Virus record (IMG/VR): IMGVR_UViG_3300019881_000002
Coordinates: 1-46,359 of that record
Source of the DNA: a virus
Strand: one strand, 5' to 3'
Length of the DNA: 46,359 nt
Positions within the stretch are counted from its first letter, which is position 1. Each line of letters starts with the position of its first letter. A model generated the notes under the pieces. It was not told where the DNA came from, did not search any database, and worked only from the letters and a program-made list of their open reading frames with translations. This document shows, in pieces, positions 1 through 46,359 of this stretch. Made by a program: the position numbers and the translations under genes.

Positions 1-127
1 CGTGGTCCGCGCGCGCGCCGCCAAGAAGACCTCCGGCCACAAGGCCGGGAAGTAGAGCCGGGCCAGGCGCCCGTCTCGATCGCAGGAGAACCGCATGACC
101 ATGCCAGCCGAACCGCAGGCGCCTGGC
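1..127. repeat. Terminal overlap, left copy
   Basis: Bases 1-127 are identical to 46233-46359. The block holds the last codons of the peptidoglycan-binding-like gene, the short intergenic gap and the first codons of the scaffold gene. A perfect 127-base overlap inside coding sequence is typical of a circular contig closed by a k=127 assembler, so the molecule is circular (or circularly permuted) with a unique length of 46,232 bp. It is less likely to be a biological direct terminal repeat. Confidence 0.93.
2..55 (+). CDS. 3' end of peptidoglycan-binding-like protein (duplicate of 46234-46287)
   Basis: This is the C-terminal tail of the gene that starts at 45853, repeated here because the circular sequence was opened inside it. 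It reads a lysine/arginine/alanine-rich tail ending in HKAGK and a TAG stop at 53-55. It should not be counted as a separate gene. Confidence 0.9.
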   Translation: MVRARAAKKTSGHKAGK

Positions 128-772
128 GCGCCCGAGGCCGGACAGCAGCCCCAGGGCGGCCAGCAGCCAGCAGCCGCCCCGCCCGCCCCCCAGCAGCCGA
201 GCCCGGAGACGCAGGACGTCTCACAGCTCCCCGACTGGGCGCAGAAGATCATCACCGACACACGCGCCGAAGCGGCCAAGCACCGCACCGAGAAGAAGGC
301 CACGGCCGAGCAAGTCTCCGCCGAGCAGGCCAAGCTCACCAAGGTGTTGTCGGCCCTCGGCCTCAACGCCGAAGGCGCCGAACAGCCCGACCCCGACGCG
401 CTCGCCAGCCAACTGGAGGAGCGCCAGACCGAGCTGTGGTCCAAGAGCATCGAGCTTGAGACCCACAGGTTGTCGGCCAAGCACGGCGTCAAGCCCGGAG
501 CACTCACCGACTCGGTGAAGTTCTGGGAGGCCATGGGCGAGGTCGACCCGTCCGACCCGGAGTTCGCCACCAAGGTGGACGCCGCGATCGCCGACGCGGT
601 CAAGGCCAACCCCGGCCTCAAGGCGCCGCAGGGCTCGCCCCGGTCCGGCGCCGACTTCACCGGCTCGCCGGGCGCACCGCCCAACATCGACCAAGCGATC
701 GCCGATGCGACGGAGAAGAAGGACTTCCGCGCCGTGATCGCCCTGAAGCGCCGGCGCAGCGCCGGCCAGTAA
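95..772 (+). CDS. Capsid scaffold protein
   Basis: 225 residues. The N-terminal 45 residues are rich in proline, glutamine and alanine. A strongly helical, charged stretch follows (about 50-125, with runs such as RAEAAKHRTEKKATAEQ), and the C-terminal part ends in a basic tail (LKRRRSAGQ). This composition and the position just before the major capsid gene are those of siphovirus scaffold proteins, which guide capsid assembly and then leave the procapsid. The start is set by AGGAG at 84-88, six bases before the ATG. A second in-frame ATG lies two codons later. No protease domain is visible. The role rests on composition and gene order rather than a diagnostic motif. Confidence 0.8.
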   Translation: MTMPAEPQAPGAPEAGQQPQGGQQPAAAPPAPQQPSPETQDVSQLPDWAQKIITDTRAEAAKHRTEKKATAEQVSAEQAKLTKVLSALGLNAEGAEQPDPDALASQLEERQTELWSKSIELETHRLSAKHGVKPGALTDSVKFWEAMGEVDPSDPEFATKVDAAIADAVKANPGLKAPQGSPRSGADFTGSPGAPPNIDQAIADATEKKDFRAVIALKRRRSAGQ

Positions 773-785
773 CTAGGAGACAGCC

Positions 786-1991
786 ATGGCGGGTATCACC
801 GGCCTCGGTACCACCTTCAACCTGCCGAACTATGTCGGCGAGCTGTTCGCGCTGACGCCGGAGGACACCCCGCTCCTGTCCTCGATCGGCGGCCTCACCG
901 GCGGCAAGGCCGTCAACTCGACCTCCTGGTCGTGGGAGACCTTCGACCAGCGCGACCCGTCCGCGAGCCGTACCCGCGTGGAAGGCGCCGCCGCCCCGAC
1001 GTCGGAGGAGCGCGTCCGCGCCTCGGTGACCAACGTGGTGGAGATCCACCAGGAGCAGGTGTCGGTCAGCTACACCAAGCAGGCCGCCAACGCCCAGCTC
1101 GCCACGCCCGGCGCGGCGCCCTTCCAGATCAACGGCGACCAGTCCAACGGCGTCATGCGTGAGCTGGACTGGCAGGTCGAGCGCGCCCTGAAGGCGATCG
1201 CGCTGGACGTGAACTACACCTTTATCAACGGCACGTTCGTGCAGCCGACCACCAACTCCACCGCCCGGCAGACCCGCGGCCTGCTGTCGGCGATCACGAC
1301 CAACCGCATCGCCAAGGGCACCGCCGTGACCGGCGCGTCCACCGCGACCGACACGGTCACCTCGACGGCCCACGGCCTGGTCGACGGCAACAAGATCACG
1401 TTCACCAACACTTCGACGGCGACCGGCATCGTGGCCGGGCGGATCTACTACGTCGACCAGCAGGACGTGAACAGCTTCAAGGTGTCCACCTCCAACGGCG
1501 GCACGGCGATCACCCTGGGCACCGCGACCGGCCTGGCCTTCACCAAGCCGTGGGCGACCGCCCTGGCCAACACCCACGTCAACGACCTGCTCCAGCTCGC
1601 CTACGACAACGGCGGCATCTCCGAGCAGCACACCGCGACGCTGCTGTGCAACTCCGCACAGAAGCGGGCCATCACCAACGCCTACGCCTCGGCGTACGGG
1701 CAGTACATGGAGCAGTCCCGCACTGTCGGCGGCGTGAACGTCACCACCGTCATCACCGACTTCGGGACGCTCAACCTGATGATGGACCGGCACATGCCGC
1801 AGGACACCATCGCGGCCGTCTCCCTGGACCAGCTCCAGCCGGTCTTCATGGAGATCCCCGGCAAGGGCCACTTCTTCGAGGAGCCCCTCGCGCGCACCGG
1901 CGCGTCGGACAACGTCCAGCTGTATGGCGAAATCGGCCTGGAGTACGGCAACGAGCGTGCTCACGCCGTCATGACGGGGCTGGTCATCTGA
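786..1991 (+). CDS. Major capsid protein, SU10/DUF5309-like
   Basis: 401 residues. The N-terminal part (NYVGELFALTPEDTPLLS, then SWSWETFDQRD and EERVRASVTNVVEIHQEQV) matches my recollection of the SU10-type major capsid family (DUF5309), which adopts the HK97 fold and forms the icosahedral shell. AGGAGA at 775-780 precedes the ATG by five bases. Residues about 178-253 are threonine/serine/glycine-rich with the pattern TSTAHGLVDGNKITFTNTS ... IYYV ... NSFKVSTSNGG. They look like a beta-sandwich domain inserted into the capsid fold, more often seen in tail or decoration proteins. The next gene starts on the last base of the stop codon. Confidence 0.88.
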   Translation: MAGITGLGTTFNLPNYVGELFALTPEDTPLLSSIGGLTGGKAVNSTSWSWETFDQRDPSASRTRVEGAAAPTSEERVRASVTNVVEIHQEQVSVSYTKQAANAQLATPGAAPFQINGDQSNGVMRELDWQVERALKAIALDVNYTFINGTFVQPTTNSTARQTRGLLSAITTNRIAKGTAVTGASTATDTVTSTAHGLVDGNKITFTNTSTATGIVAGRIYYVDQQDVNSFKVSTSNGGTAITLGTATGLAFTKPWATALANTHVNDLLQLAYDNGGISEQHTATLLCNSAQKRAITNAYASAYGQYMEQSRTVGGVNVTTVITDFGTLNLMMDRHMPQDTIAAVSLDQLQPVFMEIPGKGHFFEEPLARTGASDNVQLYGEIGLEYGNERAHAVMTGLVI

Positions 1992-2269
1992 TGGCCCTGT
2001 TCGAGCAGCGGGTGGGCGGCCATGCCGCCCACCGCGTGCAGCCCGAGCCCGGCAGCGACTCGGAGAAGGAGCTCGCCGAGCTGGCCGAAGCGGGTGCGGA
2101 GAACTGGGTCCGCGTCGAGCCGGACGCTCCCGAGCCGGACGAGCCGAAGCGGCCGGGCCGCGCCGACAACAAGGCCGCCTGGGTCGACTGGGCGGTCGCC
2201 AACGACGCGGACCGCGCCGAGGCCGAGGCCATGACCAAGGACGACCTGATCAAGGCGTACGGAGGCTAA
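1991..2269 (+). CDS. Small acidic head protein of unknown function
   Basis: 92 residues, starting at the ATG that overlaps the capsid gene stop (TGATG). It is acidic and probably helical. The C-terminal part (NKAAWVDWAVANDADRAEAE, then MTKDDLIKAYGG) resembles the small SAP/Rho-N-like helical module often encoded between capsid and connector genes in actinophages. It may be a minor head or connector accessory protein. Overlap with the capsid gene implies translational coupling. Confidence 0.75.
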   Translation: MALFEQRVGGHAAHRVQPEPGSDSEKELAELAEAGAENWVRVEPDAPEPDEPKRPGRADNKAAWVDWAVANDADRAEAEAMTKDDLIKAYGG

Positions 2270-2271
2270 CG

Positions 2272-2709
2272 ATGGCGTACGCGACGGTGGAGGACCTGCC
2301 CGGCGTGCTGGGCTATCCGGCCCCGGCCAACGGGCAGGTCCTCCTCGATCGCGCCAGCCGCGACATCGACCGGGCGATCCAGTGCGCCGTCTACGACACC
2401 GACGACCAGGGCCTGCCGACGCTCGCGGCGATCGTCACGGCATTGAAGCAGGCCACGCTTGAGCAGGTCGCCTACCAACTGGAGATCGGCAACACGGACG
2501 GCATCGCCCATGGTCTCCAGTCCGGCGTGCCCTCGGGCAGCTCGGCGGGCCTCGTGGACCTGTCCCGTGGACCGTCCACGGGCGGCGCGACGGTCGATCA
2601 GCCCTGGCTCGGCGACCAGCCCCGGCACATCCTGCGGGCCGCCGGCCTGCTCGGTCAGGAACCGCAGGTCGGCGACGTCAACTCGACGTGGATCTGGATC
2701 ACCGCGTGA
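2272..2709 (+). CDS. Head-tail connector protein
   Basis: 145 residues. The start MAYATVEDLPGVLGYP followed by the helical segment DRASRDIDRAIQCAVYDTD is typical of gp6-like head-tail connector (adaptor) proteins, which bind the portal ring and link it to the tail. SD-like GGAGG lies just before the ATG (ggaggctaacg). It ends in a GTGA overlap with the next gene. Assigned from sequence pattern and position between the capsid and tail tube genes. Confidence 0.75.
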   Translation: MAYATVEDLPGVLGYPAPANGQVLLDRASRDIDRAIQCAVYDTDDQGLPTLAAIVTALKQATLEQVAYQLEIGNTDGIAHGLQSGVPSGSSAGLVDLSRGPSTGGATVDQPWLGDQPRHILRAAGLLGQEPQVGDVNSTWIWITA

Positions 2710-3245
2710 GCCGCAGGGATATCCGGCAGGGCATCGCGGCCTACTTCGGCGGGTCGACGGTCACGGCGGGCGGCTGGTATCAGCCGACGCCGCTCGTCGC
2801 GCTCGGACTCGCGGGCGTCCGGGCCTACTACGACGACCGCATCAAGGACCACGAGTACTTCACCGGACTCGCCGCCGGCTCCCGTACGGGTGCGCTGATG
2901 TGCGTGCACCTGGACGACGACACGGAGAAGCGCCTCGCGATCGGCGGCATCCTCGACGCCCCGTACAACGTGACGCTGTACCTGTTTCTGCTGACCCGTA
3001 CGCCCTCGATGGAAGACGCGCAGGCGGACCGCGACGACCTCGTGCAGGCCGCCAGGGACCTCGTGCGCGCCGACCCGACCCTGGGCATGGGCATCAACTC
3101 CGACGCCGCCCAGAAGGTCACGCAGGCGGGCGAGGGCGACGGTGGGATCCGTACTGCTACGCCGCTGCCCTACTTCGAGCCTCCGGCGACCACGCGACAG
3201 AACGCGGTGATCAGCTTCACCGCCAACACCTACCTGGCGGGATAG
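2706..3245 (+). CDS. Probable tail terminator / head-tail joining protein
   Basis: 179 residues if started at the GTG that overlaps the previous stop; an in-frame ATG at 2688 would add six residues. The start SRRDIRQGIAAYFGG, the central FEPPATT... strand-rich region and its length suit the minor tail or tail-terminator proteins found between connector and tail tube genes, but no diagnostic motif is seen. It is followed by one spacer-free junction to the next ATG (TAG-ATG). Confidence 0.65.
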   Translation: MSRRDIRQGIAAYFGGSTVTAGGWYQPTPLVALGLAGVRAYYDDRIKDHEYFTGLAAGSRTGALMCVHLDDDTEKRLAIGGILDAPYNVTLYLFLLTRTPSMEDAQADRDDLVQAARDLVRADPTLGMGINSDAAQKVTQAGEGDGGIRTATPLPYFEPPATTRQNAVISFTANTYLAG

Positions 3246-3497
3246 ATGAGAGCCACCTACAACGGCGACACCAAGGTCGTCTTCAGCCACTACCTCGACG
3301 TCACCGACCCGGACGCCGTGACCACGCTGGTCGCCGAGCCGGGCGAGACGTATGAGATCAAGCAGGCCGACGCGCCACGCGTGGTTCAGCCGGACGGCCA
3401 GTTCACCGATCAGCAACTCGCCATGCCGCCGTCCAGTGACTGGACCGAAGCCAAGCCCGCGCCCGCGGCGAAGAAGAAGGAGCAGGCCGATGGCTAA
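3246..3497 (+). CDS. Small phage protein next to the tail tube gene
   Basis: 83 residues. The N-terminal half is strand-like (MRATYNGDTKVVFSHYLDV, then EPGETYEIKQ) and the C-terminus is a lysine-rich tail (PAPAAKKKEQADG). Small proteins of this layout are often encoded immediately before siphovirus tail tube genes; the function is not known to me. The stop overlaps the ATG of the tail tube gene. Confidence 0.7.
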   Translation: MRATYNGDTKVVFSHYLDVTDPDAVTTLVAEPGETYEIKQADAPRVVQPDGQFTDQQLAMPPSSDWTEAKPAPAAKKKEQADG

Positions 3498-4473
3498 CCC
3501 CACCGTCTTCCCCGCCGAACTCTCGTTCGCGGGCATCGCCAAGGAGACGAGCAACGGCACGGCCGTCACCCCGACGCTGTTCTTCCCCTTCACCAAGCTT
3601 GACCCTGTCGACGACAACGGCCTCATCATCGATGACGCCCTGTACGGCAGCATGGCGAGCGAGAACGGCGCTGTAGCGGGCAAGAGGTCGGCCAGCATCG
3701 ACTACGAGTCCTACTTCCTGCCCGACATGGCCGGACACCTGCTCTACAACATCCTGGGCGGCTACGCGGTCGGTACTGCCGTGACCGGCGTCTACCCGCA
3801 CACGTTCAGCCTGCTCAACTCCGGCGACGGTCAGCCGCCGGCGCACACCATCACCGACCGCCAGGGCATCACCGCGACCGTCGCTGCCCGCGCCTACTCC
3901 TACGCCTGCCTGTCCGAGCTGACGTTCAGCGGCAACGCGACGGGGCTGACGACGATGGCCGGGAAGTGGACGACCTACGGCTCCGCAGCGGCCGGTTCCG
4001 CCCCAACGAACGCGACCACGACAGAGACGGTAATCCCCGGCTGGCGGTCCTCCGTCACCGTGGCCGCGAGTGCGGCGAAGGTCCGCGAGTGGTCCTACAC
4101 GATCACCCGCAATCTGGTGCCCGATCAGCTCGCCGACGGCACGCAGAACCCGTACTCGATCGCACGCGGCGCGGTCACCGTCGCCGGGAAACTCACATTC
4201 GCGGCGACGTCCGAGCAGCCGCTGATCGACTTCTTGGCCGGGACGCAGCAGGCCGTGGTGATCACGATCGACAACGGTGGTGCCACCACCGCGGTCCGAA
4301 AGCTCACGGCGACGATGACCAAGGCCGTCTACGACACCGAGGCCATGTCCCGCGAGACGCCGATCGGCTACGAGATGGGCTTCAAGGCGCTGGCGAACAC
4401 CACCGACGTCGGCGCGAGCGCGGGCCGGGCGCCGATCGCCTGCCTGCTCAACAACGCCGTCACCACCTACTGA
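3490..4473 (+). CDS. Major tail tube protein
   Basis: 327 residues from the ATG at 3490, which overlaps the upstream stop; an in-frame upstream extension exists but would run through the preceding gene. The protein is rich in threonine, alanine and glycine and strand-like (PAELSFAGIAKETSNGTAV; SYACLSELTFSGNATG; WSYTITRNLVPDQ). This is typical of actinophage tail tube proteins that stack into the tail shaft. The position directly before the frameshifting tail chaperone genes supports the call strongly. Confidence 0.85.
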   Translation: MANPTVFPAELSFAGIAKETSNGTAVTPTLFFPFTKLDPVDDNGLIIDDALYGSMASENGAVAGKRSASIDYESYFLPDMAGHLLYNILGGYAVGTAVTGVYPHTFSLLNSGDGQPPAHTITDRQGITATVAARAYSYACLSELTFSGNATGLTTMAGKWTTYGSAAAGSAPTNATTTETVIPGWRSSVTVAASAAKVREWSYTITRNLVPDQLADGTQNPYSIARGAVTVAGKLTFAATSEQPLIDFLAGTQQAVVITIDNGGATTAVRKLTATMTKAVYDTEAMSRETPIGYEMGFKALANTTDVGASAGRAPIACLLNNAVTTY

Positions 4474-4492
4474 GGAGAGGGGACACGCACCC

Positions 4493-4870
4493 ATGCGCGT
4501 AGACCTCGGCAAGGGCCGCTGGGCCGAGATCGTCGACCCCGACGACATGACCCACGGCACCAAGATGAAGGTCCAGGCCCTGCTGCCGGACGCCGAGAAC
4601 ATCGAGCACCCGGCCCTGTATCTGGCCCGGATGCACGAGCTGATGATCGCGCACCTGATCACTAGTTGGTCGCTGGACCTGCCGCTCCCGGCGGGCGACC
4701 CGGCGAAGCTCGCCGACGTGCCCGGCTCGGCGTACAACGCCCTGTACGACGAGACCGAGGACCACTGGGACAGCCTGGATTTTCGCCGGGCTGGAAAGAC
4801 CTCCTCAGAGTCAAAAACGGACTCGGAGGGCACCGACTCCCAGGACAAGACCCCCCCTTCCGAGCACTGA
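4493..4870 (+). CDS. Tail assembly chaperone, short form (G-like)
   Basis: 125 residues. It follows the tail tube and precedes the tape measure, the place where siphoviruses encode the two-part tail assembly chaperone. The short product has a folded N-terminal part (about 1-100) and a polar serine/aspartate/lysine-rich tail (SSESKTDSEGTDSQDK). Three codons before its stop lies the heptamer C CCC CCT (4852-4858), a canonical -1 slippery sequence in the correct register. The downstream open frame is the -1 frame. Confidence 0.85.
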   Translation: MRVDLGKGRWAEIVDPDDMTHGTKMKVQALLPDAENIEHPALYLARMHELMIAHLITSWSLDLPLPAGDPAKLADVPGSAYNALYDETEDHWDSLDFRRAGKTSSESKTDSEGTDSQDKTPPSEH

Positions 4871-5040
4871 GGGCGATCCGCTACATCACCTACGCCGACC
4901 GCTTCGGGTGGACGCCCGCCCAGGTCGACGCCCTGCCCGTCACCATTGAGCCGTGGCTGCTGCCGCTGCACGACATGATGCGGGGGGCTGCCGATGAGCG
5001 AGGCGGGGGACGCACTCCGGCGGCTGGCGGACAAGGCTGA
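4493..5040 (+). CDS. Tail assembly chaperone, frameshifted long form (GT-like)
   Basis: A -1 slip at 4852-4858 joins 122 residues of the short form to about 60 residues read in the -1 frame (FRALRAIRYITYADRFGW, then TPAQVDALPVTIEPWLLP). The second part has no good start codon or ribosome binding site of its own, so it is expressed by frameshifting, as in lambda G/GT and many siphoviruses. The C-terminal part is expected to bring the tape measure protein to the tail tube protein. Its end overlaps the next gene by 47 bases. Confidence 0.78.
4852..4858 (+). promoter_or_regulatory. -1 ribosomal frameshift slippery site
   Basis: In the frame of the upstream gene the codons are ACC CCC CCT TCC. 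The heptamer C CCC CCT fits the X XXY YYZ rule and lets both tRNAs re-pair after a one-base backward slip (CCC CCC). The upstream frame stops at 4868-4870 and the -1 frame runs to 5040. Confidence 0.75.
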
Positions 5041-5413
5041 TGGTGAGGGCGGGCGTGCGGCGGCCGAGGCGATGGCCGCCGCGGGGCAGGATGAGATCCG
5101 CCGCAAGCTCGGCCAACGCTCACACGCCCGAGGCACGCCGACCCCCTCGGCGCCCGGTACGCCTCCCGCGCGCATCTCAGGGCGTCTCCAGGGCTCGATA
5201 GGCACGACCTCACCGCAGGGTGGCGGAGGCGTCTGGACCGCCTACGTGGGCCCTCGCGGCGTCGTGTACGCCGCGATCCAGCAGCACGGTGGCGTCGCCG
5301 GCCGCAACCACGCTGCGCACCTGCCACCGCGCCCGTACATGGGCGTGGACGCCGCCATGGCCCGCATCTCCCAAGCCGGAGCCACCGCCTTCTACCGAGC
5401 CGTGTGGGGGTGA
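4994..5413 (+). CDS. HK97 gp10-like tail completion protein
   Basis: 139 residues. The central and C-terminal parts (RLQGSIGTTSPQGGG; YVGPRGVVYAAIQQHGG; LPPRPYMGVDAAM) are the pattern of HK97 gp10-like/virion morphogenesis proteins: a glycine-rich strand region, a Y-A-x-x-Q-x-G-G segment and a PRPYM motif near the end. They act at the head-tail joint or in tail completion. Its place after the chaperone and before the tape measure is unusual, because it usually precedes the tail tube gene. Confidence 0.72.
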   Translation: MSEAGDALRRLADKADGEGGRAAAEAMAAAGQDEIRRKLGQRSHARGTPTPSAPGTPPARISGRLQGSIGTTSPQGGGGVWTAYVGPRGVVYAAIQQHGGVAGRNHAAHLPPRPYMGVDAAMARISQAGATAFYRAVWG

Positions 5414-5414
5414 C

Positions 5415-8039
5415 ATGCCTGATCTGCCCGAGGTGCGCGAGAAGTTCGTCGCCGACACGACCGGTTACTCCCGGCCACTGCGCGAGGCCGCACAGGACGC
5501 TGACAAGTTCTCGCGGCAGAACGACCAGGCAGCGCTCGCCGCACGCCGCATGGGCCTCGCCGCGAAAGAAGCGGCGGACAAGGCCGCCCGCGCAATGTCG
5601 GATGCCGGTGCGGCAGCCGAGAAGCTCGCAATGGGGGAGATCAGCGCCGACGAGGCCGCCCAGGCCGAGGCGAAGGCGCTGCGCGAGGTCGAACGTGCCG
5701 CGATCAAGGCGGCCGAGGCGGAGCTGGCCGCCGGCAAGGCCGCGGACTCGGCCGCGAAGAACATGAAGCAGATGGGCCGCGACGCCTCACTGGCCGCTGC
5801 CGCCATACACCTGGCCGCGCTGAAGGAAGTCGGCGACACCAAGTCCTACAACGAGGCACTGACGCGCCTCAAGAAGACGCACGGCGACCTCAAGGGCACC
5901 GCACTCGAAGGCTTCAAGGAGATCGAGAACAAGGGCTCTTCGGCCTACCAGGCGCTGACCGCCGCAGGGGAAGCCGCCGCCAAGGCCGGGCCGATCTGGG
6001 TAGTGCCGATCGCCAATGCCGTGATGAACCTGCCCGCCATCGCGTCGGTCGCCGGTGACGGGATCGTGCTGGGCCTCGGCGCTGGCCTGTCAGCGGTCGG
6101 CCTCATGGCGCAGGCGAAGACCGCGGACATCAAGCGGACGTTCGCGAGTCTGAAGCAGGACGCCGGCAAGAACCTGACCGAGATCAGCGCGCCGTTCCAC
6201 GACACCCTGCTACACATCGCAGCCGACGCGCGGAACGCGTTCGAGCAGCTCTCCCCTGCTCTTCAGGGTGCGTTCGCCGAGATGGCCCCGGCCGTAACGC
6301 GTTTCTCCAACATCGTGATCAGCTCCCTGTCCGGGCCGCGCGTGCAGTCCGCGATCACCTCGATCGGGCACTCGTTCTCGGCCGTGCTCGATGAACTGGG
6401 CCCGGCGACGGCGGGGGCTGTCGGTGATATCGCGGACGGCATCAGGTCGATCGGGGATGCGGCGGCACAGAACCCGCAGGCGCTCGCGTCGATGGTCACC
6501 GGCATCGGCCAGATCACCAAGTACACGCTTGAGGGCGTCGGCGCACTGATGCGCTACAAGACGCAGTTTGATGCAGTCATGCATGCGGTCGTCGGGATGG
6601 GGCCGACCGGGCTGATCAAGTTCGTCAGCACGCTGAAGGACGGCACGCAGGCGCTGCTGGGCCAAAGCCATGGCCTCCAGACGGCCGAGCAGACGTTCCC
6701 CTCGTTCAGCCAGCAGGCCACGGCGGCGGCGGCGGCGACCGGGCATCTGATGACCGCGCAGCAGGCCGCCGCGTTGTCATCGGGTCAGCTCAAGAGCGCA
6801 CTGACCAGCCTGACGTCGGCGACGCAGGGCGCCTTCGACGCTGAGACGCAGTACCGACAGTCACTCGTCGCGGCGAACGCCCAGGCGAGGAATAACAACG
6901 CGGGCATCAACGGCATGGGCAAGGCGGCACTGGCGAACCGGCAGGCGCTGTCCTCGCTGGCCGGCGCGATCAAGAACGTCGAGAACAGCGGCCACCACTC
7001 GGCGGCCGAGATCGAGAACATGCGGCAAAAGTTCATCGCCGCGGCTCGCGGTATGGGCGTCTCGCGCTCGGCCGCGATCGCTCTGGCCGACAAGCTGCTC
7101 GGCATCAAGGCGCCACCGCCGATCAAGCTGTCCATGAATGACGCCGAGTTCATGTCCAAGCTTCACAACGCTCAGGGCCTCAAGATCGATCCGAAGACGG
7201 GCCTCCTCAAGGGCAACAACTCGGACTACCTGAACAAGTGGCTGACCGCCAAGGGCCTCAAGATCGATCCGAAGACGGGCCTGTTCAAGGGCAACAACGC
7301 CGACTACTACAACAAATGGATAAAGGCCAACGGTCTGAAGATCAATCCGAAGACCGGCGTCATCAAGGGCAACACCGCGCCGTTCTGGGCGGCGGTGCAC
7401 TCGATCCCGCCGACGGTCGGCTACCGGAAGATCGGCGTCTACTACGTTCCCCTGAACAGCGCGAACGAGCCCGGCAAGACGCGTGCCGACGGCGGCATCG
7501 ACCGGTACGCCGACGGCGGCGTGCGCCGGGACCTGAACCCGTTCATCGCCACCCGGCCGACCGTCCTCTTCGGTGAGACCGAGACCGGCGGCGAAGCCTA
7601 CATCCCGCTTGGGCAGTCCAAGCGTGCCCGGTCGACGGAGCTGCTGGAACAGGTCGCCGACATGTTCGGGCTGGCCGTGGTTCAGCCGCTGGCCGACGGC
7701 ATGATCGAGAAGTACGCCAAGGGCAAGGTGAAGCCGCCGACGGCCGCGCAGAAGAAGGCCGCGACGAACCGCGTCACCCTCGCTCGCGCCCGGCCCGAGT
7801 ACCTCGCCGCGATGGCCGCCCAGAAGTCGCTGGAGGCGATGCGCGCATCGGTCTACGGCGGGTTCTTCCGTGGTGGCCCTAGCACCCTGGGTTCGGCGCA
7901 CGGCTCCGTTGTGGAGCACACGACGAACATCACGCTCAACGTGCAGGGCTCGATCCATTCGAGCCAGGACATTGTCAAGCTCGTTCAGCGGGCGCTCATC
8001 ACGAACCGGATGCCCGTGTCCTTGCCGGCGGGCCGCTGA
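5415..8039 (+). CDS. Tape measure protein
   Basis: 874 residues from the ATG just after the previous stop (TGAC-ATG); an in-frame open extension upstream overlaps the previous gene and is not used. The N-terminal 200 residues are alanine/lysine-rich coiled coil. A hydrophobic stretch (about 195-235; PIANAVMNLPAIASVAG, GIVLGLGAGLSAVGLMA) follows, then long helical segments, three tandem 26-residue repeats (GLKIDPKTG...) and a C-terminal tail-tip domain ending TNITLNVQGSIHSSQD. At about 1.5 angstrom per residue this predicts a tail of roughly 130 nm. Ends in an ATGA-type overlap with the next gene. Confidence 0.92.
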   Translation: MPDLPEVREKFVADTTGYSRPLREAAQDADKFSRQNDQAALAARRMGLAAKEAADKAARAMSDAGAAAEKLAMGEISADEAAQAEAKALREVERAAIKAAEAELAAGKAADSAAKNMKQMGRDASLAAAAIHLAALKEVGDTKSYNEALTRLKKTHGDLKGTALEGFKEIENKGSSAYQALTAAGEAAAKAGPIWVVPIANAVMNLPAIASVAGDGIVLGLGAGLSAVGLMAQAKTADIKRTFASLKQDAGKNLTEISAPFHDTLLHIAADARNAFEQLSPALQGAFAEMAPAVTRFSNIVISSLSGPRVQSAITSIGHSFSAVLDELGPATAGAVGDIADGIRSIGDAAAQNPQALASMVTGIGQITKYTLEGVGALMRYKTQFDAVMHAVVGMGPTGLIKFVSTLKDGTQALLGQSHGLQTAEQTFPSFSQQATAAAAATGHLMTAQQAAALSSGQLKSALTSLTSATQGAFDAETQYRQSLVAANAQARNNNAGINGMGKAALANRQALSSLAGAIKNVENSGHHSAAEIENMRQKFIAAARGMGVSRSAAIALADKLLGIKAPPPIKLSMNDAEFMSKLHNAQGLKIDPKTGLLKGNNSDYLNKWLTAKGLKIDPKTGLFKGNNADYYNKWIKANGLKINPKTGVIKGNTAPFWAAVHSIPPTVGYRKIGVYYVPLNSANEPGKTRADGGIDRYADGGVRRDLNPFIATRPTVLFGETETGGEAYIPLGQSKRARSTELLEQVADMFGLAVVQPLADGMIEKYAKGKVKPPTAAQKKAATNRVTLARARPEYLAAMAAQKSLEAMRASVYGGFFRGGPSTLGSAHGSVVEHTTNITLNVQGSIHSSQDIVKLVQRALITNRMPVSLPAGR
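7176..7388 (+). repeat. Triple 78-bp tandem repeat inside the tape measure gene
   Basis: Copies start at 7176, 7254 and 7332. The first two encode 26-residue units beginning GLKIDPKTGL(L/F)KGNN; the third begins GLKINPKTGVIKGN and is cut short after about 19 residues. Unit-length changes here would alter tail length in steps of 26 residues. Confidence 0.85.
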
Positions 8040-11008
8040 TGGCCATCACGATCGTCAACCAGTTCCCCGGCACGGCCGCCGACCAGGACAAGGAGATCGT
8101 CGCGAACCCGACGCCTGGCCGGGTGCTGATCGCGCCGATCGTGTCGTGCGTCATCGACGGCTCGGCACCGACGCTGGCCATCGGCGATGTGTCCAGGAAC
8201 GGCTGGACGCTGCTCAGCGATCCGATTCAGTTCGCCTCGGTGCCGCACGTGGCCGGACAGCTCCAGGTCGAGGTGTGGGCGTGCCCATCGGTGCGCTTCG
8301 ACGGCTGGCCGTTCCATCTGATCTACGCCTCGGCGATGCAGATCACGGCGCCGGACGTCGGTTCGGTGTGCGTGAACGTCTTGGAGATCAGCGGGATGAC
8401 GGGGCAGCTCACCGTCGACTCGGTGACGCCCGGCACCGCCACGAACAGCACCAGCCTCGCCATGACGGCCCCGGCGCCGACCGGCGGTGCGAACGTGCTC
8501 CAGATCGCCGCCGCCGCCAGCAACATCGCCTACGGCAGTTACACCACGACGGGCACCGGCTGGACACAGCTCAGCGACCTGACGTTGACCAACCCCGAGG
8601 TCGGCCTCATGCACGCGTGGCGCGAGGCCACGACGGGCGGCGGCGTGACGTTCGGCCTACTCGGCGGTGCGATGCGCAACTGGGCGGGCGTTATCGTCGC
8701 GCTGAAGACCACCGGCACGACACCCGCCCAGCCGAACCCGGCGTGGCCCGCCACGAGCTTCCAGCTCGGCCTGGGCTACGACCTGTCCACGCCGCTGTCG
8801 CGCGTGCGGTGGACCGACCAGACCACCCGGTACCGCTCGGTGGATTCTGAGCGCGGCATCCAGGCGGAGCTGGGTACGGCGCAGCAGGGCAACACGACGC
8901 TGGTCATTCGCAACGATGACGGGGCCTTTACACCCAGGGCCGTCGCGCTGGCCGCTTCGGCGACCGCCTCGGGCTCGACGACTACCATCAAGGTGGCCGA
9001 CGCCAACGCGGTGAACGTTCACGTCACCGACTTCCTCCGGCTCCGCACGAGCGCGGGCGCGCTCAAGCAGCTCGACGTTTTTCAGGTCGTCTCGCTGTCC
9101 AGCTCGGCTGGAACGACGACGATCACCTTCGCCCGCGCCGACGGCACGGCGGGCGGGGCGCTGGCCTCCACGGCGAGCGGCGACGTCTACGCCGGAATCC
9201 AGATCGACCTCTACATCCCGTGGCGCCTCCAGAAGACCGTCGCGGGGACGACGTACACGGTCGCCTCCGGGTGGCTGAGAGACCTGCCCGTCAACTTCAC
9301 GGACGCGCATTGGTCGACGGTCACAGCGGCCGGCGCCGACGCCCTGGAAGTCCTCTCCGTCGCCGGCAACCCGAGCGCACTTCGGGGGGAGATCTACCGG
9401 CGACGGGGGCTATACGCCTACTGGCCGTTGGATGATACGTCTGGCGCCGGGTATGCCGCGAACGCATCCGGCACGTCCAACGCGCCACTCACCCAGACGG
9501 TCAGCAAGTACGGCGGCGGGGCGAACACGCGGGCGGACTTCGGCGCGACAACGCAAGACATTGACGCCGGTTCCCAGAAGACCAGCCTCCTTGGTGACCC
9601 AGGTTCAGGCTGGTCACAGGATGGACAGACGTCGGCGGAGATTGCGACGAAGGGCTATGCGCTCGTCGGCTCCGACCCGGGCATGCCGTCGATCGCGAGT
9701 GGCGTGACGATCATCGGCGTGACTCAGATCACCGACGCCCAGTCAACCACGGCCCAGTCGGCGACCGTCGACCCGACCCTGTGCATCCTGCGGAACACCG
9801 ATCCGGCGGCAGGTGTCGGCCAAGGCAGCATCATCAAGATCTCCATCAGCCGCGCTGCTGGCTCCTTCGGGATCGTCACCCGGTGGGACAAGAGCACGCA
9901 CGTCACGACGGCCACGACATGCAACACCAGCAACGGTTTTGGTGGCGCCTGGGACACGTGGGCGCTGGTCATCGACCAGACGTCATGGATCCTCTACACA
10001 TCGGGATCGGTTGCGGGCTCGGGTAGCTGCAACTTGGTCGCGACATGGTCCGGGATCGACATCGGCGGCGAGGCCGACCCGTTCTGGCACGGTCGCACCC
10101 TTCCCGGCACCCACGCGCACATCGCCGTGTACGGCCGCAAGCTCACCGCCGGGGAGATCAAGAGGATCAGCGACTCGGCGCTGTTCGGCGGCTTCATCAA
10201 CACCGAGAAGGCCGACACCCGGATTCAGAAGAAGCTCGCGACGGCATCCTGGAGAAACACTCGCGTGCTGAACCCTGGTCCGGCGAACCTCGCCGCCGAG
10301 GCGGCGCCGTCGGGCTCGGTGGCCGACATTGCGAGCGAGGTAGCCGGGTACGAGGACAGCCTGACCTTCGCCGACGCGTCTAGCCAGTTCCACTACCGGA
10401 GCCGGGTCACCGCCTACCAGCAGTTCCCGCGCGCCGTGCTCGGCGACAACATCGCAGGCGGCGAGATCCCCTACCAGCCCGCCCAGGTATTCGGCTTCGA
10501 CCCCACCTACGTCTACAACGACGTCGAGGTCGAGAACACCTCAACGGGCGGCTACACCCAGCTGACCACCTCGACGATCGTCGCCGTGGACGATGTCAGC
10601 GCGGCTCGGTATGGTGCCCGCACGTTGCCCCGGACGACCCGCTACAACGTCGACTACACCGCTTGGCACGTCACGTGGTGGTGGCTTTCGAAGTACGCCT
10701 ATCCGCAACTTCGCGTCCCCAGCATCGTCATCTCGGCTGCCGCCAGCAACGACACGGCGTCCAGCTCCGGCCGGTGGGCGTTCGTGTGCGGTGTTGAGGT
10801 CGGCGACATCGTCACGGTGAACCGCCGGCCGGTTGGCCAGCCCATGGTTTCCGTTTGGTGCCGGGTCATGCAAGTCAACGCCTCGTTCACGTACGGCGAC
10901 ACGACCACGGCACAGGTCGCGCTTACGCTCGCGGCGGCACCTCCGAAGGTCGCCATCGCCAACGACCCGACGTACGGCGTCCTCGGCGGCACCGTTTTGG
11001 GGGCCTGA
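8039..11008 (+). CDS. Minor tail protein with LamG-like lectin domain
   Basis: 989 residues, start overlapping the tape measure stop (TGATG). The first 250 residues resemble the strand-rich tail-tip module that follows tape measure genes. From about residue 450 (GLYAYWPLDD) to about 715 (GRKLTAGEIKRIS) the pattern is a concanavalin A/LamG-like jelly roll. This is common in actinophage minor tail proteins and suits binding to host surface sugars. The C-terminal 250 residues (GYEDSLTFADASSQFHYRSR; VEVGDIVTVNRRP) look like a structural tail-tip or baseplate domain. A role in adsorption is inferred. Confidence 0.82.
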   Translation: MAITIVNQFPGTAADQDKEIVANPTPGRVLIAPIVSCVIDGSAPTLAIGDVSRNGWTLLSDPIQFASVPHVAGQLQVEVWACPSVRFDGWPFHLIYASAMQITAPDVGSVCVNVLEISGMTGQLTVDSVTPGTATNSTSLAMTAPAPTGGANVLQIAAAASNIAYGSYTTTGTGWTQLSDLTLTNPEVGLMHAWREATTGGGVTFGLLGGAMRNWAGVIVALKTTGTTPAQPNPAWPATSFQLGLGYDLSTPLSRVRWTDQTTRYRSVDSERGIQAELGTAQQGNTTLVIRNDDGAFTPRAVALAASATASGSTTTIKVADANAVNVHVTDFLRLRTSAGALKQLDVFQVVSLSSSAGTTTITFARADGTAGGALASTASGDVYAGIQIDLYIPWRLQKTVAGTTYTVASGWLRDLPVNFTDAHWSTVTAAGADALEVLSVAGNPSALRGEIYRRRGLYAYWPLDDTSGAGYAANASGTSNAPLTQTVSKYGGGANTRADFGATTQDIDAGSQKTSLLGDPGSGWSQDGQTSAEIATKGYALVGSDPGMPSIASGVTIIGVTQITDAQSTTAQSATVDPTLCILRNTDPAAGVGQGSIIKISISRAAGSFGIVTRWDKSTHVTTATTCNTSNGFGGAWDTWALVIDQTSWILYTSGSVAGSGSCNLVATWSGIDIGGEADPFWHGRTLPGTHAHIAVYGRKLTAGEIKRISDSALFGGFINTEKADTRIQKKLATASWRNTRVLNPGPANLAAEAAPSGSVADIASEVAGYEDSLTFADASSQFHYRSRVTAYQQFPRAVLGDNIAGGEIPYQPAQVFGFDPTYVYNDVEVENTSTGGYTQLTTSTIVAVDDVSAARYGARTLPRTTRYNVDYTAWHVTWWWLSKYAYPQLRVPSIVISAAASNDTASSSGRWAFVCGVEVGDIVTVNRRPVGQPMVSVWCRVMQVNASFTYGDTTTAQVALTLAAAPPKVAIANDPTYGVLGGTVLGA

Positions 11009-12225
11009 TGTTTCGCTTGGCGCAGATCTACCTGCCGGACGGCCAGAACGCCATTCTTCCGCCGAACCCGCGCACCTGGGTCGACAAGTCGGCGACCGTG
11101 CCGGGGGACCCGTTGCGGTCGCTCTATCTGGAGGGTGACGCGGGCGGCGCGGTCGCCTGGCAGCGGCAGCGCCCCCTCTTTCACGGCATCGCGGCACTCG
11201 CGCAGAGCATCCCCGTGTCCACGTGGACGGCCATCACGGGCCTGTCCGAGCTGATCGACAACTATGCGGGCCACAGCGATACGACCAACACCGGCCGCTA
11301 CCTCGTCCCGTACACAAACTCTGACAACGGGACCGGCGCCGGAGACTGGTATCTGGTCAGCGGCATCGTGCCCTGGTCCACCAACAGCTCAACCGACGCT
11401 CACATCGCGGGCATCCGCGTCAACGGCTCCACGATCTACGAGGGCGTCAAGCTGCCGTCAGGCACCGGCCACGGTCTCACCACGCAGATCGTTGACCTGA
11501 TCAAGCTCTCTGGCCAGAGCGACTACGTCGAGCTGGCCGCCTGGCACAACGAGACCGCCGCCGTGAACACCGTCGTCTCCGGCAAGATGCCAAGCCTCCA
11601 GGTCCGGTGGGCCTGTATGTCCGAGAACGGCTTCTTCAACGCCTTCACGCCTGCCGTCCCGGCGGCGCCGCACACCTGGACGGCCACGGACATTCTCACC
11701 GCCTCGGCGACCGGCGCGAACATGGTGCCGCTCAACACCGAACTGCGCGACACGATCCGTTACCTCAACAACCCGCCGATCTTCCGCGTGCACGCCAGTG
11801 GCACCAGCCAGACCGTCCCGTTCGGCGCCGGTACCTGGACGCCCATCACCTGGACCGGCGAGTCCGTCGACAACTACGGCATGTGGTCCTCCGGAGCCTC
11901 GGTCACCTGCCAGCGCGCGGGCCTCTACTACGTGGCCGGGCTCGCGGCCGTCACCGAGACCCTCACCAAGGCCGGATACCGGGCCTGCCGGATCCACCAC
12001 ACCATCGCGGCGGGCGGCTCGGCCGACTACTACGGCACCAGCTCTCAGCCCATGACCAGCACCAAAACAACCGGTACCACGTTGCTGGCCGACGCGTGGA
12101 TTCGCATGGCGGCAGGGGATTCGCTCCAGCTCCAGTTCGACCACACCAACGGGTCCGTGCTGTCGGTGCTCGGTACTTCCGCCACGGCGGCGGCACGCAT
12201 GATCGGCGTCTGGAGCGCGAAGTGA
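11008..12225 (+). CDS. Tail fibre / receptor-binding protein candidate
   Basis: 405 residues from the ATG overlapping the previous stop. The N-terminal half has tail-attachment-like sequence (MFRLAQIYLPDGQNAILPP). The second half (about 255-405; LNNPPIFRVHASGTSQ ... GMWSSGASVTCQRAGLYYV) resembles a C1q/TNF-like jelly-roll head domain of phage fibres. The same module is encoded again by the next gene. A trimeric fibre that contacts the cell surface is the likely role, from position and fold pattern only. Confidence 0.72.
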   Translation: MFRLAQIYLPDGQNAILPPNPRTWVDKSATVPGDPLRSLYLEGDAGGAVAWQRQRPLFHGIAALAQSIPVSTWTAITGLSELIDNYAGHSDTTNTGRYLVPYTNSDNGTGAGDWYLVSGIVPWSTNSSTDAHIAGIRVNGSTIYEGVKLPSGTGHGLTTQIVDLIKLSGQSDYVELAAWHNETAAVNTVVSGKMPSLQVRWACMSENGFFNAFTPAVPAAPHTWTATDILTASATGANMVPLNTELRDTIRYLNNPPIFRVHASGTSQTVPFGAGTWTPITWTGESVDNYGMWSSGASVTCQRAGLYYVAGLAAVTETLTKAGYRACRIHHTIAAGGSADYYGTSSQPMTSTKTTGTTLLADAWIRMAAGDSLQLQFDHTNGSVLSVLGTSATAAARMIGVWSAK

Positions 12226-12782
12226 GCACCTCCTGGCCGCCGGACATCCCCGCCTTCATCGCGGGCGCCGACGCCGTCTCCCAGCTCAACACGATGAGCC
12301 AGAGCTTCGCGGCGCTGCTCAACCCACCCATCTTCCGAGCCGAGCGCAGCACCGCTCTGGCCGTGGCCGAGAACACGCACCAGTACCTCGCGTGGAACAC
12401 GCCCACCGAAGACACCTACAACGCCTGGTCGTCCGGGTCTCCGAGCGTCTATCCGGCGCCCGTGTCCGGCTGGTACCACGTCGAGGCGGCCGCCTCCCTG
12501 TCAGGCACGGGCGCGGCCGGCATGGTCGCCATCGTCGCGTGCGCCGTCGGCGGCACCTCACCCACCGGGCAGGGCGCGGCCGGCTGGGAAGGCCAGGAGG
12601 TCTTCGTCCCGACCGGGGCGTCAACGCAACCCAAGGTCGTGTGCAGCAGCTGGTTCGTCTACGCCAACGCGGGCGACGCGATTCAGATCGACCTCTGGTA
12701 CTCGACCGAGTCCGCGATCGTCGCGGTCGACACTACGGCCGGCATTCGCTGCCGCGTCGGCATCGTCGGAATTGGCGTCTGA
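12222..12782 (+). CDS. Second tail fibre head protein, paralogue of the previous C-terminal half
   Basis: 186 residues from the GTG that overlaps the previous stop (GTGA). It shares the order LNNPPIFR/LNPPIFRA, NYGMWSSG/NAWSSG and GLYYV/GWYHV with residues 245-405 of the preceding fibre protein, so it is a duplicated C1q-like module without the attachment part. It may be a separate adhesin that trimerises on the fibre, or a decoration protein. Its C-terminus is strand-rich (IRCRVGIVGIGV). Confidence 0.7.
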   Translation: MSTSWPPDIPAFIAGADAVSQLNTMSQSFAALLNPPIFRAERSTALAVAENTHQYLAWNTPTEDTYNAWSSGSPSVYPAPVSGWYHVEAAASLSGTGAAGMVAIVACAVGGTSPTGQGAAGWEGQEVFVPTGASTQPKVVCSSWFVYANAGDAIQIDLWYSTESAIVAVDTTAGIRCRVGIVGIGV

Positions 12783-12829
12783 GCTGCCCGCTCGACCTGC
12801 CATGACACCCATAACAGGAGCGTGATCGC

Positions 12830-13066
12830 TTGTGGAGAGGACCGGCATGGCTGACAGTTGGGCGAGACCTGGTCTGCCTGGCGTTGGGCATCTGGGGCGT
12901 CATCAACGAAGAGTTGTCCCGGAGCCCCGACCTGACCCGGATGGGCTTCTTCGGGATGCTGATGATCGCCCCGGCGGCGCTGGCTACCTGGTGGCTCGGA
13001 CGTACCGACTCGGCATCCTCACCGCCTCAGCCGCAGGCGCCCTTGCCGTTGCCACCGTCGAGCTGA
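12830..13066 (+). CDS. Small membrane protein, holin candidate
   Basis: 78 residues from a TTG start with AGGAG ten bases upstream; a GTG two bases later in another frame is an overlapping alternative. Two hydrophobic segments (LVCLALGIWGVI and MGFFGMLMIAPAALATWWLG) are separated by a short charged turn. The tail is proline-rich. Two-segment small membrane proteins before lysins are usually holins that release the lytic enzymes. Another small membrane protein at 15943 could share or take that role. Confidence 0.6.
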   Translation: MWRGPAWLTVGRDLVCLALGIWGVINEELSRSPDLTRMGFFGMLMIAPAALATWWLGRTDSASSPPQPQAPLPLPPSS

Positions 13067-13079
13067 TCCGGAGCATGTC

Positions 13080-13313
13080 GTGAGGGGCCGCTGGCTATGG
13101 GCCGTGGTCGTCACCTTGGTCACGGCGGTCGCACTCGTCGGGCTGAACATCACCTACACCAGCTATGTCCAGCAGCAGTCCGACCGGAAGTGGTGCGCGC
13201 TGCTTGCCTCCCTCGACCAGCCGGACGTGCCGGCGACGACCGAGCGCGGCCGGCAGGTCCAGCAGCAAATCCATGAACTGAGGCGCGGCCTCGGATGCGG
13301 AGCAACCCCATGA
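13080..13313 (+). CDS. Single-span membrane protein in the lysis cassette
   Basis: 77 residues, GTG start. One N-terminal hydrophobic segment (WLWAVVVTLVTAVALVGL) is followed by a soluble helical part with two cysteines (KWCALLASL; RRGLGCGA). The layout (N-in, C-out, helical outer domain) resembles spanin- or antiholin-like proteins of actinophage lysis cassettes, but no family motif proves this. It ends in an ATGA overlap with the CHAP lysin. Confidence 0.62.
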   Translation: MRGRWLWAVVVTLVTAVALVGLNITYTSYVQQQSDRKWCALLASLDQPDVPATTERGRQVQQQIHELRRGLGCGATP

Positions 13314-13966
13314 CGACGCCCGATGAGCGGCCCCTGAACGAACCGCCGCCGATCCAGCCGACCAACGGGGCGGGCACCATGCCCGATGACCCCGACCAGT
13401 CCGACGTCTCGCAGGCCCCGGCGCCGGACCTCGACGAAGCCGAACATGCCGCACTGCTCGCCACGGCGGGCGGGCTGACGGCTCACCAGATCCTCACCTG
13501 GGAGGCCGGCCAGATCGGCACGGGCGAGCATCCGCCCGGCAGTAACCACACGATCTACAGCCTGTGGGGCGATGGTGCGTGGTGCTTCTACTTCCAGTCC
13601 TTCGGGTTCCGGAAGTACAACGCCCTCGACCTGATCTTCGGCGCGCACGGCTACGTCCCGGACTTCAAGGGGATCTTCAAGCCGCACGGCGAGTTCCACA
13701 CCGGCAGCCCGAAGCCGGGCGACCTCGTCGCCTTCGACTTCAACCGCTCCGGCGAGCCCGAGCACATCGGCATGGTCGAAAAGGTCATCTCCGGCTCGGT
13801 GATTCAGACCATCGAGGGCAACACCAGCGACAAGGTCATGCGCCGCACCCGCAGCCGCTCCTACGTCTACGGCTACGCCACCCCCAAGTACGGCGCCTCT
13901 CCCTCGCCCGCTCCAACTCCGGCACCGGCCGGGGCCGACGCGAACTGCTGGTTCCTGGCGACATGA
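13310..13966 (+). CDS. CHAP-domain endolysin
   Basis: 218 residues from the ATG overlapping the previous stop; an ATG at 13295 would add five residues. After a proline/aspartate-rich N-terminal linker, the CHAP domain spans about residues 60-190. The nucleophile is likely Cys92 (GDGAWCFYF), with His152 (EPEHIGMVEKV) and Glu169/Asn171 (IEGNTS). CHAP enzymes cut peptidoglycan amide bonds (amidase or endopeptidase). A proline/alanine-rich tail follows and no separate wall-binding domain is visible. The next gene overlaps by ATGA, so the wall-active proteins are translated in series. Confidence 0.85.
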   Translation: MTTPDERPLNEPPPIQPTNGAGTMPDDPDQSDVSQAPAPDLDEAEHAALLATAGGLTAHQILTWEAGQIGTGEHPPGSNHTIYSLWGDGAWCFYFQSFGFRKYNALDLIFGAHGYVPDFKGIFKPHGEFHTGSPKPGDLVAFDFNRSGEPEHIGMVEKVISGSVIQTIEGNTSDKVMRRTRSRSYVYGYATPKYGASPSPAPTPAPAGADANCWFLAT

Positions 13967-14853
13967 CCAGGCGCATGTACGACGCGGCCTACCCGCCGCC
14001 GAGCCCGCCGAAGTGGGAGGCGGTCGCGGCCTACATCGGCGGCGACACCCCGCACGTGTGGACCGCCGCCGAATGGAACGCCCAGCCGGCCCGATGGCGA
14101 CTCCCGATCTACGTCCGGTCCAACCCCGGCAGCCATAGCCCGCACGCGGACGCCGCACTGGCGGTCGCGTGGCTGGTCCTGCACAACGTCCCGCGCGGGT
14201 CCGCCGCCGCGCTCGACCTGGAGACCGCCGTCAACGGCCCGTACGTCCGGGCGTTCGACGCCGACCTCAAGGCCGCCGGCTACGTGACGCTCGCCTACGG
14301 GTCGCTGTCCACGATCTTCCGCAACCCGAAGCCGTCCGGCGGCTACTGGATTGCGCATTACACCGGCGCCGAGCACATGGAGCCGGGCGCGGTCGCGACC
14401 CAGTGGGCGAACGACACGCAACTTGGGAAGCCGTGGGACGCCAGCACGGTCGCCGATTCGGTCCCGCTATGGGACACCCACGCCGCACCCACGCCGCACC
14501 CTCAATCACAGGAGGAAGACATGCCGTTCGCTGGACAGATCCCCGCTGGTAAAGGCCAGCAGGTCAACGTCTCATTCCCCAAGGGCTCCCTGAAAGCTCT
14601 TGGGTTCGTGCAGGACAACAGCGTGGCCATCGACGGCGTGGTCGCCGCCGAGCCGCAGGCGCAGGTCCGGTACGCCATCCACTCGGCCAAGGGCGGCTGG
14701 CAGACCGGCACGGCCAAGGTCGGCTCGGCCGACGGCGGGAAGGACCACAGCCCGAAGACGGTCGTGAAGTTCACCGCGCCGGCCGACGCCGACTACGTGA
14801 GCTTCGTGCGCCTCGACGAGGGGACCCGGCCCGTCGGCTGGGACATGAGCTGA
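13963..14853 (+). CDS. DUF1906-like glycoside hydrolase-like protein
   Basis: 296 residues from the ATG overlapping the CHAP stop. The sequence MYDAAYPP ... AVAAYIGGDTPHVWTAAEW ... ALDLETA ... GYVTLAYGSLSTIF ... GGYWIAHYTG resembles the Rv2525c/DUF1906 TIM-barrel proteins related to GH25 lysozymes, with acidic residues in the LDLET segment as candidate catalytic positions. The C-terminal 110 residues form a strand-rich domain (GQQVNVSFPKGSLKALGF) that may bind the cell wall. An in-frame ATG at 14521 with a strong ribosome binding site could make this domain alone. Confidence 0.72.
   Translation: MTRRMYDAAYPPPSPPKWEAVAAYIGGDTPHVWTAAEWNAQPARWRLPIYVRSNPGSHSPHADAALAVAWLVLHNVPRGSAAALDLETAVNGPYVRAFDADLKAAGYVTLAYGSLSTIFRNPKPSGGYWIAHYTGAEHMEPGAVATQWANDTQLGKPWDASTVADSVPLWDTHAAPTPHPQSQEEDMPFAGQIPAGKGQQVNVSFPKGSLKALGFVQDNSVAIDGVVAAEPQAQVRYAIHSAKGGWQTGTAKVGSADGGKDHSPKTVVKFTAPADADYVSFVRLDEGTRPVGWDMS
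14521..14853 (+). CDS. Possible internally initiated wall-binding subunit
   Basis: In frame within the preceding gene, AGGAGG at 14510-14515 sits five bases before ATG 14521. This is the best ribosome binding site in the lysis cassette. It would give a 110-residue product starting MPFAGQIPAGKGQQVNVSF, exactly the C-terminal domain of the DUF1906-like protein. It follows a proline-rich linker (APTPHPQSQEED), a natural domain border. Some endolysins make free wall-binding subunits this way. It could instead be the only start of a separate gene fused by loss of a stop. Confidence 0.5.
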   Translation: MPFAGQIPAGKGQQVNVSFPKGSLKALGFVQDNSVAIDGVVAAEPQAQVRYAIHSAKGGWQTGTAKVGSADGGKDHSPKTVVKFTAPADADYVSFVRLDEGTRPVGWDMS

Positions 14854-15098
14854 TGGCAGAGCGGGCGCCGAGCGTGGGCCGGATCGTGCACTACGTCTCG
14901 TACGGCACGCCCGGCGGCGAGTACACCTCGCAGTGCCGCGCGGCGATCGTCACCGAGGTCACCGAGAACCCCGATGGCGGCAGCCCGTTCGCGTCCTTGT
15001 GCGTACTCAACCCCGAAGGCCAGTTCTTCAACCGGTACGTCCACCTGGACCCGACCGGAACGGTCGGCGGCACCTGGCACTGGCCGGAGCGTGCTTGA
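14853..15098 (+). CDS. Small conserved lysis-cassette protein, unknown
   Basis: 81 residues, start overlapping the previous stop (TGATG). The sequence is strand-rich (GRIVHYVSYGTPGGEY; CRAAIVTEVTENPDGG; FFNRYVHLDP), like small beta-barrel proteins of actinophage late regions whose function is unknown. It ends in a TGATG overlap with the C1A-like peptidase. Confidence 0.7.
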   Translation: MAERAPSVGRIVHYVSYGTPGGEYTSQCRAAIVTEVTENPDGGSPFASLCVLNPEGQFFNRYVHLDPTGTVGGTWHWPERA

Positions 15099-15946
15099 TG
15101 TACGTACGCCGCATCCCCGAACACAGTTCGGACCGGGCCGGCGGCGGACGCCTCGGCCGGCACGTCCGCCACGACCCCCGCTCGCTCCGCTACCAGGTCG
15201 CCGCCAAGTCGACGGGCACCCTGATGTCCGTACGCCACGCCCGCACGATCCCCGTCCTTGATCAGGGCGACCTAGGCTCGTGCACCGGTAACGCGACCGA
15301 GGGGGCGCTCGGGACATCGCCGTTCATCGAGGCGATCCCCACGACCGTCCTCGGCCGGCCGACCGGCAACGCCCAGGTGGACGAGGACCAGGCGATCGCC
15401 CTGTACTCCGCCGCCACGGTGCTCGACGACTACGACGGCGGGTATCCGCCCACCGACACGGGCTCGGACGGCCTGTCCGTCGCCAAGGCCGCACTCGCGG
15501 CCGGGCTGATCTCCGGCTACCAGCACGCCACGTCCCTGGACGCCGCTCTCGCGGCCCTGGAGGCGCGGCCGGTCATCGCGGGAATCAACTGGTATGACTC
15601 GTTCGATAGCCCGCTGCCGTCCGGCTTCATGACCATCACGAACGGCGCGCAGGTCCGCGGCGGCCACGAGGTCTGCCTCGACGAACTCGACGTCGAGAAC
15701 CGCAGGGTGTGGCTGACGAACTCGTGGGGCGGCACGTGGGGCCTGCTTGGCCGGGCCTGCCTGTCGTGGGACGACTTCGGCCGGCTCCTCGGCGAGCAGG
15801 GCGACGTCACGGCGTTCGTGCCGCTCAGCCAACCCGCTCCGCAGCCGACCCCCGACCCGGGCAACGGCGACCTCGCCGGATGTCTCGGCACCGCTCTGGC
15901 GGCCCTCCAGCGGGCCATCAACATCGTGAAGGGAAAGACCCCATGA
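15098..15946 (+). CDS. Papain-like (C1A) cysteine peptidase
   Basis: 282 residues. The papain triad is visible: oxyanion Gln and Cys62 in VLDQGDLGSCTGNA, His190 in RGGHEVCLDEL and Asn208 in LTNSWGGTWG. There is no obvious signal peptide. The C-terminus is proline-rich and ends in a short helical segment (CLGTALAALQRAINIVKG). It sits between lysis genes and overlaps the downstream membrane-protein gene by ATGA. It could process virion or host proteins or open peptidoglycan cross-bridges; the substrate is unknown. A complete C1A peptidase in a phage lysis cassette is unusual but recurs in actinophages as far as I recall. Confidence 0.8.
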   Translation: MYVRRIPEHSSDRAGGGRLGRHVRHDPRSLRYQVAAKSTGTLMSVRHARTIPVLDQGDLGSCTGNATEGALGTSPFIEAIPTTVLGRPTGNAQVDEDQAIALYSAATVLDDYDGGYPPTDTGSDGLSVAKAALAAGLISGYQHATSLDAALAALEARPVIAGINWYDSFDSPLPSGFMTITNGAQVRGGHEVCLDELDVENRRVWLTNSWGGTWGLLGRACLSWDDFGRLLGEQGDVTAFVPLSQPAPQPTPDPGNGDLAGCLGTALAALQRAINIVKGKTP

Positions 15947-16116
15947 GCAAGTACTCCAAGTTCATCGCCGCGGTGCTCGCCGCAGCCGGCGTGTTCGCCT
16001 CGTCCGGCCTGCTGGCTGGTACGGCCCAGCTTGTCCTCACCACGCTCATCGCTGCCGTCGGTGCCGCGCTGGTGCTGCTCGTGCCGAACGCCCCGGATGC
16101 GAGCCGCCGCCCGTAG
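15943..16116 (+). CDS. Small two-span membrane protein, holin candidate
   Basis: 57 residues from the ATG overlapping the peptidase stop. Two hydrophobic segments (FIAAVLAAAGVFASSGLLAG and LVLTTLIAAVGAALVLLVP) are joined by a tight turn, with a basic N-terminus and a charged C-terminus (NAPDASRRP). This is a typical actinophage holin layout. It is the last gene of the late operon and a terminator follows. Confidence 0.72.
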   Translation: MSKYSKFIAAVLAAAGVFASSGLLAGTAQLVLTTLIAAVGAALVLLVPNAPDASRRP

Positions 16117-16153
16117 ACCTGCCGCCCCGTCGGCAGGGCCCCCGAAAAGGAAG

Positions 16154-16190
16154 CCGCCCCACGCCTCTGAGGAGGTCGCGGGGCGGTTTT
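16154..16190 (+). terminator. Late operon terminator
   Basis: CCGCCCC (16154-16160) pairs with GGGGCGG (16180-16186) and is followed by TTTT. It lies between the rightward late operon and the convergent leftward accessory operon, so it ends late transcription and may act in both directions. Confidence 0.75.
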
Positions 16191-16192
16191 CG

Positions 16193-16726
16193 TCATGTCC
16201 GGAACCAGGCCATAGGCTGACACGAAAGCCGCCCGAGCCCACTTGCCCTGGGCTGTCGTCCAGCCGGAAGAGTGTGGATCAGCAGGCCGGTGACCGTCTC
16301 GCCCGAGTGGCAGCCGATGATGAGCCCGTACTGCATGGTCCGCTGTTCGCGGATCGGGTCTTCCCGCTGGTGGTATCCGAGGGCTTCGGCGACCTCCTCG
16401 TGCCCGCCGTTGTTGAGCATCGCCGCGAGGTGCGCCTCGACGTCCAGCAGCTTCAACCGTCCCGCCGTCGCCAGCTCGGGCACCGGGACCGGCGCGGGAG
16501 GTGGCCCGGTCACGACAGGCGTGCCGTCCGGGTGAACGTTCTTGCCACCGACCGGGTCCGAGCTGACCCAGTGGATGACGATCCTGGCGCCCGTGGTGAA
16601 CGTGACGTGCGTGTAGGTGATGTGGGCGTTCTCTGGCCGGTCATCCTGCACGGCGGTCACGTCGGTGACGGCCGGGCTTTTCGCCAACTGCTCCTCGGCC
16701 CACGGGCGGAAGTCCCGTGCCTTCAT
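16193..16726 (-). CDS. Hypothetical protein, last gene of the leftward accessory operon
   Basis: 177 residues from ATG 16726, preceded by a GGGGTGGGG-like purine run; a longer open frame upstream has poor composition. N-terminal part MKARDFRPWAEEQLAKS, a strand region (ENAHITYTHVTFTTGARIVI), a proline/valine linker (GPPPAPVPVPE) and a helical middle (LLDVEAHLAAMLNNGGHEEV). I recognise no family. Gene order groups it with the element-type module. Confidence 0.7.
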   Translation of the reverse strand: MKARDFRPWAEEQLAKSPAVTDVTAVQDDRPENAHITYTHVTFTTGARIVIHWVSSDPVGGKNVHPDGTPVVTGPPPAPVPVPELATAGRLKLLDVEAHLAAMLNNGGHEEVAEALGYHQREDPIREQRTMQYGLIIGCHSGETVTGLLIHTLPAGRQPRASGLGRLSCQPMAWFRT

Positions 16727-16814
16727 ATCCCCACCCCTTTGATCTGATCTGCGTGATCTATGACTTCGTGCGATTCGCCCAACGGTAGCGGCGCCCTCAT
16801 GACGCGGGGGCATC

Positions 16815-17018
16815 TCATCGCCGGCCGAACATCCGCGCGCCGGCCCGTACGCGCTGCCCCGACCCGCCGCACCGGCCGCAGACGTTCCACCGGCGATGAG
16901 AACTCCCGGCGCTCGTCGCCGACCCCCGGCAGGACCGGCAGCGGGCGTAGGGCCACAGGATGATGCTGATCACGTAGACGATGATCGGGGCGAGGATGAG
17001 GGCGGCCTGCGTGTCCAT
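16815..17018 (-). CDS. Small membrane protein with zinc-ribbon tail
   Basis: 67 residues, ATG with AAGGACG upstream. One N-terminal membrane segment (AALILAPIIVYVISIILW) is followed by a cytoplasmic DnaJ-like zinc-ribbon tail with CRSC and CGRCGGSGQR pairs and a basic end (RAGARMFGRR). Proteins of this design occur beside FtsK-like genes in actinobacterial integrative elements, as I recall. Function unknown. Confidence 0.7.
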   Translation of the reverse strand: MDTQAALILAPIIVYVISIILWPYARCRSCRGSATSAGSSHRRWNVCGRCGGSGQRVRAGARMFGRR

Positions 17019-17036
17019 CGGAACGTCCTTTCGGGA

Positions 17037-17203
17037 GAGTTAGATCGCCGCGGGCGAGTTAGGTTTCTAACTCGCGGCGCGAGCGGACACAAAAGGTCTG
17101 TGACCTGCGGAAAGTTAGGTGAGTTAGCCGAGTTAGGTGGCTCGGCCATGTGTCGAGTTGAGGGCTCAGGAAGCGGTTTCGTGGTCATGACGGGGCCTAA
17201 CTC
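17037..17203. repeat. Cluster of GAGTTAG repeats beside the translocase gene
   Basis: GAGTTAG(G) or its complement occurs at 17037-17043, 17056-17062, 17067-17073 (inverted), 17112-17118 (AAGTTAG), 17121-17127, 17130-17136 and 17197-17203 (inverted, overlapping the translocase stop). The second and third copies form a GAGTTAG-gttt-CTAACTC hairpin; copies at 17112, 17121 and 17130 are spaced nine bases apart. The region is less GC-rich than its surroundings. Short clustered repeats next to an FtsK/TraB-type gene suit a conjugal transfer (clt) recognition locus; a regulatory role is the alternative. Confidence 0.6.
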
Positions 17204-19416
17204 GGCCGCTGCGAGAGGGCGTCGGCGATGAGCGCCGGAGAGACCGGGAATCGGTTGCCGGTCGAGGGGATCTGCACGTCGTACTCGCGCGCCAGACGCT
17301 CCCTGAGCGCCTTGCCGGTCATCCGCCGGTACGGGGCCCAGCCCGGCGCGTGGCTGGCCAGGAGCGCCGGGACGTCAGCCGCCGGGACGGTCTCCTCGCC
17401 GAGCGCAGCCTCCAGATCCTCCAGCAGGTCCCGCTGCTCAACCCGGCGCGGTCCACCCTTCCCCGGTACGGCCTTGCCGCGGTCCGCGATGGCCTTCAGC
17501 GACCGCTCGATGATGGGCGTGAGCTGGTCGTTGCCCTTCTCGATCGAGATGAAATACGCCTGCACGATGTCCGACCGCTCGCCGGATAGGCCCTTGCAGA
17601 CCGCAGTGCCCTTGTCCACGCCGGGGATCAGCTCGGTCGCCTTGTGGCCGGCCGTGTAGGCCCCCTGCCCGAGCAGCGCATCGTTGGCGACGTGGTCACC
17701 GACGGCGAACGCGATGCCGTTCGAACAGTTCCTGGTCACGTCCCTGGGCATGCTGTCCTTCGTCGGCGCCTGCGTGGAGACGATGACGTGGATACCGCGC
17801 TTGCGGCCCAGCTTCACGATGTCGATGAGGAGCTGGGCGATCTCCTTGCCGTACTTCCTGTGCTGGATCGCGAGGTGCGCCTCTTCCAGCAGGTAGAACA
17901 GCGGGTGAAGGCCGATGTCAGCGTCCGCCAGACGCCGGGTGACGGCGGGTTCCTGCTGGTCGATGAGGATCTGACCGCGCGCCTGGACTTCGGCGTACAG
18001 GTCGCGAAGATCGTGAAGGATCTCCTCGATCCGCTCATCCTCGGCGCCCATCACGTACCGGGCAGCGCGGCGCTTGAACAGCTCGAAGTCGAAGTTCGTG
18101 TCCGGGACGTTGATCCAGATCTCGGCGGTCGGGTCGAGAGCGGCACCCGCGAGCATGGCCCGGGCGGCGCTGGACTTGCCCTGACCTGGCATCCCTCCCG
18201 CGATCGTGTTCCGCTCCATCACGGGCGCATTGATCGGATCGCCGCGCAGGGTCTTGCCCAGCGGGACGCCCTTGAACACGTCGACCTTGCCGTCGGTGAG
18301 CAGCGGATAGGGGCCGGCACCTTCAGCGAGCGCGCCCTTGTCGGCGACCCAGGTGGCGAGGAGGCCCGCCTCGGCGCCGGTGGTCGGCCAGACTTCCTTG
18401 GCCAGGCGATGCAAGGTGGTGGCGAAGTCCGCGCGGCGCCGTGAGATCCGCTCGGCGGTCACGCCGCCCGGCAGACGCACAGCGAAGAACGTGCCGCGCC
18501 CGTCCCGCCGAGGAATCGTGATGAATTGCAGCGGATGGCCCGCCTTGAAGTAGGCCGTGATCTGCGGGATTCGCAGGGCTTCGAGGGCGCGGGCGATCGT
18601 CGTCTCATCGATGTCGACGTCTTCGTCCTCGGTGGCGACCTGCATCCACCCGGGCCCGGCACCGGACGTGCGGCCGACGTGCCACAGGGCGGCCACGCCG
18701 AGCCAGGGCGCGAGGAGGACGAGCGGGCCCCAGACGATTGCCAGGATCGTGACCAGGTCACGGATACCGTTGGACACGGTCAGGAACGTCTGCCGGATCT
18801 GGTGCGGGTCGTGGTCGGCGACGGCCAGAGTGATGCCGATGAGCAGCAGAAATGCCACGCTCGCGGCGAGCGTGATCGCGATGGCTTTGATGGAGTTGAC
18901 GATCGCTGTTGGGACGGCCATGCGGCGGCGGTAGCGGCGTTCGCGGGCCTGCTCACCCCGGGCCTCCCACTCCTTGACCTCCTCCCAGTTCCCGGCGGCC
19001 ATCGCGGCGCGGATCATCTGCTCGTGGAGGCTGTTGGTCTTCGCCCGCCACAGCCGTTTCAGGAGGACGCCGGCGCCGATGGGGATGTAAGCGGCTTGCC
19101 GCGCGGCTGCGCGGGTGCGGTCGTCGGCGGCCACCTCGCGGGTGCGGATGACGATGATGTTCAGGACGCGGGGTATCGCGGGTGAGGGAGGTGGCTCCTC
19201 CCATTCGACTACTGCGCGTTCGGCGGCCGGCTCAAGGGCGTCCATCGGTTCGAGGGGGTCGAGGGCGGTCTCTGGTGGTACGGCGAGGTCCCGCCCCGGC
19301 TCATCCTCCGGGGCGGGCTCGTCGCGTACTCGCGCCTGTACTTCGCCGTCCTCGTCCGGGCCGGGGACGGCGTACAGCGCGGGGGCGTCGCTAGGGCTGC
19401 GCTGCGAGCCGCTCAC
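17197..19416 (-). CDS. FtsK/SpoIIIE (TraB-like) DNA translocase
   Basis: 739 residues, GTG start overlapping the upstream stop (GTGA). An acidic proline-rich N-terminus is followed by two membrane segments (about 175-200, ITLAASVAFLLLIGITLAV; about 215-245, LVTILAIVWGPLVLLAPWLG). The RecA-like motor has Walker A near residue 410 (AGGMPGQGKSSAAR) and Walker B near 508 (LFYLLEEAHL), then GIHVIVSTQAPTKD. The last 60 residues look like a winged-helix DNA-binding domain (GKALRERLAREYDVQIP). Such proteins move double-stranded DNA between mycelial compartments in Streptomyces-type plasmids and integrative elements. Presence in a complete tailed-phage genome is unusual. Confidence 0.85.
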   Translation of the reverse strand: MSGSQRSPSDAPALYAVPGPDEDGEVQARVRDEPAPEDEPGRDLAVPPETALDPLEPMDALEPAAERAVVEWEEPPPSPAIPRVLNIIVIRTREVAADDRTRAAARQAAYIPIGAGVLLKRLWRAKTNSLHEQMIRAAMAAGNWEEVKEWEARGEQARERRYRRRMAVPTAIVNSIKAIAITLAASVAFLLLIGITLAVADHDPHQIRQTFLTVSNGIRDLVTILAIVWGPLVLLAPWLGVAALWHVGRTSGAGPGWMQVATEDEDVDIDETTIARALEALRIPQITAYFKAGHPLQFITIPRRDGRGTFFAVRLPGGVTAERISRRRADFATTLHRLAKEVWPTTGAEAGLLATWVADKGALAEGAGPYPLLTDGKVDVFKGVPLGKTLRGDPINAPVMERNTIAGGMPGQGKSSAARAMLAGAALDPTAEIWINVPDTNFDFELFKRRAARYVMGAEDERIEEILHDLRDLYAEVQARGQILIDQQEPAVTRRLADADIGLHPLFYLLEEAHLAIQHRKYGKEIAQLLIDIVKLGRKRGIHVIVSTQAPTKDSMPRDVTRNCSNGIAFAVGDHVANDALLGQGAYTAGHKATELIPGVDKGTAVCKGLSGERSDIVQAYFISIEKGNDQLTPIIERSLKAIADRGKAVPGKGGPRRVEQRDLLEDLEAALGEETVPAADVPALLASHAPGWAPYRRMTGKALRERLAREYDVQIPSTGNRFPVSPALIADALSQRPS

Positions 19417-20498
19417 GCCGGGCTCTGCCGTTCGGGTACGGCGAGGTACGCCTGGATGGCGGTGGCCCGGTCCTGGCCGATACGCAGCGTCTCCTTGAGC
19501 CGGGCGATACTCGGGATCTCCCCGGCATCGATCTCGGTCCGGAACCGGCGGCGCCCCTTCTTGACGAGCGGCTCCAGCTCGCGAGGTACGGGCGCGAGTA
19601 CGTCATCGGGTACGCGGGTACGCTCCTGGCCTGCTTCGATCCGCGCGAGTTCGTCCTTGCTGACGAGCCGCAGCGGCGGGCGGTCAACAGGTACGGCCCA
19701 GGGCGCGGGCGGGCATACCTGTGCGAGCGCCTGAGCGTTGCGCAGCGCGCCGATCTGGGCGAGCAGCGCGGTCTGCCGCTCGGGGTCGCCGGCGAGGTCG
19801 GCGTACTCGACGGCCCGACGTACCGCGGCGGCCTGGCGCCGCCCGGCGAGCCACGCCCGCCGCGAGCCCTCGGGAGTTGTGCTCAGCCGCTGAGTGGCCA
19901 CCGCGACGCGCGTGAGGCGCCGATGGGCGTCCACTTCGCTCGCCGTACGGTCGGCCGCCTCGGCGATCCCCAGGCGCACCAGGATGCGTTCCGGCGTAAT
20001 CCGCCAGTTGATCCGGTGGTCCCGCTTATCCTTCGTCCGCGCCCGGCGCCGCTCGCCGGACAGGCCACGCTCCCACAGCCATGCGGCCACGGCCGGGGCG
20101 GCGATCCGCAGGAGCACACTGCGCAGGGAATCGGCAGCGGTGGAGGCGAGCACGGCGGACAGGCCCGCAAGCGCCCACACGGCGACGCCGTCGACGCCCG
20201 CGGTGTGCTCCGGGGTCTCCTTGATGTTGCGGCGCGCGCGCAGGCCGGACACGAAGATCGCGACCTCGATGAACGCGAAACATTCGATGCGCAGGTAGAT
20301 AGGAGCGTCCAGGACGTCACGGAAGAACACCCACATGCCGTCGGCCTGCACGCTGGTCGCGATGACCGCAGCAACGACCGTCAGTACGTTCTCTGCCTGC
20401 TTGCCGCGAAGCGCCTTGCGCAGGGCACGCCAGGTCAGCGTGCCCGCGAGGAGCAGCAGCGCCACGAGAGTGGCGTCGCTGGCGAGATCGCTGTTCAC
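19413..20498 (-). CDS. DUF2637-like membrane protein
   Basis: 361 residues from the GTG at 20498, which has AAGGAG eight bases upstream; a TTG at 20525 would add nine residues. Four N-terminal hydrophobic segments (TLVALLLLAGTLTW; VLTVVAAVIATSVQADG; FAFIEVAIFVSGL; VAVWALAGLSAVLASTA) are followed by a long basic, helical cytoplasmic part with a helix-turn-helix-like C-terminus (IARLKETLRIGQDRATAI). DUF2637 proteins pair with FtsK/TraB genes in actinobacterial integrative elements. Here the two genes overlap by GTGA, so they are co-translated. Confidence 0.8.
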   Translation of the reverse strand: MNSDLASDATLVALLLLAGTLTWRALRKALRGKQAENVLTVVAAVIATSVQADGMWVFFRDVLDAPIYLRIECFAFIEVAIFVSGLRARRNIKETPEHTAGVDGVAVWALAGLSAVLASTAADSLRSVLLRIAAPAVAAWLWERGLSGERRRARTKDKRDHRINWRITPERILVRLGIAEAADRTASEVDAHRRLTRVAVATQRLSTTPEGSRRAWLAGRRQAAAVRRAVEYADLAGDPERQTALLAQIGALRNAQALAQVCPPAPWAVPVDRPPLRLVSKDELARIEAGQERTRVPDDVLAPVPRELEPLVKKGRRRFRTEIDAGEIPSIARLKETLRIGQDRATAIQAYLAVPERQSPA

Positions 20499-20550
20499 GA
20501 GAGGTGCTCCTTGGTCGTTGTGCAACGGGGTCGACGGGCGTGTGGCGGGG

Positions 20551-20838
20551 CTAGTTCTTCTTCAGGTAGGGGGCGTGCTTGACGGCGTTCTCTGCGGCCT
20601 TGCGTTCGGCTGGCGTGCTCTTCCGCAGCGCCTCCTGGTAGGCCCGGTCGGCGGCCTTGTAGCGCTTCTCGCCGGTCGCGCCTTCGTCGATACGATGTAT
20701 GGCGGTGTGGGCGTCGTCTTCAAGCTTGATAAGGCGGCCGACCTGATTGCGTCGGATCAACAGGTCGCGGGGCTTGGTGCCCTTCTTGAGCACGCCCTGG
20801 CGGGCTGCGCTGCCGGTGTTCTTCTTGAACAGGCCCAT
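20551..20838 (-). CDS. Small basic helical protein, unknown
   Basis: 95 residues with AAGGAG before the ATG. It is strongly basic and helical (KKGTKPRDLLIRRNQVGRLI; KRYKAADRAYQEALRK), without cysteines or membrane segments. It is likely to bind nucleic acid or a partner; no family is recognised. It sits upstream of the DUF2637 and FtsK genes in the same leftward operon. Confidence 0.7.
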   Translation of the reverse strand: MGLFKKNTGSAARQGVLKKGTKPRDLLIRRNQVGRLIKLEDDAHTAIHRIDEGATGEKRYKAADRAYQEALRKSTPAERKAAENAVKHAPYLKKN

Positions 20839-20901
20839 TCGGTTCTCCTTCAGGTGGCGGGCCCGCCCACGGTGACGAGAGGACGGGCCCGGCGGGTGGA
20901 A

Positions 20902-21027
20902 TCAGCGGCGCTTACGCCGGGGCCTGTCCATGCGGATCTTGCAGACGTGGGTCAGCGGGTTGTTGTGCCGCTTCTTGCAGGTCCCGCATTTGAAGACCTT
21001 GATCTTGACCTGGGGTTTGATGGCCAC
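20902..21027 (-). CDS. 41-residue zinc-finger-like protein
   Basis: Starts at a GTG (MAIKPQVKIKVFKCGTC) and ends in a run of arginine and lysine. CGTC and HVC give three cysteines, with nearby histidines (KRHNNPLTHVC), enough for one zinc site. A longer open frame reads upstream, but its composition is that of an antisense shadow. The family is not known to me; the position inside the operon and the motif support a real gene. Confidence 0.6.
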   Translation of the reverse strand: MAIKPQVKIKVFKCGTCKKRHNNPLTHVCKIRMDRPRRKRR

Positions 21028-21032
21028 GGCGA

Positions 21033-21125
21033 TTACGCCTTGACCCAGGACACGCCGCTCATCGGGTGACCTGCCGGTCTCTGGCGACAGTCGGCGACGG
21101 CTTCGACGAACTGGGCCTTGTTCAT
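21033..21125 (-). CDS. 30-residue peptide gene
   Basis: ATG at 21125 preceded by AGGAAGG; reads MNKAQFVEAVADCRQRPAG followed by HPMSGVSWVKA and a TAA stop. The ribosome binding site, codon usage and tight spacing to the next gene support translation. I recall similar tiny proteins in actinobacterial integrative elements but cannot confirm it here. Confidence 0.5.
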   Translation of the reverse strand: MNKAQFVEAVADCRQRPAGHPMSGVSWVKA

Positions 21126-21223
21126 GTGGTGCCTTCCTGCTGGGTGGTGCGGGGAGTTGGGGTCCCGGCGACGGCTGGAGGGTGCTTCGGCCGGAGCGGG
21201 TCCGCCGCCGGGACGATCTGGTG

Positions 21224-21267
21224 GCCGCGGCCCCGGGTGCCCGCGACGGCCTACCCGGGGCCGCGGC
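21224..21267 (-). terminator. 15-bp stem hairpin inside the leftward operon
   Basis: GCCGCGGCCCCGGGT (21224-21238) pairs perfectly with ACCCGGGGCCGCGGC (21253-21267) across a 14-base loop. It starts three bases after the stop of the BldC-like gene in the direction of transcription. There is no T-run, which is common for actinobacterial terminators. It may split the operon or attenuate the transfer genes downstream. Confidence 0.65.
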
Positions 21268-21269
21268 GT

Positions 21270-21629
21270 CTATGGGGCCGGGTCCTGGCTGCGGGATGCC
21301 CCGCGGGATGACGGCCGGAGAGTCGTGTGCTCGCGGAGGATGCGCCGCATGACGCCGAAAGTGCAGCCGAACTTCGCGGCGACCTGCCGGATGCTCCAGT
21401 CCTGCTCGTACAGCCGTACGGCATCGGCGATCATCTGGGCTCGCCCCGGGTCGGACCGCTCCTTGAGGAGAGCCCCGACAGCGGAGGTTCGGTAGCGGCG
21501 GTGCCCGCCCAGTGTGAGGACCGCGTCCAGCCGTCCCTCGCGGGCCCACCGGGCGACCGTCACGCCCGCGACGCCGAGCATCCGCGCCACCTCGGCGGGG
21601 GTTAGCAACTCATCGTCTGTCGAGGTCAT
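21270..21629 (-). CDS. BldC/MerR-type DNA-binding protein with extra HTH
   Basis: 119 residues. Residues about 8-52 (LLTPAEVARMLGVAGVTVAR ... GGHRRYRTSAV) are a BldC/excisionase-type winged helix. A second helix-turn-helix follows (about 65-100; MIADAVRLYEQDWSIRQVAA, FGCTFGVMRRIL), of the kind seen in resolvase C-termini. The start overlaps the previous stop by ATGA. It may regulate the leftward operon or act in excision. A related single-domain protein is encoded at 28371. Confidence 0.8.
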   Translation of the reverse strand: MTSTDDELLTPAEVARMLGVAGVTVARWAREGRLDAVLTLGGHRRYRTSAVGALLKERSDPGRAQMIADAVRLYEQDWSIRQVAAKFGCTFGVMRRILREHTTLRPSSRGASRSQDPAP

Positions 21630-21826
21630 CGGTTGTCGCCGAGGGTTGTGAGGATCCGCCGCGCCTCGTCCGGGTATTCGCGGATGAGGCGTTCGAGCTC
21701 ATACAGCTCCGACGCCGTCATCGGCGCGCTCACCGCAGGCTTGAGTGCATCTCTGAGGCCGCCGAGTTCGCGCTCGAAGGACTCGCGGTTGAACCGGGGC
21801 TGTTTGGTGTGGCCGGTGTCGCTCAT
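21626..21826 (-). CDS. 66-residue helical protein, unknown
   Basis: Starts at ATG 21826 after a GGAG motif; reads MSDTGHTKQPRFNRESFERE and ends in a helical LYELERLIREYPDEARRILT segment. It overlaps its neighbours by four bases on both sides, so it is part of the leftward operon. No family recognised. Confidence 0.7.
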   Translation of the reverse strand: MSDTGHTKQPRFNRESFERELGGLRDALKPAVSAPMTASELYELERLIREYPDEARRILTTLGDNR

Positions 21827-21960
21827 TTCTCCGGCTCCTCCTGTACGGGCCGGTCGGCGTCCCACGCGTGGTGGCATGGGTCCGGGTCGTTGTGCCGGTA
21901 GTCGCGGGGGACCGTGGCCCATTCGGCTGCTGCGCCGTCGCTGCCGCTGTTGGCGCTCAC
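21823..21960 (-). CDS. 45-residue protein, unknown
   Basis: GTG start overlaps the previous stop (GTGA); reads MSANSGSDGAAAEWATVPRD then a short histidine/aspartate-rich segment (HNDPDPCHHAWDADRP) that could bind metal. Coupled to both neighbours by 4-base overlaps. Function unknown. Confidence 0.6.
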   Translation of the reverse strand: MSANSGSDGAAAEWATVPRDYRHNDPDPCHHAWDADRPVQEEPEK

Positions 21961-22460
21961 AGGACACCCACCACCCAGTCCAGATCGTCCTGGGTGAGCA
22001 CGACGCCGGGGGCGGCCAGTAACGCGTGGACGGCCTTGCCGGGACTGCCATTGGGCTCGACCCACAGTGTCGCGAGCGCATCGACGATCCGCAGTCCGCG
22101 CCCGTGCTCGTCGCCCTCGGTCGCGTCGCGCAGGGCGGGCATCGTGTGGCAGGTGTCCTGGACGCACAGGTGCACCCAACGGTCGGTGCACTGCACACCG
22201 AGGCTGATCACGCCCAGGGCGCGGCACCTTGAGGCGATGAGGGCGCGGTATGCGTTGGTGATGAGCTCGGAGACGACCAACTCGACATCGTCGACGAACT
22301 CGGCGGCGTCGTACCTGGCGAGCTTGGTACGGGCGAAGCGGCGGCCGACGGAGACGCTGGGCGCACGTGGCGCGAGCGAGATCCAGGCGGGTTTCGCCGG
22401 TTCAGGGGCGGACCGGCCGCACGCGACCGGCTGTGCACATGCCGCCGGGGGATTGCTCAT
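21957..22460 (-). CDS. Anti-sigma-factor-like ATPase (HATPase_c_2)
   Basis: 167 residues from ATG 22460, which has GGAG eight bases upstream. The N box (VDDVELVVSELITNAYRA) and G1-type box (DEHGRGLRIVDALATLWV) are those of RsbW/SpoIIAB-like GHKL kinases common in actinobacteria. Cysteines near the N-terminus (AACAQPVACG) are a curious feature. It is first in the leftward operon and divergent from a DUF5753 regulator with a DUF397 partner. That set resembles the whiJ/abaA-type developmental clusters of Streptomyces. It may tune host sigma factors or development; partners are unknown. Confidence 0.8.
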   Translation of the reverse strand: MSNPPAACAQPVACGRSAPEPAKPAWISLAPRAPSVSVGRRFARTKLARYDAAEFVDDVELVVSELITNAYRALIASRCRALGVISLGVQCTDRWVHLCVQDTCHTMPALRDATEGDEHGRGLRIVDALATLWVEPNGSPGKAVHALLAAPGVVLTQDDLDWVVGVL

Positions 22461-22508
22461 TGCGATCACTCCGTGTTGTGGAGCAAGGAGACTGGACTAG
22501 GTGCATAC

Positions 22509-22533
22509 TGCTACTGCACAGTGCAGAATAGCA
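22509..22533. promoter_or_regulatory. Palindromic operator between divergent regulators
   Basis: CTGCAC-A-GTGCAG (22514-22526) is flanked by TGCTA (22509-22513) and TAGCA (22529-22533), giving an extended near-symmetric site. It lies between the leftward ATPase operon and the rightward DUF5753 regulator and is AT-richer than its surroundings. It is the natural binding site for the adjacent HTH protein. Confidence 0.65.
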
Positions 22534-22605
22534 ATGCCCTAGCGAAAATAGGCAGCCCTTCGGCATCGATTGCTGACGAGCCGCCACGACCGAGACACTG
22601 ATGCC

Positions 22606-23460
22606 ATGCCGCAGCCCCACAGCCCCACCGTCCGTGGCCGCAAGGTCGCCTCCGAGCTCCGCCGCCTTCGCGAGGAGGCAAGGCTCTCGGCCGACCAAGC
22701 CGCCGCCCATCTCGGCGGGGGCTGGAGCCGGTTCAAAGTGACCCGAATCGAGACCGCCAAGACCAAGCCGTCGATTCAGGCCATCACGGCGATGCTCGAC
22801 CTGTACGGCGTCGACAGCGGACTCCGCGAGGCGCTACTCAAGCTGGCCAAGGATGCATGGCGTCGCGGCTGGTGGACCGACTACAGCGACGTTTTCAGGG
22901 GTTCGTACGTGGCGCTCGAAGACGATGCGGCCCGCATCGATGAGTGGAGTCCGCAGGTCGTGCCTGGCCTGCTCCAGACTGACGAGTACGCGCGTGAGGT
23001 CATCAGAGCGGGCTGGCGCGGCGATGAGGCGGGAGTGCAGCGCCGAGTGATGGCGCGCATGACGCGTAAGGTGCTGCTCGGCCGCACGGACCCGGCGGCA
23101 CCGCTGCTCACCACGATCCTGGATGAGGCGGTGCTCCGACGCCCGATCGGCGGGCTTGACATCATGCGCGCACAGTTGATGGCGCTGCTCGACGCGTCCC
23201 GCCGGCCGAACGTCGTCATCCGGGTCCTGCCGTTCGGCGCGGGCACACACGCCGGATTGGATGGCCCGTTCATCCTGCTCGGGTTCGCCGAGGACATCGC
23301 GCCCGACGTCGCCTACGTCGGCACTCGAATCGGTGACGGGTATGCGGAAGATGCCGCAACGGTCCGAGAGCTTAGGGTTGACTTTGATGCCCTGTCAGCA
23401 GCGGCGTTGCCTCCGGAGGAATCTCTGGAGCTCATCGCCGCCATCACCAACAAGGAGTAG
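22606..23460 (+). CDS. XRE-family regulator with DUF5753 (Scr1-like)
   Basis: 284 residues from ATG 22606; an upstream in-frame start at 22570 would add 12 residues. The N-terminal Cro/CI HTH (about 8-65; VASELRRLREEARLSADQAA, TRIETAKTKPS) is followed by the DUF5753 domain (WSPQVVPGLLQTDEYAR ... MRAQLMALLDASRRPNVVIR ... VLPFGAGTHAGLDGPF). These proteins are abundant in actinobacteria and usually pair with a DUF397 protein, as here. The palindrome upstream suggests autoregulation. An immunity or developmental role is inferred. Confidence 0.88.
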   Translation: MPQPHSPTVRGRKVASELRRLREEARLSADQAAAHLGGGWSRFKVTRIETAKTKPSIQAITAMLDLYGVDSGLREALLKLAKDAWRRGWWTDYSDVFRGSYVALEDDAARIDEWSPQVVPGLLQTDEYAREVIRAGWRGDEAGVQRRVMARMTRKVLLGRTDPAAPLLTTILDEAVLRRPIGGLDIMRAQLMALLDASRRPNVVIRVLPFGAGTHAGLDGPFILLGFAEDIAPDVAYVGTRIGDGYAEDAATVRELRVDFDALSAAALPPEESLELIAAITNKE

Positions 23461-23469
23461 TCCAGTCTC

Positions 23470-23583
23470 ATGAACGTCCCCGAGAAGGATCTTTCAGGCG
23501 CGCCCTGGTACAAGAGCACCCGAAGCGGTGACGCCAGCAACTGCGTTGAGGTCGTCGCCGTCGAGGCCGACCGCACCAAGTAA
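23470..23583 (+). CDS. DUF397-like protein, C-terminally short
   Basis: 37 residues: MNVPEKDLSGAPWYKSTRSG then DASNCVEVVAVEADRTK. The W-x-K-S-T-R-S-G and N-C-V-E-V motifs are diagnostic of DUF397, but the family usually runs about 60 residues and includes a region after the valine-rich strand that is missing. Either a natural short variant or a gene cut by recombination: a 13-base direct repeat flanks it. It follows the DUF5753 gene, its usual partner. Confidence 0.7.
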   Translation: MNVPEKDLSGAPWYKSTRSGDASNCVEVVAVEADRTK

Positions 23584-23600
23584 CGCACCCGCAACACGGA

Positions 23601-23629
23601 GAGGCCCCGGCGCATCGCGCCGGGGCCTC
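23601..23629 (+). terminator. Hairpin terminator after the DUF397 gene
   Basis: GAGGCCCCGGCGC (23601-23613) and GCGCCGGGGCCTC (23617-23629) form a perfect 13-bp stem with an ATC loop. No T-run follows, as often in actinobacteria. It isolates the DUF5753/DUF397 pair from the GntR gene. Confidence 0.8.
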
Positions 23630-23746
23630 GTCCAGTCTCATGGTGATCCTACGCCACCATCAGCCCCATGCGGCCCCTCCGAGGTCCCGCGAAGTCGCTC
23701 GGAGGGCCGCGAATCTGACGGTACGCCCGCTTTGTGGCCACGTCCA

Positions 23747-23805
23747 GACAGGCGCGCCTGTCCGCGCCTGTCTGCACCTGTAGGGCTGCGTCAGCGTGCA
23801 GGTGC
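23747..23805. promoter_or_regulatory. Repeat-rich operator/promoter region of the GntR gene
   Basis: A perfect 16-bp palindrome (GACAGGCG/CGCCTGTC, 23747-23762) is followed by another CGCCTGTC half-site (23765-23772) and by an inverted pair GCACCTG (23774-23780) and CAGGTGC (23799-23805). TCTAAT at 23811-23816 is a plausible -10 box placing the transcript start at or next to the GTG at 23825, so the message may be leaderless. These sites suit autoregulation by the GntR protein. Confidence 0.55.
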
Positions 23806-23824
23806 GGACGTCTAATGTCGTCCC

Positions 23825-24082
23825 GTGTTCGACGATGATCTTGATCATGAGAGCGGCCGGACGCTCTCCCAGCAGATCGCCGACCGGATCCAGAAAAAGA
23901 TCCACAGCGGCGATCTGCCTCCCGACCGGGCGGTGCCATCGGAGTCTCAGATCGCGCAGATCTGGGGCGTCTCCCGGGACACCGCCCGGCGCGCCACGAG
24001 GATCCTGGTAGAGCGAGGGCTCGTCTACACCGTGGTGGGCAAGGGCTCCTATGTCCGGCCGCCAGAGGAATGGCCACGCTAG
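23825..24082 (+). CDS. Small GntR-family winged-helix regulator
   Basis: 85 residues, only the GntR DNA-binding domain (LSQQIADRIQKKIHSGDLPP ... PSESQIAQIWGVSRDTARRA ... GLVYTVVGKGSYV) without an effector domain. GTG start with no visible ribosome binding site; possibly leaderless. KorSA/TraR-type transfer repressors of Streptomyces plasmids and integrative elements also belong to the GntR superfamily, so a link to the FtsK/TraB-like operon is possible but unproven. Confidence 0.82.
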   Translation: MFDDDLDHESGRTLSQQIADRIQKKIHSGDLPPDRAVPSESQIAQIWGVSRDTARRATRILVERGLVYTVVGKGSYVRPPEEWPR

Positions 24083-24402
24083 TCGGCCTGGCTGACCAGC
24101 GCGTTGATGCCGCTACCCGAGGTGTTCGGACGACAGGAATACGTGAGTCGCAACAGCGCGCCGAACGAGTTCTGTGCGTCCACATACCCCTGCACACGCG
24201 GGTCCGGGCCGCCGACGACCACGGTCTCACCGGACCAGCGCGCGGTCGCCGGGGCCTTGAGCTGCTTCACCACCTCCGCCCGGCAGGCGGCGCTCGCGGC
24301 CTTCGTAGGGTCGGGCGCCGGTGTGGCGGGTGCAGCGGCCTTCCCGGTACCGCAGGCGGCCAGGGTGAGCGCGGCAAGGGCCGCGATGGCGATCGAGCGC
24401 AT
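24079..24402 (-). CDS. Secreted lipoprotein
   Basis: 107 residues, ATG with GGAGGG upstream. Signal peptide MRSIAIAALAALTLAAC with the lipobox L14-A-A-C17, then a linker (GKAAAPATPAPDPTKA) and an 80-residue domain with two cysteines (ACRAEVVKQL; LTYSCRPN) and a glycine/serine end. It would be anchored to the outer face of the membrane. Its place beside the integrase suggests expression in the lysogen, perhaps for exclusion of other phages or another surface change; this is inference. Convergent overlap with the GntR gene. Confidence 0.75.
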   Translation of the reverse strand: MRSIAIAALAALTLAACGTGKAAAPATPAPDPTKAASAACRAEVVKQLKAPATARWSGETVVVGGPDPRVQGYVDAQNSFGALLRLTYSCRPNTSGSGINALVSQAD

Positions 24403-24434
24403 GGGGTTCCCTCCGTCGTGCTCGTGAGACGCGC

Positions 24435-24698
24435 TCAGTGCGCGCCGGGATGGCTGGGGATCTTGGCCGGATGCGGCGGCAGCGTGGTGGTGACGTCGGT
24501 CGTGTGGCCCTGTGCGGGCGGGGCCGGGAAGTCGAGCCGGGTCCCCGCGGGCGTCATCGCGTGCAGGACGAGCGCGCCGGCCGCCCAGATGAGCCCGAAC
24601 AGGATGACGGCTGCGAGGCATCTCTGCCCGAGCGTCATCGGCTCAGGCTCGGCCTCGGGCGCGGACGGGCGTATGTCGTAGTCCATGAGCCGGCTCAC
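24435..24698 (-). CDS. Single-span membrane protein
   Basis: 87 residues from the GTG overlapping the previous stop (GTGA); the longer open frame upstream is basic shadow sequence. Cytoplasmic N-terminus, one membrane segment (CLAAVILFGLIWAAGALVL) and an extracytoplasmic proline/threonine/histidine-rich tail (TLPPHPAKIPSHPGAH). Function unknown; in the leftward operon near the integrase. Confidence 0.68.
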   Translation of the reverse strand: MSRLMDYDIRPSAPEAEPEPMTLGQRCLAAVILFGLIWAAGALVLHAMTPAGTRLDFPAPPAQGHTTDVTTTLPPHPAKIPSHPGAH

Positions 24699-24901
24699 GG
24701 CGCGAGCTCCAGCTCGACCGGCGGGACGTAGCCGACGGCGGGCGCGCACGGCTCCCCGCAGGCGAACACCTGCGAGCCGATGGTGGCCGAGTAGCCGACC
24801 GGGACGTGTGGCCGGTCGCTGGTGGTGAAGTCCTCGTTGCAGACGATGCAGGCGAGCCCGTTCGCCTGCTCGTTGTTCAGGTCGTGGAAGATCGCGTTCA
24901 C
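24695..24901 (-). CDS. Small zinc-ribbon-like protein
   Basis: 68 residues, GTG start. CIVC and a second CGEPC pair are spaced like a zinc ribbon (ACIVCNEDF ... VFACGEPCAP). It is the first gene of the leftward group that starts beside the attP candidate, 11 bases from it. Function unknown. Confidence 0.65.
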   Translation of the reverse strand: MNAIFHDLNNEQANGLACIVCNEDFTTSDRPHVPVGYSATIGSQVFACGEPCAPAVGYVPPVELELAP

Positions 24902-24912
24902 GGACGGTCCTT

Positions 24913-24960
24913 AGTGTGATTCAACATGTCTCTCGAACGAGAGGTTATGCTAATCACACT
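24913..24960. other. Putative attP site of the serine integrase
   Basis: A 48-bp imperfect palindrome directly before the integrase ATG. The outer arms AGTGTGATT (24913-24921) and AATCACACT (24952-24960), and the inner arms CTCTCG (24930-24935) and CGAGAG (24938-24943), share one centre at the dinucleotide AA (24936-24937). Length, two-fold arms, a non-palindromic central dinucleotide and position beside the gene all fit attP of large serine integrases. An operator for the divergent promoters is the alternative. Confidence 0.6.
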
Positions 24961-26403
24961 ATGACTGGCAATGGTGTACGCGCGGCCGTTTACTGCCGTA
25001 TCAGCCGCGACAGCGAAGGATCCGGGCTGGGCGTCGCCCGGCAGTTGAAGGCCTGCCGGGAACTCGCCGAGCGGCTCGGCTGGACCGTCGCCGAGGTCTA
25101 CATCGACAACTCCAGGTCGGCCTACGACCGGACCAAGAAGCGCCCCGAGTACGAACGGATGCTCGCCGACGTGCAGGCCGGGCGGATCGACGGCGTCCTG
25201 TGCTACGCCGTCGACCGGCTCACCCGCCACCCGATCGAGCTGGAACGCCTCGTCGAGGTTTTCGTCGCCAACCGTACGGCCGTACGGACGGTTGTCGGCG
25301 GGGAACTGGACCTCAACACCGAGGAGGGGCAGCTTCGCGCCCGGATCATGGGCAGCGTCGCCCGGTTCGAGTCCGGCCGCAAGGGTGAGCGGCTGCGCGC
25401 CAAGGCCGAGGAGATGGTCGCCGCCGGCAAGCGCCCGTGCGGCGGCCCCCGGCCGTTCGGCTACGACCGGCACTACGACGACCCCGGCAGCCCCCACCGG
25501 AAGATCACCGGCGAGACCGTCAACGAGCGGGAGGGCGAGGCGATCCGCGACGCCGCCGTGCGCCTCCTGGCGGGGGAGTCGATGCGGTCGGTGTCGGCGG
25601 CCTGGAGCGCCGAGGGTCTGCTGACGAGCATGGGCAACCCGTGGTCGATCACCTCGTTCCGGCAGATGATCACCAGCCCGCGCCTGGCGGGCATGATCGT
25701 GCACCGCGGGCGGGTCGTCGATGGTGTCCAGGCGCAGTGGCCGCCGATCCTGGAGCGGGAGACCCACGAGCAGTTGGCCGCGCTGCTGGCCGGCCGGGGC
25801 ACGCCGCGCGAGAGCAACGCCCGCCGGTTCTGGCTGACCGGCTTCGTGTTCTGCTCGTGCGGGACGGCCATGAGCGTCGGCAAGGCCGCCAGCGGCAAGC
25901 GCCGGTATGAGTGCAAGGCCAAGGCCGAGGGCGGGTGCGGAGGCCGTGTCGTCAGCCTCCCCGATCTTGAACGGTTCATGTCGGTCCTGGTGATCAGGCG
26001 ATTGCGCGACCCGCTGTTGCTGCACGACCTGGCGGTACGCGGCGACACCACGAAGGCCGAAACCAAGCTCCTCATGCACTCCATCGACCAGGACGAGCGC
26101 CGCCTGCCGTTGCTGGAGGACCAGCTCACCGACGGCGACCCGGCCGCGATCCCCGAGATCCGGGGCGCCCTGCGCAAGGTCCGCGCCCGTATCGCCGAGA
26201 ACCGCGACAGCCTGGCCCGGCTCGTCGGTGTCGACCCGCTGACAGGGGTGGACACCGACGACCTGGAGGACAGATGGGACTCACTCGACGTCGCGAGGAG
26301 GTCGGCGCTGCTGCGCGTGGCACGCATCTCCCGGATCGTGATCAAGCCGACGAGCCTGCGGGGACGCTTCGACCCTGACCGCATCGAGCTGGTTCCGACC
26401 TAA
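24961..26403 (+). CDS. int: Large serine integrase
   Basis: 480 residues from ATG 24961 (an upstream in-frame start would run through the attP palindrome). The catalytic domain has Ser15 (AAVYCRISRDSEGSGLGVAR), VLCYAVDRLTRHP and the glutamate/arginine helix (RIMGSVARFESGRKGER). The recombinase domain follows (GGPRPFGYD ... ITSFRQMITSPRLAGM), then a zinc ribbon (FCSCGTAMSVG ... YECKA ... GGCGG) and a coiled coil (about 365-430). It integrates the circular genome at a host attB and, with a directionality factor, excises it. No strong ribosome binding site precedes the ATG. Its end overlaps the convergent membrane-protein gene by four bases. Confidence 0.94.
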   Translation: MTGNGVRAAVYCRISRDSEGSGLGVARQLKACRELAERLGWTVAEVYIDNSRSAYDRTKKRPEYERMLADVQAGRIDGVLCYAVDRLTRHPIELERLVEVFVANRTAVRTVVGGELDLNTEEGQLRARIMGSVARFESGRKGERLRAKAEEMVAAGKRPCGGPRPFGYDRHYDDPGSPHRKITGETVNEREGEAIRDAAVRLLAGESMRSVSAAWSAEGLLTSMGNPWSITSFRQMITSPRLAGMIVHRGRVVDGVQAQWPPILERETHEQLAALLAGRGTPRESNARRFWLTGFVFCSCGTAMSVGKAASGKRRYECKAKAEGGCGGRVVSLPDLERFMSVLVIRRLRDPLLLHDLAVRGDTTKAETKLLMHSIDQDERRLPLLEDQLTDGDPAAIPEIRGALRKVRARIAENRDSLARLVGVDPLTGVDTDDLEDRWDSLDVARRSALLRVARISRIVIKPTSLRGRFDPDRIELVPT

Positions 26404-27023
26404 CTCCTGGGCGACAGCGGCAGCCGAAGCAGGCAGATGCGCAGCCTGGGCAGATAGATCCGGCACCACTGCGTAGTCGTCTCGGGTGGCCCGGGATCGA
26501 TCGGCGGCGGGGTCGTCACGGGAGGGGTGTCCGGTGGTGTACTGGGCGGACCGGAGGGATCGCCACCTGGCGGCGGCGCCGTGGTCGGCTCACTGCGGCT
26601 GGGCGCCGGCGAGGCGGGCGGTCCGCTCTTCGGTGGTCCGGCCGGCTGCGGTGTGCGGCCCGCCGGCGGAAGGGCTCCGTACGTCGGGGCCGGTGCGATG
26701 TCAGGGTCAGTGACGCCCGGCCCGGTGATGGCCGCCAGTGTGACGATGCCCGCTACCGCGCCGGTGACCACACCGCCCGCCGCGCCGGCGACGACCACCC
26801 GGTGCGCCGCCAGCCACCTCACCGCCAGCACGGCGCCGCCGAGGCTCGCCGGGATGAGGGCGAGCCCCCGCAGATGACTGCGACGCCCCCGCTCCCGGGC
26901 GATCTCGGCCTTGATGTCGCGCAGGGTGCGGACCGCGATGGCCGCGTTCTGCTGGGTCTGAGTGACGTTCTCCTCGGCCCGCGCGAGGAGGTCGTTGAGA
27001 TTCCTCATTCGTAGTGCTGGCAT
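26400..27023 (-). CDS. Membrane protein with proline-rich outer domain
   Basis: 207 residues. A helical cytoplasmic N-terminus (LNDLLARAEENVTQTQQNAA, VRTLRDIKAEIARERG) is followed by two hydrophobic segments (GLALIPASLGGAVLAVRWL; VVVAGAAGGVVTGAVAGIVT). An outer part of about 80 residues is built mainly from proline, threonine, serine and glycine (PPAGRTPQPAGPPKSGPP). It ends with CRIYLPRLRICLLRLPL. Function unknown; the leftward orientation beside the repressor suits expression in the lysogen. Confidence 0.7.
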   Translation of the reverse strand: MPALRMRNLNDLLARAEENVTQTQQNAAIAVRTLRDIKAEIARERGRRSHLRGLALIPASLGGAVLAVRWLAAHRVVVAGAAGGVVTGAVAGIVTLAAITGPGVTDPDIAPAPTYGALPPAGRTPQPAGPPKSGPPASPAPSRSEPTTAPPPGGDPSGPPSTPPDTPPVTTPPPIDPGPPETTTQWCRIYLPRLRICLLRLPLSPRS

Positions 27024-27211
27024 GTGTCACGTCCCCGTTGACGTTTCAGTCCTGGGACGCGTGTCGCGGGTCACGCGTACTCCACATAATGCGAGTTGTT
27101 CATGTTCGTCGGGTTACATGGCGGATGTCATGTGACAGGTGGTTACGTTCTTGTCACTATTGGACTCGTTATCAACATCCGCCAGAAGACCGTCAGCTCG
27201 TAGGAAGGTTC
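27024..27211. promoter_or_regulatory. Intergenic region rich in short palindromes
   Basis: No gene is visible in these 188 bases, which are AT-richer than their surroundings. They contain the inverted pair GGCGGATGT (27120-27128)/ACATCCGCC (27175-27183), TGTCA-tg-TGACA (27126-27137) and a hairpin GTAGGAA-gg-TTCCTAC (27200-27215) over the repressor stop codon. They probably hold the promoter of the leftward membrane-protein gene and the end of the repressor transcript. Confidence 0.45.
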
Positions 27212-27667
27212 CTACATTGCCTGCCGTGGTTCGTCCCGGCCGGACTCGCCTTTGAGCGATCCGGAGCCGCCGGAGTCCTTGCTGGTGATCTCACGGAGCA
27301 TCCGGCGTAGCTCGCTGTTCTCCTCGCGATCCCGCGCCTGCGCCTGCTCCAGGCGCTCCACTCGTTCAGTCAGCTCTTCGACGGTCGGCGGCGCGGTGTG
27401 TTCGCGCAACAGGTCCGCGATATCGCTCCGGCCGACCCCGGCAAACGCTTCGGCGGTGACGCCGACGACGGTCGCCATGCGTGCGATCGTCTTGACTCCG
27501 CGTGTTGACGTCATGTCTGACGCCTGCGTGTTGACGATCTGACGCCAGCGGGTGCCGCTGATGCCCGCGCGGTCACCGGCTTCGTTCTGGCTGACCTGCA
27601 TGCGCTCTCGGGCCTGCTCAAGGAGCCGCCCCTCGGGCGGTTGGTCAGAGCCTGGCGGGTTGCTCAT
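27212..27667 (-). CDS. Immunity repressor candidate (HTH plus coiled coil)
   Basis: 151 residues from ATG 27667; ATG 27676 is an alternative, and neither has a strong ribosome binding site. An HTH occupies about residues 15-75 (LLEQARERMQVSQNEAGDRA, SGTRWRQIVNTQASDM). The C-terminal third is a heptad-type coiled coil (VEELTERVERLEQAQARDRE) suited to dimerisation. It is divergent from a Cro-like gene across a region with two copies of a 12-bp palindrome. This is the CI/Cro layout, so it is the likely lysogeny repressor. No peptidase domain for SOS self-cleavage is seen. Confidence 0.78.
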   Translation of the reverse strand: MSNPPGSDQPPEGRLLEQARERMQVSQNEAGDRAGISGTRWRQIVNTQASDMTSTRGVKTIARMATVVGVTAEAFAGVGRSDIADLLREHTAPPTVEELTERVERLEQAQARDREENSELRRMLREITSKDSGGSGSLKGESGRDEPRQAM

Positions 27668-27682
27668 GGACGCCATGGTTGC

Positions 27683-27696
27683 TGCGAACGTTCGCA
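27683..27696. promoter_or_regulatory. Operator 1 (palindrome)
   Basis: TGCGAACGTTCGCA, a perfect 14-bp palindrome 15 bases upstream of the repressor start. It shares the 12-bp core GCGAACGTTCGC with the site at 27806-27821, so one protein should bind both. Confidence 0.75.
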
Positions 27697-27805
27697 AAGT
27701 CCAGTCAGAACTTGACTCGGCGGGTTATTGGTACGCCCTCATCTCCTGTAGGTAAGAAGTTACGGCCAGAAGATTCGCAAGAAACTTCGCGCTAGCCTCT
27801 GTACT

Positions 27806-27821
27806 TCGCGAACGTTCGCGA
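27806..27821. promoter_or_regulatory. Operator 2 (palindrome)
   Basis: TCGCGAACGTTCGCGA, a perfect 16-bp palindrome 14 bases upstream of the Cro-like gene. A TAGCCT hexamer at 27793-27798 just before it is a weak -10 candidate, so binding here would block early transcription. Extra TTCGC half-sites occur between the two operators. Confidence 0.75.
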
Positions 27822-27835
27822 GTAACTTCTCACTC

Positions 27836-28138
27836 ATGCGAGCACCCTCCAAGCCTTTGAATCAGGACCCGGAGGCCGTCCGAGAAGCACGACGGGCGGT
27901 CGAAGGCCTCAGCCAGTACCGCCTCGCCAAGCGGCTCGGCGTCGTGCGCAGCCTTATCTCCGAGATCGAGAAGGGAACGCGCAATGCTCAGCCCGAGCTA
28001 TTGCGCCGGATGGCAGCGATCTTTGATTGCCCTGTCTCGCAGCTTGAGGCGAGCGCGGCCACCGAGACCCCCGCTGTGGACCTGCGGCAGGTGCGGGACG
28101 AAGAACGAGGCGTTTCGCAGCAAATGCCGAGGGTGTAA
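27836..28138 (+). CDS. Cro-like XRE-family regulator
   Basis: 100 residues. A Cro/CI-type HTH spans about residues 15-70 (VREARRAVEGLSQYRLAKRL, VVRSLISEIEKGTRNA, PELLRRMAAIFDCPVSQLE), followed by a short polar tail. It is the first gene of the long rightward early operon, transcribed away from the repressor through operator 2. It likely acts as the Cro equivalent. Confidence 0.82.
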   Translation: MRAPSKPLNQDPEAVREARRAVEGLSQYRLAKRLGVVRSLISEIEKGTRNAQPELLRRMAAIFDCPVSQLEASAATETPAVDLRQVRDEERGVSQQMPRV

Positions 28139-28141
28139 CTG

Positions 28142-28291
28142 ATGGCCTTCGACCTCGACGCCGCGATCAACGAGCGCATCGACGAACTCCTCGCCGAGCT
28201 GCCACCCCTGGTCGACGACGACTACCACCACGCCGCCGCGATCCTCGCGACCGCCAAGCCGGCCGACCGCGAAGCGATCCCCGCGGCCTGA
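28142..28291 (+). CDS. 49-residue acidic helical protein
   Basis: ATG three bases after the previous stop with a GAGGGTG motif upstream. Reads MAFDLDAAINERIDELLAEL and continues PPLVDDDYHHAAAILATAKP to a TGA. Acidic and helical; no family recognised. A hairpin follows. Confidence 0.65.
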   Translation: MAFDLDAAINERIDELLAELPPLVDDDYHHAAAILATAKPADREAIPAA

Positions 28292-28303
28292 GAACGAAAG
28301 GGC

Positions 28304-28325
28304 CCTCGGCCACGCACGGCCGAGG
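28304..28325 (+). terminator. Hairpin after the first early genes
   Basis: CCTCGGCC (28304-28311) pairs with GGCCGAGG (28318-28325) across a six-base loop. No T-run. It could end or attenuate the short regulator transcript before the main early operon. Confidence 0.6.
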
Positions 28326-28370
28326 ACCCCGGCACGACCCCCACTCACAACCCGACAAGGAGCAGGACCC

Positions 28371-28595
28371 ATGCAGATCCACGGTAACGCGAACAGCCCC
28401 GAGTTCGAGCGGCTCATGACCCCGGCCGAGGTCGCCGCGTTCTTCCGCGTCGACCCCAAGACCGTCGTCCGGTGGGCGCAGGCCGGGCGGCTCGCTTCGA
28501 TCCGGACCCTGGGCGGGCACCGCCGGTACAAGGAGTCCGACGTGCTGACCGCGATGCAGAACGCCACGTACGGCCGGAACGGCGACGCGCGATGA
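28371..28595 (+). CDS. BldC-like winged-helix protein, excisionase candidate
   Basis: 74 residues with AAGGAG before the ATG. The domain EFERLMTPAEVAAFFRVDPK, TVVRWAQAGRLASIRTLGGH and RRYKESDV is the BldC/excisionase fold, close to residues 8-52 of the protein at 21270. In temperate actinophages such proteins serve as regulators or recombination directionality factors. Early-operon position supports either role. Overlaps the next gene by ATGA. Confidence 0.82.
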   Translation: MQIHGNANSPEFERLMTPAEVAAFFRVDPKTVVRWAQAGRLASIRTLGGHRRYKESDVLTAMQNATYGRNGDAR

Positions 28596-28834
28596 CCACC
28601 TACCGATACGCCGAGGTCGCGTGGCCGACCTCGAAGCGCCTCCAGTGCCCCGACTGCGGCAAGAAGCTCCGCCGCCAGACGACGTTCTCGCAGACCCTCA
28701 ACCCGTTCAACCGGAACGCCGAAGGGCAGCCGAAGACGCGGCAGGAGATCCTCGCCGAGCTGCGCGCGGAAGCGGCCGAGTGGGAGCAGACGCCCGAGCA
28801 GTGCACGCCGTGCTGGAACGGCGGCGCGCGATGA
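28592..28834 (+). CDS. Zinc-ribbon protein, unknown
   Basis: 80 residues from the ATG overlapping the previous stop. CPDCGKKLRRQTTF and CTPC at the C-terminus form a split zinc site, joined by a helical stretch (EILAELRAEAAEWEQ). It ends NGGAR, an ending it shares with another gene of this operon (29893). Function unknown. Confidence 0.7.
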   Translation: MTTYRYAEVAWPTSKRLQCPDCGKKLRRQTTFSQTLNPFNRNAEGQPKTRQEILAELRAEAAEWEQTPEQCTPCWNGGAR

Positions 28835-29196
28835 CCGGCCCCACCCCGAACGTGTCCCTGCTGCGGCAGACGCTCGCCTACATCGAGGCGCACCCGGAGG
28901 AGTGGAACCAGACCAACTGGCGGTGCGGCAGCACCGCGTGCTTCGCCGGACATGCCGCAATGCTCGACGGCGGCCAGTGGGAGGACGAGTTCAGCGACGA
29001 CCTACTCGCCCGAGATGACGACCCCGAGGCGAGCGTGTGGAAGTCGCAAGGCGGGCCGCCGGTCATCTCCGTTGAGCGCCGCGCCCGGCGGATCCTCGGT
29101 CTCACCGGGGCCGACGCCGGAGACCTGTTCTTCGGCTACAACGATCTCGATGATCTGCGCGCGTGGGTCGACGCGATCACGGGCGGTGCCTCATGA
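28831..29196 (+). CDS. Conserved actinophage early protein, unknown
   Basis: 121 residues from the ATG overlapping the previous stop. The pattern LRQTLAYIEAHPEEWNQTNW, CGSTACFAGHAAML and GLTGADAGDLFFGYNDLDD is one I associate with a family widespread in actinophages and mycobacteriophages, with a C-G-T-x-C-F-A-G-H core. The function is not known. Ends GGAS at a junction repeated twice more in this operon. Confidence 0.75.
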   Translation: MTGPTPNVSLLRQTLAYIEAHPEEWNQTNWRCGSTACFAGHAAMLDGGQWEDEFSDDLLARDDDPEASVWKSQGGPPVISVERRARRILGLTGADAGDLFFGYNDLDDLRAWVDAITGGAS

Positions 29197-29411
29197 GCGC
29201 CCCGCACACGTCCGACCTGGACCACGACCTGTTCGCCGCGCTGCACACCGCCGAGACCGTCTTCACCGCCGCCGGCTCGGGCACCGCACGCACCCACACC
29301 GCCGACGCCTGGCACGGCGCCGACCACTTCGAGGCCACCGCGCCGACGTCCACCGCCGCGCTCAGCCTGGCGATGACCGGCCTACGGGTCGCGATGGGCG
29401 GTGCCTCATGA
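29193..29411 (+). CDS. 72-residue protein, unknown
   Basis: ATG overlaps the previous stop. Rich in alanine, threonine and histidine (TSDLDHDLFAALHTAETVFT; RTHTADAWHGADHFEA); no cysteines or membrane segment. It ends in the same GGAS-stop/ATGA junction as the gene before it. Not recognised. Confidence 0.65.
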   Translation: MSAPHTSDLDHDLFAALHTAETVFTAAGSGTARTHTADAWHGADHFEATAPTSTAALSLAMTGLRVAMGGAS

Positions 29412-29893
29412 CCGCCATCGACCCGCGCGTGCCGATCTACCCACAGACATTCGGCGGCTTCCCCGGCTGCTACGAGTGCTTCCAGCGCAACGACACCATC
29501 GCCGCATGCCTCGACCCGCGCGACGGCGAGCTGCACCTGCTGTGCCGCGACTGCCACAGCGCGGTGGCCGCAGGACGCCCGCCCGTACTGCCGACCGGTG
29601 AGGTGCTGGCCGCCACCTGGCAGCGCATCGCCCGCTGGGACATCAACGGCGAGGTCGGCGACGAGCTGGCCGACCGGGCGCTGGATCGGCTGACCGGACA
29701 CCTGAACCCCGAGACGGCGGCGCTGGCGTACGAGGACCTCAAGGACGCCATCTTCTGGCGCGCCTACCTCGACAGCGACGCCTTCGACCTACTCACGATC
29801 GAGCCCAAGCACCGCGACGAGCTGATGCTCGCCGGCGCCGCCGAAGACGACATCAAGGCCGCGACACGGCGGCTCACGGGAGGCGCGAGATGA
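29408..29893 (+). CDS. Zinc-finger protein, unknown
   Basis: 161 residues from the ATG overlapping the previous stop. CYEC and CRDCH (FPGCYECFQRNDTIAACLDP; HLLCRDCHSAVAAG) form an N-terminal zinc finger. The rest is helical (ELADRALDRLTGHLNPETAA). Resembles small DNA-associated phage proteins but no family is recognised. Confidence 0.7.
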   Translation: MTAIDPRVPIYPQTFGGFPGCYECFQRNDTIAACLDPRDGELHLLCRDCHSAVAAGRPPVLPTGEVLAATWQRIARWDINGEVGDELADRALDRLTGHLNPETAALAYEDLKDAIFWRAYLDSDAFDLLTIEPKHRDELMLAGAAEDDIKAATRRLTGGAR

Positions 29894-30240
29894 GCGTCCG
29901 TACCGAGCAGACCCTGCGCCGCATGTGGGACGAGTCCCTCAAGCTGGCCGCCGACTCCAGCCGGTTGACCGAAGACGCGGACGAGTCCGCTGTCAACGCT
30001 GAGGCTGCCGAGAAGGCCGCCCGCGCGCACCGTCTGGCCGAGGAGAGCACCCGGAATGTCGGTGCCGCCATGGGGGCCGAGGCAGCCGACCTGGCCGACC
30101 TGGTGAACCGGGAACGGCAGGACGCGGGGCTGTCCCCGCTGGCGCCGGGTGACCCGTACCCGGCCGACCCGGCGCCCGTCGAGCAGCCGACACCGGACGA
30201 CACGCTCGTCGCATCCGTCCAGTCCGCCGGTGCCTCATGA
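29890..30240 (+). CDS. Helical acidic protein, unknown
   Basis: 116 residues, ATGA overlap at the start. Long helices rich in alanine and glutamate (RRMWDESLKLAADSSRLTED; NAEAAEKAARAHRLAEEST) suggest a coiled coil; the C-terminal 40 residues are proline/aspartate-rich. Its last codons repeat the GGTGCCTCATGA junction. Function unknown. Confidence 0.68.
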   Translation: MSVRTEQTLRRMWDESLKLAADSSRLTEDADESAVNAEAAEKAARAHRLAEESTRNVGAAMGAEAADLADLVNRERQDAGLSPLAPGDPYPADPAPVEQPTPDDTLVASVQSAGAS

Positions 30241-30620
30241 AGCGCCACGAGAGCCCCTGGCACAAGCTCACCGTCGAGACGATCCGGGTGCTCGGTGAGG
30301 GCGATGCTCGGGATGAACTGGACTTTCACGCCGAGCACCCCACCGAGTGCGACCAGCTGAAGTACGGCGAGACCTGCTGGTTCGATGGTGAGTTCTTCGA
30401 GTACGACGAGGAGCCGACCGAGCCCGGCATCTACCGGGCGCGTGTGTGGGTGGAGGGTCCGGACTACGCGGGCGAGTGGGATGGCGGCAGCGAGTGGGAG
30501 CCGCTCGTGCCCAGCAAGCTCGTCAAGCTGGCCGAGCAGCCGGGTCCCGGGGACACGCTCGTCGTGTCCGCGCAGTCCCCCGTCGAGACCCTCACCGACG
30601 GGCAGGTGGCGCAGCCGTGA
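30237..30620 (+). CDS. Acidic protein, unknown
   Basis: 127 residues from the ATG overlapping the previous stop. Very acidic and tryptophan-containing (WFDGEFFEYDEEPTEPGIYR; YAGEWDGGSEWEPLVPSKLV). The charge and surface-like composition would suit a DNA mimic or a binding protein, but this is only a compositional remark. Its C-terminus (GDTLVVSAQSPVETL) echoes that of the preceding protein (DDTLVASVQSAG), a sign of local duplication. Confidence 0.65.
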   Translation: MKRHESPWHKLTVETIRVLGEGDARDELDFHAEHPTECDQLKYGETCWFDGEFFEYDEEPTEPGIYRARVWVEGPDYAGEWDGGSEWEPLVPSKLVKLAEQPGPGDTLVVSAQSPVETLTDGQVAQP

Positions 30621-30946
30621 GCGGCGCCAAGGCCTCATACCGGCCCGACAAGAACGCTTGTGGCACCTGCCGCCGGACGACCGCCGCAGGCTTCCCCGTT
30701 GAGCACGACGAGTGCGCGGCCCGTGCCCGGCTCGTCGAGGCCCCCGACATGCCCGGCTACGAGGACCTCGTCGAGATGACGATGGAGCAGCGTGCCGCGC
30801 TTCCGGCTCGATTCCACATCCCCCGGTTCGACGACCTTGGGATGCCGAACATGTGGCTGTGCTGCGTCTGCTGGGAAGACGGCCTCGTCACCCAATGGCC
30901 GTGTGCAACGGCCCGTAAGTACGGGACCGAGGTGTTCACCCGATGA
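30617..30946 (+). CDS. Zinc-finger protein, unknown
   Basis: 109 residues from a GTG overlapping the previous stop. CGTCRRTTAAGF and CCVCWED give a split zinc site, with a helical middle (EDLVEMTMEQRAALPARF). Not recognised as a named family. Confidence 0.68.
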   Translation: MSGAKASYRPDKNACGTCRRTTAAGFPVEHDECAARARLVEAPDMPGYEDLVEMTMEQRAALPARFHIPRFDDLGMPNMWLCCVCWEDGLVTQWPCATARKYGTEVFTR

Positions 30947-31179
30947 TGCCCTCCCCGGACACCCTCGCCGCGATCCTCATGGCCGCCGTCGTGCTCCTGG
31001 CCGTCTGGATCATCTGCCGCACCGCCCCCGGCGCCGGTCCCCGCTACGTGCAGGCCCGCCGCTACCACCATGCCGGGCTGGCCCGCCACGCCCGCACGAG
31101 AGCCTCCGAGGCCGTCACCACCCCCATGCCCGCACTGGCCACCGTGCCGGACATCGCACCGTTCGTGAGGACCACCTGA
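30943..31179 (+). CDS. Single-span membrane protein
   Basis: 78 residues, ATGA overlap at the start. N-terminal membrane segment (LAAILMAAVVLLAVWIICRT) then a basic cytoplasmic part with histidines (RRYHHAGLARHARTRASEAV). Function unknown; one of three small membrane proteins in the early operon. Confidence 0.65.
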   Translation: MMPSPDTLAAILMAAVVLLAVWIICRTAPGAGPRYVQARRYHHAGLARHARTRASEAVTTPMPALATVPDIAPFVRTT

Positions 31180-31550
31180 TGGACGACAAGCAGCAGCTGC
31201 GCGACCTGCGGGCCGCAGTCGAAGCCGTGATCGAGGACGACCACGAGGGCAGCGAGATGCTCGCCATCCTGATCGTCGACCGCGTGATCGACCCGCTAGT
31301 GGCCGACCGTCAACTCCGTGATCCCGCCGAACTCGGCGACGAGGACTACAACGCCGCGATCGAGGCGCTCATTGCCATCTACAGCCGGGACGCCGAGGCC
31401 TTCGTGTCGGTGATCGAGACGGCCCGCGACGAAGAGGCCGTCCACACCACCGACAACGAGGCAAGCGAGTGCGTGGACGACTGCCTGGGCTGCTTCACCG
31501 AGCGCCTCGCGGACGGCATCACGCGGACCGTGAACGGCGGTGGGCACTGA
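31179..31550 (+). CDS. Acidic helical protein, unknown
   Basis: 123 residues, start overlapping the previous stop (TGATG). Almost all helical and acidic (LRDLRAAVEAVIEDDHEGSE; EALIAIYSRDAEAFVSVIET), with three cysteines near the end (ASECVDDCLGCFTE) that may bind metal. No family recognised. Confidence 0.68.
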   Translation: MDDKQQLRDLRAAVEAVIEDDHEGSEMLAILIVDRVIDPLVADRQLRDPAELGDEDYNAAIEALIAIYSRDAEAFVSVIETARDEEAVHTTDNEASECVDDCLGCFTERLADGITRTVNGGGH

Positions 31551-31678
31551 TGCGCAACCGTCTCCTGCTCCTCGGAGCCTGCGCCATCGGCGCCTACTAC
31601 CTGACCCGCGTCTTCCGCGATCTCCCCGACTACGGCGACCTCAACGACGTCGACTTCGGCGACGAGGAGGACCTGTGA
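31550..31678 (+). CDS. 42-residue membrane protein
   Basis: TGATG overlap at the start. Membrane segment LLLLGACAIGAYYLT then an acidic tail (DYGDLNDVDFGDEEDL). Overlaps the next gene by GTGA. Function unknown. Confidence 0.62.
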   Translation: MRNRLLLLGACAIGAYYLTRVFRDLPDYGDLNDVDFGDEEDL

Positions 31679-31824
31679 CCCACCTCGACAACGCCCCCGA
31701 CGTGCCCGGCCCGCTCATCACCGCGACCGCGCTCATCCTCGCCGGGATCGTCTTGTACGCCGTCCTGTTCACCCTCGCGTTCCTGTACGCCCACGGGCGC
31801 GATAAGGCCGAGGAGGACGCGTGA
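31675..31824 (+). CDS. 49-residue membrane protein
   Basis: GTG start in a GTGA overlap. One long hydrophobic segment (LITATALILAGIVLYAVLFT) and a charged end (HGRDKAEEDA). Paired with the preceding small membrane protein. Function unknown. Confidence 0.62.
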   Translation: MTHLDNAPDVPGPLITATALILAGIVLYAVLFTLAFLYAHGRDKAEEDA

Positions 31825-32300
31825 ACAAGCCCAAAGCCATCGGCACCGCGGCAGAGACCGCGGTCGCCCGCTACCTCCAGGCGCACGGCTTCCCCAGCGC
31901 CGAACGCCGGGCCCTGCGCGGCATCGCCGACGCCGGCGACATCACCGGCTGCCCCGGGATCTGCGTCGAGGTCAAAGGGGGAGAGGCGGCGAAGAACGCC
32001 TCGGACCTGCTCGTCGCCGACTGGCTGGAGGAGACGGAGAAGGAGCGGCTCAACGCCCGCGCCGACATCGGCGTGCTGGTGCTCCAGCGCCGCGGCGTCG
32101 GCCCGGCCAACGCGGGCCGCTGGTGGGCCGTGATGCCCTCGCGCGCCGTGACGCTCCTGTCATACCCGGACGCGGTCTTCTACGACGACCCCGACGCGGT
32201 CACGCCGTCCGTCTCCACCCGCATGCACCTCATCGACGCCGTCCAGCTCCTCCGTTGGGCTGGCTACGGCAACCCGCTTCCCGTGGAGGTGAGTGCGTGA
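31821..32300 (+). CDS. Holliday junction resolvase-like PD-(D/E)XK nuclease
   Basis: 159 residues, GTGA overlap. The start KAIGTAAETAVARYLQAHGF supplies the first acidic residue, DAGDITGCPG the second and CVEVKGG the E-x-K, the order of the PD-(D/E)XK core of archaeal-type (Hjc) resolvases. It probably cuts branched DNA made in replication or recombination before packaging. Placed upstream of the WhiB-like, RecB/Cas4-like, ssDNA-binding and primase genes. Confidence 0.75.
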   Translation: MNKPKAIGTAAETAVARYLQAHGFPSAERRALRGIADAGDITGCPGICVEVKGGEAAKNASDLLVADWLEETEKERLNARADIGVLVLQRRGVGPANAGRWWAVMPSRAVTLLSYPDAVFYDDPDAVTPSVSTRMHLIDAVQLLRWAGYGNPLPVEVSA

Positions 32301-32722
32301 TGGCCGCATACGAGACCGCCGCGCTCCCCGGCGACTGGGTCAATGACGCCGCCTGCCGCGGGCGGCCGGACCTCATGGAGGTCGCCGATCCCGGCGACGA
32401 GATGCGCGCCAAGTGGCTGTGCCGGTCCTGCCCCGTCCTCGCCCAGTGCGGTGACTGGGTCCTGGCCCAGCCGCGGCGTATGGACCCGGACGGCGTCGTC
32501 GCCGCGATGAACCACAACGAGCGCGCCTCGCGGCGCCGGAGGACTAACCGGCAGCGGAGGGTGGCCCTGCTCCGGGCCGAGGGCGGGCAGCGCGAGTGCG
32601 GTAGCTGCGGCGAGTCCAAGCCCGCCGCCGAGTTCTACGCACGTCAGAGCCGCTGCAAGGCCTGCTACAACCTGCTCCGGAGCAAGCGGCGGCGCGCGGC
32701 ACGAGAGGCGATGGCGTCATGA
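32300..32722 (+). CDS. WhiB-like protein fused to a zinc-finger tail
   Basis: 140 residues, TGATG overlap. The N-terminal domain has the four-cysteine WhiB pattern: C19 (NDAACRGRPDLM), then C42-x-x-C45-x5-C51 (LCRSCPVLAQCGDW), expected to hold a [4Fe-4S] cluster. A basic stretch follows, then a second domain with CGSCGESKPAAEFYARQSRC and KACYN, a zinc finger also seen in HNH-type proteins. The usual G-[VI]-W-G-G turn is replaced by DPDGVVAAM. Phage WhiB proteins can redirect host transcription; the fusion is unusual. Confidence 0.78.
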   Translation: MAAYETAALPGDWVNDAACRGRPDLMEVADPGDEMRAKWLCRSCPVLAQCGDWVLAQPRRMDPDGVVAAMNHNERASRRRRTNRQRRVALLRAEGGQRECGSCGESKPAAEFYARQSRCKACYNLLRSKRRRAAREAMAS

Positions 32723-33021
32723 AGGCCGACCCGCTCGGCACGCTGCCGATGTTCGACATGCCGGACGCGCCGGTCGCCTTCAAGCCGAAGGTGACGGCCA
32801 CGGCGGGCGCGGCCAAGTGGAGCAAGTACCGGCCGAAGAACCCCGCGACCTGCCACCACTGCACGCTCTACCTGCACCAGAACGGCGGCCGGGGACCGGC
32901 CAGCCAGGACGCCAGGTTCCGGCGTCAGGCCGGTGGCGAGGTCCAGCTCCTGTGCCACTCGCACGCCCAGCTCCAGCGCGAGCAGGACGGCCTGCCCAAG
33001 TTGAAGGAAGGAACGGCGTGA
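32719..33021 (+). CDS. Zinc-finger protein, unknown
   Basis: 100 residues, ATGA overlap. CHHCTLYLHQNGGRGPASQD plus C-H-S-H later (VQLLCHSHAQLQREQ) make a Cys/His metal site similar to small HNH-associated or DNA-associated actinophage proteins. No catalytic asparagine pattern is clear, so a nuclease call is not made. Confidence 0.68.
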   Translation: MKADPLGTLPMFDMPDAPVAFKPKVTATAGAAKWSKYRPKNPATCHHCTLYLHQNGGRGPASQDARFRRQAGGEVQLLCHSHAQLQREQDGLPKLKEGTA

Positions 33022-33146
33022 CCGCTTGCGACTGCTTCCCCCACGGCCCGGACGAGCCGTGCACCTGCGACGGATGCTGGGCCTGCGCCGGGCACGTCAT
33101 GGGCTGCACATGCGACATCGCGTGGGACTGCGAGCACGGCCGATGA
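33018..33146 (+). CDS. 42-residue cysteine-rich protein
   Basis: GTGA overlap. Eight cysteines in 42 residues (CDCFPHGPDEPCTC, CWACAGH, CTCDIAWDC) predict one or two metal sites. Overlaps the next gene by ATGA. Function unknown. Confidence 0.65.
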   Translation: MTACDCFPHGPDEPCTCDGCWACAGHVMGCTCDIAWDCEHGR

Positions 33147-33949
33147 CCGCCGCTGCCGTCCCGGCCACGCCGCGCGACATGGACATCGTCCGCGACGAAC
33201 TGCTCTGGGCCATCACCGACGCCATCACCAACCACCCCCGCTCCCAGCAGGTCCGCATCGGGCCGAGTGAGATCGGCGTGGCCTGCGCCCGGCGCATCGG
33301 CTACAAGCTCCTCAACCTGCCCGAGGTCAACGATCGGGGCGTGCCCTGGTATCCGACCATCGGTACCGCGATGCACACCTGGCTCGAAGGCGTGTTCGCC
33401 GACCTCAACGACAAGCTGGGGCACGCTGATCGCTTCCTGCTGGAGAACAAGGTCGACGTCGGCGAGGTGGCGGGCCAGGCCATCACCGGCTCGTGTGACC
33501 TGTTCGACACCGTCACCGGCACCGTTGTGGACTGGAAGGTCGTCGGTGGCAAGAGGCTCCGTGCCTACAAGGACGACGGGCCCGGCGAGCAGTACCGGAT
33601 CCAGGCGCACCTGTACGGCCGTGGCTGGCAGCGCGCCGGCCACACGGTACAGAACGTCGCCGTCATGTTCCTGCCGCGCGACCGCGAGCTGAAGAACGCC
33701 TACTTCTGGACCGAGCCCTACGACGAGCAGATCGCCGTCAAGGCCCTCCAGCGCCTTGGTGCCATCCAGTCCCTCACCACCGCCGGGACGGCCGCACTGC
33801 CTCTCCTGCCGACCGCCGACAGCTACTGCCGGTTCTGCCCGTGGCTCATTCCGGGCTCCACAGATCTCTCCGGGGGCTGCCCCGGAGACCCGAAGGCCGT
33901 CGAGCCTTCAACCTCCATCTCATCCCTCATCGCAACGCAAGGAGCATGA
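33143..33949 (+). CDS. Cas4/RecB-like exonuclease
   Basis: 268 residues from the ATG overlapping the previous stop. Motifs in order: RIGPSEIGVACARRIGYKLL, PTIGTAMHTWLEGVF (motif I helix with His), ITGSCDLFD (catalytic Asp), TVVDWKVVG (D-x-K) and EQYRIQAHLYGRGW (Q-x3-Y-type motif). C-terminal cysteines (YCRFCPW ... GGCPG) with the N-terminal one may bind an iron-sulphur cluster as in Cas4. Likely 5'-3' exonuclease for recombination, working with the ssDNA-binding-like protein encoded next. Confidence 0.8.
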   Translation: MTAAAVPATPRDMDIVRDELLWAITDAITNHPRSQQVRIGPSEIGVACARRIGYKLLNLPEVNDRGVPWYPTIGTAMHTWLEGVFADLNDKLGHADRFLLENKVDVGEVAGQAITGSCDLFDTVTGTVVDWKVVGGKRLRAYKDDGPGEQYRIQAHLYGRGWQRAGHTVQNVAVMFLPRDRELKNAYFWTEPYDEQIAVKALQRLGAIQSLTTAGTAALPLLPTADSYCRFCPWLIPGSTDLSGGCPGDPKAVEPSTSISSLIATQGA

Positions 33950-33950
33950 C

Positions 33951-34514
33951 ATGTCCGAGGCAAATGATTTCTTGATGGCGGCCGGCGTCAAGTCGGCCAA
34001 GTTCCCGCTCGTCGGCGCCAAGGTCACCGGCACCATCGCCCGCGAGCCCGAGGTCCAGCAGCAGCGGGACATCAAGGACAACTCGCCGAAGTTCTGGACC
34101 GACGGCAAGCCGATGCAGCAGCTTCAGGTGGTCTTGGCCACCGACGAGCGGGATCCGGCCGACGCCGAAGACGACGGCCAGCGCGCCATCTACGTCAAGG
34201 CCAACATGCAGAAGGCCGTCCGGGAGGCCGTGAAGGCGTCCGGGGCGCCCGGACTGAAGGTCGGCGGGACGCTCACCGTCGCCTACACGGGCGACGGCGA
34301 GAAGAAGCAGGCGGGCTTCAACCCGCCGAAGCTGTACACCGCCGCCTACGTTCCGCCGGCCAACGCCGCGGCGAACGAGTTCCTGAACGGCGGCGAGCAG
34401 CCCGCGCCGGCTCCGGCCATGGCGGGCGCCCCCGCTCCGGCGGGCATCGACCCGGCCGCCCTGGCGGCGCTGGCCACGCTCACCCCCGAGCAGAAGGCGT
34501 CGCTCGGCCTGTAG
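33951..34514 (+). CDS. ssDNA-binding-like (OB-fold) protein
   Basis: 187 residues with AAGGAG upstream of the ATG. The core (AKVTGTIAREPEVQQQRDIK ... PMQQLQVVLATDE ... GTLTVAYTGDGEKKQAGFNP) is a strand-rich OB-type pattern common in actinophage replication operons. The C-terminal 60 residues are a flexible alanine/proline linker ending in a hydrophobic tip (TPEQKASLGL), as in SSB proteins that recruit partners. Sequence identity to true SSB is not evident; called by pattern and neighbours. Confidence 0.68.
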   Translation: MSEANDFLMAAGVKSAKFPLVGAKVTGTIAREPEVQQQRDIKDNSPKFWTDGKPMQQLQVVLATDERDPADAEDDGQRAIYVKANMQKAVREAVKASGAPGLKVGGTLTVAYTGDGEKKQAGFNPPKLYTAAYVPPANAAANEFLNGGEQPAPAPAMAGAPAPAGIDPAALAALATLTPEQKASLGL

Positions 34515-34526
34515 CCCCCGCCCCAG

Positions 34527-34563
34527 CCCGGCCCGACCGCACTTCCCCGGCGGTCGGGCCGGG
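34527..34563 (+). terminator. 14-bp stem hairpin before the primase gene
   Basis: CCCGGCCCGACCGC (34527-34540) pairs perfectly with GCGGTCGGGCCGGG (34550-34563) across a nine-base loop, with no T-run. It separates the recombination genes from the primase-helicase and probably reduces read-through. Confidence 0.75.
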
Positions 34564-34581
34564 CGCCCCCATCCCCCTGAT

Positions 34582-37137
34582 GTGACAGATGAGGTGCACG
34601 TGGACGACGACCAGGCCGCCGGGACACGAGGGCTACTCAGCACCGCACTCGCCCTCGCCGATGCCGGATGCAGCGTGGTCCCCGCCCGCGCCGACGGAAC
34701 AAAAGCACCATTCGCATCCTGGAAGCAGTACCAGCACGAACGCGCCTCACCTGAGCAGATCCATACCTGGTTCAACGTGCATCGGGTCGAGGGGCTCGGC
34801 ATCATCACCGGCGCGGTGAGCGGCGAGCTCGAAATGCTGGAGCTCGAAGGCCGCGCCATGAACGAAGGTCTGCTCCAGACCTATGCCCAGATGCTCACCG
34901 ACCACGGCCTCGAACTCCTCTGGAAACGCGTCGCCGCCGGCTACGCCGAACTCACCCCCTCCGGCGGCCTGCACATCCTCTACCGCGTCGACGGCACCGC
35001 CCGCGGCAACACCAAGCTCGCCCGGCGGCCCGCACGCGAGGACGAGTACACCGACGACGAACGCGCCGTCCTCGAACGCCAACCCGACAAGGTGTTCGCC
35101 CGCGTGCTCATGGAAACCCGCGGCGAAGGCGGGTACGTCGTCGTCGCCCCCTCAGCCGGCCGCACACACGAAACCGGCCGCGCGTGGCTGCTCATCGGTG
35201 GCGGGCCCGGCTCGATCGCCACCATCAGCGAGGACGAGCGGGACAGCCTGTATGCCATTGCGTCGCTGCTGGACACCATGCCCGCCCCCGTGCCACCGCC
35301 GAGTGTTGCCAGCTCAGGATCGTTTTCGGCATCTCCCGGAAACGATCGAGCAAGGCCGGGCGACGACTACAACGAGCGCACCGACTGGGCGGACATCCTC
35401 ACCCCGCACGGCTGGGCGCACATCGGCAACTCCGGTGACGGGCGGCTGTGGCGGCGACCCGGCAAGGACCGGGGGATCTCCGCCACCACCGGCACCGCGG
35501 CCGGCATGGACAACCTGTACGTGTTCAGCTCCTCCACCGAGTTCGACACCGAGACGCCGTACAGCAAGTTCGCCGCCTTCACCCTGCTGGAGCACCGCGG
35601 GGACTACGCCGCCGCGGCCAGGGAACTGGCCCGCCAGGGATACGGGGACCCGATGCCGCACGACGACGAGAACATCCACACCCTCATCGCCGACTACAAG
35701 CCGGAGGTGCATGGGCCGACGCGCGGCAACCTCGCCCTTGTCCCTGATATCCGGCCGGCGCCCCGCGCGGTCAACGCCGACGAGCCGCACCGCGGCCAGC
35801 TCCGTTTCGCCGAGCGCTTCACGCGCCGGTTCGGTGGCGACTTTCTGCACGTCCACGGCATCGGCTGGCACCGCTTCGACGGCGCACGCTGGGCCGAATG
35901 CCTCGACGGCGGCGAGCGCCGTGCCGTCCTCACGCTGATGAAAGAAGCGTTCGGCGAGTTCGCCGACCTGGACTCGGACGCACGCAAGGACCTGTTCAGG
36001 GACATCGGGAAGATCGAGTCGGCCAACGGCGTCAAGGGTGTGCTTGAACTCGCCGCGTCCATGCACCCGTGCACGCTCGCCGGCCAGGAACTCGACGCCT
36101 CGCCCTATCTGCTCAACACCAAGACGGGCACCGTGGACATCGAGGCGGGCGTCGCCACACCGCCGGACGCGGCCGACCACCTGTCCAAGGTGACCCGAGC
36201 AGGGTTCGACCCCGAGGCTCGCTCTGGCGTCTTCGAGGCGTTCCTGGAGCGCATCCAGCCCGACGGCGACGCTCGCGCCTTCCTGGCCCGCCAGCTCGGC
36301 TCGTCCCTGCTCGGCGTCGTCCGCGAGCACGTCCTGTTCATCTGGCACGGCACCGGCGCCAACGGCAAGGGGACGCTGCGGGACGCCATTCTCAACGCCC
36401 TCGGTGACTACGCTGTGGAGGTCCCGGCGGATCTTCTGCTGGTGTCCAGGAATGCCAATCTGGCGCCGGACAGGATGCGACTCAAGGGCGCGCGAGTGGC
36501 CTTCTGTAGTGAGATCGGGAACGGCGCGAAGCTGGACGAGCCGACCATGAAAAAGCTCACCGGCGGCGACCCCGTGAACGCCAAGATGCTCTATCGGAAC
36601 CCCATTCAGTTCGACCCCTCGCACACGCTTTTCATGCTCACGAACCACCTCCCGCAGGTCCGCGGGGATGACCCGGCGACCTGGCGGCGCATCGTCGCGG
36701 TGCCGTTCGAGACGGTGATCTCGCCGGCCGAGCGTGACGGGGAGCTGCCGGAGAAGCTGAAGGCCGTGCCCGACGCGATCCTGGCGTGGATGTGGCGCGG
36801 CTGGCTCGACTACCAGGCACAAGGCCTCAACCCGCCCGCCAGCGTCCTGGCCGCCACGCGCAAATACCAGCTCGACAGCGACATCCTCGCGCGCTTCCTC
36901 GCCGATGAGGAGGCCGTGTGCCTCGGCCACGGATCGGTGAACTCAGCCGTGCTCTACCGGGCCTTCAAGGACTGGTGCAAGCAGGAGGGCGAGGAGATCG
37001 AGATGACCAACAAGGCCTTTACAGAGGCCATGGAAATCAGGGGTCACACGAAGAAGCGCACCAACCAGGGTTCGATGTGGCAACAGGTCATGATCGTCGA
37101 CAAAAACGCAGGTCAACACTGGAGTGACGGGTCGTGA
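34582..37137 (+). CDS. Prim-pol primase / D5-like helicase
   Basis: 851 residues, GTG start. The N-terminal prim-pol domain (about 10-240) has ALALADAGCSVVPARADGTK, the acidic motif LEMLELEG (E-L-E where D-x-D/E is common), SGGLHILYRV and GGYVVVAPSAG. The C-terminal helicase (about 410-800) has Walker A near 590 (IWHGTGANGKGTLRDAIL), KGARVAFCSEIGNGAKLDE and HTLFMLTNHLPQVRGDD. A winged-helix end (ALYRAFKDWCKQEGE-like) closes it. It primes and unwinds phage DNA and may also act at an origin, as RepPP-type proteins of integrative elements do. Its 3' end overlaps an inverted-repeat structure. Confidence 0.88.
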   Translation: MTDEVHVDDDQAAGTRGLLSTALALADAGCSVVPARADGTKAPFASWKQYQHERASPEQIHTWFNVHRVEGLGIITGAVSGELEMLELEGRAMNEGLLQTYAQMLTDHGLELLWKRVAAGYAELTPSGGLHILYRVDGTARGNTKLARRPAREDEYTDDERAVLERQPDKVFARVLMETRGEGGYVVVAPSAGRTHETGRAWLLIGGGPGSIATISEDERDSLYAIASLLDTMPAPVPPPSVASSGSFSASPGNDRARPGDDYNERTDWADILTPHGWAHIGNSGDGRLWRRPGKDRGISATTGTAAGMDNLYVFSSSTEFDTETPYSKFAAFTLLEHRGDYAAAARELARQGYGDPMPHDDENIHTLIADYKPEVHGPTRGNLALVPDIRPAPRAVNADEPHRGQLRFAERFTRRFGGDFLHVHGIGWHRFDGARWAECLDGGERRAVLTLMKEAFGEFADLDSDARKDLFRDIGKIESANGVKGVLELAASMHPCTLAGQELDASPYLLNTKTGTVDIEAGVATPPDAADHLSKVTRAGFDPEARSGVFEAFLERIQPDGDARAFLARQLGSSLLGVVREHVLFIWHGTGANGKGTLRDAILNALGDYAVEVPADLLLVSRNANLAPDRMRLKGARVAFCSEIGNGAKLDEPTMKKLTGGDPVNAKMLYRNPIQFDPSHTLFMLTNHLPQVRGDDPATWRRIVAVPFETVISPAERDGELPEKLKAVPDAILAWMWRGWLDYQAQGLNPPASVLAATRKYQLDSDILARFLADEEAVCLGHGSVNSAVLYRAFKDWCKQEGEEIEMTNKAFTEAMEIRGHTKKRTNQGSMWQQVMIVDKNAGQHWSDGS

Positions 37138-37210
37138 CGGGTCAACTAGGAGTTTCTACACGAAGGAATGCTCCTAGAAAAGTCACAACAGACCCGTCAC
37201 AACCCGTCAC
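37124..37210. repeat. Nested inverted repeat with paired 10-bp iterons, origin candidate
   Basis: The left arm is two tandem copies of GTGACGGGTC (37124-37143); the right arm is the inverse, GACCCGTCAC plus AACCCGTCAC (37191-37210), matching at 19 of 20 positions. Between them lies a second inverted pair, CTAGGAG (37146-37152)/CTCCTAG (37171-37177). The interior is AT-rich for this genome. Repeats spaced one helical turn, two-fold symmetry and position at the end of the primase-helicase gene suit a replication origin; a terminator or regulatory hairpin is the alternative. Confidence 0.6.
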
Positions 37211-37250
37211 TTTTAGAATTTCGGCTGTTCAGGGGCTTGGGAAAACGATC

Positions 37251-37703
37251 ATGGTTTCAAGATCCACAAGGGATACGCTTTTTGACTGGCTCTCTGACAA
37301 CCGAGCCCCGGAGGCTGTGAAACCAGCCACCCCGATCCCGGCCTGGCTCGCCCGCCGGCGGGGCGACGCCCACCGCGCCGCGGCCCTGCGCCTGTGCCCA
37401 AGCTGCCAGGCCCCCACGCTCGTCGGCCTCGACGCCGACGTCACCGCCTTCACCGCCCGCGCCGACATCCTCCCCCTCAACGAATTGGGGGAGACCATCG
37501 CGCTCTTGTCCGGGCGTCCCACCTATGACCTGGTGACCAATGGCGGGCGGAAGGAATTGACCCGCCGCGAGGAATGGAACATCAGTGGCACTCGCCGGTA
37601 TCCGGTGCTGGCCGCGCACAAATGCGGTGTGGCGCTGAACGCCTATGCCGCGCCCGTGAAGCACGTAGCGAGAAAGGCGATATCCCATGTCCCTCAATAC
37701 TGA
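37251..37703 (+). CDS. Zinc-finger protein, unknown
   Basis: 150 residues from ATG 37251. The open frame extends to a GTG at 37134, but that part runs through the inverted repeat and has unlike composition. Helical N-terminus (TRDTLFDWLSDNRAPEAVKP), a CPSCQAPTLVGLDAD zinc finger, and later cysteine and histidines (VLAAHKCGVALNAY). Early actinophage proteins of this type are common; function unknown. Overlaps the next gene by 17 bases. Confidence 0.65.
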   Translation: MVSRSTRDTLFDWLSDNRAPEAVKPATPIPAWLARRRGDAHRAAALRLCPSCQAPTLVGLDADVTAFTARADILPLNELGETIALLSGRPTYDLVTNGGRKELTRREEWNISGTRRYPVLAAHKCGVALNAYAAPVKHVARKAISHVPQY

Positions 37704-38100
37704 GACCAACTTCATTGGCCACGATGGCCGCGAGTGCGGCGAGCACCGGACCGTGGGTCCGCATCGAGCGTGGTGTTTCGACTGCACCGAGTGGTGCTAC
37801 CCGGAGGCGCCATGCGTGCGCTGTGAAGCGCCGAAGGTGGAGGGCGCACGGGACCGCTGGAAGGCCCGCGCCGAGCAGGCCGAGGAGCAGGTGGCAGCGA
37901 TCCGTACGCTCATTACCGAGGACTACGGCGAGGATTACGGCGACGAGGACGTGCCCGCCGCTGTCGAGCGGCTGATGCGTCACCTCAGCGAGCACGAGGC
38001 GAACGTGCAGTGCATCCTCCAGGCGAAGAACGCAGCGATCGAGCGGCTCCAGGCTGAGCGGGATACGCCGCCCGGTCACCTGTTCGGCGGTGGCCGATGA
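37687..38100 (+). CDS. Zinc-finger plus coiled-coil protein
   Basis: 137 residues. Cysteine-rich N-terminus (ECGEHRTVGPHRAWCFDCTE, CYPEAPCVRCEAP) followed by a coiled coil (RDRWKARAEQAEEQVAAIRT ... LQAKNAAIERLQAERD). Not recognised; the layout suggests a nucleic-acid or protein adaptor. Overlaps the next gene by ATGA. Confidence 0.68.
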   Translation: MSLNTETNFIGHDGRECGEHRTVGPHRAWCFDCTEWCYPEAPCVRCEAPKVEGARDRWKARAEQAEEQVAAIRTLITEDYGEDYGDEDVPAAVERLMRHLSEHEANVQCILQAKNAAIERLQAERDTPPGHLFGGGR

Positions 38101-38228
38101 TCTGCCCGCCTTGCGCCCGCCCCGGCCATGACCCCGCGTCCTGCCGTGACCCGGTGACGTGTCCATGCGCGCACCAGAGCCCCGCTGACGCCATGACGGT
38201 CGTGACTGCGGAGAGGGACGAATCATGA
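38097..38228 (+). CDS. 43-residue cysteine-rich protein
   Basis: Starts in an ATGA overlap and ends in another with the next gene, so it is well placed in the operon. Six cysteines (MICPPCARPGHDPASC, VTCPCAHQ) with histidines form knuckle-like pairs. Function unknown. Confidence 0.6.
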   Translation: MICPPCARPGHDPASCRDPVTCPCAHQSPADAMTVVTAERDES

Positions 38229-38479
38229 GCGAGGAGATCACCGGCCGCGAACTGCTGGCCATCCGTGCCCGCACTGCTCGCGCTGGCTACGGCCTGCACC
38301 AGAGCCTCACCGTGACTGAAGCGGACCGGGATGCGCTCCTGCGCGAGGTGTACCGGCTCCGTGCCGACGCCCTGAGGCTTATGCGCGCCGAGGAGAGCCC
38401 CGCTGCGGCCCTCACGCCCGTGACTGCGGCTGCGGAGGCGCACGGTGAGACGACAGAGGCGCAGGAGGGCTCACGATGA
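38225..38479 (+). CDS. 84-residue helical protein, unknown
   Basis: Starts MSEEITGRELLAIRARTARA and is helical (TEADRDALLREVYRLRADAL), with an alanine/threonine-rich tail. The next gene also starts MSEEI, so the pair may share an origin. ATGA overlaps on both sides. Confidence 0.62.
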   Translation: MSEEITGRELLAIRARTARAGYGLHQSLTVTEADRDALLREVYRLRADALRLMRAEESPAAALTPVTAAAEAHGETTEAQEGSR

Positions 38480-38739
38480 GCGAGGAGATCCCCGAGGGGC
38501 TCGTCAACTACCTGGCCACGATGGACCGTTACCGGGCCCAGCAGGTCGACGCCGCCTTGGAAGCGCGGACACCGGACGAGCTGGTCTTGATGAAGGAAGC
38601 AGCCGTCATGGCCTACGTGCAGGGCATGCAGGCCGGGCGAGACGTCCCGATCCCGAAGAACACGGCCTTGTTGCGGATGGTCGTCGGCGCGTGCCTCGCC
38701 ATGCCGGATCTGTATCCGGCGATCAGCGGAGAGGGCTGA
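38476..38739 (+). CDS. 87-residue helical protein, unknown
   Basis: Reads MSEEIPEGLVNYLATMDRYR, AQQVDAALEARTPDELVLMK and a hydrophobic C-terminal helix (LLRMVVGACLAMPDLYPAI). Soluble and helical; family not recognised. Start overlaps the previous stop. Confidence 0.65.
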   Translation: MSEEIPEGLVNYLATMDRYRAQQVDAALEARTPDELVLMKEAAVMAYVQGMQAGRDVPIPKNTALLRMVVGACLAMPDLYPAISGEG

Positions 38740-38740
38740 G

Positions 38741-38869
38741 ATGGGACTTACGTGGGAGACCGGCGAGATCGAGTGGCTCGACGAACCCGATCCGGAGCTG
38801 GAGGCGCTTGCCGCGCTGGACCGCCTCAACGACCGCTTCGCCATCGTCGTATCCGGGGGGCCCGAGTGA
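38741..38869 (+). CDS. 42-residue acidic protein
   Basis: ATG one base after the previous stop; reads MGLTWETGEIEWLDEPDPEL followed by a helix (EALAALDRLNDRFAIVVSGG) and ends in a GTGA overlap with the next gene. Acidic; function unknown. Confidence 0.58.
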   Translation: MGLTWETGEIEWLDEPDPELEALAALDRLNDRFAIVVSGGPE

Positions 38870-39585
38870 CCCTGACCGCGCACGTCATCGCCGACCTCGA
38901 ATGGGTCATCGCTTACTGGCCCGACCTCACCGAGTCCAGGCTCCCCGGCACCGCCCGGCCATGGCGGCAACCCGAACTGTCACCCGAGCAGCGCGCCGAA
39001 CGCAACTACGCCGCGAGGATCGAGCGGGATGAACGCTCACAGGACGCCTGGGGCGAGACGCCCGCCCCGGTCGACGTGGGCGTCCTGGATCTGCTCGCCT
39101 CGCTGCTGTGGGATGCCGACATGATCCACGAACACGTCGCTCAGTCGGCAGGCGTGGAACGCCTGGCGCCGCCCTCGACGGCGTTCGCCGACGCCCGGCC
39201 GTACCTGGCGTACGCGGCCAAGAACCTTTCGGCCGTTCCGCTCGACGCGCCGGAGCTGGACGTGATCGCCGACCTCGCGCGCGGCATGAAGCAGGAGATC
39301 GCCCGCGCCCTGTGCCTCGTCTATGACGGTCAGCGTCTCGACGTGATCTGCACCTGGTGCGAGGGCAGGACCGAGCTGGCCCCGGTGGGCGGTGAGAAGA
39401 CCTGGCGTGTACGGGAGCTGCCAGGTCAGTTGATCGCCATCGTGTGCGAGTCGGGGACGTGCGAGCCGCCGACGGCGGACGTGGGTACGTGGTGGCGCTC
39501 GCGCCCGTGCTGGCCGGTGAACGAGTGGGACTGGCTGGCCAAGCAGGTGACAGCGAACGAGGAGCGAGAGAAGATGCCAGCGTGA
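38866..39585 (+). CDS. Hypothetical protein with zinc-binding C-terminal half
   Basis: 239 residues from the GTG overlapping the previous stop. The N-terminal half is helical (PEQRAERNYAARIERDERSQ; LDLLASLLWDADMIHEHVAQ). The C-terminal half has CTWCEGRTELAPVG and CESGTCEPP, a zinc-ribbon pair in strands. Proteins of this layout occur in actinobacterial phages and prophages; function unknown. Overlaps the next gene by GTGA. Confidence 0.7.
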   Translation: MTLTAHVIADLEWVIAYWPDLTESRLPGTARPWRQPELSPEQRAERNYAARIERDERSQDAWGETPAPVDVGVLDLLASLLWDADMIHEHVAQSAGVERLAPPSTAFADARPYLAYAAKNLSAVPLDAPELDVIADLARGMKQEIARALCLVYDGQRLDVICTWCEGRTELAPVGGEKTWRVRELPGQLIAIVCESGTCEPPTADVGTWWRSRPCWPVNEWDWLAKQVTANEEREKMPA

Positions 39586-39923
39586 CCGATCTGGTGGAGT
39601 TCCTGCGGGCCCGGCTCGACGAGGACGAGCGGGCCGCACGCCGGAGCCTCGATGCGCCAGCGGACGCCCTGCGCTACTCGGACGTAGACGAGTGGAGCGA
39701 GAGCCTGGCCTGGCGGTTCACCGAGGACCGCGTGCTCCGCGAGGTCGAGGCTAAGCGGCGGATCGTAGCCACGTTTGCGGCGCTTGATAGCCACCCGAAC
39801 CGGCTCACCTATGCGGACATGCAGCAACAGTGGGTTGCTTTGCGTGCAGTGATAGCCGCGCTCGCCATGCCGTACGCCGATCACCCGGACTACCGCGAAG
39901 AGTGGAACCTCAACCTAACTTGA
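39582..39923 (+). CDS. DUF6221-like protein
   Basis: 113 residues, GTGA overlap. The start MTDLVEFLRARLDEDERAAR, the motif DRVLREVEAKRRIVATF and the end YADHPDYREEWNLN match the DUF6221 family of actinobacteria and their phages as I recall it. Function unknown. It is the last gene of the early operon. Confidence 0.78.
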   Translation: MTDLVEFLRARLDEDERAARRSLDAPADALRYSDVDEWSESLAWRFTEDRVLREVEAKRRIVATFAALDSHPNRLTYADMQQQWVALRAVIAALAMPYADHPDYREEWNLNLT

Positions 39924-39949
39924 CGTCTGGGTTATCCACAGGCCATGAT
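39920..39949 (+). promoter_or_regulatory. Promoter candidate for the late operon, with DnaA-box-like site
   Basis: TTGACG (39920-39925) and CATGAT (39944-39949) with an 18-base spacer resemble a sigma-70 type promoter in the gap before the terminase genes. The spacer contains TTATCCACA (39932-39940), a perfect match to the E. coli DnaA-box consensus. It is a single copy, so it could be chance, or host DnaA could influence late expression or replication here. Confidence 0.45.
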
Positions 39950-39973
39950 GGAGGTAGGCGCAGCATGCGCACG

Positions 39974-40000
39974 AAGGCCCGTCACCTCGACGGGCCTTTT
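39974..40000 (+). terminator. Hairpin terminator/attenuator before the terminase genes
   Basis: AAGGCCCGTC and GACGGGCCTT form a 10-bp stem with a five-base loop (acctc), ending in TTTT. It lies after the early operon and downstream of the promoter candidate, so it ends early transcription and may be an antitermination point for late genes. Confidence 0.78.
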
Positions 40001-40024
40001 CGCATTCCAGGGGGTGAGCTCGTT

Positions 40025-40471
40025 GTGCCTCGCCCTCCGATCGATCCAGCCGTGCGCGACGCGGTCATCGCCGAGTTCGCCACCGACAAGGCTCGCAACG
40101 CCATCGCGCGCGAGCACGGCGTTAGCGTCGGCACGGTAACGAAGCTCGCCCAAGAGGCTGAGCACGAATTCGACCGGTCAGTCACCAAAAAAGCGACCGC
40201 TGCCAAGCAGGCCGATCACAAGGCCGTGCTGGCCGATCTCGCTGGCAGCTCGGCACGAATCGCGGGAAACCTCTTCGCGTCGCTGGAGAAGATGACGCCT
40301 GCTCAGTGGGCCAAGGTCTCCCCGTATTCGCGTGGCGTCATCGCGGGCATCATGGCCGACAAGGCCCGTGAGCTCGCCCCCGAAGACTCCGCCGCCGAGG
40401 AGATCAGCTCACTGCTCGGCGGCCTGCTCGGCTCATTGAAGGCCAAGCACGGCGATGCCCCTTCTGAGTGA
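40025..40471 (+). CDS. Small terminase subunit (HTH)
   Basis: 148 residues from GTG 40025, with AGGGGG about nine bases upstream; an ATG at 39965 would place the terminator inside the gene. N-terminal HTH (VRDAVIAEFATDKARNAIAR, EHGVSVGTVTKLAQEAE), a helical middle (DLAGSSARIAGNLFASLEKM) and a C-terminal helix overlapping the large subunit gene. It is expected to recognise the packaging site and load the large subunit. Confidence 0.75.
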   Translation: MPRPPIDPAVRDAVIAEFATDKARNAIAREHGVSVGTVTKLAQEAEHEFDRSVTKKATAAKQADHKAVLADLAGSSARIAGNLFASLEKMTPAQWAKVSPYSRGVIAGIMADKARELAPEDSAAEEISSLLGGLLGSLKAKHGDAPSE

Positions 40472-41684
40472 GGCGCAGGAGCGCTCGATCGCCCACAGCA
40501 CCGCCCGCGTCAACATCTGGGACGGCTCGGTGCGGTCCGGGAAGACGATCGCGAGCTTGCTGCGCTGGCTCACCTACGTCGCCGACCCGCCGCTCGGTGG
40601 CGCGCTGGTGGTGTCCGGCAAGACCTTTGACACCGTGGCCCGTAACGTCTTCGGCCCACTCTCGGATCCGACGCTGTTCGGCGACGCTGCCCGGCACGTG
40701 TCCTACACGCGCGGCGCGGGCACGGCGACGATCCTGGGCCGCAAGATCGAGGTCATCACCGCCAACGACATCAAGGCGGAAGGCCGGCTGCGAGGCTTGA
40801 CAGCGGCCGGCGCCTACATCGATGAGGCGACGCTGCTGCCCGAGTCGTTCTGGGCGCAGATGCTGGCTCGCCTGTCCGTTAAGGGCGCGAAGCTGTTCGC
40901 CACGACGAACCCTGACGGCCCGGCGCATTGGCTGCGGCAGAACTTCCTCCTGCGGTCGCACGAGCTGAACCTGCGGCATTTCCGGTTCACGCTCGACGAC
41001 AACCCGGCTCTGGATCCGGAGTATGTATCCTCGCTGAAAACCGAGTACACCGGGCTCTGGTATCGCCGCTTCATCCTCGGCGAATGGTGCCTGGCCGAGG
41101 GTGCCATCTATGAGATGTTCGACCCCGAGCGCCACGTCGTGGACATCCTGCCGTCGATCCAGCGCTGGCTCGCCCTCGGCGTCGACTACGGCACCGTGAA
41201 CCCCTTCGCCGGCTTGATGCTCGGCATCGGCACGGACGGCAACCTCTACATCGCCCACGAGTGGTGGTGGAACTCCAAGCAGCAGCGCAAGCAGCTCACG
41301 GACGTCGAGTACTCGACGCGGCTGCGCGGCTGGATGGACCAGGACTTGGCCGGCATCCGGCCCCAGTACGTAGTCGTCGACCCGAGTGCGGCGAGCTTCG
41401 TCACCCAGCTCTGGCAGGACGGGCAGTCGCCGACGCTCGGCAACAACGAAGTGCTGAACGGCATCCGCACCGTGTCCAGCCTGCTGGCGCGCGGCAAGCT
41501 GCGCATCCACCGCTCGTGCCGCAACCTGCTCAACGAGCTGCCCGGCTACAGCTGGGACGACGACAAGGCCGCCAAGGGCGAGGACGCCCCGGTCAAGGTC
41601 GATGACCACGCCTGTGACGCCATGCGTTACGCCATCCACACCACCGAAGCCGCCTGGCGGCCCCACCTGAGGGAGGCGGCATGA
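40455..41684 (+). CDS. terL: Terminase large subunit (PBSX type)
   Basis: 409 residues. ATPase: Walker A at 24-31 (GSVRSGKT) and Walker B at Asp123-Glu124 (GAYIDEAT), with the coupling region FATTNPDG. RNase H-like nuclease: Asp244 (LGVDYGTVNP), Asp309 (VVVDPSA) and Asp383/Asp388 (DDHACDAMRYA). This cuts and drives DNA into the procapsid. Start overlaps the small subunit; end overlaps the next gene by ATGA. The domain order and motif spacing suit the PBSX/Terminase_3 group, which includes headful-packaging phages. Confidence 0.92.
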   Translation: MPLLSEAQERSIAHSTARVNIWDGSVRSGKTIASLLRWLTYVADPPLGGALVVSGKTFDTVARNVFGPLSDPTLFGDAARHVSYTRGAGTATILGRKIEVITANDIKAEGRLRGLTAAGAYIDEATLLPESFWAQMLARLSVKGAKLFATTNPDGPAHWLRQNFLLRSHELNLRHFRFTLDDNPALDPEYVSSLKTEYTGLWYRRFILGEWCLAEGAIYEMFDPERHVVDILPSIQRWLALGVDYGTVNPFAGLMLGIGTDGNLYIAHEWWWNSKQQRKQLTDVEYSTRLRGWMDQDLAGIRPQYVVVDPSAASFVTQLWQDGQSPTLGNNEVLNGIRTVSSLLARGKLRIHRSCRNLLNELPGYSWDDDKAAKGEDAPVKVDDHACDAMRYAIHTTEAAWRPHLREAA

Positions 41685-41932
41685 CGGCTATCTCGGCAAC
41701 GCTGCCCGTACGCCTTGCAGCCCGCGCCGCCTGCGTGATCAGCAGAGCTTCCGCATCGGTCACGGGGCGGCTGCCTCACTTCCCTGATCCGCGTGCTCGA
41801 TGCTCGGCCCACAGCACCGCGTACTGCCTGGCGTGCCATCGCAACCCGTCCGGCGCCCGTACGTGCGGGCAGTGCTTCTCCTACGACCCGACTGGCATGC
41901 ACGGAGACACCTGCCCGAACAGGGTCCGCTGA
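41681..41932 (+). CDS. Cysteine-rich small protein between terminase and portal
   Basis: 83 residues, ATGA overlap. The C-terminal half has three cysteine pairs (CSAHSTAYCLACHRNPSGAR, CGQCFSYDPTGMHGDTC) typical of a zinc finger. N-terminal half basic. Not a known packaging factor to my knowledge, but its place between terL and portal is intriguing. Confidence 0.68.
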   Translation: MTAISATLPVRLAARAACVISRASASVTGRLPHFPDPRARCSAHSTAYCLACHRNPSGARTCGQCFSYDPTGMHGDTCPNRVR

Positions 41933-43536
41933 TGCCACTGCCCACCGGCGGAACGTGGCCGCCCAAGGAACTCGCGCCCGTCACCTCGCGGCTCGCCGTG
42001 TGGTCGGCCTGGTACTCCGGCGACACCGACATGCTGTCCGATATCTACGGCGGCCAGCTCGCGGGCGACCCCGGCGTGCCACTGACCGGCTTCCTCAACC
42101 CCGACCGGCCGGGTCTGCGCGGCGTCATCGGCCGCACCCTGGCCAGATGGTTCTGGGGCCTGCCGGTTCCGCAGGGCGAGCGCCGCACCAAGCTTCACCT
42201 CCCCGTCGCCTCGGACATCGCATCGGTGAGCGCGGACATGCTGTTCTCCGAGCCGCCGACGCTGACCATGCCCGACGAGAGCGACACGGCCACACAGGAC
42301 CGTCTCGCCGAGCTGGCCGGGGACGAGATGCAGGCCGTGCTCCTGGAGGGCGCAGAGACGGCCGCGGGGCTCGGTGGCGTGTACCTGAAGGTCTGCTGGG
42401 ACGTCGGCCTCGACGACAAGCCCTGGCTCGCCAGCGTGCACGCCGACGCCGCGATCCCGACCTTCATGCACGGCCGCCTCGTCGCCGTCACCTTCTGGCG
42501 GCACATCTTCGAGGACGGCTCGCGGATCATCCGCCACCTGGAGCGCCACGAGAAGGGCGTCATCCTGCACGGCCTCTATGAGGGTGCGCGCGGCGACCTC
42601 GGCAAGCCCATCCCGCTGAGCGCCTACCCGGAGACCGCGGGCCTGGCGCCTGTCGTCACGACCGGTATCGACATGCTGACCGCCGATTACGTGCCCAACA
42701 TCAGGCCCGCCCGAGTTTGGCGCGACCAGCCCGCTGGCGCCTACCTCGGTCGCGCGGACTTCTCCGGCGCCGAACCGTTCATGGACGCCCTGGATGAGGT
42801 CTACACGAGCTGGATGCGCGACATACGCCAGGCGAAGGGCCGTCTGGTCGTGGACGAGAACGCGCTGATGAACCTCGGCCAGGGCAAGGGGTCGACGTTC
42901 GATCCGGACCGCGAAGTGTATGAGGCCATCGCGATCAGCCCAAACTCGAACATGCCGGGCATCACCCAGGTCCAGTTCGCGATCCGGGTGGCCGAGCATC
43001 GCGACACGGTCTCGCACCTCATGGACAAGATCATTCAGATGTCGGGCTTCTCCGCCGGCACGTTCGGCGACTCCGACACCGGTGTCCGGCAGGCGGCGCT
43101 CACGGCGACGGAGATCCGCGCGAAGCAGCAGCGCAGCTACGTGACTCGTGACAAGAAGATGCTGTACGTCCGGCCGCCGCTGGCCCGCATCGTTGAGGCG
43201 ATGCTGGCCATCGACCGCGTGACCTTCGACTCCGGTGTGACGCCGGACAAGCCGCGTATCCAGTTCGGCGACACCGTGTCCGAAGACTCGCTGACCCTCG
43301 CCCAGACCGCGCAGGCGCTGCGTGCCGCCGACGCCGCGTCCGACGAGACAATCGTGCAGCTCGTCAACCCGGAATGGGACAACAAGCGGGTCCAGGAGGA
43401 AGTCGCCAAGATCGCCAAGGAGCGGCAGGCGTCCATGAGTGTGCCCGGCCTGCTCGATGGCATGGGGTCGGGCGGGCCGGGCGCTTCACCTGACCAGAAG
43501 AAGCAGCAGGACCCGGCAGCGAATTTCGGAGGCTGA
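41932..43536 (+). CDS. Portal protein (SPP1 gp6-like)
   Basis: 534 residues from the ATG overlapping the previous stop. N-terminal wing (LAVWSAWYSGDTDMLSDIYG; KLHLPVASDIASVSADMLFS), a central region with DEVYTSWMRDIRQAKGRLVV and a C-terminal stem/crown (GTFGDSDTGVRQAALTATEI; YVTRDKKMLYVRPPL). It forms the dodecameric ring at one capsid vertex that admits DNA. The disordered C-terminus (GSGGPGASPDQKKQ) is typical. Position after terL supports the call. Confidence 0.88.
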   Translation: MPLPTGGTWPPKELAPVTSRLAVWSAWYSGDTDMLSDIYGGQLAGDPGVPLTGFLNPDRPGLRGVIGRTLARWFWGLPVPQGERRTKLHLPVASDIASVSADMLFSEPPTLTMPDESDTATQDRLAELAGDEMQAVLLEGAETAAGLGGVYLKVCWDVGLDDKPWLASVHADAAIPTFMHGRLVAVTFWRHIFEDGSRIIRHLERHEKGVILHGLYEGARGDLGKPIPLSAYPETAGLAPVVTTGIDMLTADYVPNIRPARVWRDQPAGAYLGRADFSGAEPFMDALDEVYTSWMRDIRQAKGRLVVDENALMNLGQGKGSTFDPDREVYEAIAISPNSNMPGITQVQFAIRVAEHRDTVSHLMDKIIQMSGFSAGTFGDSDTGVRQAALTATEIRAKQQRSYVTRDKKMLYVRPPLARIVEAMLAIDRVTFDSGVTPDKPRIQFGDTVSEDSLTLAQTAQALRAADAASDETIVQLVNPEWDNKRVQEEVAKIAKERQASMSVPGLLDGMGSGGPGASPDQKKQQDPAANFGG

Positions 43537-43537
43537 C

Positions 43538-43687
43538 GTGCTCGAACTCATCTGCTACCTCGTGGCCGTCGTGCTGTTCGTCCTGGCGGCGTTCAGGGTC
43601 ACGACGCGCCCCGTTGACCTGCTGCCGCTCGGGCTCGCGTTCGCCGCGTTCCCGCTGCTGTACGCGGCACTCCAGTCCGTGAACTGA
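43538..43687 (+). CDS. 49-residue membrane protein
   Basis: GTG start with GGAGG six bases upstream. Two hydrophobic stretches (LICYLVAVVLFVLAAFRV; LLPLGLAFAAFPLLYAAL) with a short polar turn. In the head module; function unknown. Similar small membrane proteins are common beside actinophage portal genes. Confidence 0.68.
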   Translation: MLELICYLVAVVLFVLAAFRVTTRPVDLLPLGLAFAAFPLLYAALQSVN

Positions 43688-43689
43688 CC

Positions 43690-43860
43690 ATGCCTCCCGG
43701 TAGCCACTCCTTCAAGTCCAAGAGCCAGTGGCGATGGGCGTTCGCGACCAAGAAGACCTGGGCGCACCGCCATGCGCACGAGACGCCGGGCGGCAAGAAG
43801 GTCCGGTACCGGCGGCTGCCGACCCGCAAGAGGGCACCTGGAGCGAGGAGTGCGCGATGA
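43690..43860 (+). CDS. 56-residue basic protein
   Basis: Reads MPPGSHSFKSKSQWRWAFAT and continues HRHAHETPGGKKVRYRRLPT. Very rich in arginine, lysine and histidine, so it is probably DNA- or RNA-binding. The FKSKSQWRW(A/F) core recurs in actinophage head modules as I recall. ATGA overlap with the next gene. Confidence 0.68.
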   Translation: MPPGSHSFKSKSQWRWAFATKKTWAHRHAHETPGGKKVRYRRLPTRKRAPGARSAR

Positions 43861-44030
43861 CGCCATGTCCAGCGCAGACCGGGCCGGTTTGGAAGACCGG
43901 CGGCGAGGTGTGCGGCTGCGTCCTTTCGGCTGGTCACGAGACCTCGCCGGACGTCCACGAGCGGGATCACGTGTGCGACTGCGGAGCGTGGTGGATCGAT
44001 GCCGACCGACGCGACCAGCCGGCCGCCTGA
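43857..44030 (+). CDS. 57-residue zinc-binding-like protein
   Basis: ATGA overlap at the start. Cysteine and histidine pattern (CGCVLSAGHETSPDVHERDH, VCDCGAWW) suggests one zinc site. Overlaps the start of the MuF-like gene by 32 bases. Function unknown. Confidence 0.62.
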   Translation: MTPCPAQTGPVWKTGGEVCGCVLSAGHETSPDVHERDHVCDCGAWWIDADRRDQPAA

Positions 44031-45843
44031 GTCCGCCTCGCCGGCCCTCGCCGCCGGTCTCGCCATCGCGGTCACGCAGGTCTACGCCGAAGCCGAGGCC
44101 GCGATCCTCGCCGTCATCACCCTGAATGTCCGAGCGGCTCTGTCCGCACCCGTCCCCGGTGTCGCCCTGGCGGGCCGCTCGGCACCCATTCTCACCGCGA
44201 CGCGACGCGCTCTGGACGACGCTGAGCGCCACGCGGCCACGGTGGTGCCCCGCGTACTCGCCAAGGCCTACGAACGCGGCCACGGTGCCCAGGCGCGCGC
44301 GGGCGCGCAGGCCACACAGAACGTCCTCGAACGTCTCGCCGCTCTCCGGCAGGGCGTACTGCACTGGGTCGGGCAGCTCCTGAACCGCCTCGTCGCCGCG
44401 CTCCGCACCCCGACGCCGCTGCCGATCGCCGGCCACGCCATGCAGCAGGCCGCCGGCCGTGGCATCACCGGCTTCGCCGACCGGCACGGCCGCTCGTACG
44501 GCCTCGACTCCTACGTGCACCAGACCGTGCAGCATCAGGCGGGCCAGGCCGCCATCGACGGCTTCACCGATCGCCTCGCGGACGCGGGCGACGACCTCGT
44601 CATCGTGACCGAGTCCCCGCATCCGTGCCCGCTGTGCGACCCGTGGGAGCACAGGGTGCTGTCGGTCTCCGGCCGTGACCCGCACCGCCCGAGCATGGCG
44701 ACCGCTCGCGAGGCGGGGCTGTTCCACCCGAACTGCTTCCCGGGCGACGTGCTGGTGTCAGCGCCTTCGGGTGTACGCGCCGCGGATTCCCGTTGGTACG
44801 AGGGTGACGTTGTCGTCATCCACACAGCCAGCGGCCAGGAACTGACCGTCACCCCAAATCACCCGATACTGACGCCGGAAGGATGGATCGCTGCGGGCCT
44901 GCTCGTAGTAGGCGATCGCGTCCTTCGCTACGGCCGCGGGGTCCAGCCGGTGGATAGCGTGGGTCCAGGCGATGAGCAGGTTCCAGCCCGCATCGGCGAT
45001 GTATTCGACGCGCTCCGGCAGGCGCTCCCAGTGCCGCCCACTTCGGTGCCAGGCTCCGCCGAACAGTTCCACGGCGACGGGGGCAATGCCGATGTCGAGA
45101 CTGTATTTGCCGACGGCCTGTTGAGGGATTGGGCCGAGCGCGGCGAGATGGGCGGCGATGGCGCGCTCATCGTCGGTGGCTCCAACCTGCGTCTCTTGAC
45201 GGCTGATGGCTCGACGGATGAGTTCATCCTCGGTGCGGGCCACGCCCCTGACGGCGGCGTGAGCGGCGGCGGTGTTCGCGGATCGCTTTGTGCTCGTCAT
45301 CTTGGCGTTGCGGCGGCGCTGGGCCTCGCTCCGGCTGATGCCAGCACCGCGCTTCTTGAGCCACCTGGCGACGAGGGCCTGATTGGTGCCATGGATGGCC
45401 GCGATCTGGGTTTGCGACTCTCCGGCCTGGTATCGCCTGACGAAATCGTCAATGTCGGCGTCCGTGAATTTGCGGCGCACGTGTACAACCTCCAGACGGG
45501 CGACGGCTGGTATGTCGCTAATGGAATTGTAGTGCACAACTGCCACCACACGATCCAGCGCTGGTATCCCGGGTTCGTCTGGCCGCCGCACTCGCTGCAC
45601 AACCTGCCCGGCACCTACGAGGCGACGCAGCGCCAGCGTGACATCGAGCGGCACATCCGGTCCTGGAAGCGCAGGCAGGCTGCCGCCCTCGACGACGTCA
45701 CCAAGGCCAAGGCAGGTGCGAAGGTCCGCGCCTGGCAGGCCGAGCTACGGCACCACCTCGCCGCCGAGGACCTGACCCGCTCCCGCCAGCGCGAGCGCAC
45801 CGACTACGGCCACACGCCGCCCTTCAAGCACGCGCACGGATAG
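43999..45843 (+). CDS. MuF-like minor head protein interrupted by an intein
   Basis: 614 residues as precursor, about 345 after splicing. N-extein residues 1-245 are helical with a C210-P-L-C213 pair; residues 515-614 form the C-extein. The joined exteins read GLFHPN-CHHTIQRWYPGF, the conserved HPNC end motif of MuF/phage minor capsid protein 2, with the cysteine that remains after splicing completing a C-x-x-C...H/C site. This class sits near the portal and can take part in DNA ejection or early infection. The intein sits exactly at the most conserved motif, so loss of splicing would destroy the protein. Confidence 0.88.
   Translation: MPTDATSRPPESASPALAAGLAIAVTQVYAEAEAAILAVITLNVRAALSAPVPGVALAGRSAPILTATRRALDDAERHAATVVPRVLAKAYERGHGAQARAGAQATQNVLERLAALRQGVLHWVGQLLNRLVAALRTPTPLPIAGHAMQQAAGRGITGFADRHGRSYGLDSYVHQTVQHQAGQAAIDGFTDRLADAGDDLVIVTESPHPCPLCDPWEHRVLSVSGRDPHRPSMATAREAGLFHPNCFPGDVLVSAPSGVRAADSRWYEGDVVVIHTASGQELTVTPNHPILTPEGWIAAGLLVVGDRVLRYGRGVQPVDSVGPGDEQVPARIGDVFDALRQALPVPPTSVPGSAEQFHGDGGNADVETVFADGLLRDWAERGEMGGDGALIVGGSNLRLLTADGSTDEFILGAGHAPDGGVSGGGVRGSLCARHLGVAAALGLAPADASTALLEPPGDEGLIGAMDGRDLGLRLSGLVSPDEIVNVGVREFAAHVYNLQTGDGWYVANGIVVHNCHHTIQRWYPGFVWPPHSLHNLPGTYEATQRQRDIERHIRSWKRRQAAALDDVTKAKAGAKVRAWQAELRHHLAAEDLTRSRQRERTDYGHTPPFKHAHG
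44758..45480 (-). CDS. Homing endonuclease encoded antisense inside the intein (HTH + Vsr/EDxHD-like)
   Basis: 240 residues from a GTG with GGAGG eight bases upstream. Residues 5-45 are a helix-turn-helix (FTDADIDDFVRRYQAGESQT, IAAIHGTNQALVARWLKKRG) and a basic linker follows. The nuclease part has Glu105 (DDERAIAAHL), the strand pair QQAVGKYSLDIGIAPVAVEL with Asp129 and Glu138, then GGAWHRSGRHWERLPERVEY (His145) and DAGWNLLIAW. This is the pattern of Vsr/DUF559-related EDxHD homing endonucleases. The ending SFRRQYRVIWGDGQFLAAG also looks family-like. The gene lies wholly within the 807-bp intein and its codons are in register with those of the sense strand. It should cut intein-free MuF alleles. 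Confidence 0.85.
   Translation of the reverse strand: MRRKFTDADIDDFVRRYQAGESQTQIAAIHGTNQALVARWLKKRGAGISRSEAQRRRNAKMTSTKRSANTAAAHAAVRGVARTEDELIRRAISRQETQVGATDDERAIAAHLAALGPIPQQAVGKYSLDIGIAPVAVELFGGAWHRSGRHWERLPERVEYIADAGWNLLIAWTHAIHRLDPAAVAKDAIAYYEQARSDPSFRRQYRVIWGDGQFLAAGCVDDDNVTLVPTGIRGAYTRRR
45489..45493 (-). promoter_or_regulatory. Ribosome binding site of the antisense endonuclease
   Basis: GGAGG on the minus strand, eight bases before the GTG start (45480-45478). On the plus strand these bases belong to Asn252-Leu253-Gln254 of intein block F (VYNLQT), so splicing sequence and translation signal share the same DNA. Confidence 0.75.
45526..45531 (-). promoter_or_regulatory. -10 promoter candidate of the antisense endonuclease
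   Basis: TACAAT on the minus strand is the exact complement of the ATT-GTA codons for Ile265-Val266 in intein block G. It would start a transcript about 38 bases upstream of the GTG. No good -35 hexamer is seen at 16-19 bases, so the promoter may be weak or activator-dependent. AT-ending codons are concentrated here (6 of the last 10 intein codons), against the bias of the genome. Confidence 0.45.
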
Positions 45844-45852
45844 GAGCCGGAC

Positions 45853-46287
45853 GTGGGCAACGCCGCCAGCATGGTCATGAGCTGGGACCCCAGCAAGCAT
45901 CCCCGCGCAGCCAAGGGCGCCGCCGGCGGCGGCCAGTTCGCCCCGCTGAGCTATGACTCCAAGTCCAAGACCGGCACCGGCTACGGCAAGGCGAAGGGCG
46001 ACGCTCGCGTCAAGGCCGCGCAGGAGGCGCTGCGGAAGGCCGGGCTCACCGACGCCGACGGCAACCCGCTACGCCTCGACGGCAAGCTCGGGCCCAAGAC
46101 CACGGCCGCGCTGATCAAGTACCAGAAGGCGCACGGCATCAAGCCCGCCGACGGCAAGATCACGCCGAGCCTGCTGTCCGCGCTGAAGAAGGGCGGCGGC
46201 CCGGCGTCTGGGCGCAAGAAGCCCACCACCGCCGTGGTCCGCGCGCGCGCCGCCAAGAAGACCTCCGGCCACAAGGCCGGGAAGTAG
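45853..46287 (+). CDS. Peptidoglycan-binding-domain protein in the head module
   Basis: 144 residues, GTG start with AGGAG upstream. The N-terminal WDPSKHPRAAKGAAGGGQFA motif recurs in actinobacterial phage head proteins. Residues about 50-112 match a PG_binding_1 domain (VKAAQEALRKAGLTDADGNP ... LDGKLGPKTTAALIKYQKAH ... GKITPSLLSALK). The C-terminus is basic. It may be a virion protein that helps DNA pass the wall, or a structural helper; the place between MuF and scaffold is uncommon for a lysin. The window was opened inside this gene. Confidence 0.75.
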   Translation: MGNAASMVMSWDPSKHPRAAKGAAGGGQFAPLSYDSKSKTGTGYGKAKGDARVKAAQEALRKAGLTDADGNPLRLDGKLGPKTTAALIKYQKAHGIKPADGKITPSLLSALKKGGGPASGRKKPTTAVVRARAAKKTSGHKAGK

Positions 46288-46359
46288 AGCCGGGCCAGGC
46301 GCCCGTCTCGATCGCAGGAGAACCGCATGACCATGCCAGCCGAACCGCAGGCGCCTGGC
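46233..46359. repeat. Terminal overlap, right copy
   Basis: Identical to bases 1-127. The copy closes the circle between the peptidoglycan-binding-like gene and the scaffold gene, so the late operon is continuous across the window ends. Confidence 0.93.

Follow-up and report, generated by a model that had tools for sequence, protein, structure and literature searches.

The window, that is, the whole 46,359-nt stretch of viral DNA analyzed here (IMG/VR record IMGVR_UViG_3300019881_000002), contains an open reading frame at 43999–45843 (+) that encodes a MuF-type minor head protein and matches Phage_min_cap2 (PF06152, E = 6e-28) in two separate stretches. The gene is interrupted by an intein of 269 aa at 44734–45540 (+), which begins with Cys1, carries TPNH at residues 40–43, ends in VVHN, and is followed by Cys+1. 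The splicing-motif set (Cys/Ser/Ala1, TxxH in block B, C-terminal His-Asn, and Cys/Ser/Thr+1) is complete in the window intein and conserved in 47 aligned relatives. The intein model TIGR01443 matches the ORF over its cut-off; TIGR01445 and PF14890 match as well, both below theirs. In the predicted structure, the ends (approximately residues 1–70 and 221–269) are confident and HINT-like, pLDDT falls below 50 at residues 128–160 and 162–216, and a Foldseek search with the model returned intein splicing domains as top matches. (Alignments for structure prediction were built from the window and IMG/VR or genome-contig rows only.) Profile searches gave no sense-frame nuclease match between blocks B and F of the window intein and, by this measure, no in-frame endonuclease.

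The opposite strand of the intein carries an ORF of 240 aa (45480–44758 (−)) with a GTG start and a TGA stop. Its codons are exact complements of the intein codons (hereafter the codon-aligned register), and it overlaps 723 of the intein's 807 nt (90%). The stop lies opposite Ser9 (TCA) of the intein and the start opposite His249 (CAC); the original prediction had placed both frames and these two residues correctly. The product combines a helix-turn-helix (HTH) domain at residues 7–43 (45352–45462 (−)), matched by HTH_28 and present in the predicted model, with a nuclease domain at residues 103–220 (44821–45174 (−)), delimited by profile, alignment, and fold.

One or two HTH domains followed by a nuclease domain are characteristic of the whole antisense protein family. 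Single members give weak matches to REase_MTES_1575, DUF559, or Vsr, those to PF18741 and DUF559 mostly below the curated cut-off, and a PDB search with a single antisense nuclease sequence gave no match. A 28-member profile matches the catalytic domain of I-Bth0305I (PDB 3r3p, E = 7.8e-7) and 3hrl (E = 1e-6). In an alignment of 60 sequences, E105 (45166–45168), Y126, D129 (45094–45096), V137, E138 (45067–45069), and R157 are invariant and H145 (45046–45048) occurs in at least 90%; E105, D129, E138, and H145 are putative counterparts of the acidic and histidine active-site residues of the EDxHD enzymes. The AlphaFold2 model of the antisense protein has a pLDDT of 91.3, and Foldseek ranked 3r3p first (probability 1.00, with an E value of only 0.01) and 3hrl second. 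By profile and predicted fold, the gene at 44758–45480 (−) thus appears to encode a member of the EDxHD (Vsr/DUF559-like) nucleases of the I-Bth0305I type, which bears out the earlier reading of its sequence as an HTH followed by a Vsr/EDxHD-like nuclease.

Conservation and selection on the two strands

Given the Leu and Ser codon usage of the extein, the antisense frame would be open in the 69% GC window with P ~0.14. Because openness in such a GC-rich context is unremarkable, it is weak evidence by itself, and the case rests on relatives. A tblastn search with the antisense protein gave matches in 106 phage records; in 101 of these, at least 80% of the protein was covered. In every record examined, the match lay opposite the strand of a head gene. 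The first loci collected comprised 33 intact inteins of 42–69% GC with the antisense nuclease frame open and codon-aligned. Scans of IMG/VR enlarged this set (one scan gave 439 relatives, of which the best 80 were kept), and a total of 182 nuclease-bearing loci was sampled; these include near-duplicates, and the statistics that follow are based on subsets that are non-redundant or independent. In 181 of the 182 loci the nuclease gene is antisense to a stop-free, codon-aligned sense frame, and both splice ends lie in the same ORF in 172. Stops summed over the three opposite-strand frames of all 182 loci number 5 in the codon-aligned frame (all from a single locus, L123) and 1487 and 2798 in the other two. 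Only TTA, CTA, and TCA break the other frame in this register, and each of the three has synonyms that can replace it, so that the register places no limit on which enzyme is encoded; these codons account for 0 of 4580 Leu and Ser codons in the nuclease genes vs 506 of 4265 in exteins. In a control set of 28 ordinary cellular inteins, the mean was 7.1 antisense stops per 250 codons.

Two loci (L006 and L018) had the appearance of exceptions, but in each of them one break interrupts both frames, and L018 is an UNVERIFIED record. In two others (L100 and L120), the sense intein is intact and the antisense nuclease seems truncated; these may be decay stages of a homing cycle.

Substitutions per codon were counted at sense positions 1/2/3 in 13 independent, ungapped pairs to establish which strand is under selection. 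Sense position 1 is antisense position 3, so an excess at position 1 in the nuclease core means that the antisense protein is selected and the intein middle apparently tolerated filler. The upstream and downstream exteins gave.095/.071/.364 and.110/.062/.290, respectively, and the last 20 intein codons, which lie outside the overlap,.027/.019/.146. Block B gave.080/.026/.110, with both strands constrained. The nuclease core gave.190/.047/.100, the reverse of the flanking extein; position 1 exceeded position 3 in 12 of the 13 pairs, with one tie (binomial P = 4e-17). Amino acid identity in the core was higher for the antisense than for the sense product in 13/13 pairs (for example, 75% vs 46% for L173/L182). 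The window compared with locus L002, a diverged pair, gave 55/41/75 at antisense positions 1/2/3, in the same direction. The original prediction thus came through both of the checks that it had named as able to refute it: the antisense protein matches a homing-endonuclease catalytic domain by profile, and the related inteins retain the antisense frame, open, conserved, and under selection. An antisense ORF that arises merely from GC-rich codon usage, with the intein alone real, would fit the P of ~0.14 in the 69% GC window, but this reading is refuted by the codon-position test and the family profile, is at odds with a frame also open and conserved at 42–50% GC and with a confidently predicted nuclease fold, and has a negligible probability.

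The substitution pattern divides the intein into regions. Blocks A and B (44734–44931 (+), with TPNH at 44851–44862) are read on both strands and show few substitutions at all three codon positions. The middle (44932–45465 (+)) is little constrained on the sense side; judged by its substitutions and its low predicted confidence, it seems to be constrained almost only on the antisense side, and its intein product appears to be tolerated filler. About 90% of the intein DNA had been predicted to code twice. This holds for the open frames, and dual selection is confined to the first ~66 codons. Similarly, the notion that the two proteins are locked together by shared codons applies to the N-terminal splicing blocks and block F, and fails for the apparently tolerated middle.

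We considered whether the conserved middle ('FHGDG...GEVEVV') could instead be a true intein domain with the antisense conservation as its shadow. In its favor, the motif shows at least 90% conservation when the sense products are aligned, and residues 1–133 of the intein are matched by a PHROG head-protein profile. However, FHGDG results from reading the nuclease motif VAVE in reverse, with an exact correspondence for FHGD, and where the sense product alternates between V and I across from D129, the nuclease has synonymous GAC/GAT changes. In 13/13 pairs, the sense product has the lower identity over the middle, and intein residues 128–216 are predicted at a pLDDT below 50. We rejected this reading on the pairs, the silent swaps, and the low pLDDT, and regard it as extremely unlikely.

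Start signals within the splicing motifs

The antisense start codon lies 60–66 nt from the C end of the intein in 165 of 172 complete loci, and the typical start region, GGAGGTTATAAAC-ATG, corresponds to block F, (H)VYNL(Q/E), read in the reverse direction. In low- and high-GC groups alike, TATAAT matches are most frequent across from block G, at an offset of 9 relative to the C end. Expected counts were obtained by resampling synonymous codons from each locus's own extein over 123 non-redundant loci. Exact TATAAT at offset 9 or 28 was observed 48 times (2.7 expected), Shine-Dalgarno (SD) sites 88 times (23.8 expected), and ATG starts 106 times (45.9 expected); these counts are descriptive, because the loci that revealed the motif positions also served to test them. 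The 28 ordinary cellular inteins had 0 TATAAT and 0 ATG at the corresponding places. In the window, block F (HVYNL, 45478–45492 (+)) read in reverse supplies the antisense start codon, here GTG, and most of the SD sequence GGAGG (45489–45493 (−)), 8 nt before it. Block G (GIVVHN, 45523–45540 (+)) in reverse supplies the −10-like hexamer TACAAT (45526–45531 (−)), a 5/6 match located where the box is conserved across the family, 9 nt in from the C end of the intein.

This −10-like box is a candidate promoter element of the antisense gene. Together, these signals support separate expression of the antisense gene, which would start from sites embedded in the C-terminal motifs of the intein. We also considered whether most antisense genes might be unexpressed remnants that persist by hitchhiking with the inteins. 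A few members do seem truncated (L100 and L120, above), but the invariance of nuclease residues in 60 diverse members, strong purifying selection, and the retention of start signals above codon-usage expectation make this very unlikely.

Probable mobility, host sites, and a second enzyme

The head gene of Salmonella phage PK2, used as a query, matched 348 Jersey-like records; in 58 of these, the match extends over at least 80% of the full-length gene. In most other records among the matches listed, both flanks match in two pieces spanning ~1029–1044 nt vs 1860 for the full allele. We read these alleles as intein-free because they are shorter by the 816 nt of the intein; on this comparison of lengths, intein-free alleles are common in close relatives. 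Conversely, the inteins are far more alike than their flanks in several pairs (L009/L166, L013/L027, and L032/L169). In L009/L166, 11 of 181 sense first positions differ in the intein vs 29 of 60 third positions in the extein. Distances for the nuclease gene, the intein ends, and the exteins are only moderately correlated (Mantel r = 0.34–0.56).

Most of the inteins are inserted at the 'HPNC-RC' cysteine of MuF. In Virus Rctr197k (L035:2001-2885 (+)), an intein with an antisense nuclease occupies a dCMP deaminase (PF00383, 2e-10) at its PCxxC motif. Two further loci (L079 and L084) have antisense-nuclease inteins in host genes that do not resemble MuF, with no Pfam match in the pieces searched. 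A single family member lies outside any intein (L123:2491-3316 (+)): its nuclease gene is convergent with an uninterrupted MuF gene and overlaps the end of it, an arrangement that is possibly a picture of the founding step.

Among the GenBank entries examined, either the intein (Snoke) or the antisense ORF, as 'hypothetical' (PK2), is annotated, and never the pair as a unit. Several labels at these loci merit comment. The deaminase gene of Rctr197k is annotated as 'putative head morphogenesis protein', a name that probably stems from similarity of the intein itself. The 'head protein' PHROG profile phrog_15127 appears to include intein sequence, the FHGDG motif among it. The label 'NAD+--asparagine ADP-ribosyltransferase', given to the MuF head gene in NBSal007, ZCSE7, and other Salmonella phages, is probably a misannotation.

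The same slot is occupied by a different enzyme in nine records of Gordonia phages (Sitar, Lennon, Nordenberg, Thing3, SchottB, and Barsten), where a MuF intein carries an antisense, codon-aligned LAGLIDADG frame (for the Sitar/Barsten group, L034:2004-2591 (−) and L184:1501-2088 (+)). The Gordonia protein is related to freestanding phage endonucleases; I-MsoI is matched at 0.0013 with the Gordonia protein alone and at 1.2e-13 with a profile that includes the freestanding relatives, and the Sitar protein alone has no significant Pfam match. Sites that differ between Sitar and Barsten number 51/6/16 at sense positions 1/2/3 in the nuclease span and 2/1/17 in the upstream extein. The start codon of the LAGLIDADG frame is not associated with the block F signal and is located 123 nt from the intein end.

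The antisense nuclease could be real yet not, or no longer, a homing enzyme, serving instead, for example, in attack on competing phages or in head-gene regulation. Its DNA-binding HTH domain would suit such roles, its nuclease activity is a prediction, and phage homing enzymes can exclude rivals too. Against this, the gene is nearly always nested in an intein at a conserved position in a head gene and moves together with the intein, close relatives often have intein-free alleles, and near-identical inteins sit in diverged flanks (e.g., L009/L166). We consider a role other than homing unlikely, and it is the alternative that retains the most weight.

A proposed two-strand element and its relation to known systems

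We conclude that the locus is very probably a mobile intein whose homing endonuclease gene lies on the complementary strand of the intein DNA, in the codon-aligned register. In the sense reading, the head protein would be translated through the intein, which would splice itself out, with the segment between blocks B and F serving as filler. An antisense transcript probably starts inside or just outside the 3′ end of the intein, and the HTH and EDxHD nuclease would be translated from it as a separate protein, using the ribosome site within block F. In mixed infections, the nuclease would cut intein-free head genes at the insertion site, and repair of the cut would copy the whole 807-bp cassette; homing of this kind is suggested by the distribution of the intein. 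With less confidence, we think it likely that such loci form a distinct class of two-strand mobile element, widespread in tailed phages (439 relatives in one IMG/VR scan), in which one strand encodes an intein and the complementary strand the homing endonuclease of that intein. In this class, the signals for endonuclease expression (−10 promoter element, ribosome site, and start codon) would fall within the codons of motifs G and F, and the slot would have been filled at least twice (EDxHD and LAGLIDADG).

Such an element would be a natural case of near-full antisense overlap between two mutually needed proteins in which the selected strand is evident region by region, and would offer a workable system for studying how antisense genes arise and are maintained. 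The two-strand layout would separate the expression of splicing from that of homing. It would also explain 'head protein' inteins without a visible endonuclease in Salmonella, Escherichia, Pseudomonas, Klebsiella, and Gordonia phages, and would mean that standard annotation overlooks a whole class of homing enzymes. The general rule for hiding one gene behind another in the codon-aligned register would be to avoid TTA, CTA, and TCA.

In the open-access literature, with most subscription papers outside our reach, we found analogues only and no description of antisense endonucleases inside inteins. Split inteins ('fractured genes') have an EDxHD/Vsr-like endonuclease between the gene pieces. They share with the present system an enzyme of this type associated with an intein, but their endonuclease shares no codons with it. 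Classical mobile inteins encode the homing endonuclease in frame between blocks B and F, and both proteins come from the same precursor (PMC3943268). Like them, the element described here joins a self-splicing element and a homing endonuclease into a single cassette that occupies a conserved position in a host gene and is present in some relatives and absent from others; unlike them, its endonuclease is a separate gene that runs through the intein codons on the other strand. I-Bth0305I (EDxHD family, PDB 3r3p) belongs to a mobile intron (PMC3943268). The window enzyme resembles it in its catalytic domain, by profile and predicted fold, and in having a separate DNA-binding region, but lies antisense inside an intein. 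In ShiLan, an HNH homing endonuclease is encoded out of frame in an uninterrupted phage gene (PMC11855218); it too is hidden in another frame, but on the same strand and without a splicing domain. Nuclear rDNA group I introns have antisense homing endonuclease genes inserted in a peripheral segment of the ribozyme (PMC9548176), and thus share a gene opposite the strand of the splicing element. There, the reverse complement of the endonuclease gene need not be translated, whereas here it is read as intein, and the splicing motifs of that intein appear to double as start signals for the gene on the other strand.

Follow-up and report, generated by a model that had tools for sequence, protein, structure and literature searches.

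A phage capsid gene in the viral record IMGVR_UViG_3300019881_000002 (IMG/VR) is interrupted by an intein, and the strand opposite this intein holds an open reading frame in the same codon register. The locus thus raises the question of whether the minus-strand frame is a gene of its own and whether its start signals are written into the codons that specify the C-terminal splicing motif of the intein. In what follows, the window means the whole stretch of 46,359 nucleotides analyzed here. From comparisons of sequences, we consider it highly probable that the locus is a two-strand mobile element, with an intein on one strand and a Vsr-like homing endonuclease gene antisense to it that has its own expression signals.

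The host gene (43999–45843, plus strand) encodes a minor capsid or head morphogenesis protein (MuF-like), as indicated by its matches to Phage_min_cap2 (E = 6e-28) and to the head protein families phrog_12049 and phrog_581 (E about 1e-47). The intein of 269 amino acids (44734–45540, plus strand) begins with Cys1 at 44734 (HPN/C) and ends with the terminal Asn at 45538–45540, directly followed by Cys+1 at 45541. It shows block B (TPNHP), block F (HVYNL) and the C-terminal sequence VANGIVVHN ahead of Cys+1. The intein C-terminal model TIGR01443 scored 23.6 bits against a cut-off of 15.6, and the scores of TIGR01445 and Pfam Intein_splicing on the window intein were both under their cut-offs. By its Cys1, block B His, C-terminal HN and Cys+1, the element is an intein, and its splicing is predicted. 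The insertion point is common to the annotated phages and most of the scanned contigs, i.e., one gene family with HPN/C or a close equivalent. Among 10 viral contigs whose host genes were scanned, 8 matched the minor-capsid or MuF family, and the host genes of the other two (L045 and L077) matched the intein model only.

The antisense gene (45480–44758, minus strand; 240 amino acids, GTG start) was delineated from the reading frame, the codon register and an AlphaFold model. Its codons are the exact reverse complements of intein codons throughout, and both its start and its stop lie inside the intein; the TGA stop (44760–44758, minus strand) stands opposite a sense Ser codon, TCA, close to the N-terminus of the intein. 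A tblastn search with the antisense protein returned 95 phage records, chiefly from Salmonella, Pseudomonas and Gordonia phages, and profile scans added viral contigs, one Micromonospora genome and Firmicutes assemblies. Note that sub-alignments were used for scanning the collections, the full 22-member alignment being too divergent. In total, 84 loci were collected from phages of Actinobacteria and Gammaproteobacteria, viral contigs, and Micromonospora and Firmicutes genomes. The opposite, codon-aligned sense frame was stop-free over the profile match in all 84, and in this search the antisense gene was found solely inside inteins. The antisense protein ranges from about 220 to 335 amino acids across loci, partly owing to an extra N-terminal HTH-like segment, and this variation possibly reflects different target sites. 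In L010 the antisense gene is broken across two frames (reading frames at 1143 and 2149), so that this locus is a possible decaying or mis-sequenced copy. In the annotated phages (L001–L033), mostly the capsid gene alone is annotated here, and the antisense endonuclease gene is generally absent from the annotation.

The length of the antisense frame was left out of the evidence, because long open frames are expected in the codon-aligned antisense frame of GC-rich DNA. Codons that mirror sense stops (TTA, CTA and TCA) occurred once in the antisense genes, against 262 expected. In 16 disjoint pairs of loci, differences in the gene body fell at sense codon positions 1, 2 and 3 in the numbers 987, 408 and 688, indicating that the antisense wobble position is the most variable one there; the splicing ends of the same pairs showed the normal sense order (84/29/130 and 33/16/105). 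Amino acid changes in these pairs numbered 807 in the antisense protein and 1145 in the sense protein. In the gene body of the compared sequences, these counts place the constraint on the antisense frame. Taken together, the comparison shows, at the level of sequence, that the antisense frame behaves as a conserved and selected protein gene. A short stretch at 45067–45081, where sense F-H-G-D-G stands opposite antisense P-V-A-V-E, looks constrained on both strands in the window as well as in its homologues. Conservation of the sense residues F-H-G-D-G is 0.87–0.95, with 0.76 for the final G, and exceeds what the opposing P-V-A-V-E needs.

The predicted structure of the window antisense protein reached a pLDDT of 91.1 when modeled by AlphaFold with 39 relatives, and 63.6 with 5 sequences. 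In VIA-align, the nearest solved folds were Vsr (Z = 9.8) and I-Bth0305I (Z = 8.5); the latter was also the top Foldseek match, with an E value of 0.008 by Foldseek itself. Sequence profiles matched 3hrl (E = 2.5e-7) and 3r3p (E = 4.7e-4). The Vsr-like core, supported by VIA-align, the profile and invariant columns, spans residues 99–226 (44803–45186, minus strand). Y126, D129 and E138 (the last lying within the P-V-A-V-E stretch above) are invariant across the family and E105 is almost invariant. For the HD part of the EDxHD motif, a candidate is His145, the majority residue at its position (71% of members). Ahead of the core, residues 1–57 (45310–45480, minus strand) form a helix-turn-helix region (HTH_28, E = 3e-6), and HTH families match many members, so that an additional DNA-binding region is predicted. 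The antisense protein, as modeled, thus has a Vsr-like catalytic fold with conserved acidic residues, and its nuclease activity is predicted.

We now turn to the start signals. The earlier note had placed three of them on the minus strand of the window, and inspection of the letters agreed with it to the base: a -10 element TACAAT (45531–45526), a Shine-Dalgarno GGAGG 8 nt from the start (45493–45489) and the GTG start (45480–45478). With Cys1 at 44734, these are, as it had claimed, the complements of Ile265-Val266 (ATT GTA), Asn252-Leu253-Gln254 and His249 (CAC), respectively. The pattern TACAAT-N32-GGAGG-N8-RTG occurred once in the 46,359 bases and in 0 of 100 dinucleotide shuffles, although it was defined post hoc and therefore yields no unbiased p value. 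When the intein residues were fixed and the sense codons redrawn at local usage, the window -10 was better than chance (p = 0.011); the Shine-Dalgarno was no better than chance (p = 0.34), since GC-rich usage often yields CTC CAG regardless. Because only the -10 stands above chance in the window, the case rests on the family and not on the window by itself. The window -10 is without the TG of an extended -10. The Tyr codon at about 45511–45513, at offset 11 counted from the antisense start and shortly past the point where transcription is predicted to begin, belongs to a position at which TAT is over-used.

In all 55 non-redundant loci, the antisense start codon is the complement of the His adjoining intein block F; this figure is partly given by construction, as ATG and GTG always mirror His, and its informative part is the fixed place beside block F. 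The Shine-Dalgarno usually complements Asn-Leu(-Gln), and a TAYAAT-like -10 usually complements Ile-Ile/Val before HN/C; 25 of these loci have the hexamer at position -51. With the sense residues fixed and codons randomized, 64% of the 55 loci had a -10 at p < 0.05 (combined p = 2e-28), whereas 0.9% of comparison windows elsewhere in the same loci had a significant one. Note that the scoring weights for the -10 were chosen by us and that the combined p value (Fisher) ignores shared ancestry; the disjoint-pair tests alone avoid kinship. Members of at least 60% GC showed an excess of A/T third bases at the start His, at one Tyr (offset 11; 48% vs. 16% expected) and at offsets 16–18, which are the -10, and showed no such excess at HN/C or in the extein. 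Members below 60% GC had the excess also at some other codons, e.g., offsets 5 and 6. The Leu codon of the Shine-Dalgarno was CTC in 19 of 21 members below 60% GC (3.4 expected) and in 21 of 25 above 60% GC (9.6 expected). In 23 disjoint pairs, synonymous differences relative to expectation were 0.30 at the start, 0.30 at the Shine-Dalgarno Leu and 0.75, 0.43 and 0.22 at the -10 codons, most other codons lying at 0.7–1.1. Where loops differ in length, as in L018, the Shine-Dalgarno remains near the start and the -10 near HN/C; the hexamer is shifted by one codon in L036, L063, L067 and L077. A convincing -10 was missing in some members (L006, L017 and L028), and a recognizable Shine-Dalgarno in 5 of the 55 loci.

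As controls, 25 non-redundant inteins without the antisense gene were used. None of them had a -10 at p < 0.05, CTC was found at 3 of 12 Leu codons, and the His before block F, which is present in most family members, was found in 0 of 25. Three controls looked at first as if they had the antisense gene; of these, L090 and L096 proved to be the same loci as L079 and L080, and L174 was a weak match of 41 residues only. The comparison with relatives shows, as judged from codon choice, that the codons of the intein C-terminal splicing region appear to be selected also as the antisense -10, Shine-Dalgarno and start. The earlier proposal of opposite-strand selection on these codons therefore holds across the family, in codon bias and in synonymous conservation, while the Shine-Dalgarno of the window, taken singly, does not exceed chance; inteins that lack the antisense gene and use the same codons, named beforehand as the finding that would speak against it, numbered 0 of 25.

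The earlier note had further suggested that the cassette could be expressed after insertion anywhere. This suggestion is not supported: matches to a -35 element were not above chance (3.04 vs. 2.77), and the intein is confined mostly to one gene family. A sigma-70 promoter search of the region gave no match, and any -35 would fall in the C-extein, outside the element. In many members the promoter may belong to the extended -10 class (TGNTATAAT); alternatively, it may draw on the C-extein or be weak.

For the two-strand element, the following course of events is proposed. The intein would splice itself out of the phage minor-capsid protein, while RNA polymerase would start on the minus strand near 45519–45520, giving a leader of about 39 nt, and translation would begin opposite the His249 codon. 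The nuclease would then cut intein-less capsid alleles at the HPN/C codons, and repair templated by the intein-bearing copy would spread the whole element. Late expression is usual for capsid genes; a promoter of its own would make the timing of the nuclease independent of that late message, and the nuclease could be switched off once the sense strand is transcribed late. In E. coli phage SZH-1, the extein is 97.5% identical to that of the intein-bearing phage Snoke and the intein is absent exactly at HPN/C. Phage SEW_9 likewise has an empty HPN/C site relative to Snoke, these empty sites being seen in relatives and not in the window's own gene. Empty sites of this precision among close relatives are what homing would leave behind, and count as circumstantial evidence.

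Other explanations of the locus have to be weighed against this one. The antisense frame might be an artifact of a GC-rich open frame together with mirrored conservation of the sense protein. Other long antisense frames do occur nearby in the window, e.g., one of 390 amino acids at 43555–44727, and the codon-aligned relation is the one where mirroring is strongest. However, the antisense frame is open and conserved at GC contents as low as 38–45%, within the gene body the wobble pattern is that of the antisense strand, which by itself already contradicts an artifact, and the product is predicted to adopt a well-structured nuclease fold in which an Asp and a Glu are invariant. We therefore regard this explanation as extremely improbable.

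Two further possibilities accept the gene as real and appear unlikely to us, the former slightly more so than the latter. The AT-rich codons could be left over from a foreign origin or from the function of the intein, the gene being expressed from another promoter or by readthrough; the lack of a -35, the members without a -10 and the movement of the element among phages of differing GC content would fit with this. On the other hand, the AT excess of GC-rich members is limited to the start, one Tyr and the -10 codons and spares HN/C and the extein, synonymous change is lowest at the same places, the bias is opposite (CTC) at the Shine-Dalgarno Leu even in AT-richer genomes, and ordinary inteins are without such bias. 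Alternatively, the nuclease domain could have another role, as a DNA-binding regulator, a defense nuclease or a decayed endonuclease, given that Vsr-like folds serve in repair and further roles; yet all its occurrences in this search were inside inteins, its active-site residues are invariant, and close relatives have intein-free alleles at the exact site, as homing predicts. We thus retain the two-strand homing element as the preferred reading.

A second arrangement of this type was found in the Gordonia phages Lennon, Nordenberg and SchottB (L029–L031), where the intein in the same kind of capsid (MuF) gene has another antisense gene opposite it. This unrelated endonuclease-like gene (2504–3091 of these loci, minus strand) matched phrog_5046 (phage endonucleases; E = 2e-15) and I-MsoI (E = 0.0013), and Pfam LAGLIDADG at only 0.26. 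Between L029 and L031, differences at sense positions 1, 2 and 3 numbered 51, 6 and 16, i.e., mainly at the antisense wobble position, with 15 antisense and 55 sense amino acid changes. TACGAT lies 6 nt ahead of the Gordonia antisense ATG, as in a leaderless promoter. The second, different antisense gene suggests that the arrangement arose more than once. We lean, with somewhat better than even confidence, toward a class of elements in which the splicing domain and the homing endonuclease are two strands of the same DNA. This class would have arisen at least twice, with a Vsr-like enzyme and, in Gordonia, with a LAGLIDADG/HNH-annotated one. A nuclease promoter and ribosome-binding site inside the splicing motif would themselves be hard to lose while splicing is kept and would separate the timing of the nuclease from late capsid expression.

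Several known systems share parts of this arrangement. Conventional large inteins have a LAGLIDADG endonuclease domain in-frame as part of the intein polypeptide; they likewise combine intein and endonuclease and are inserted precisely where the host protein is conserved, whereas here the opposite strand encodes the endonuclease as a protein in its own right. I-Bth0305I, described among group I intron endonucleases, is an EDxHD (Vsr-like) homing endonuclease (PMC3943268; PDB 3r3p). It resembles our protein in the nuclease core, by Foldseek, VIA-align and profile, and in having a separate DNA-binding region, but here the gene is antisense to an intein and has N-terminal HTH repeats. In Didymium nuclear group I introns, antisense His-Cys homing endonuclease genes with a proposed internal promoter also lie opposite their self-splicing element (PMC9548176). 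That element, however, is an RNA intron in rDNA with no second protein opposite the endonuclease, and hence no two-strand protein coding; the host element here is not of the self-splicing RNA type, as it has intein motifs and a frame open through the capsid gene. The ShiLan domain, an HNH endonuclease concealed out of frame within a phage methylase and for which its authors found no ribosome-binding site (PMC11855218), similarly overlaps a frame open through the host gene, but it shares the strand of that gene, differs from it in frame and involves no intein, whereas ours is on the opposite strand and in codon register. T4 I-TevI and other intron endonucleases have their own promoters, middle or late (PMC2988022), so that early timing of the nuclease can here only be hypothesized. 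As in our locus, a promoter within the mobile element uncouples the endonuclease from the host gene, but there the gene is on the same strand as the host gene, in an RNA intron, with no overlap with a splicing protein. Antisense endonuclease genes are already known in group I introns; none in an intein was found in a search of open-access full texts, a scope that does not establish priority.

Intein and homing endonuclease, known as fused domains, appear here face to face on opposite strands, in an arrangement that actinobacterial and gammaproteobacterial phages have conserved and that is seen in Firmicutes too. The arrangement would offer a natural example of antisense coding that runs codon on codon over a long stretch and keeps regulatory DNA within a catalytic motif of a protein. 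A nuclease gene is thereby overlooked when these phages are annotated, and the arrangement is open to testing in ordinary E. coli phages.
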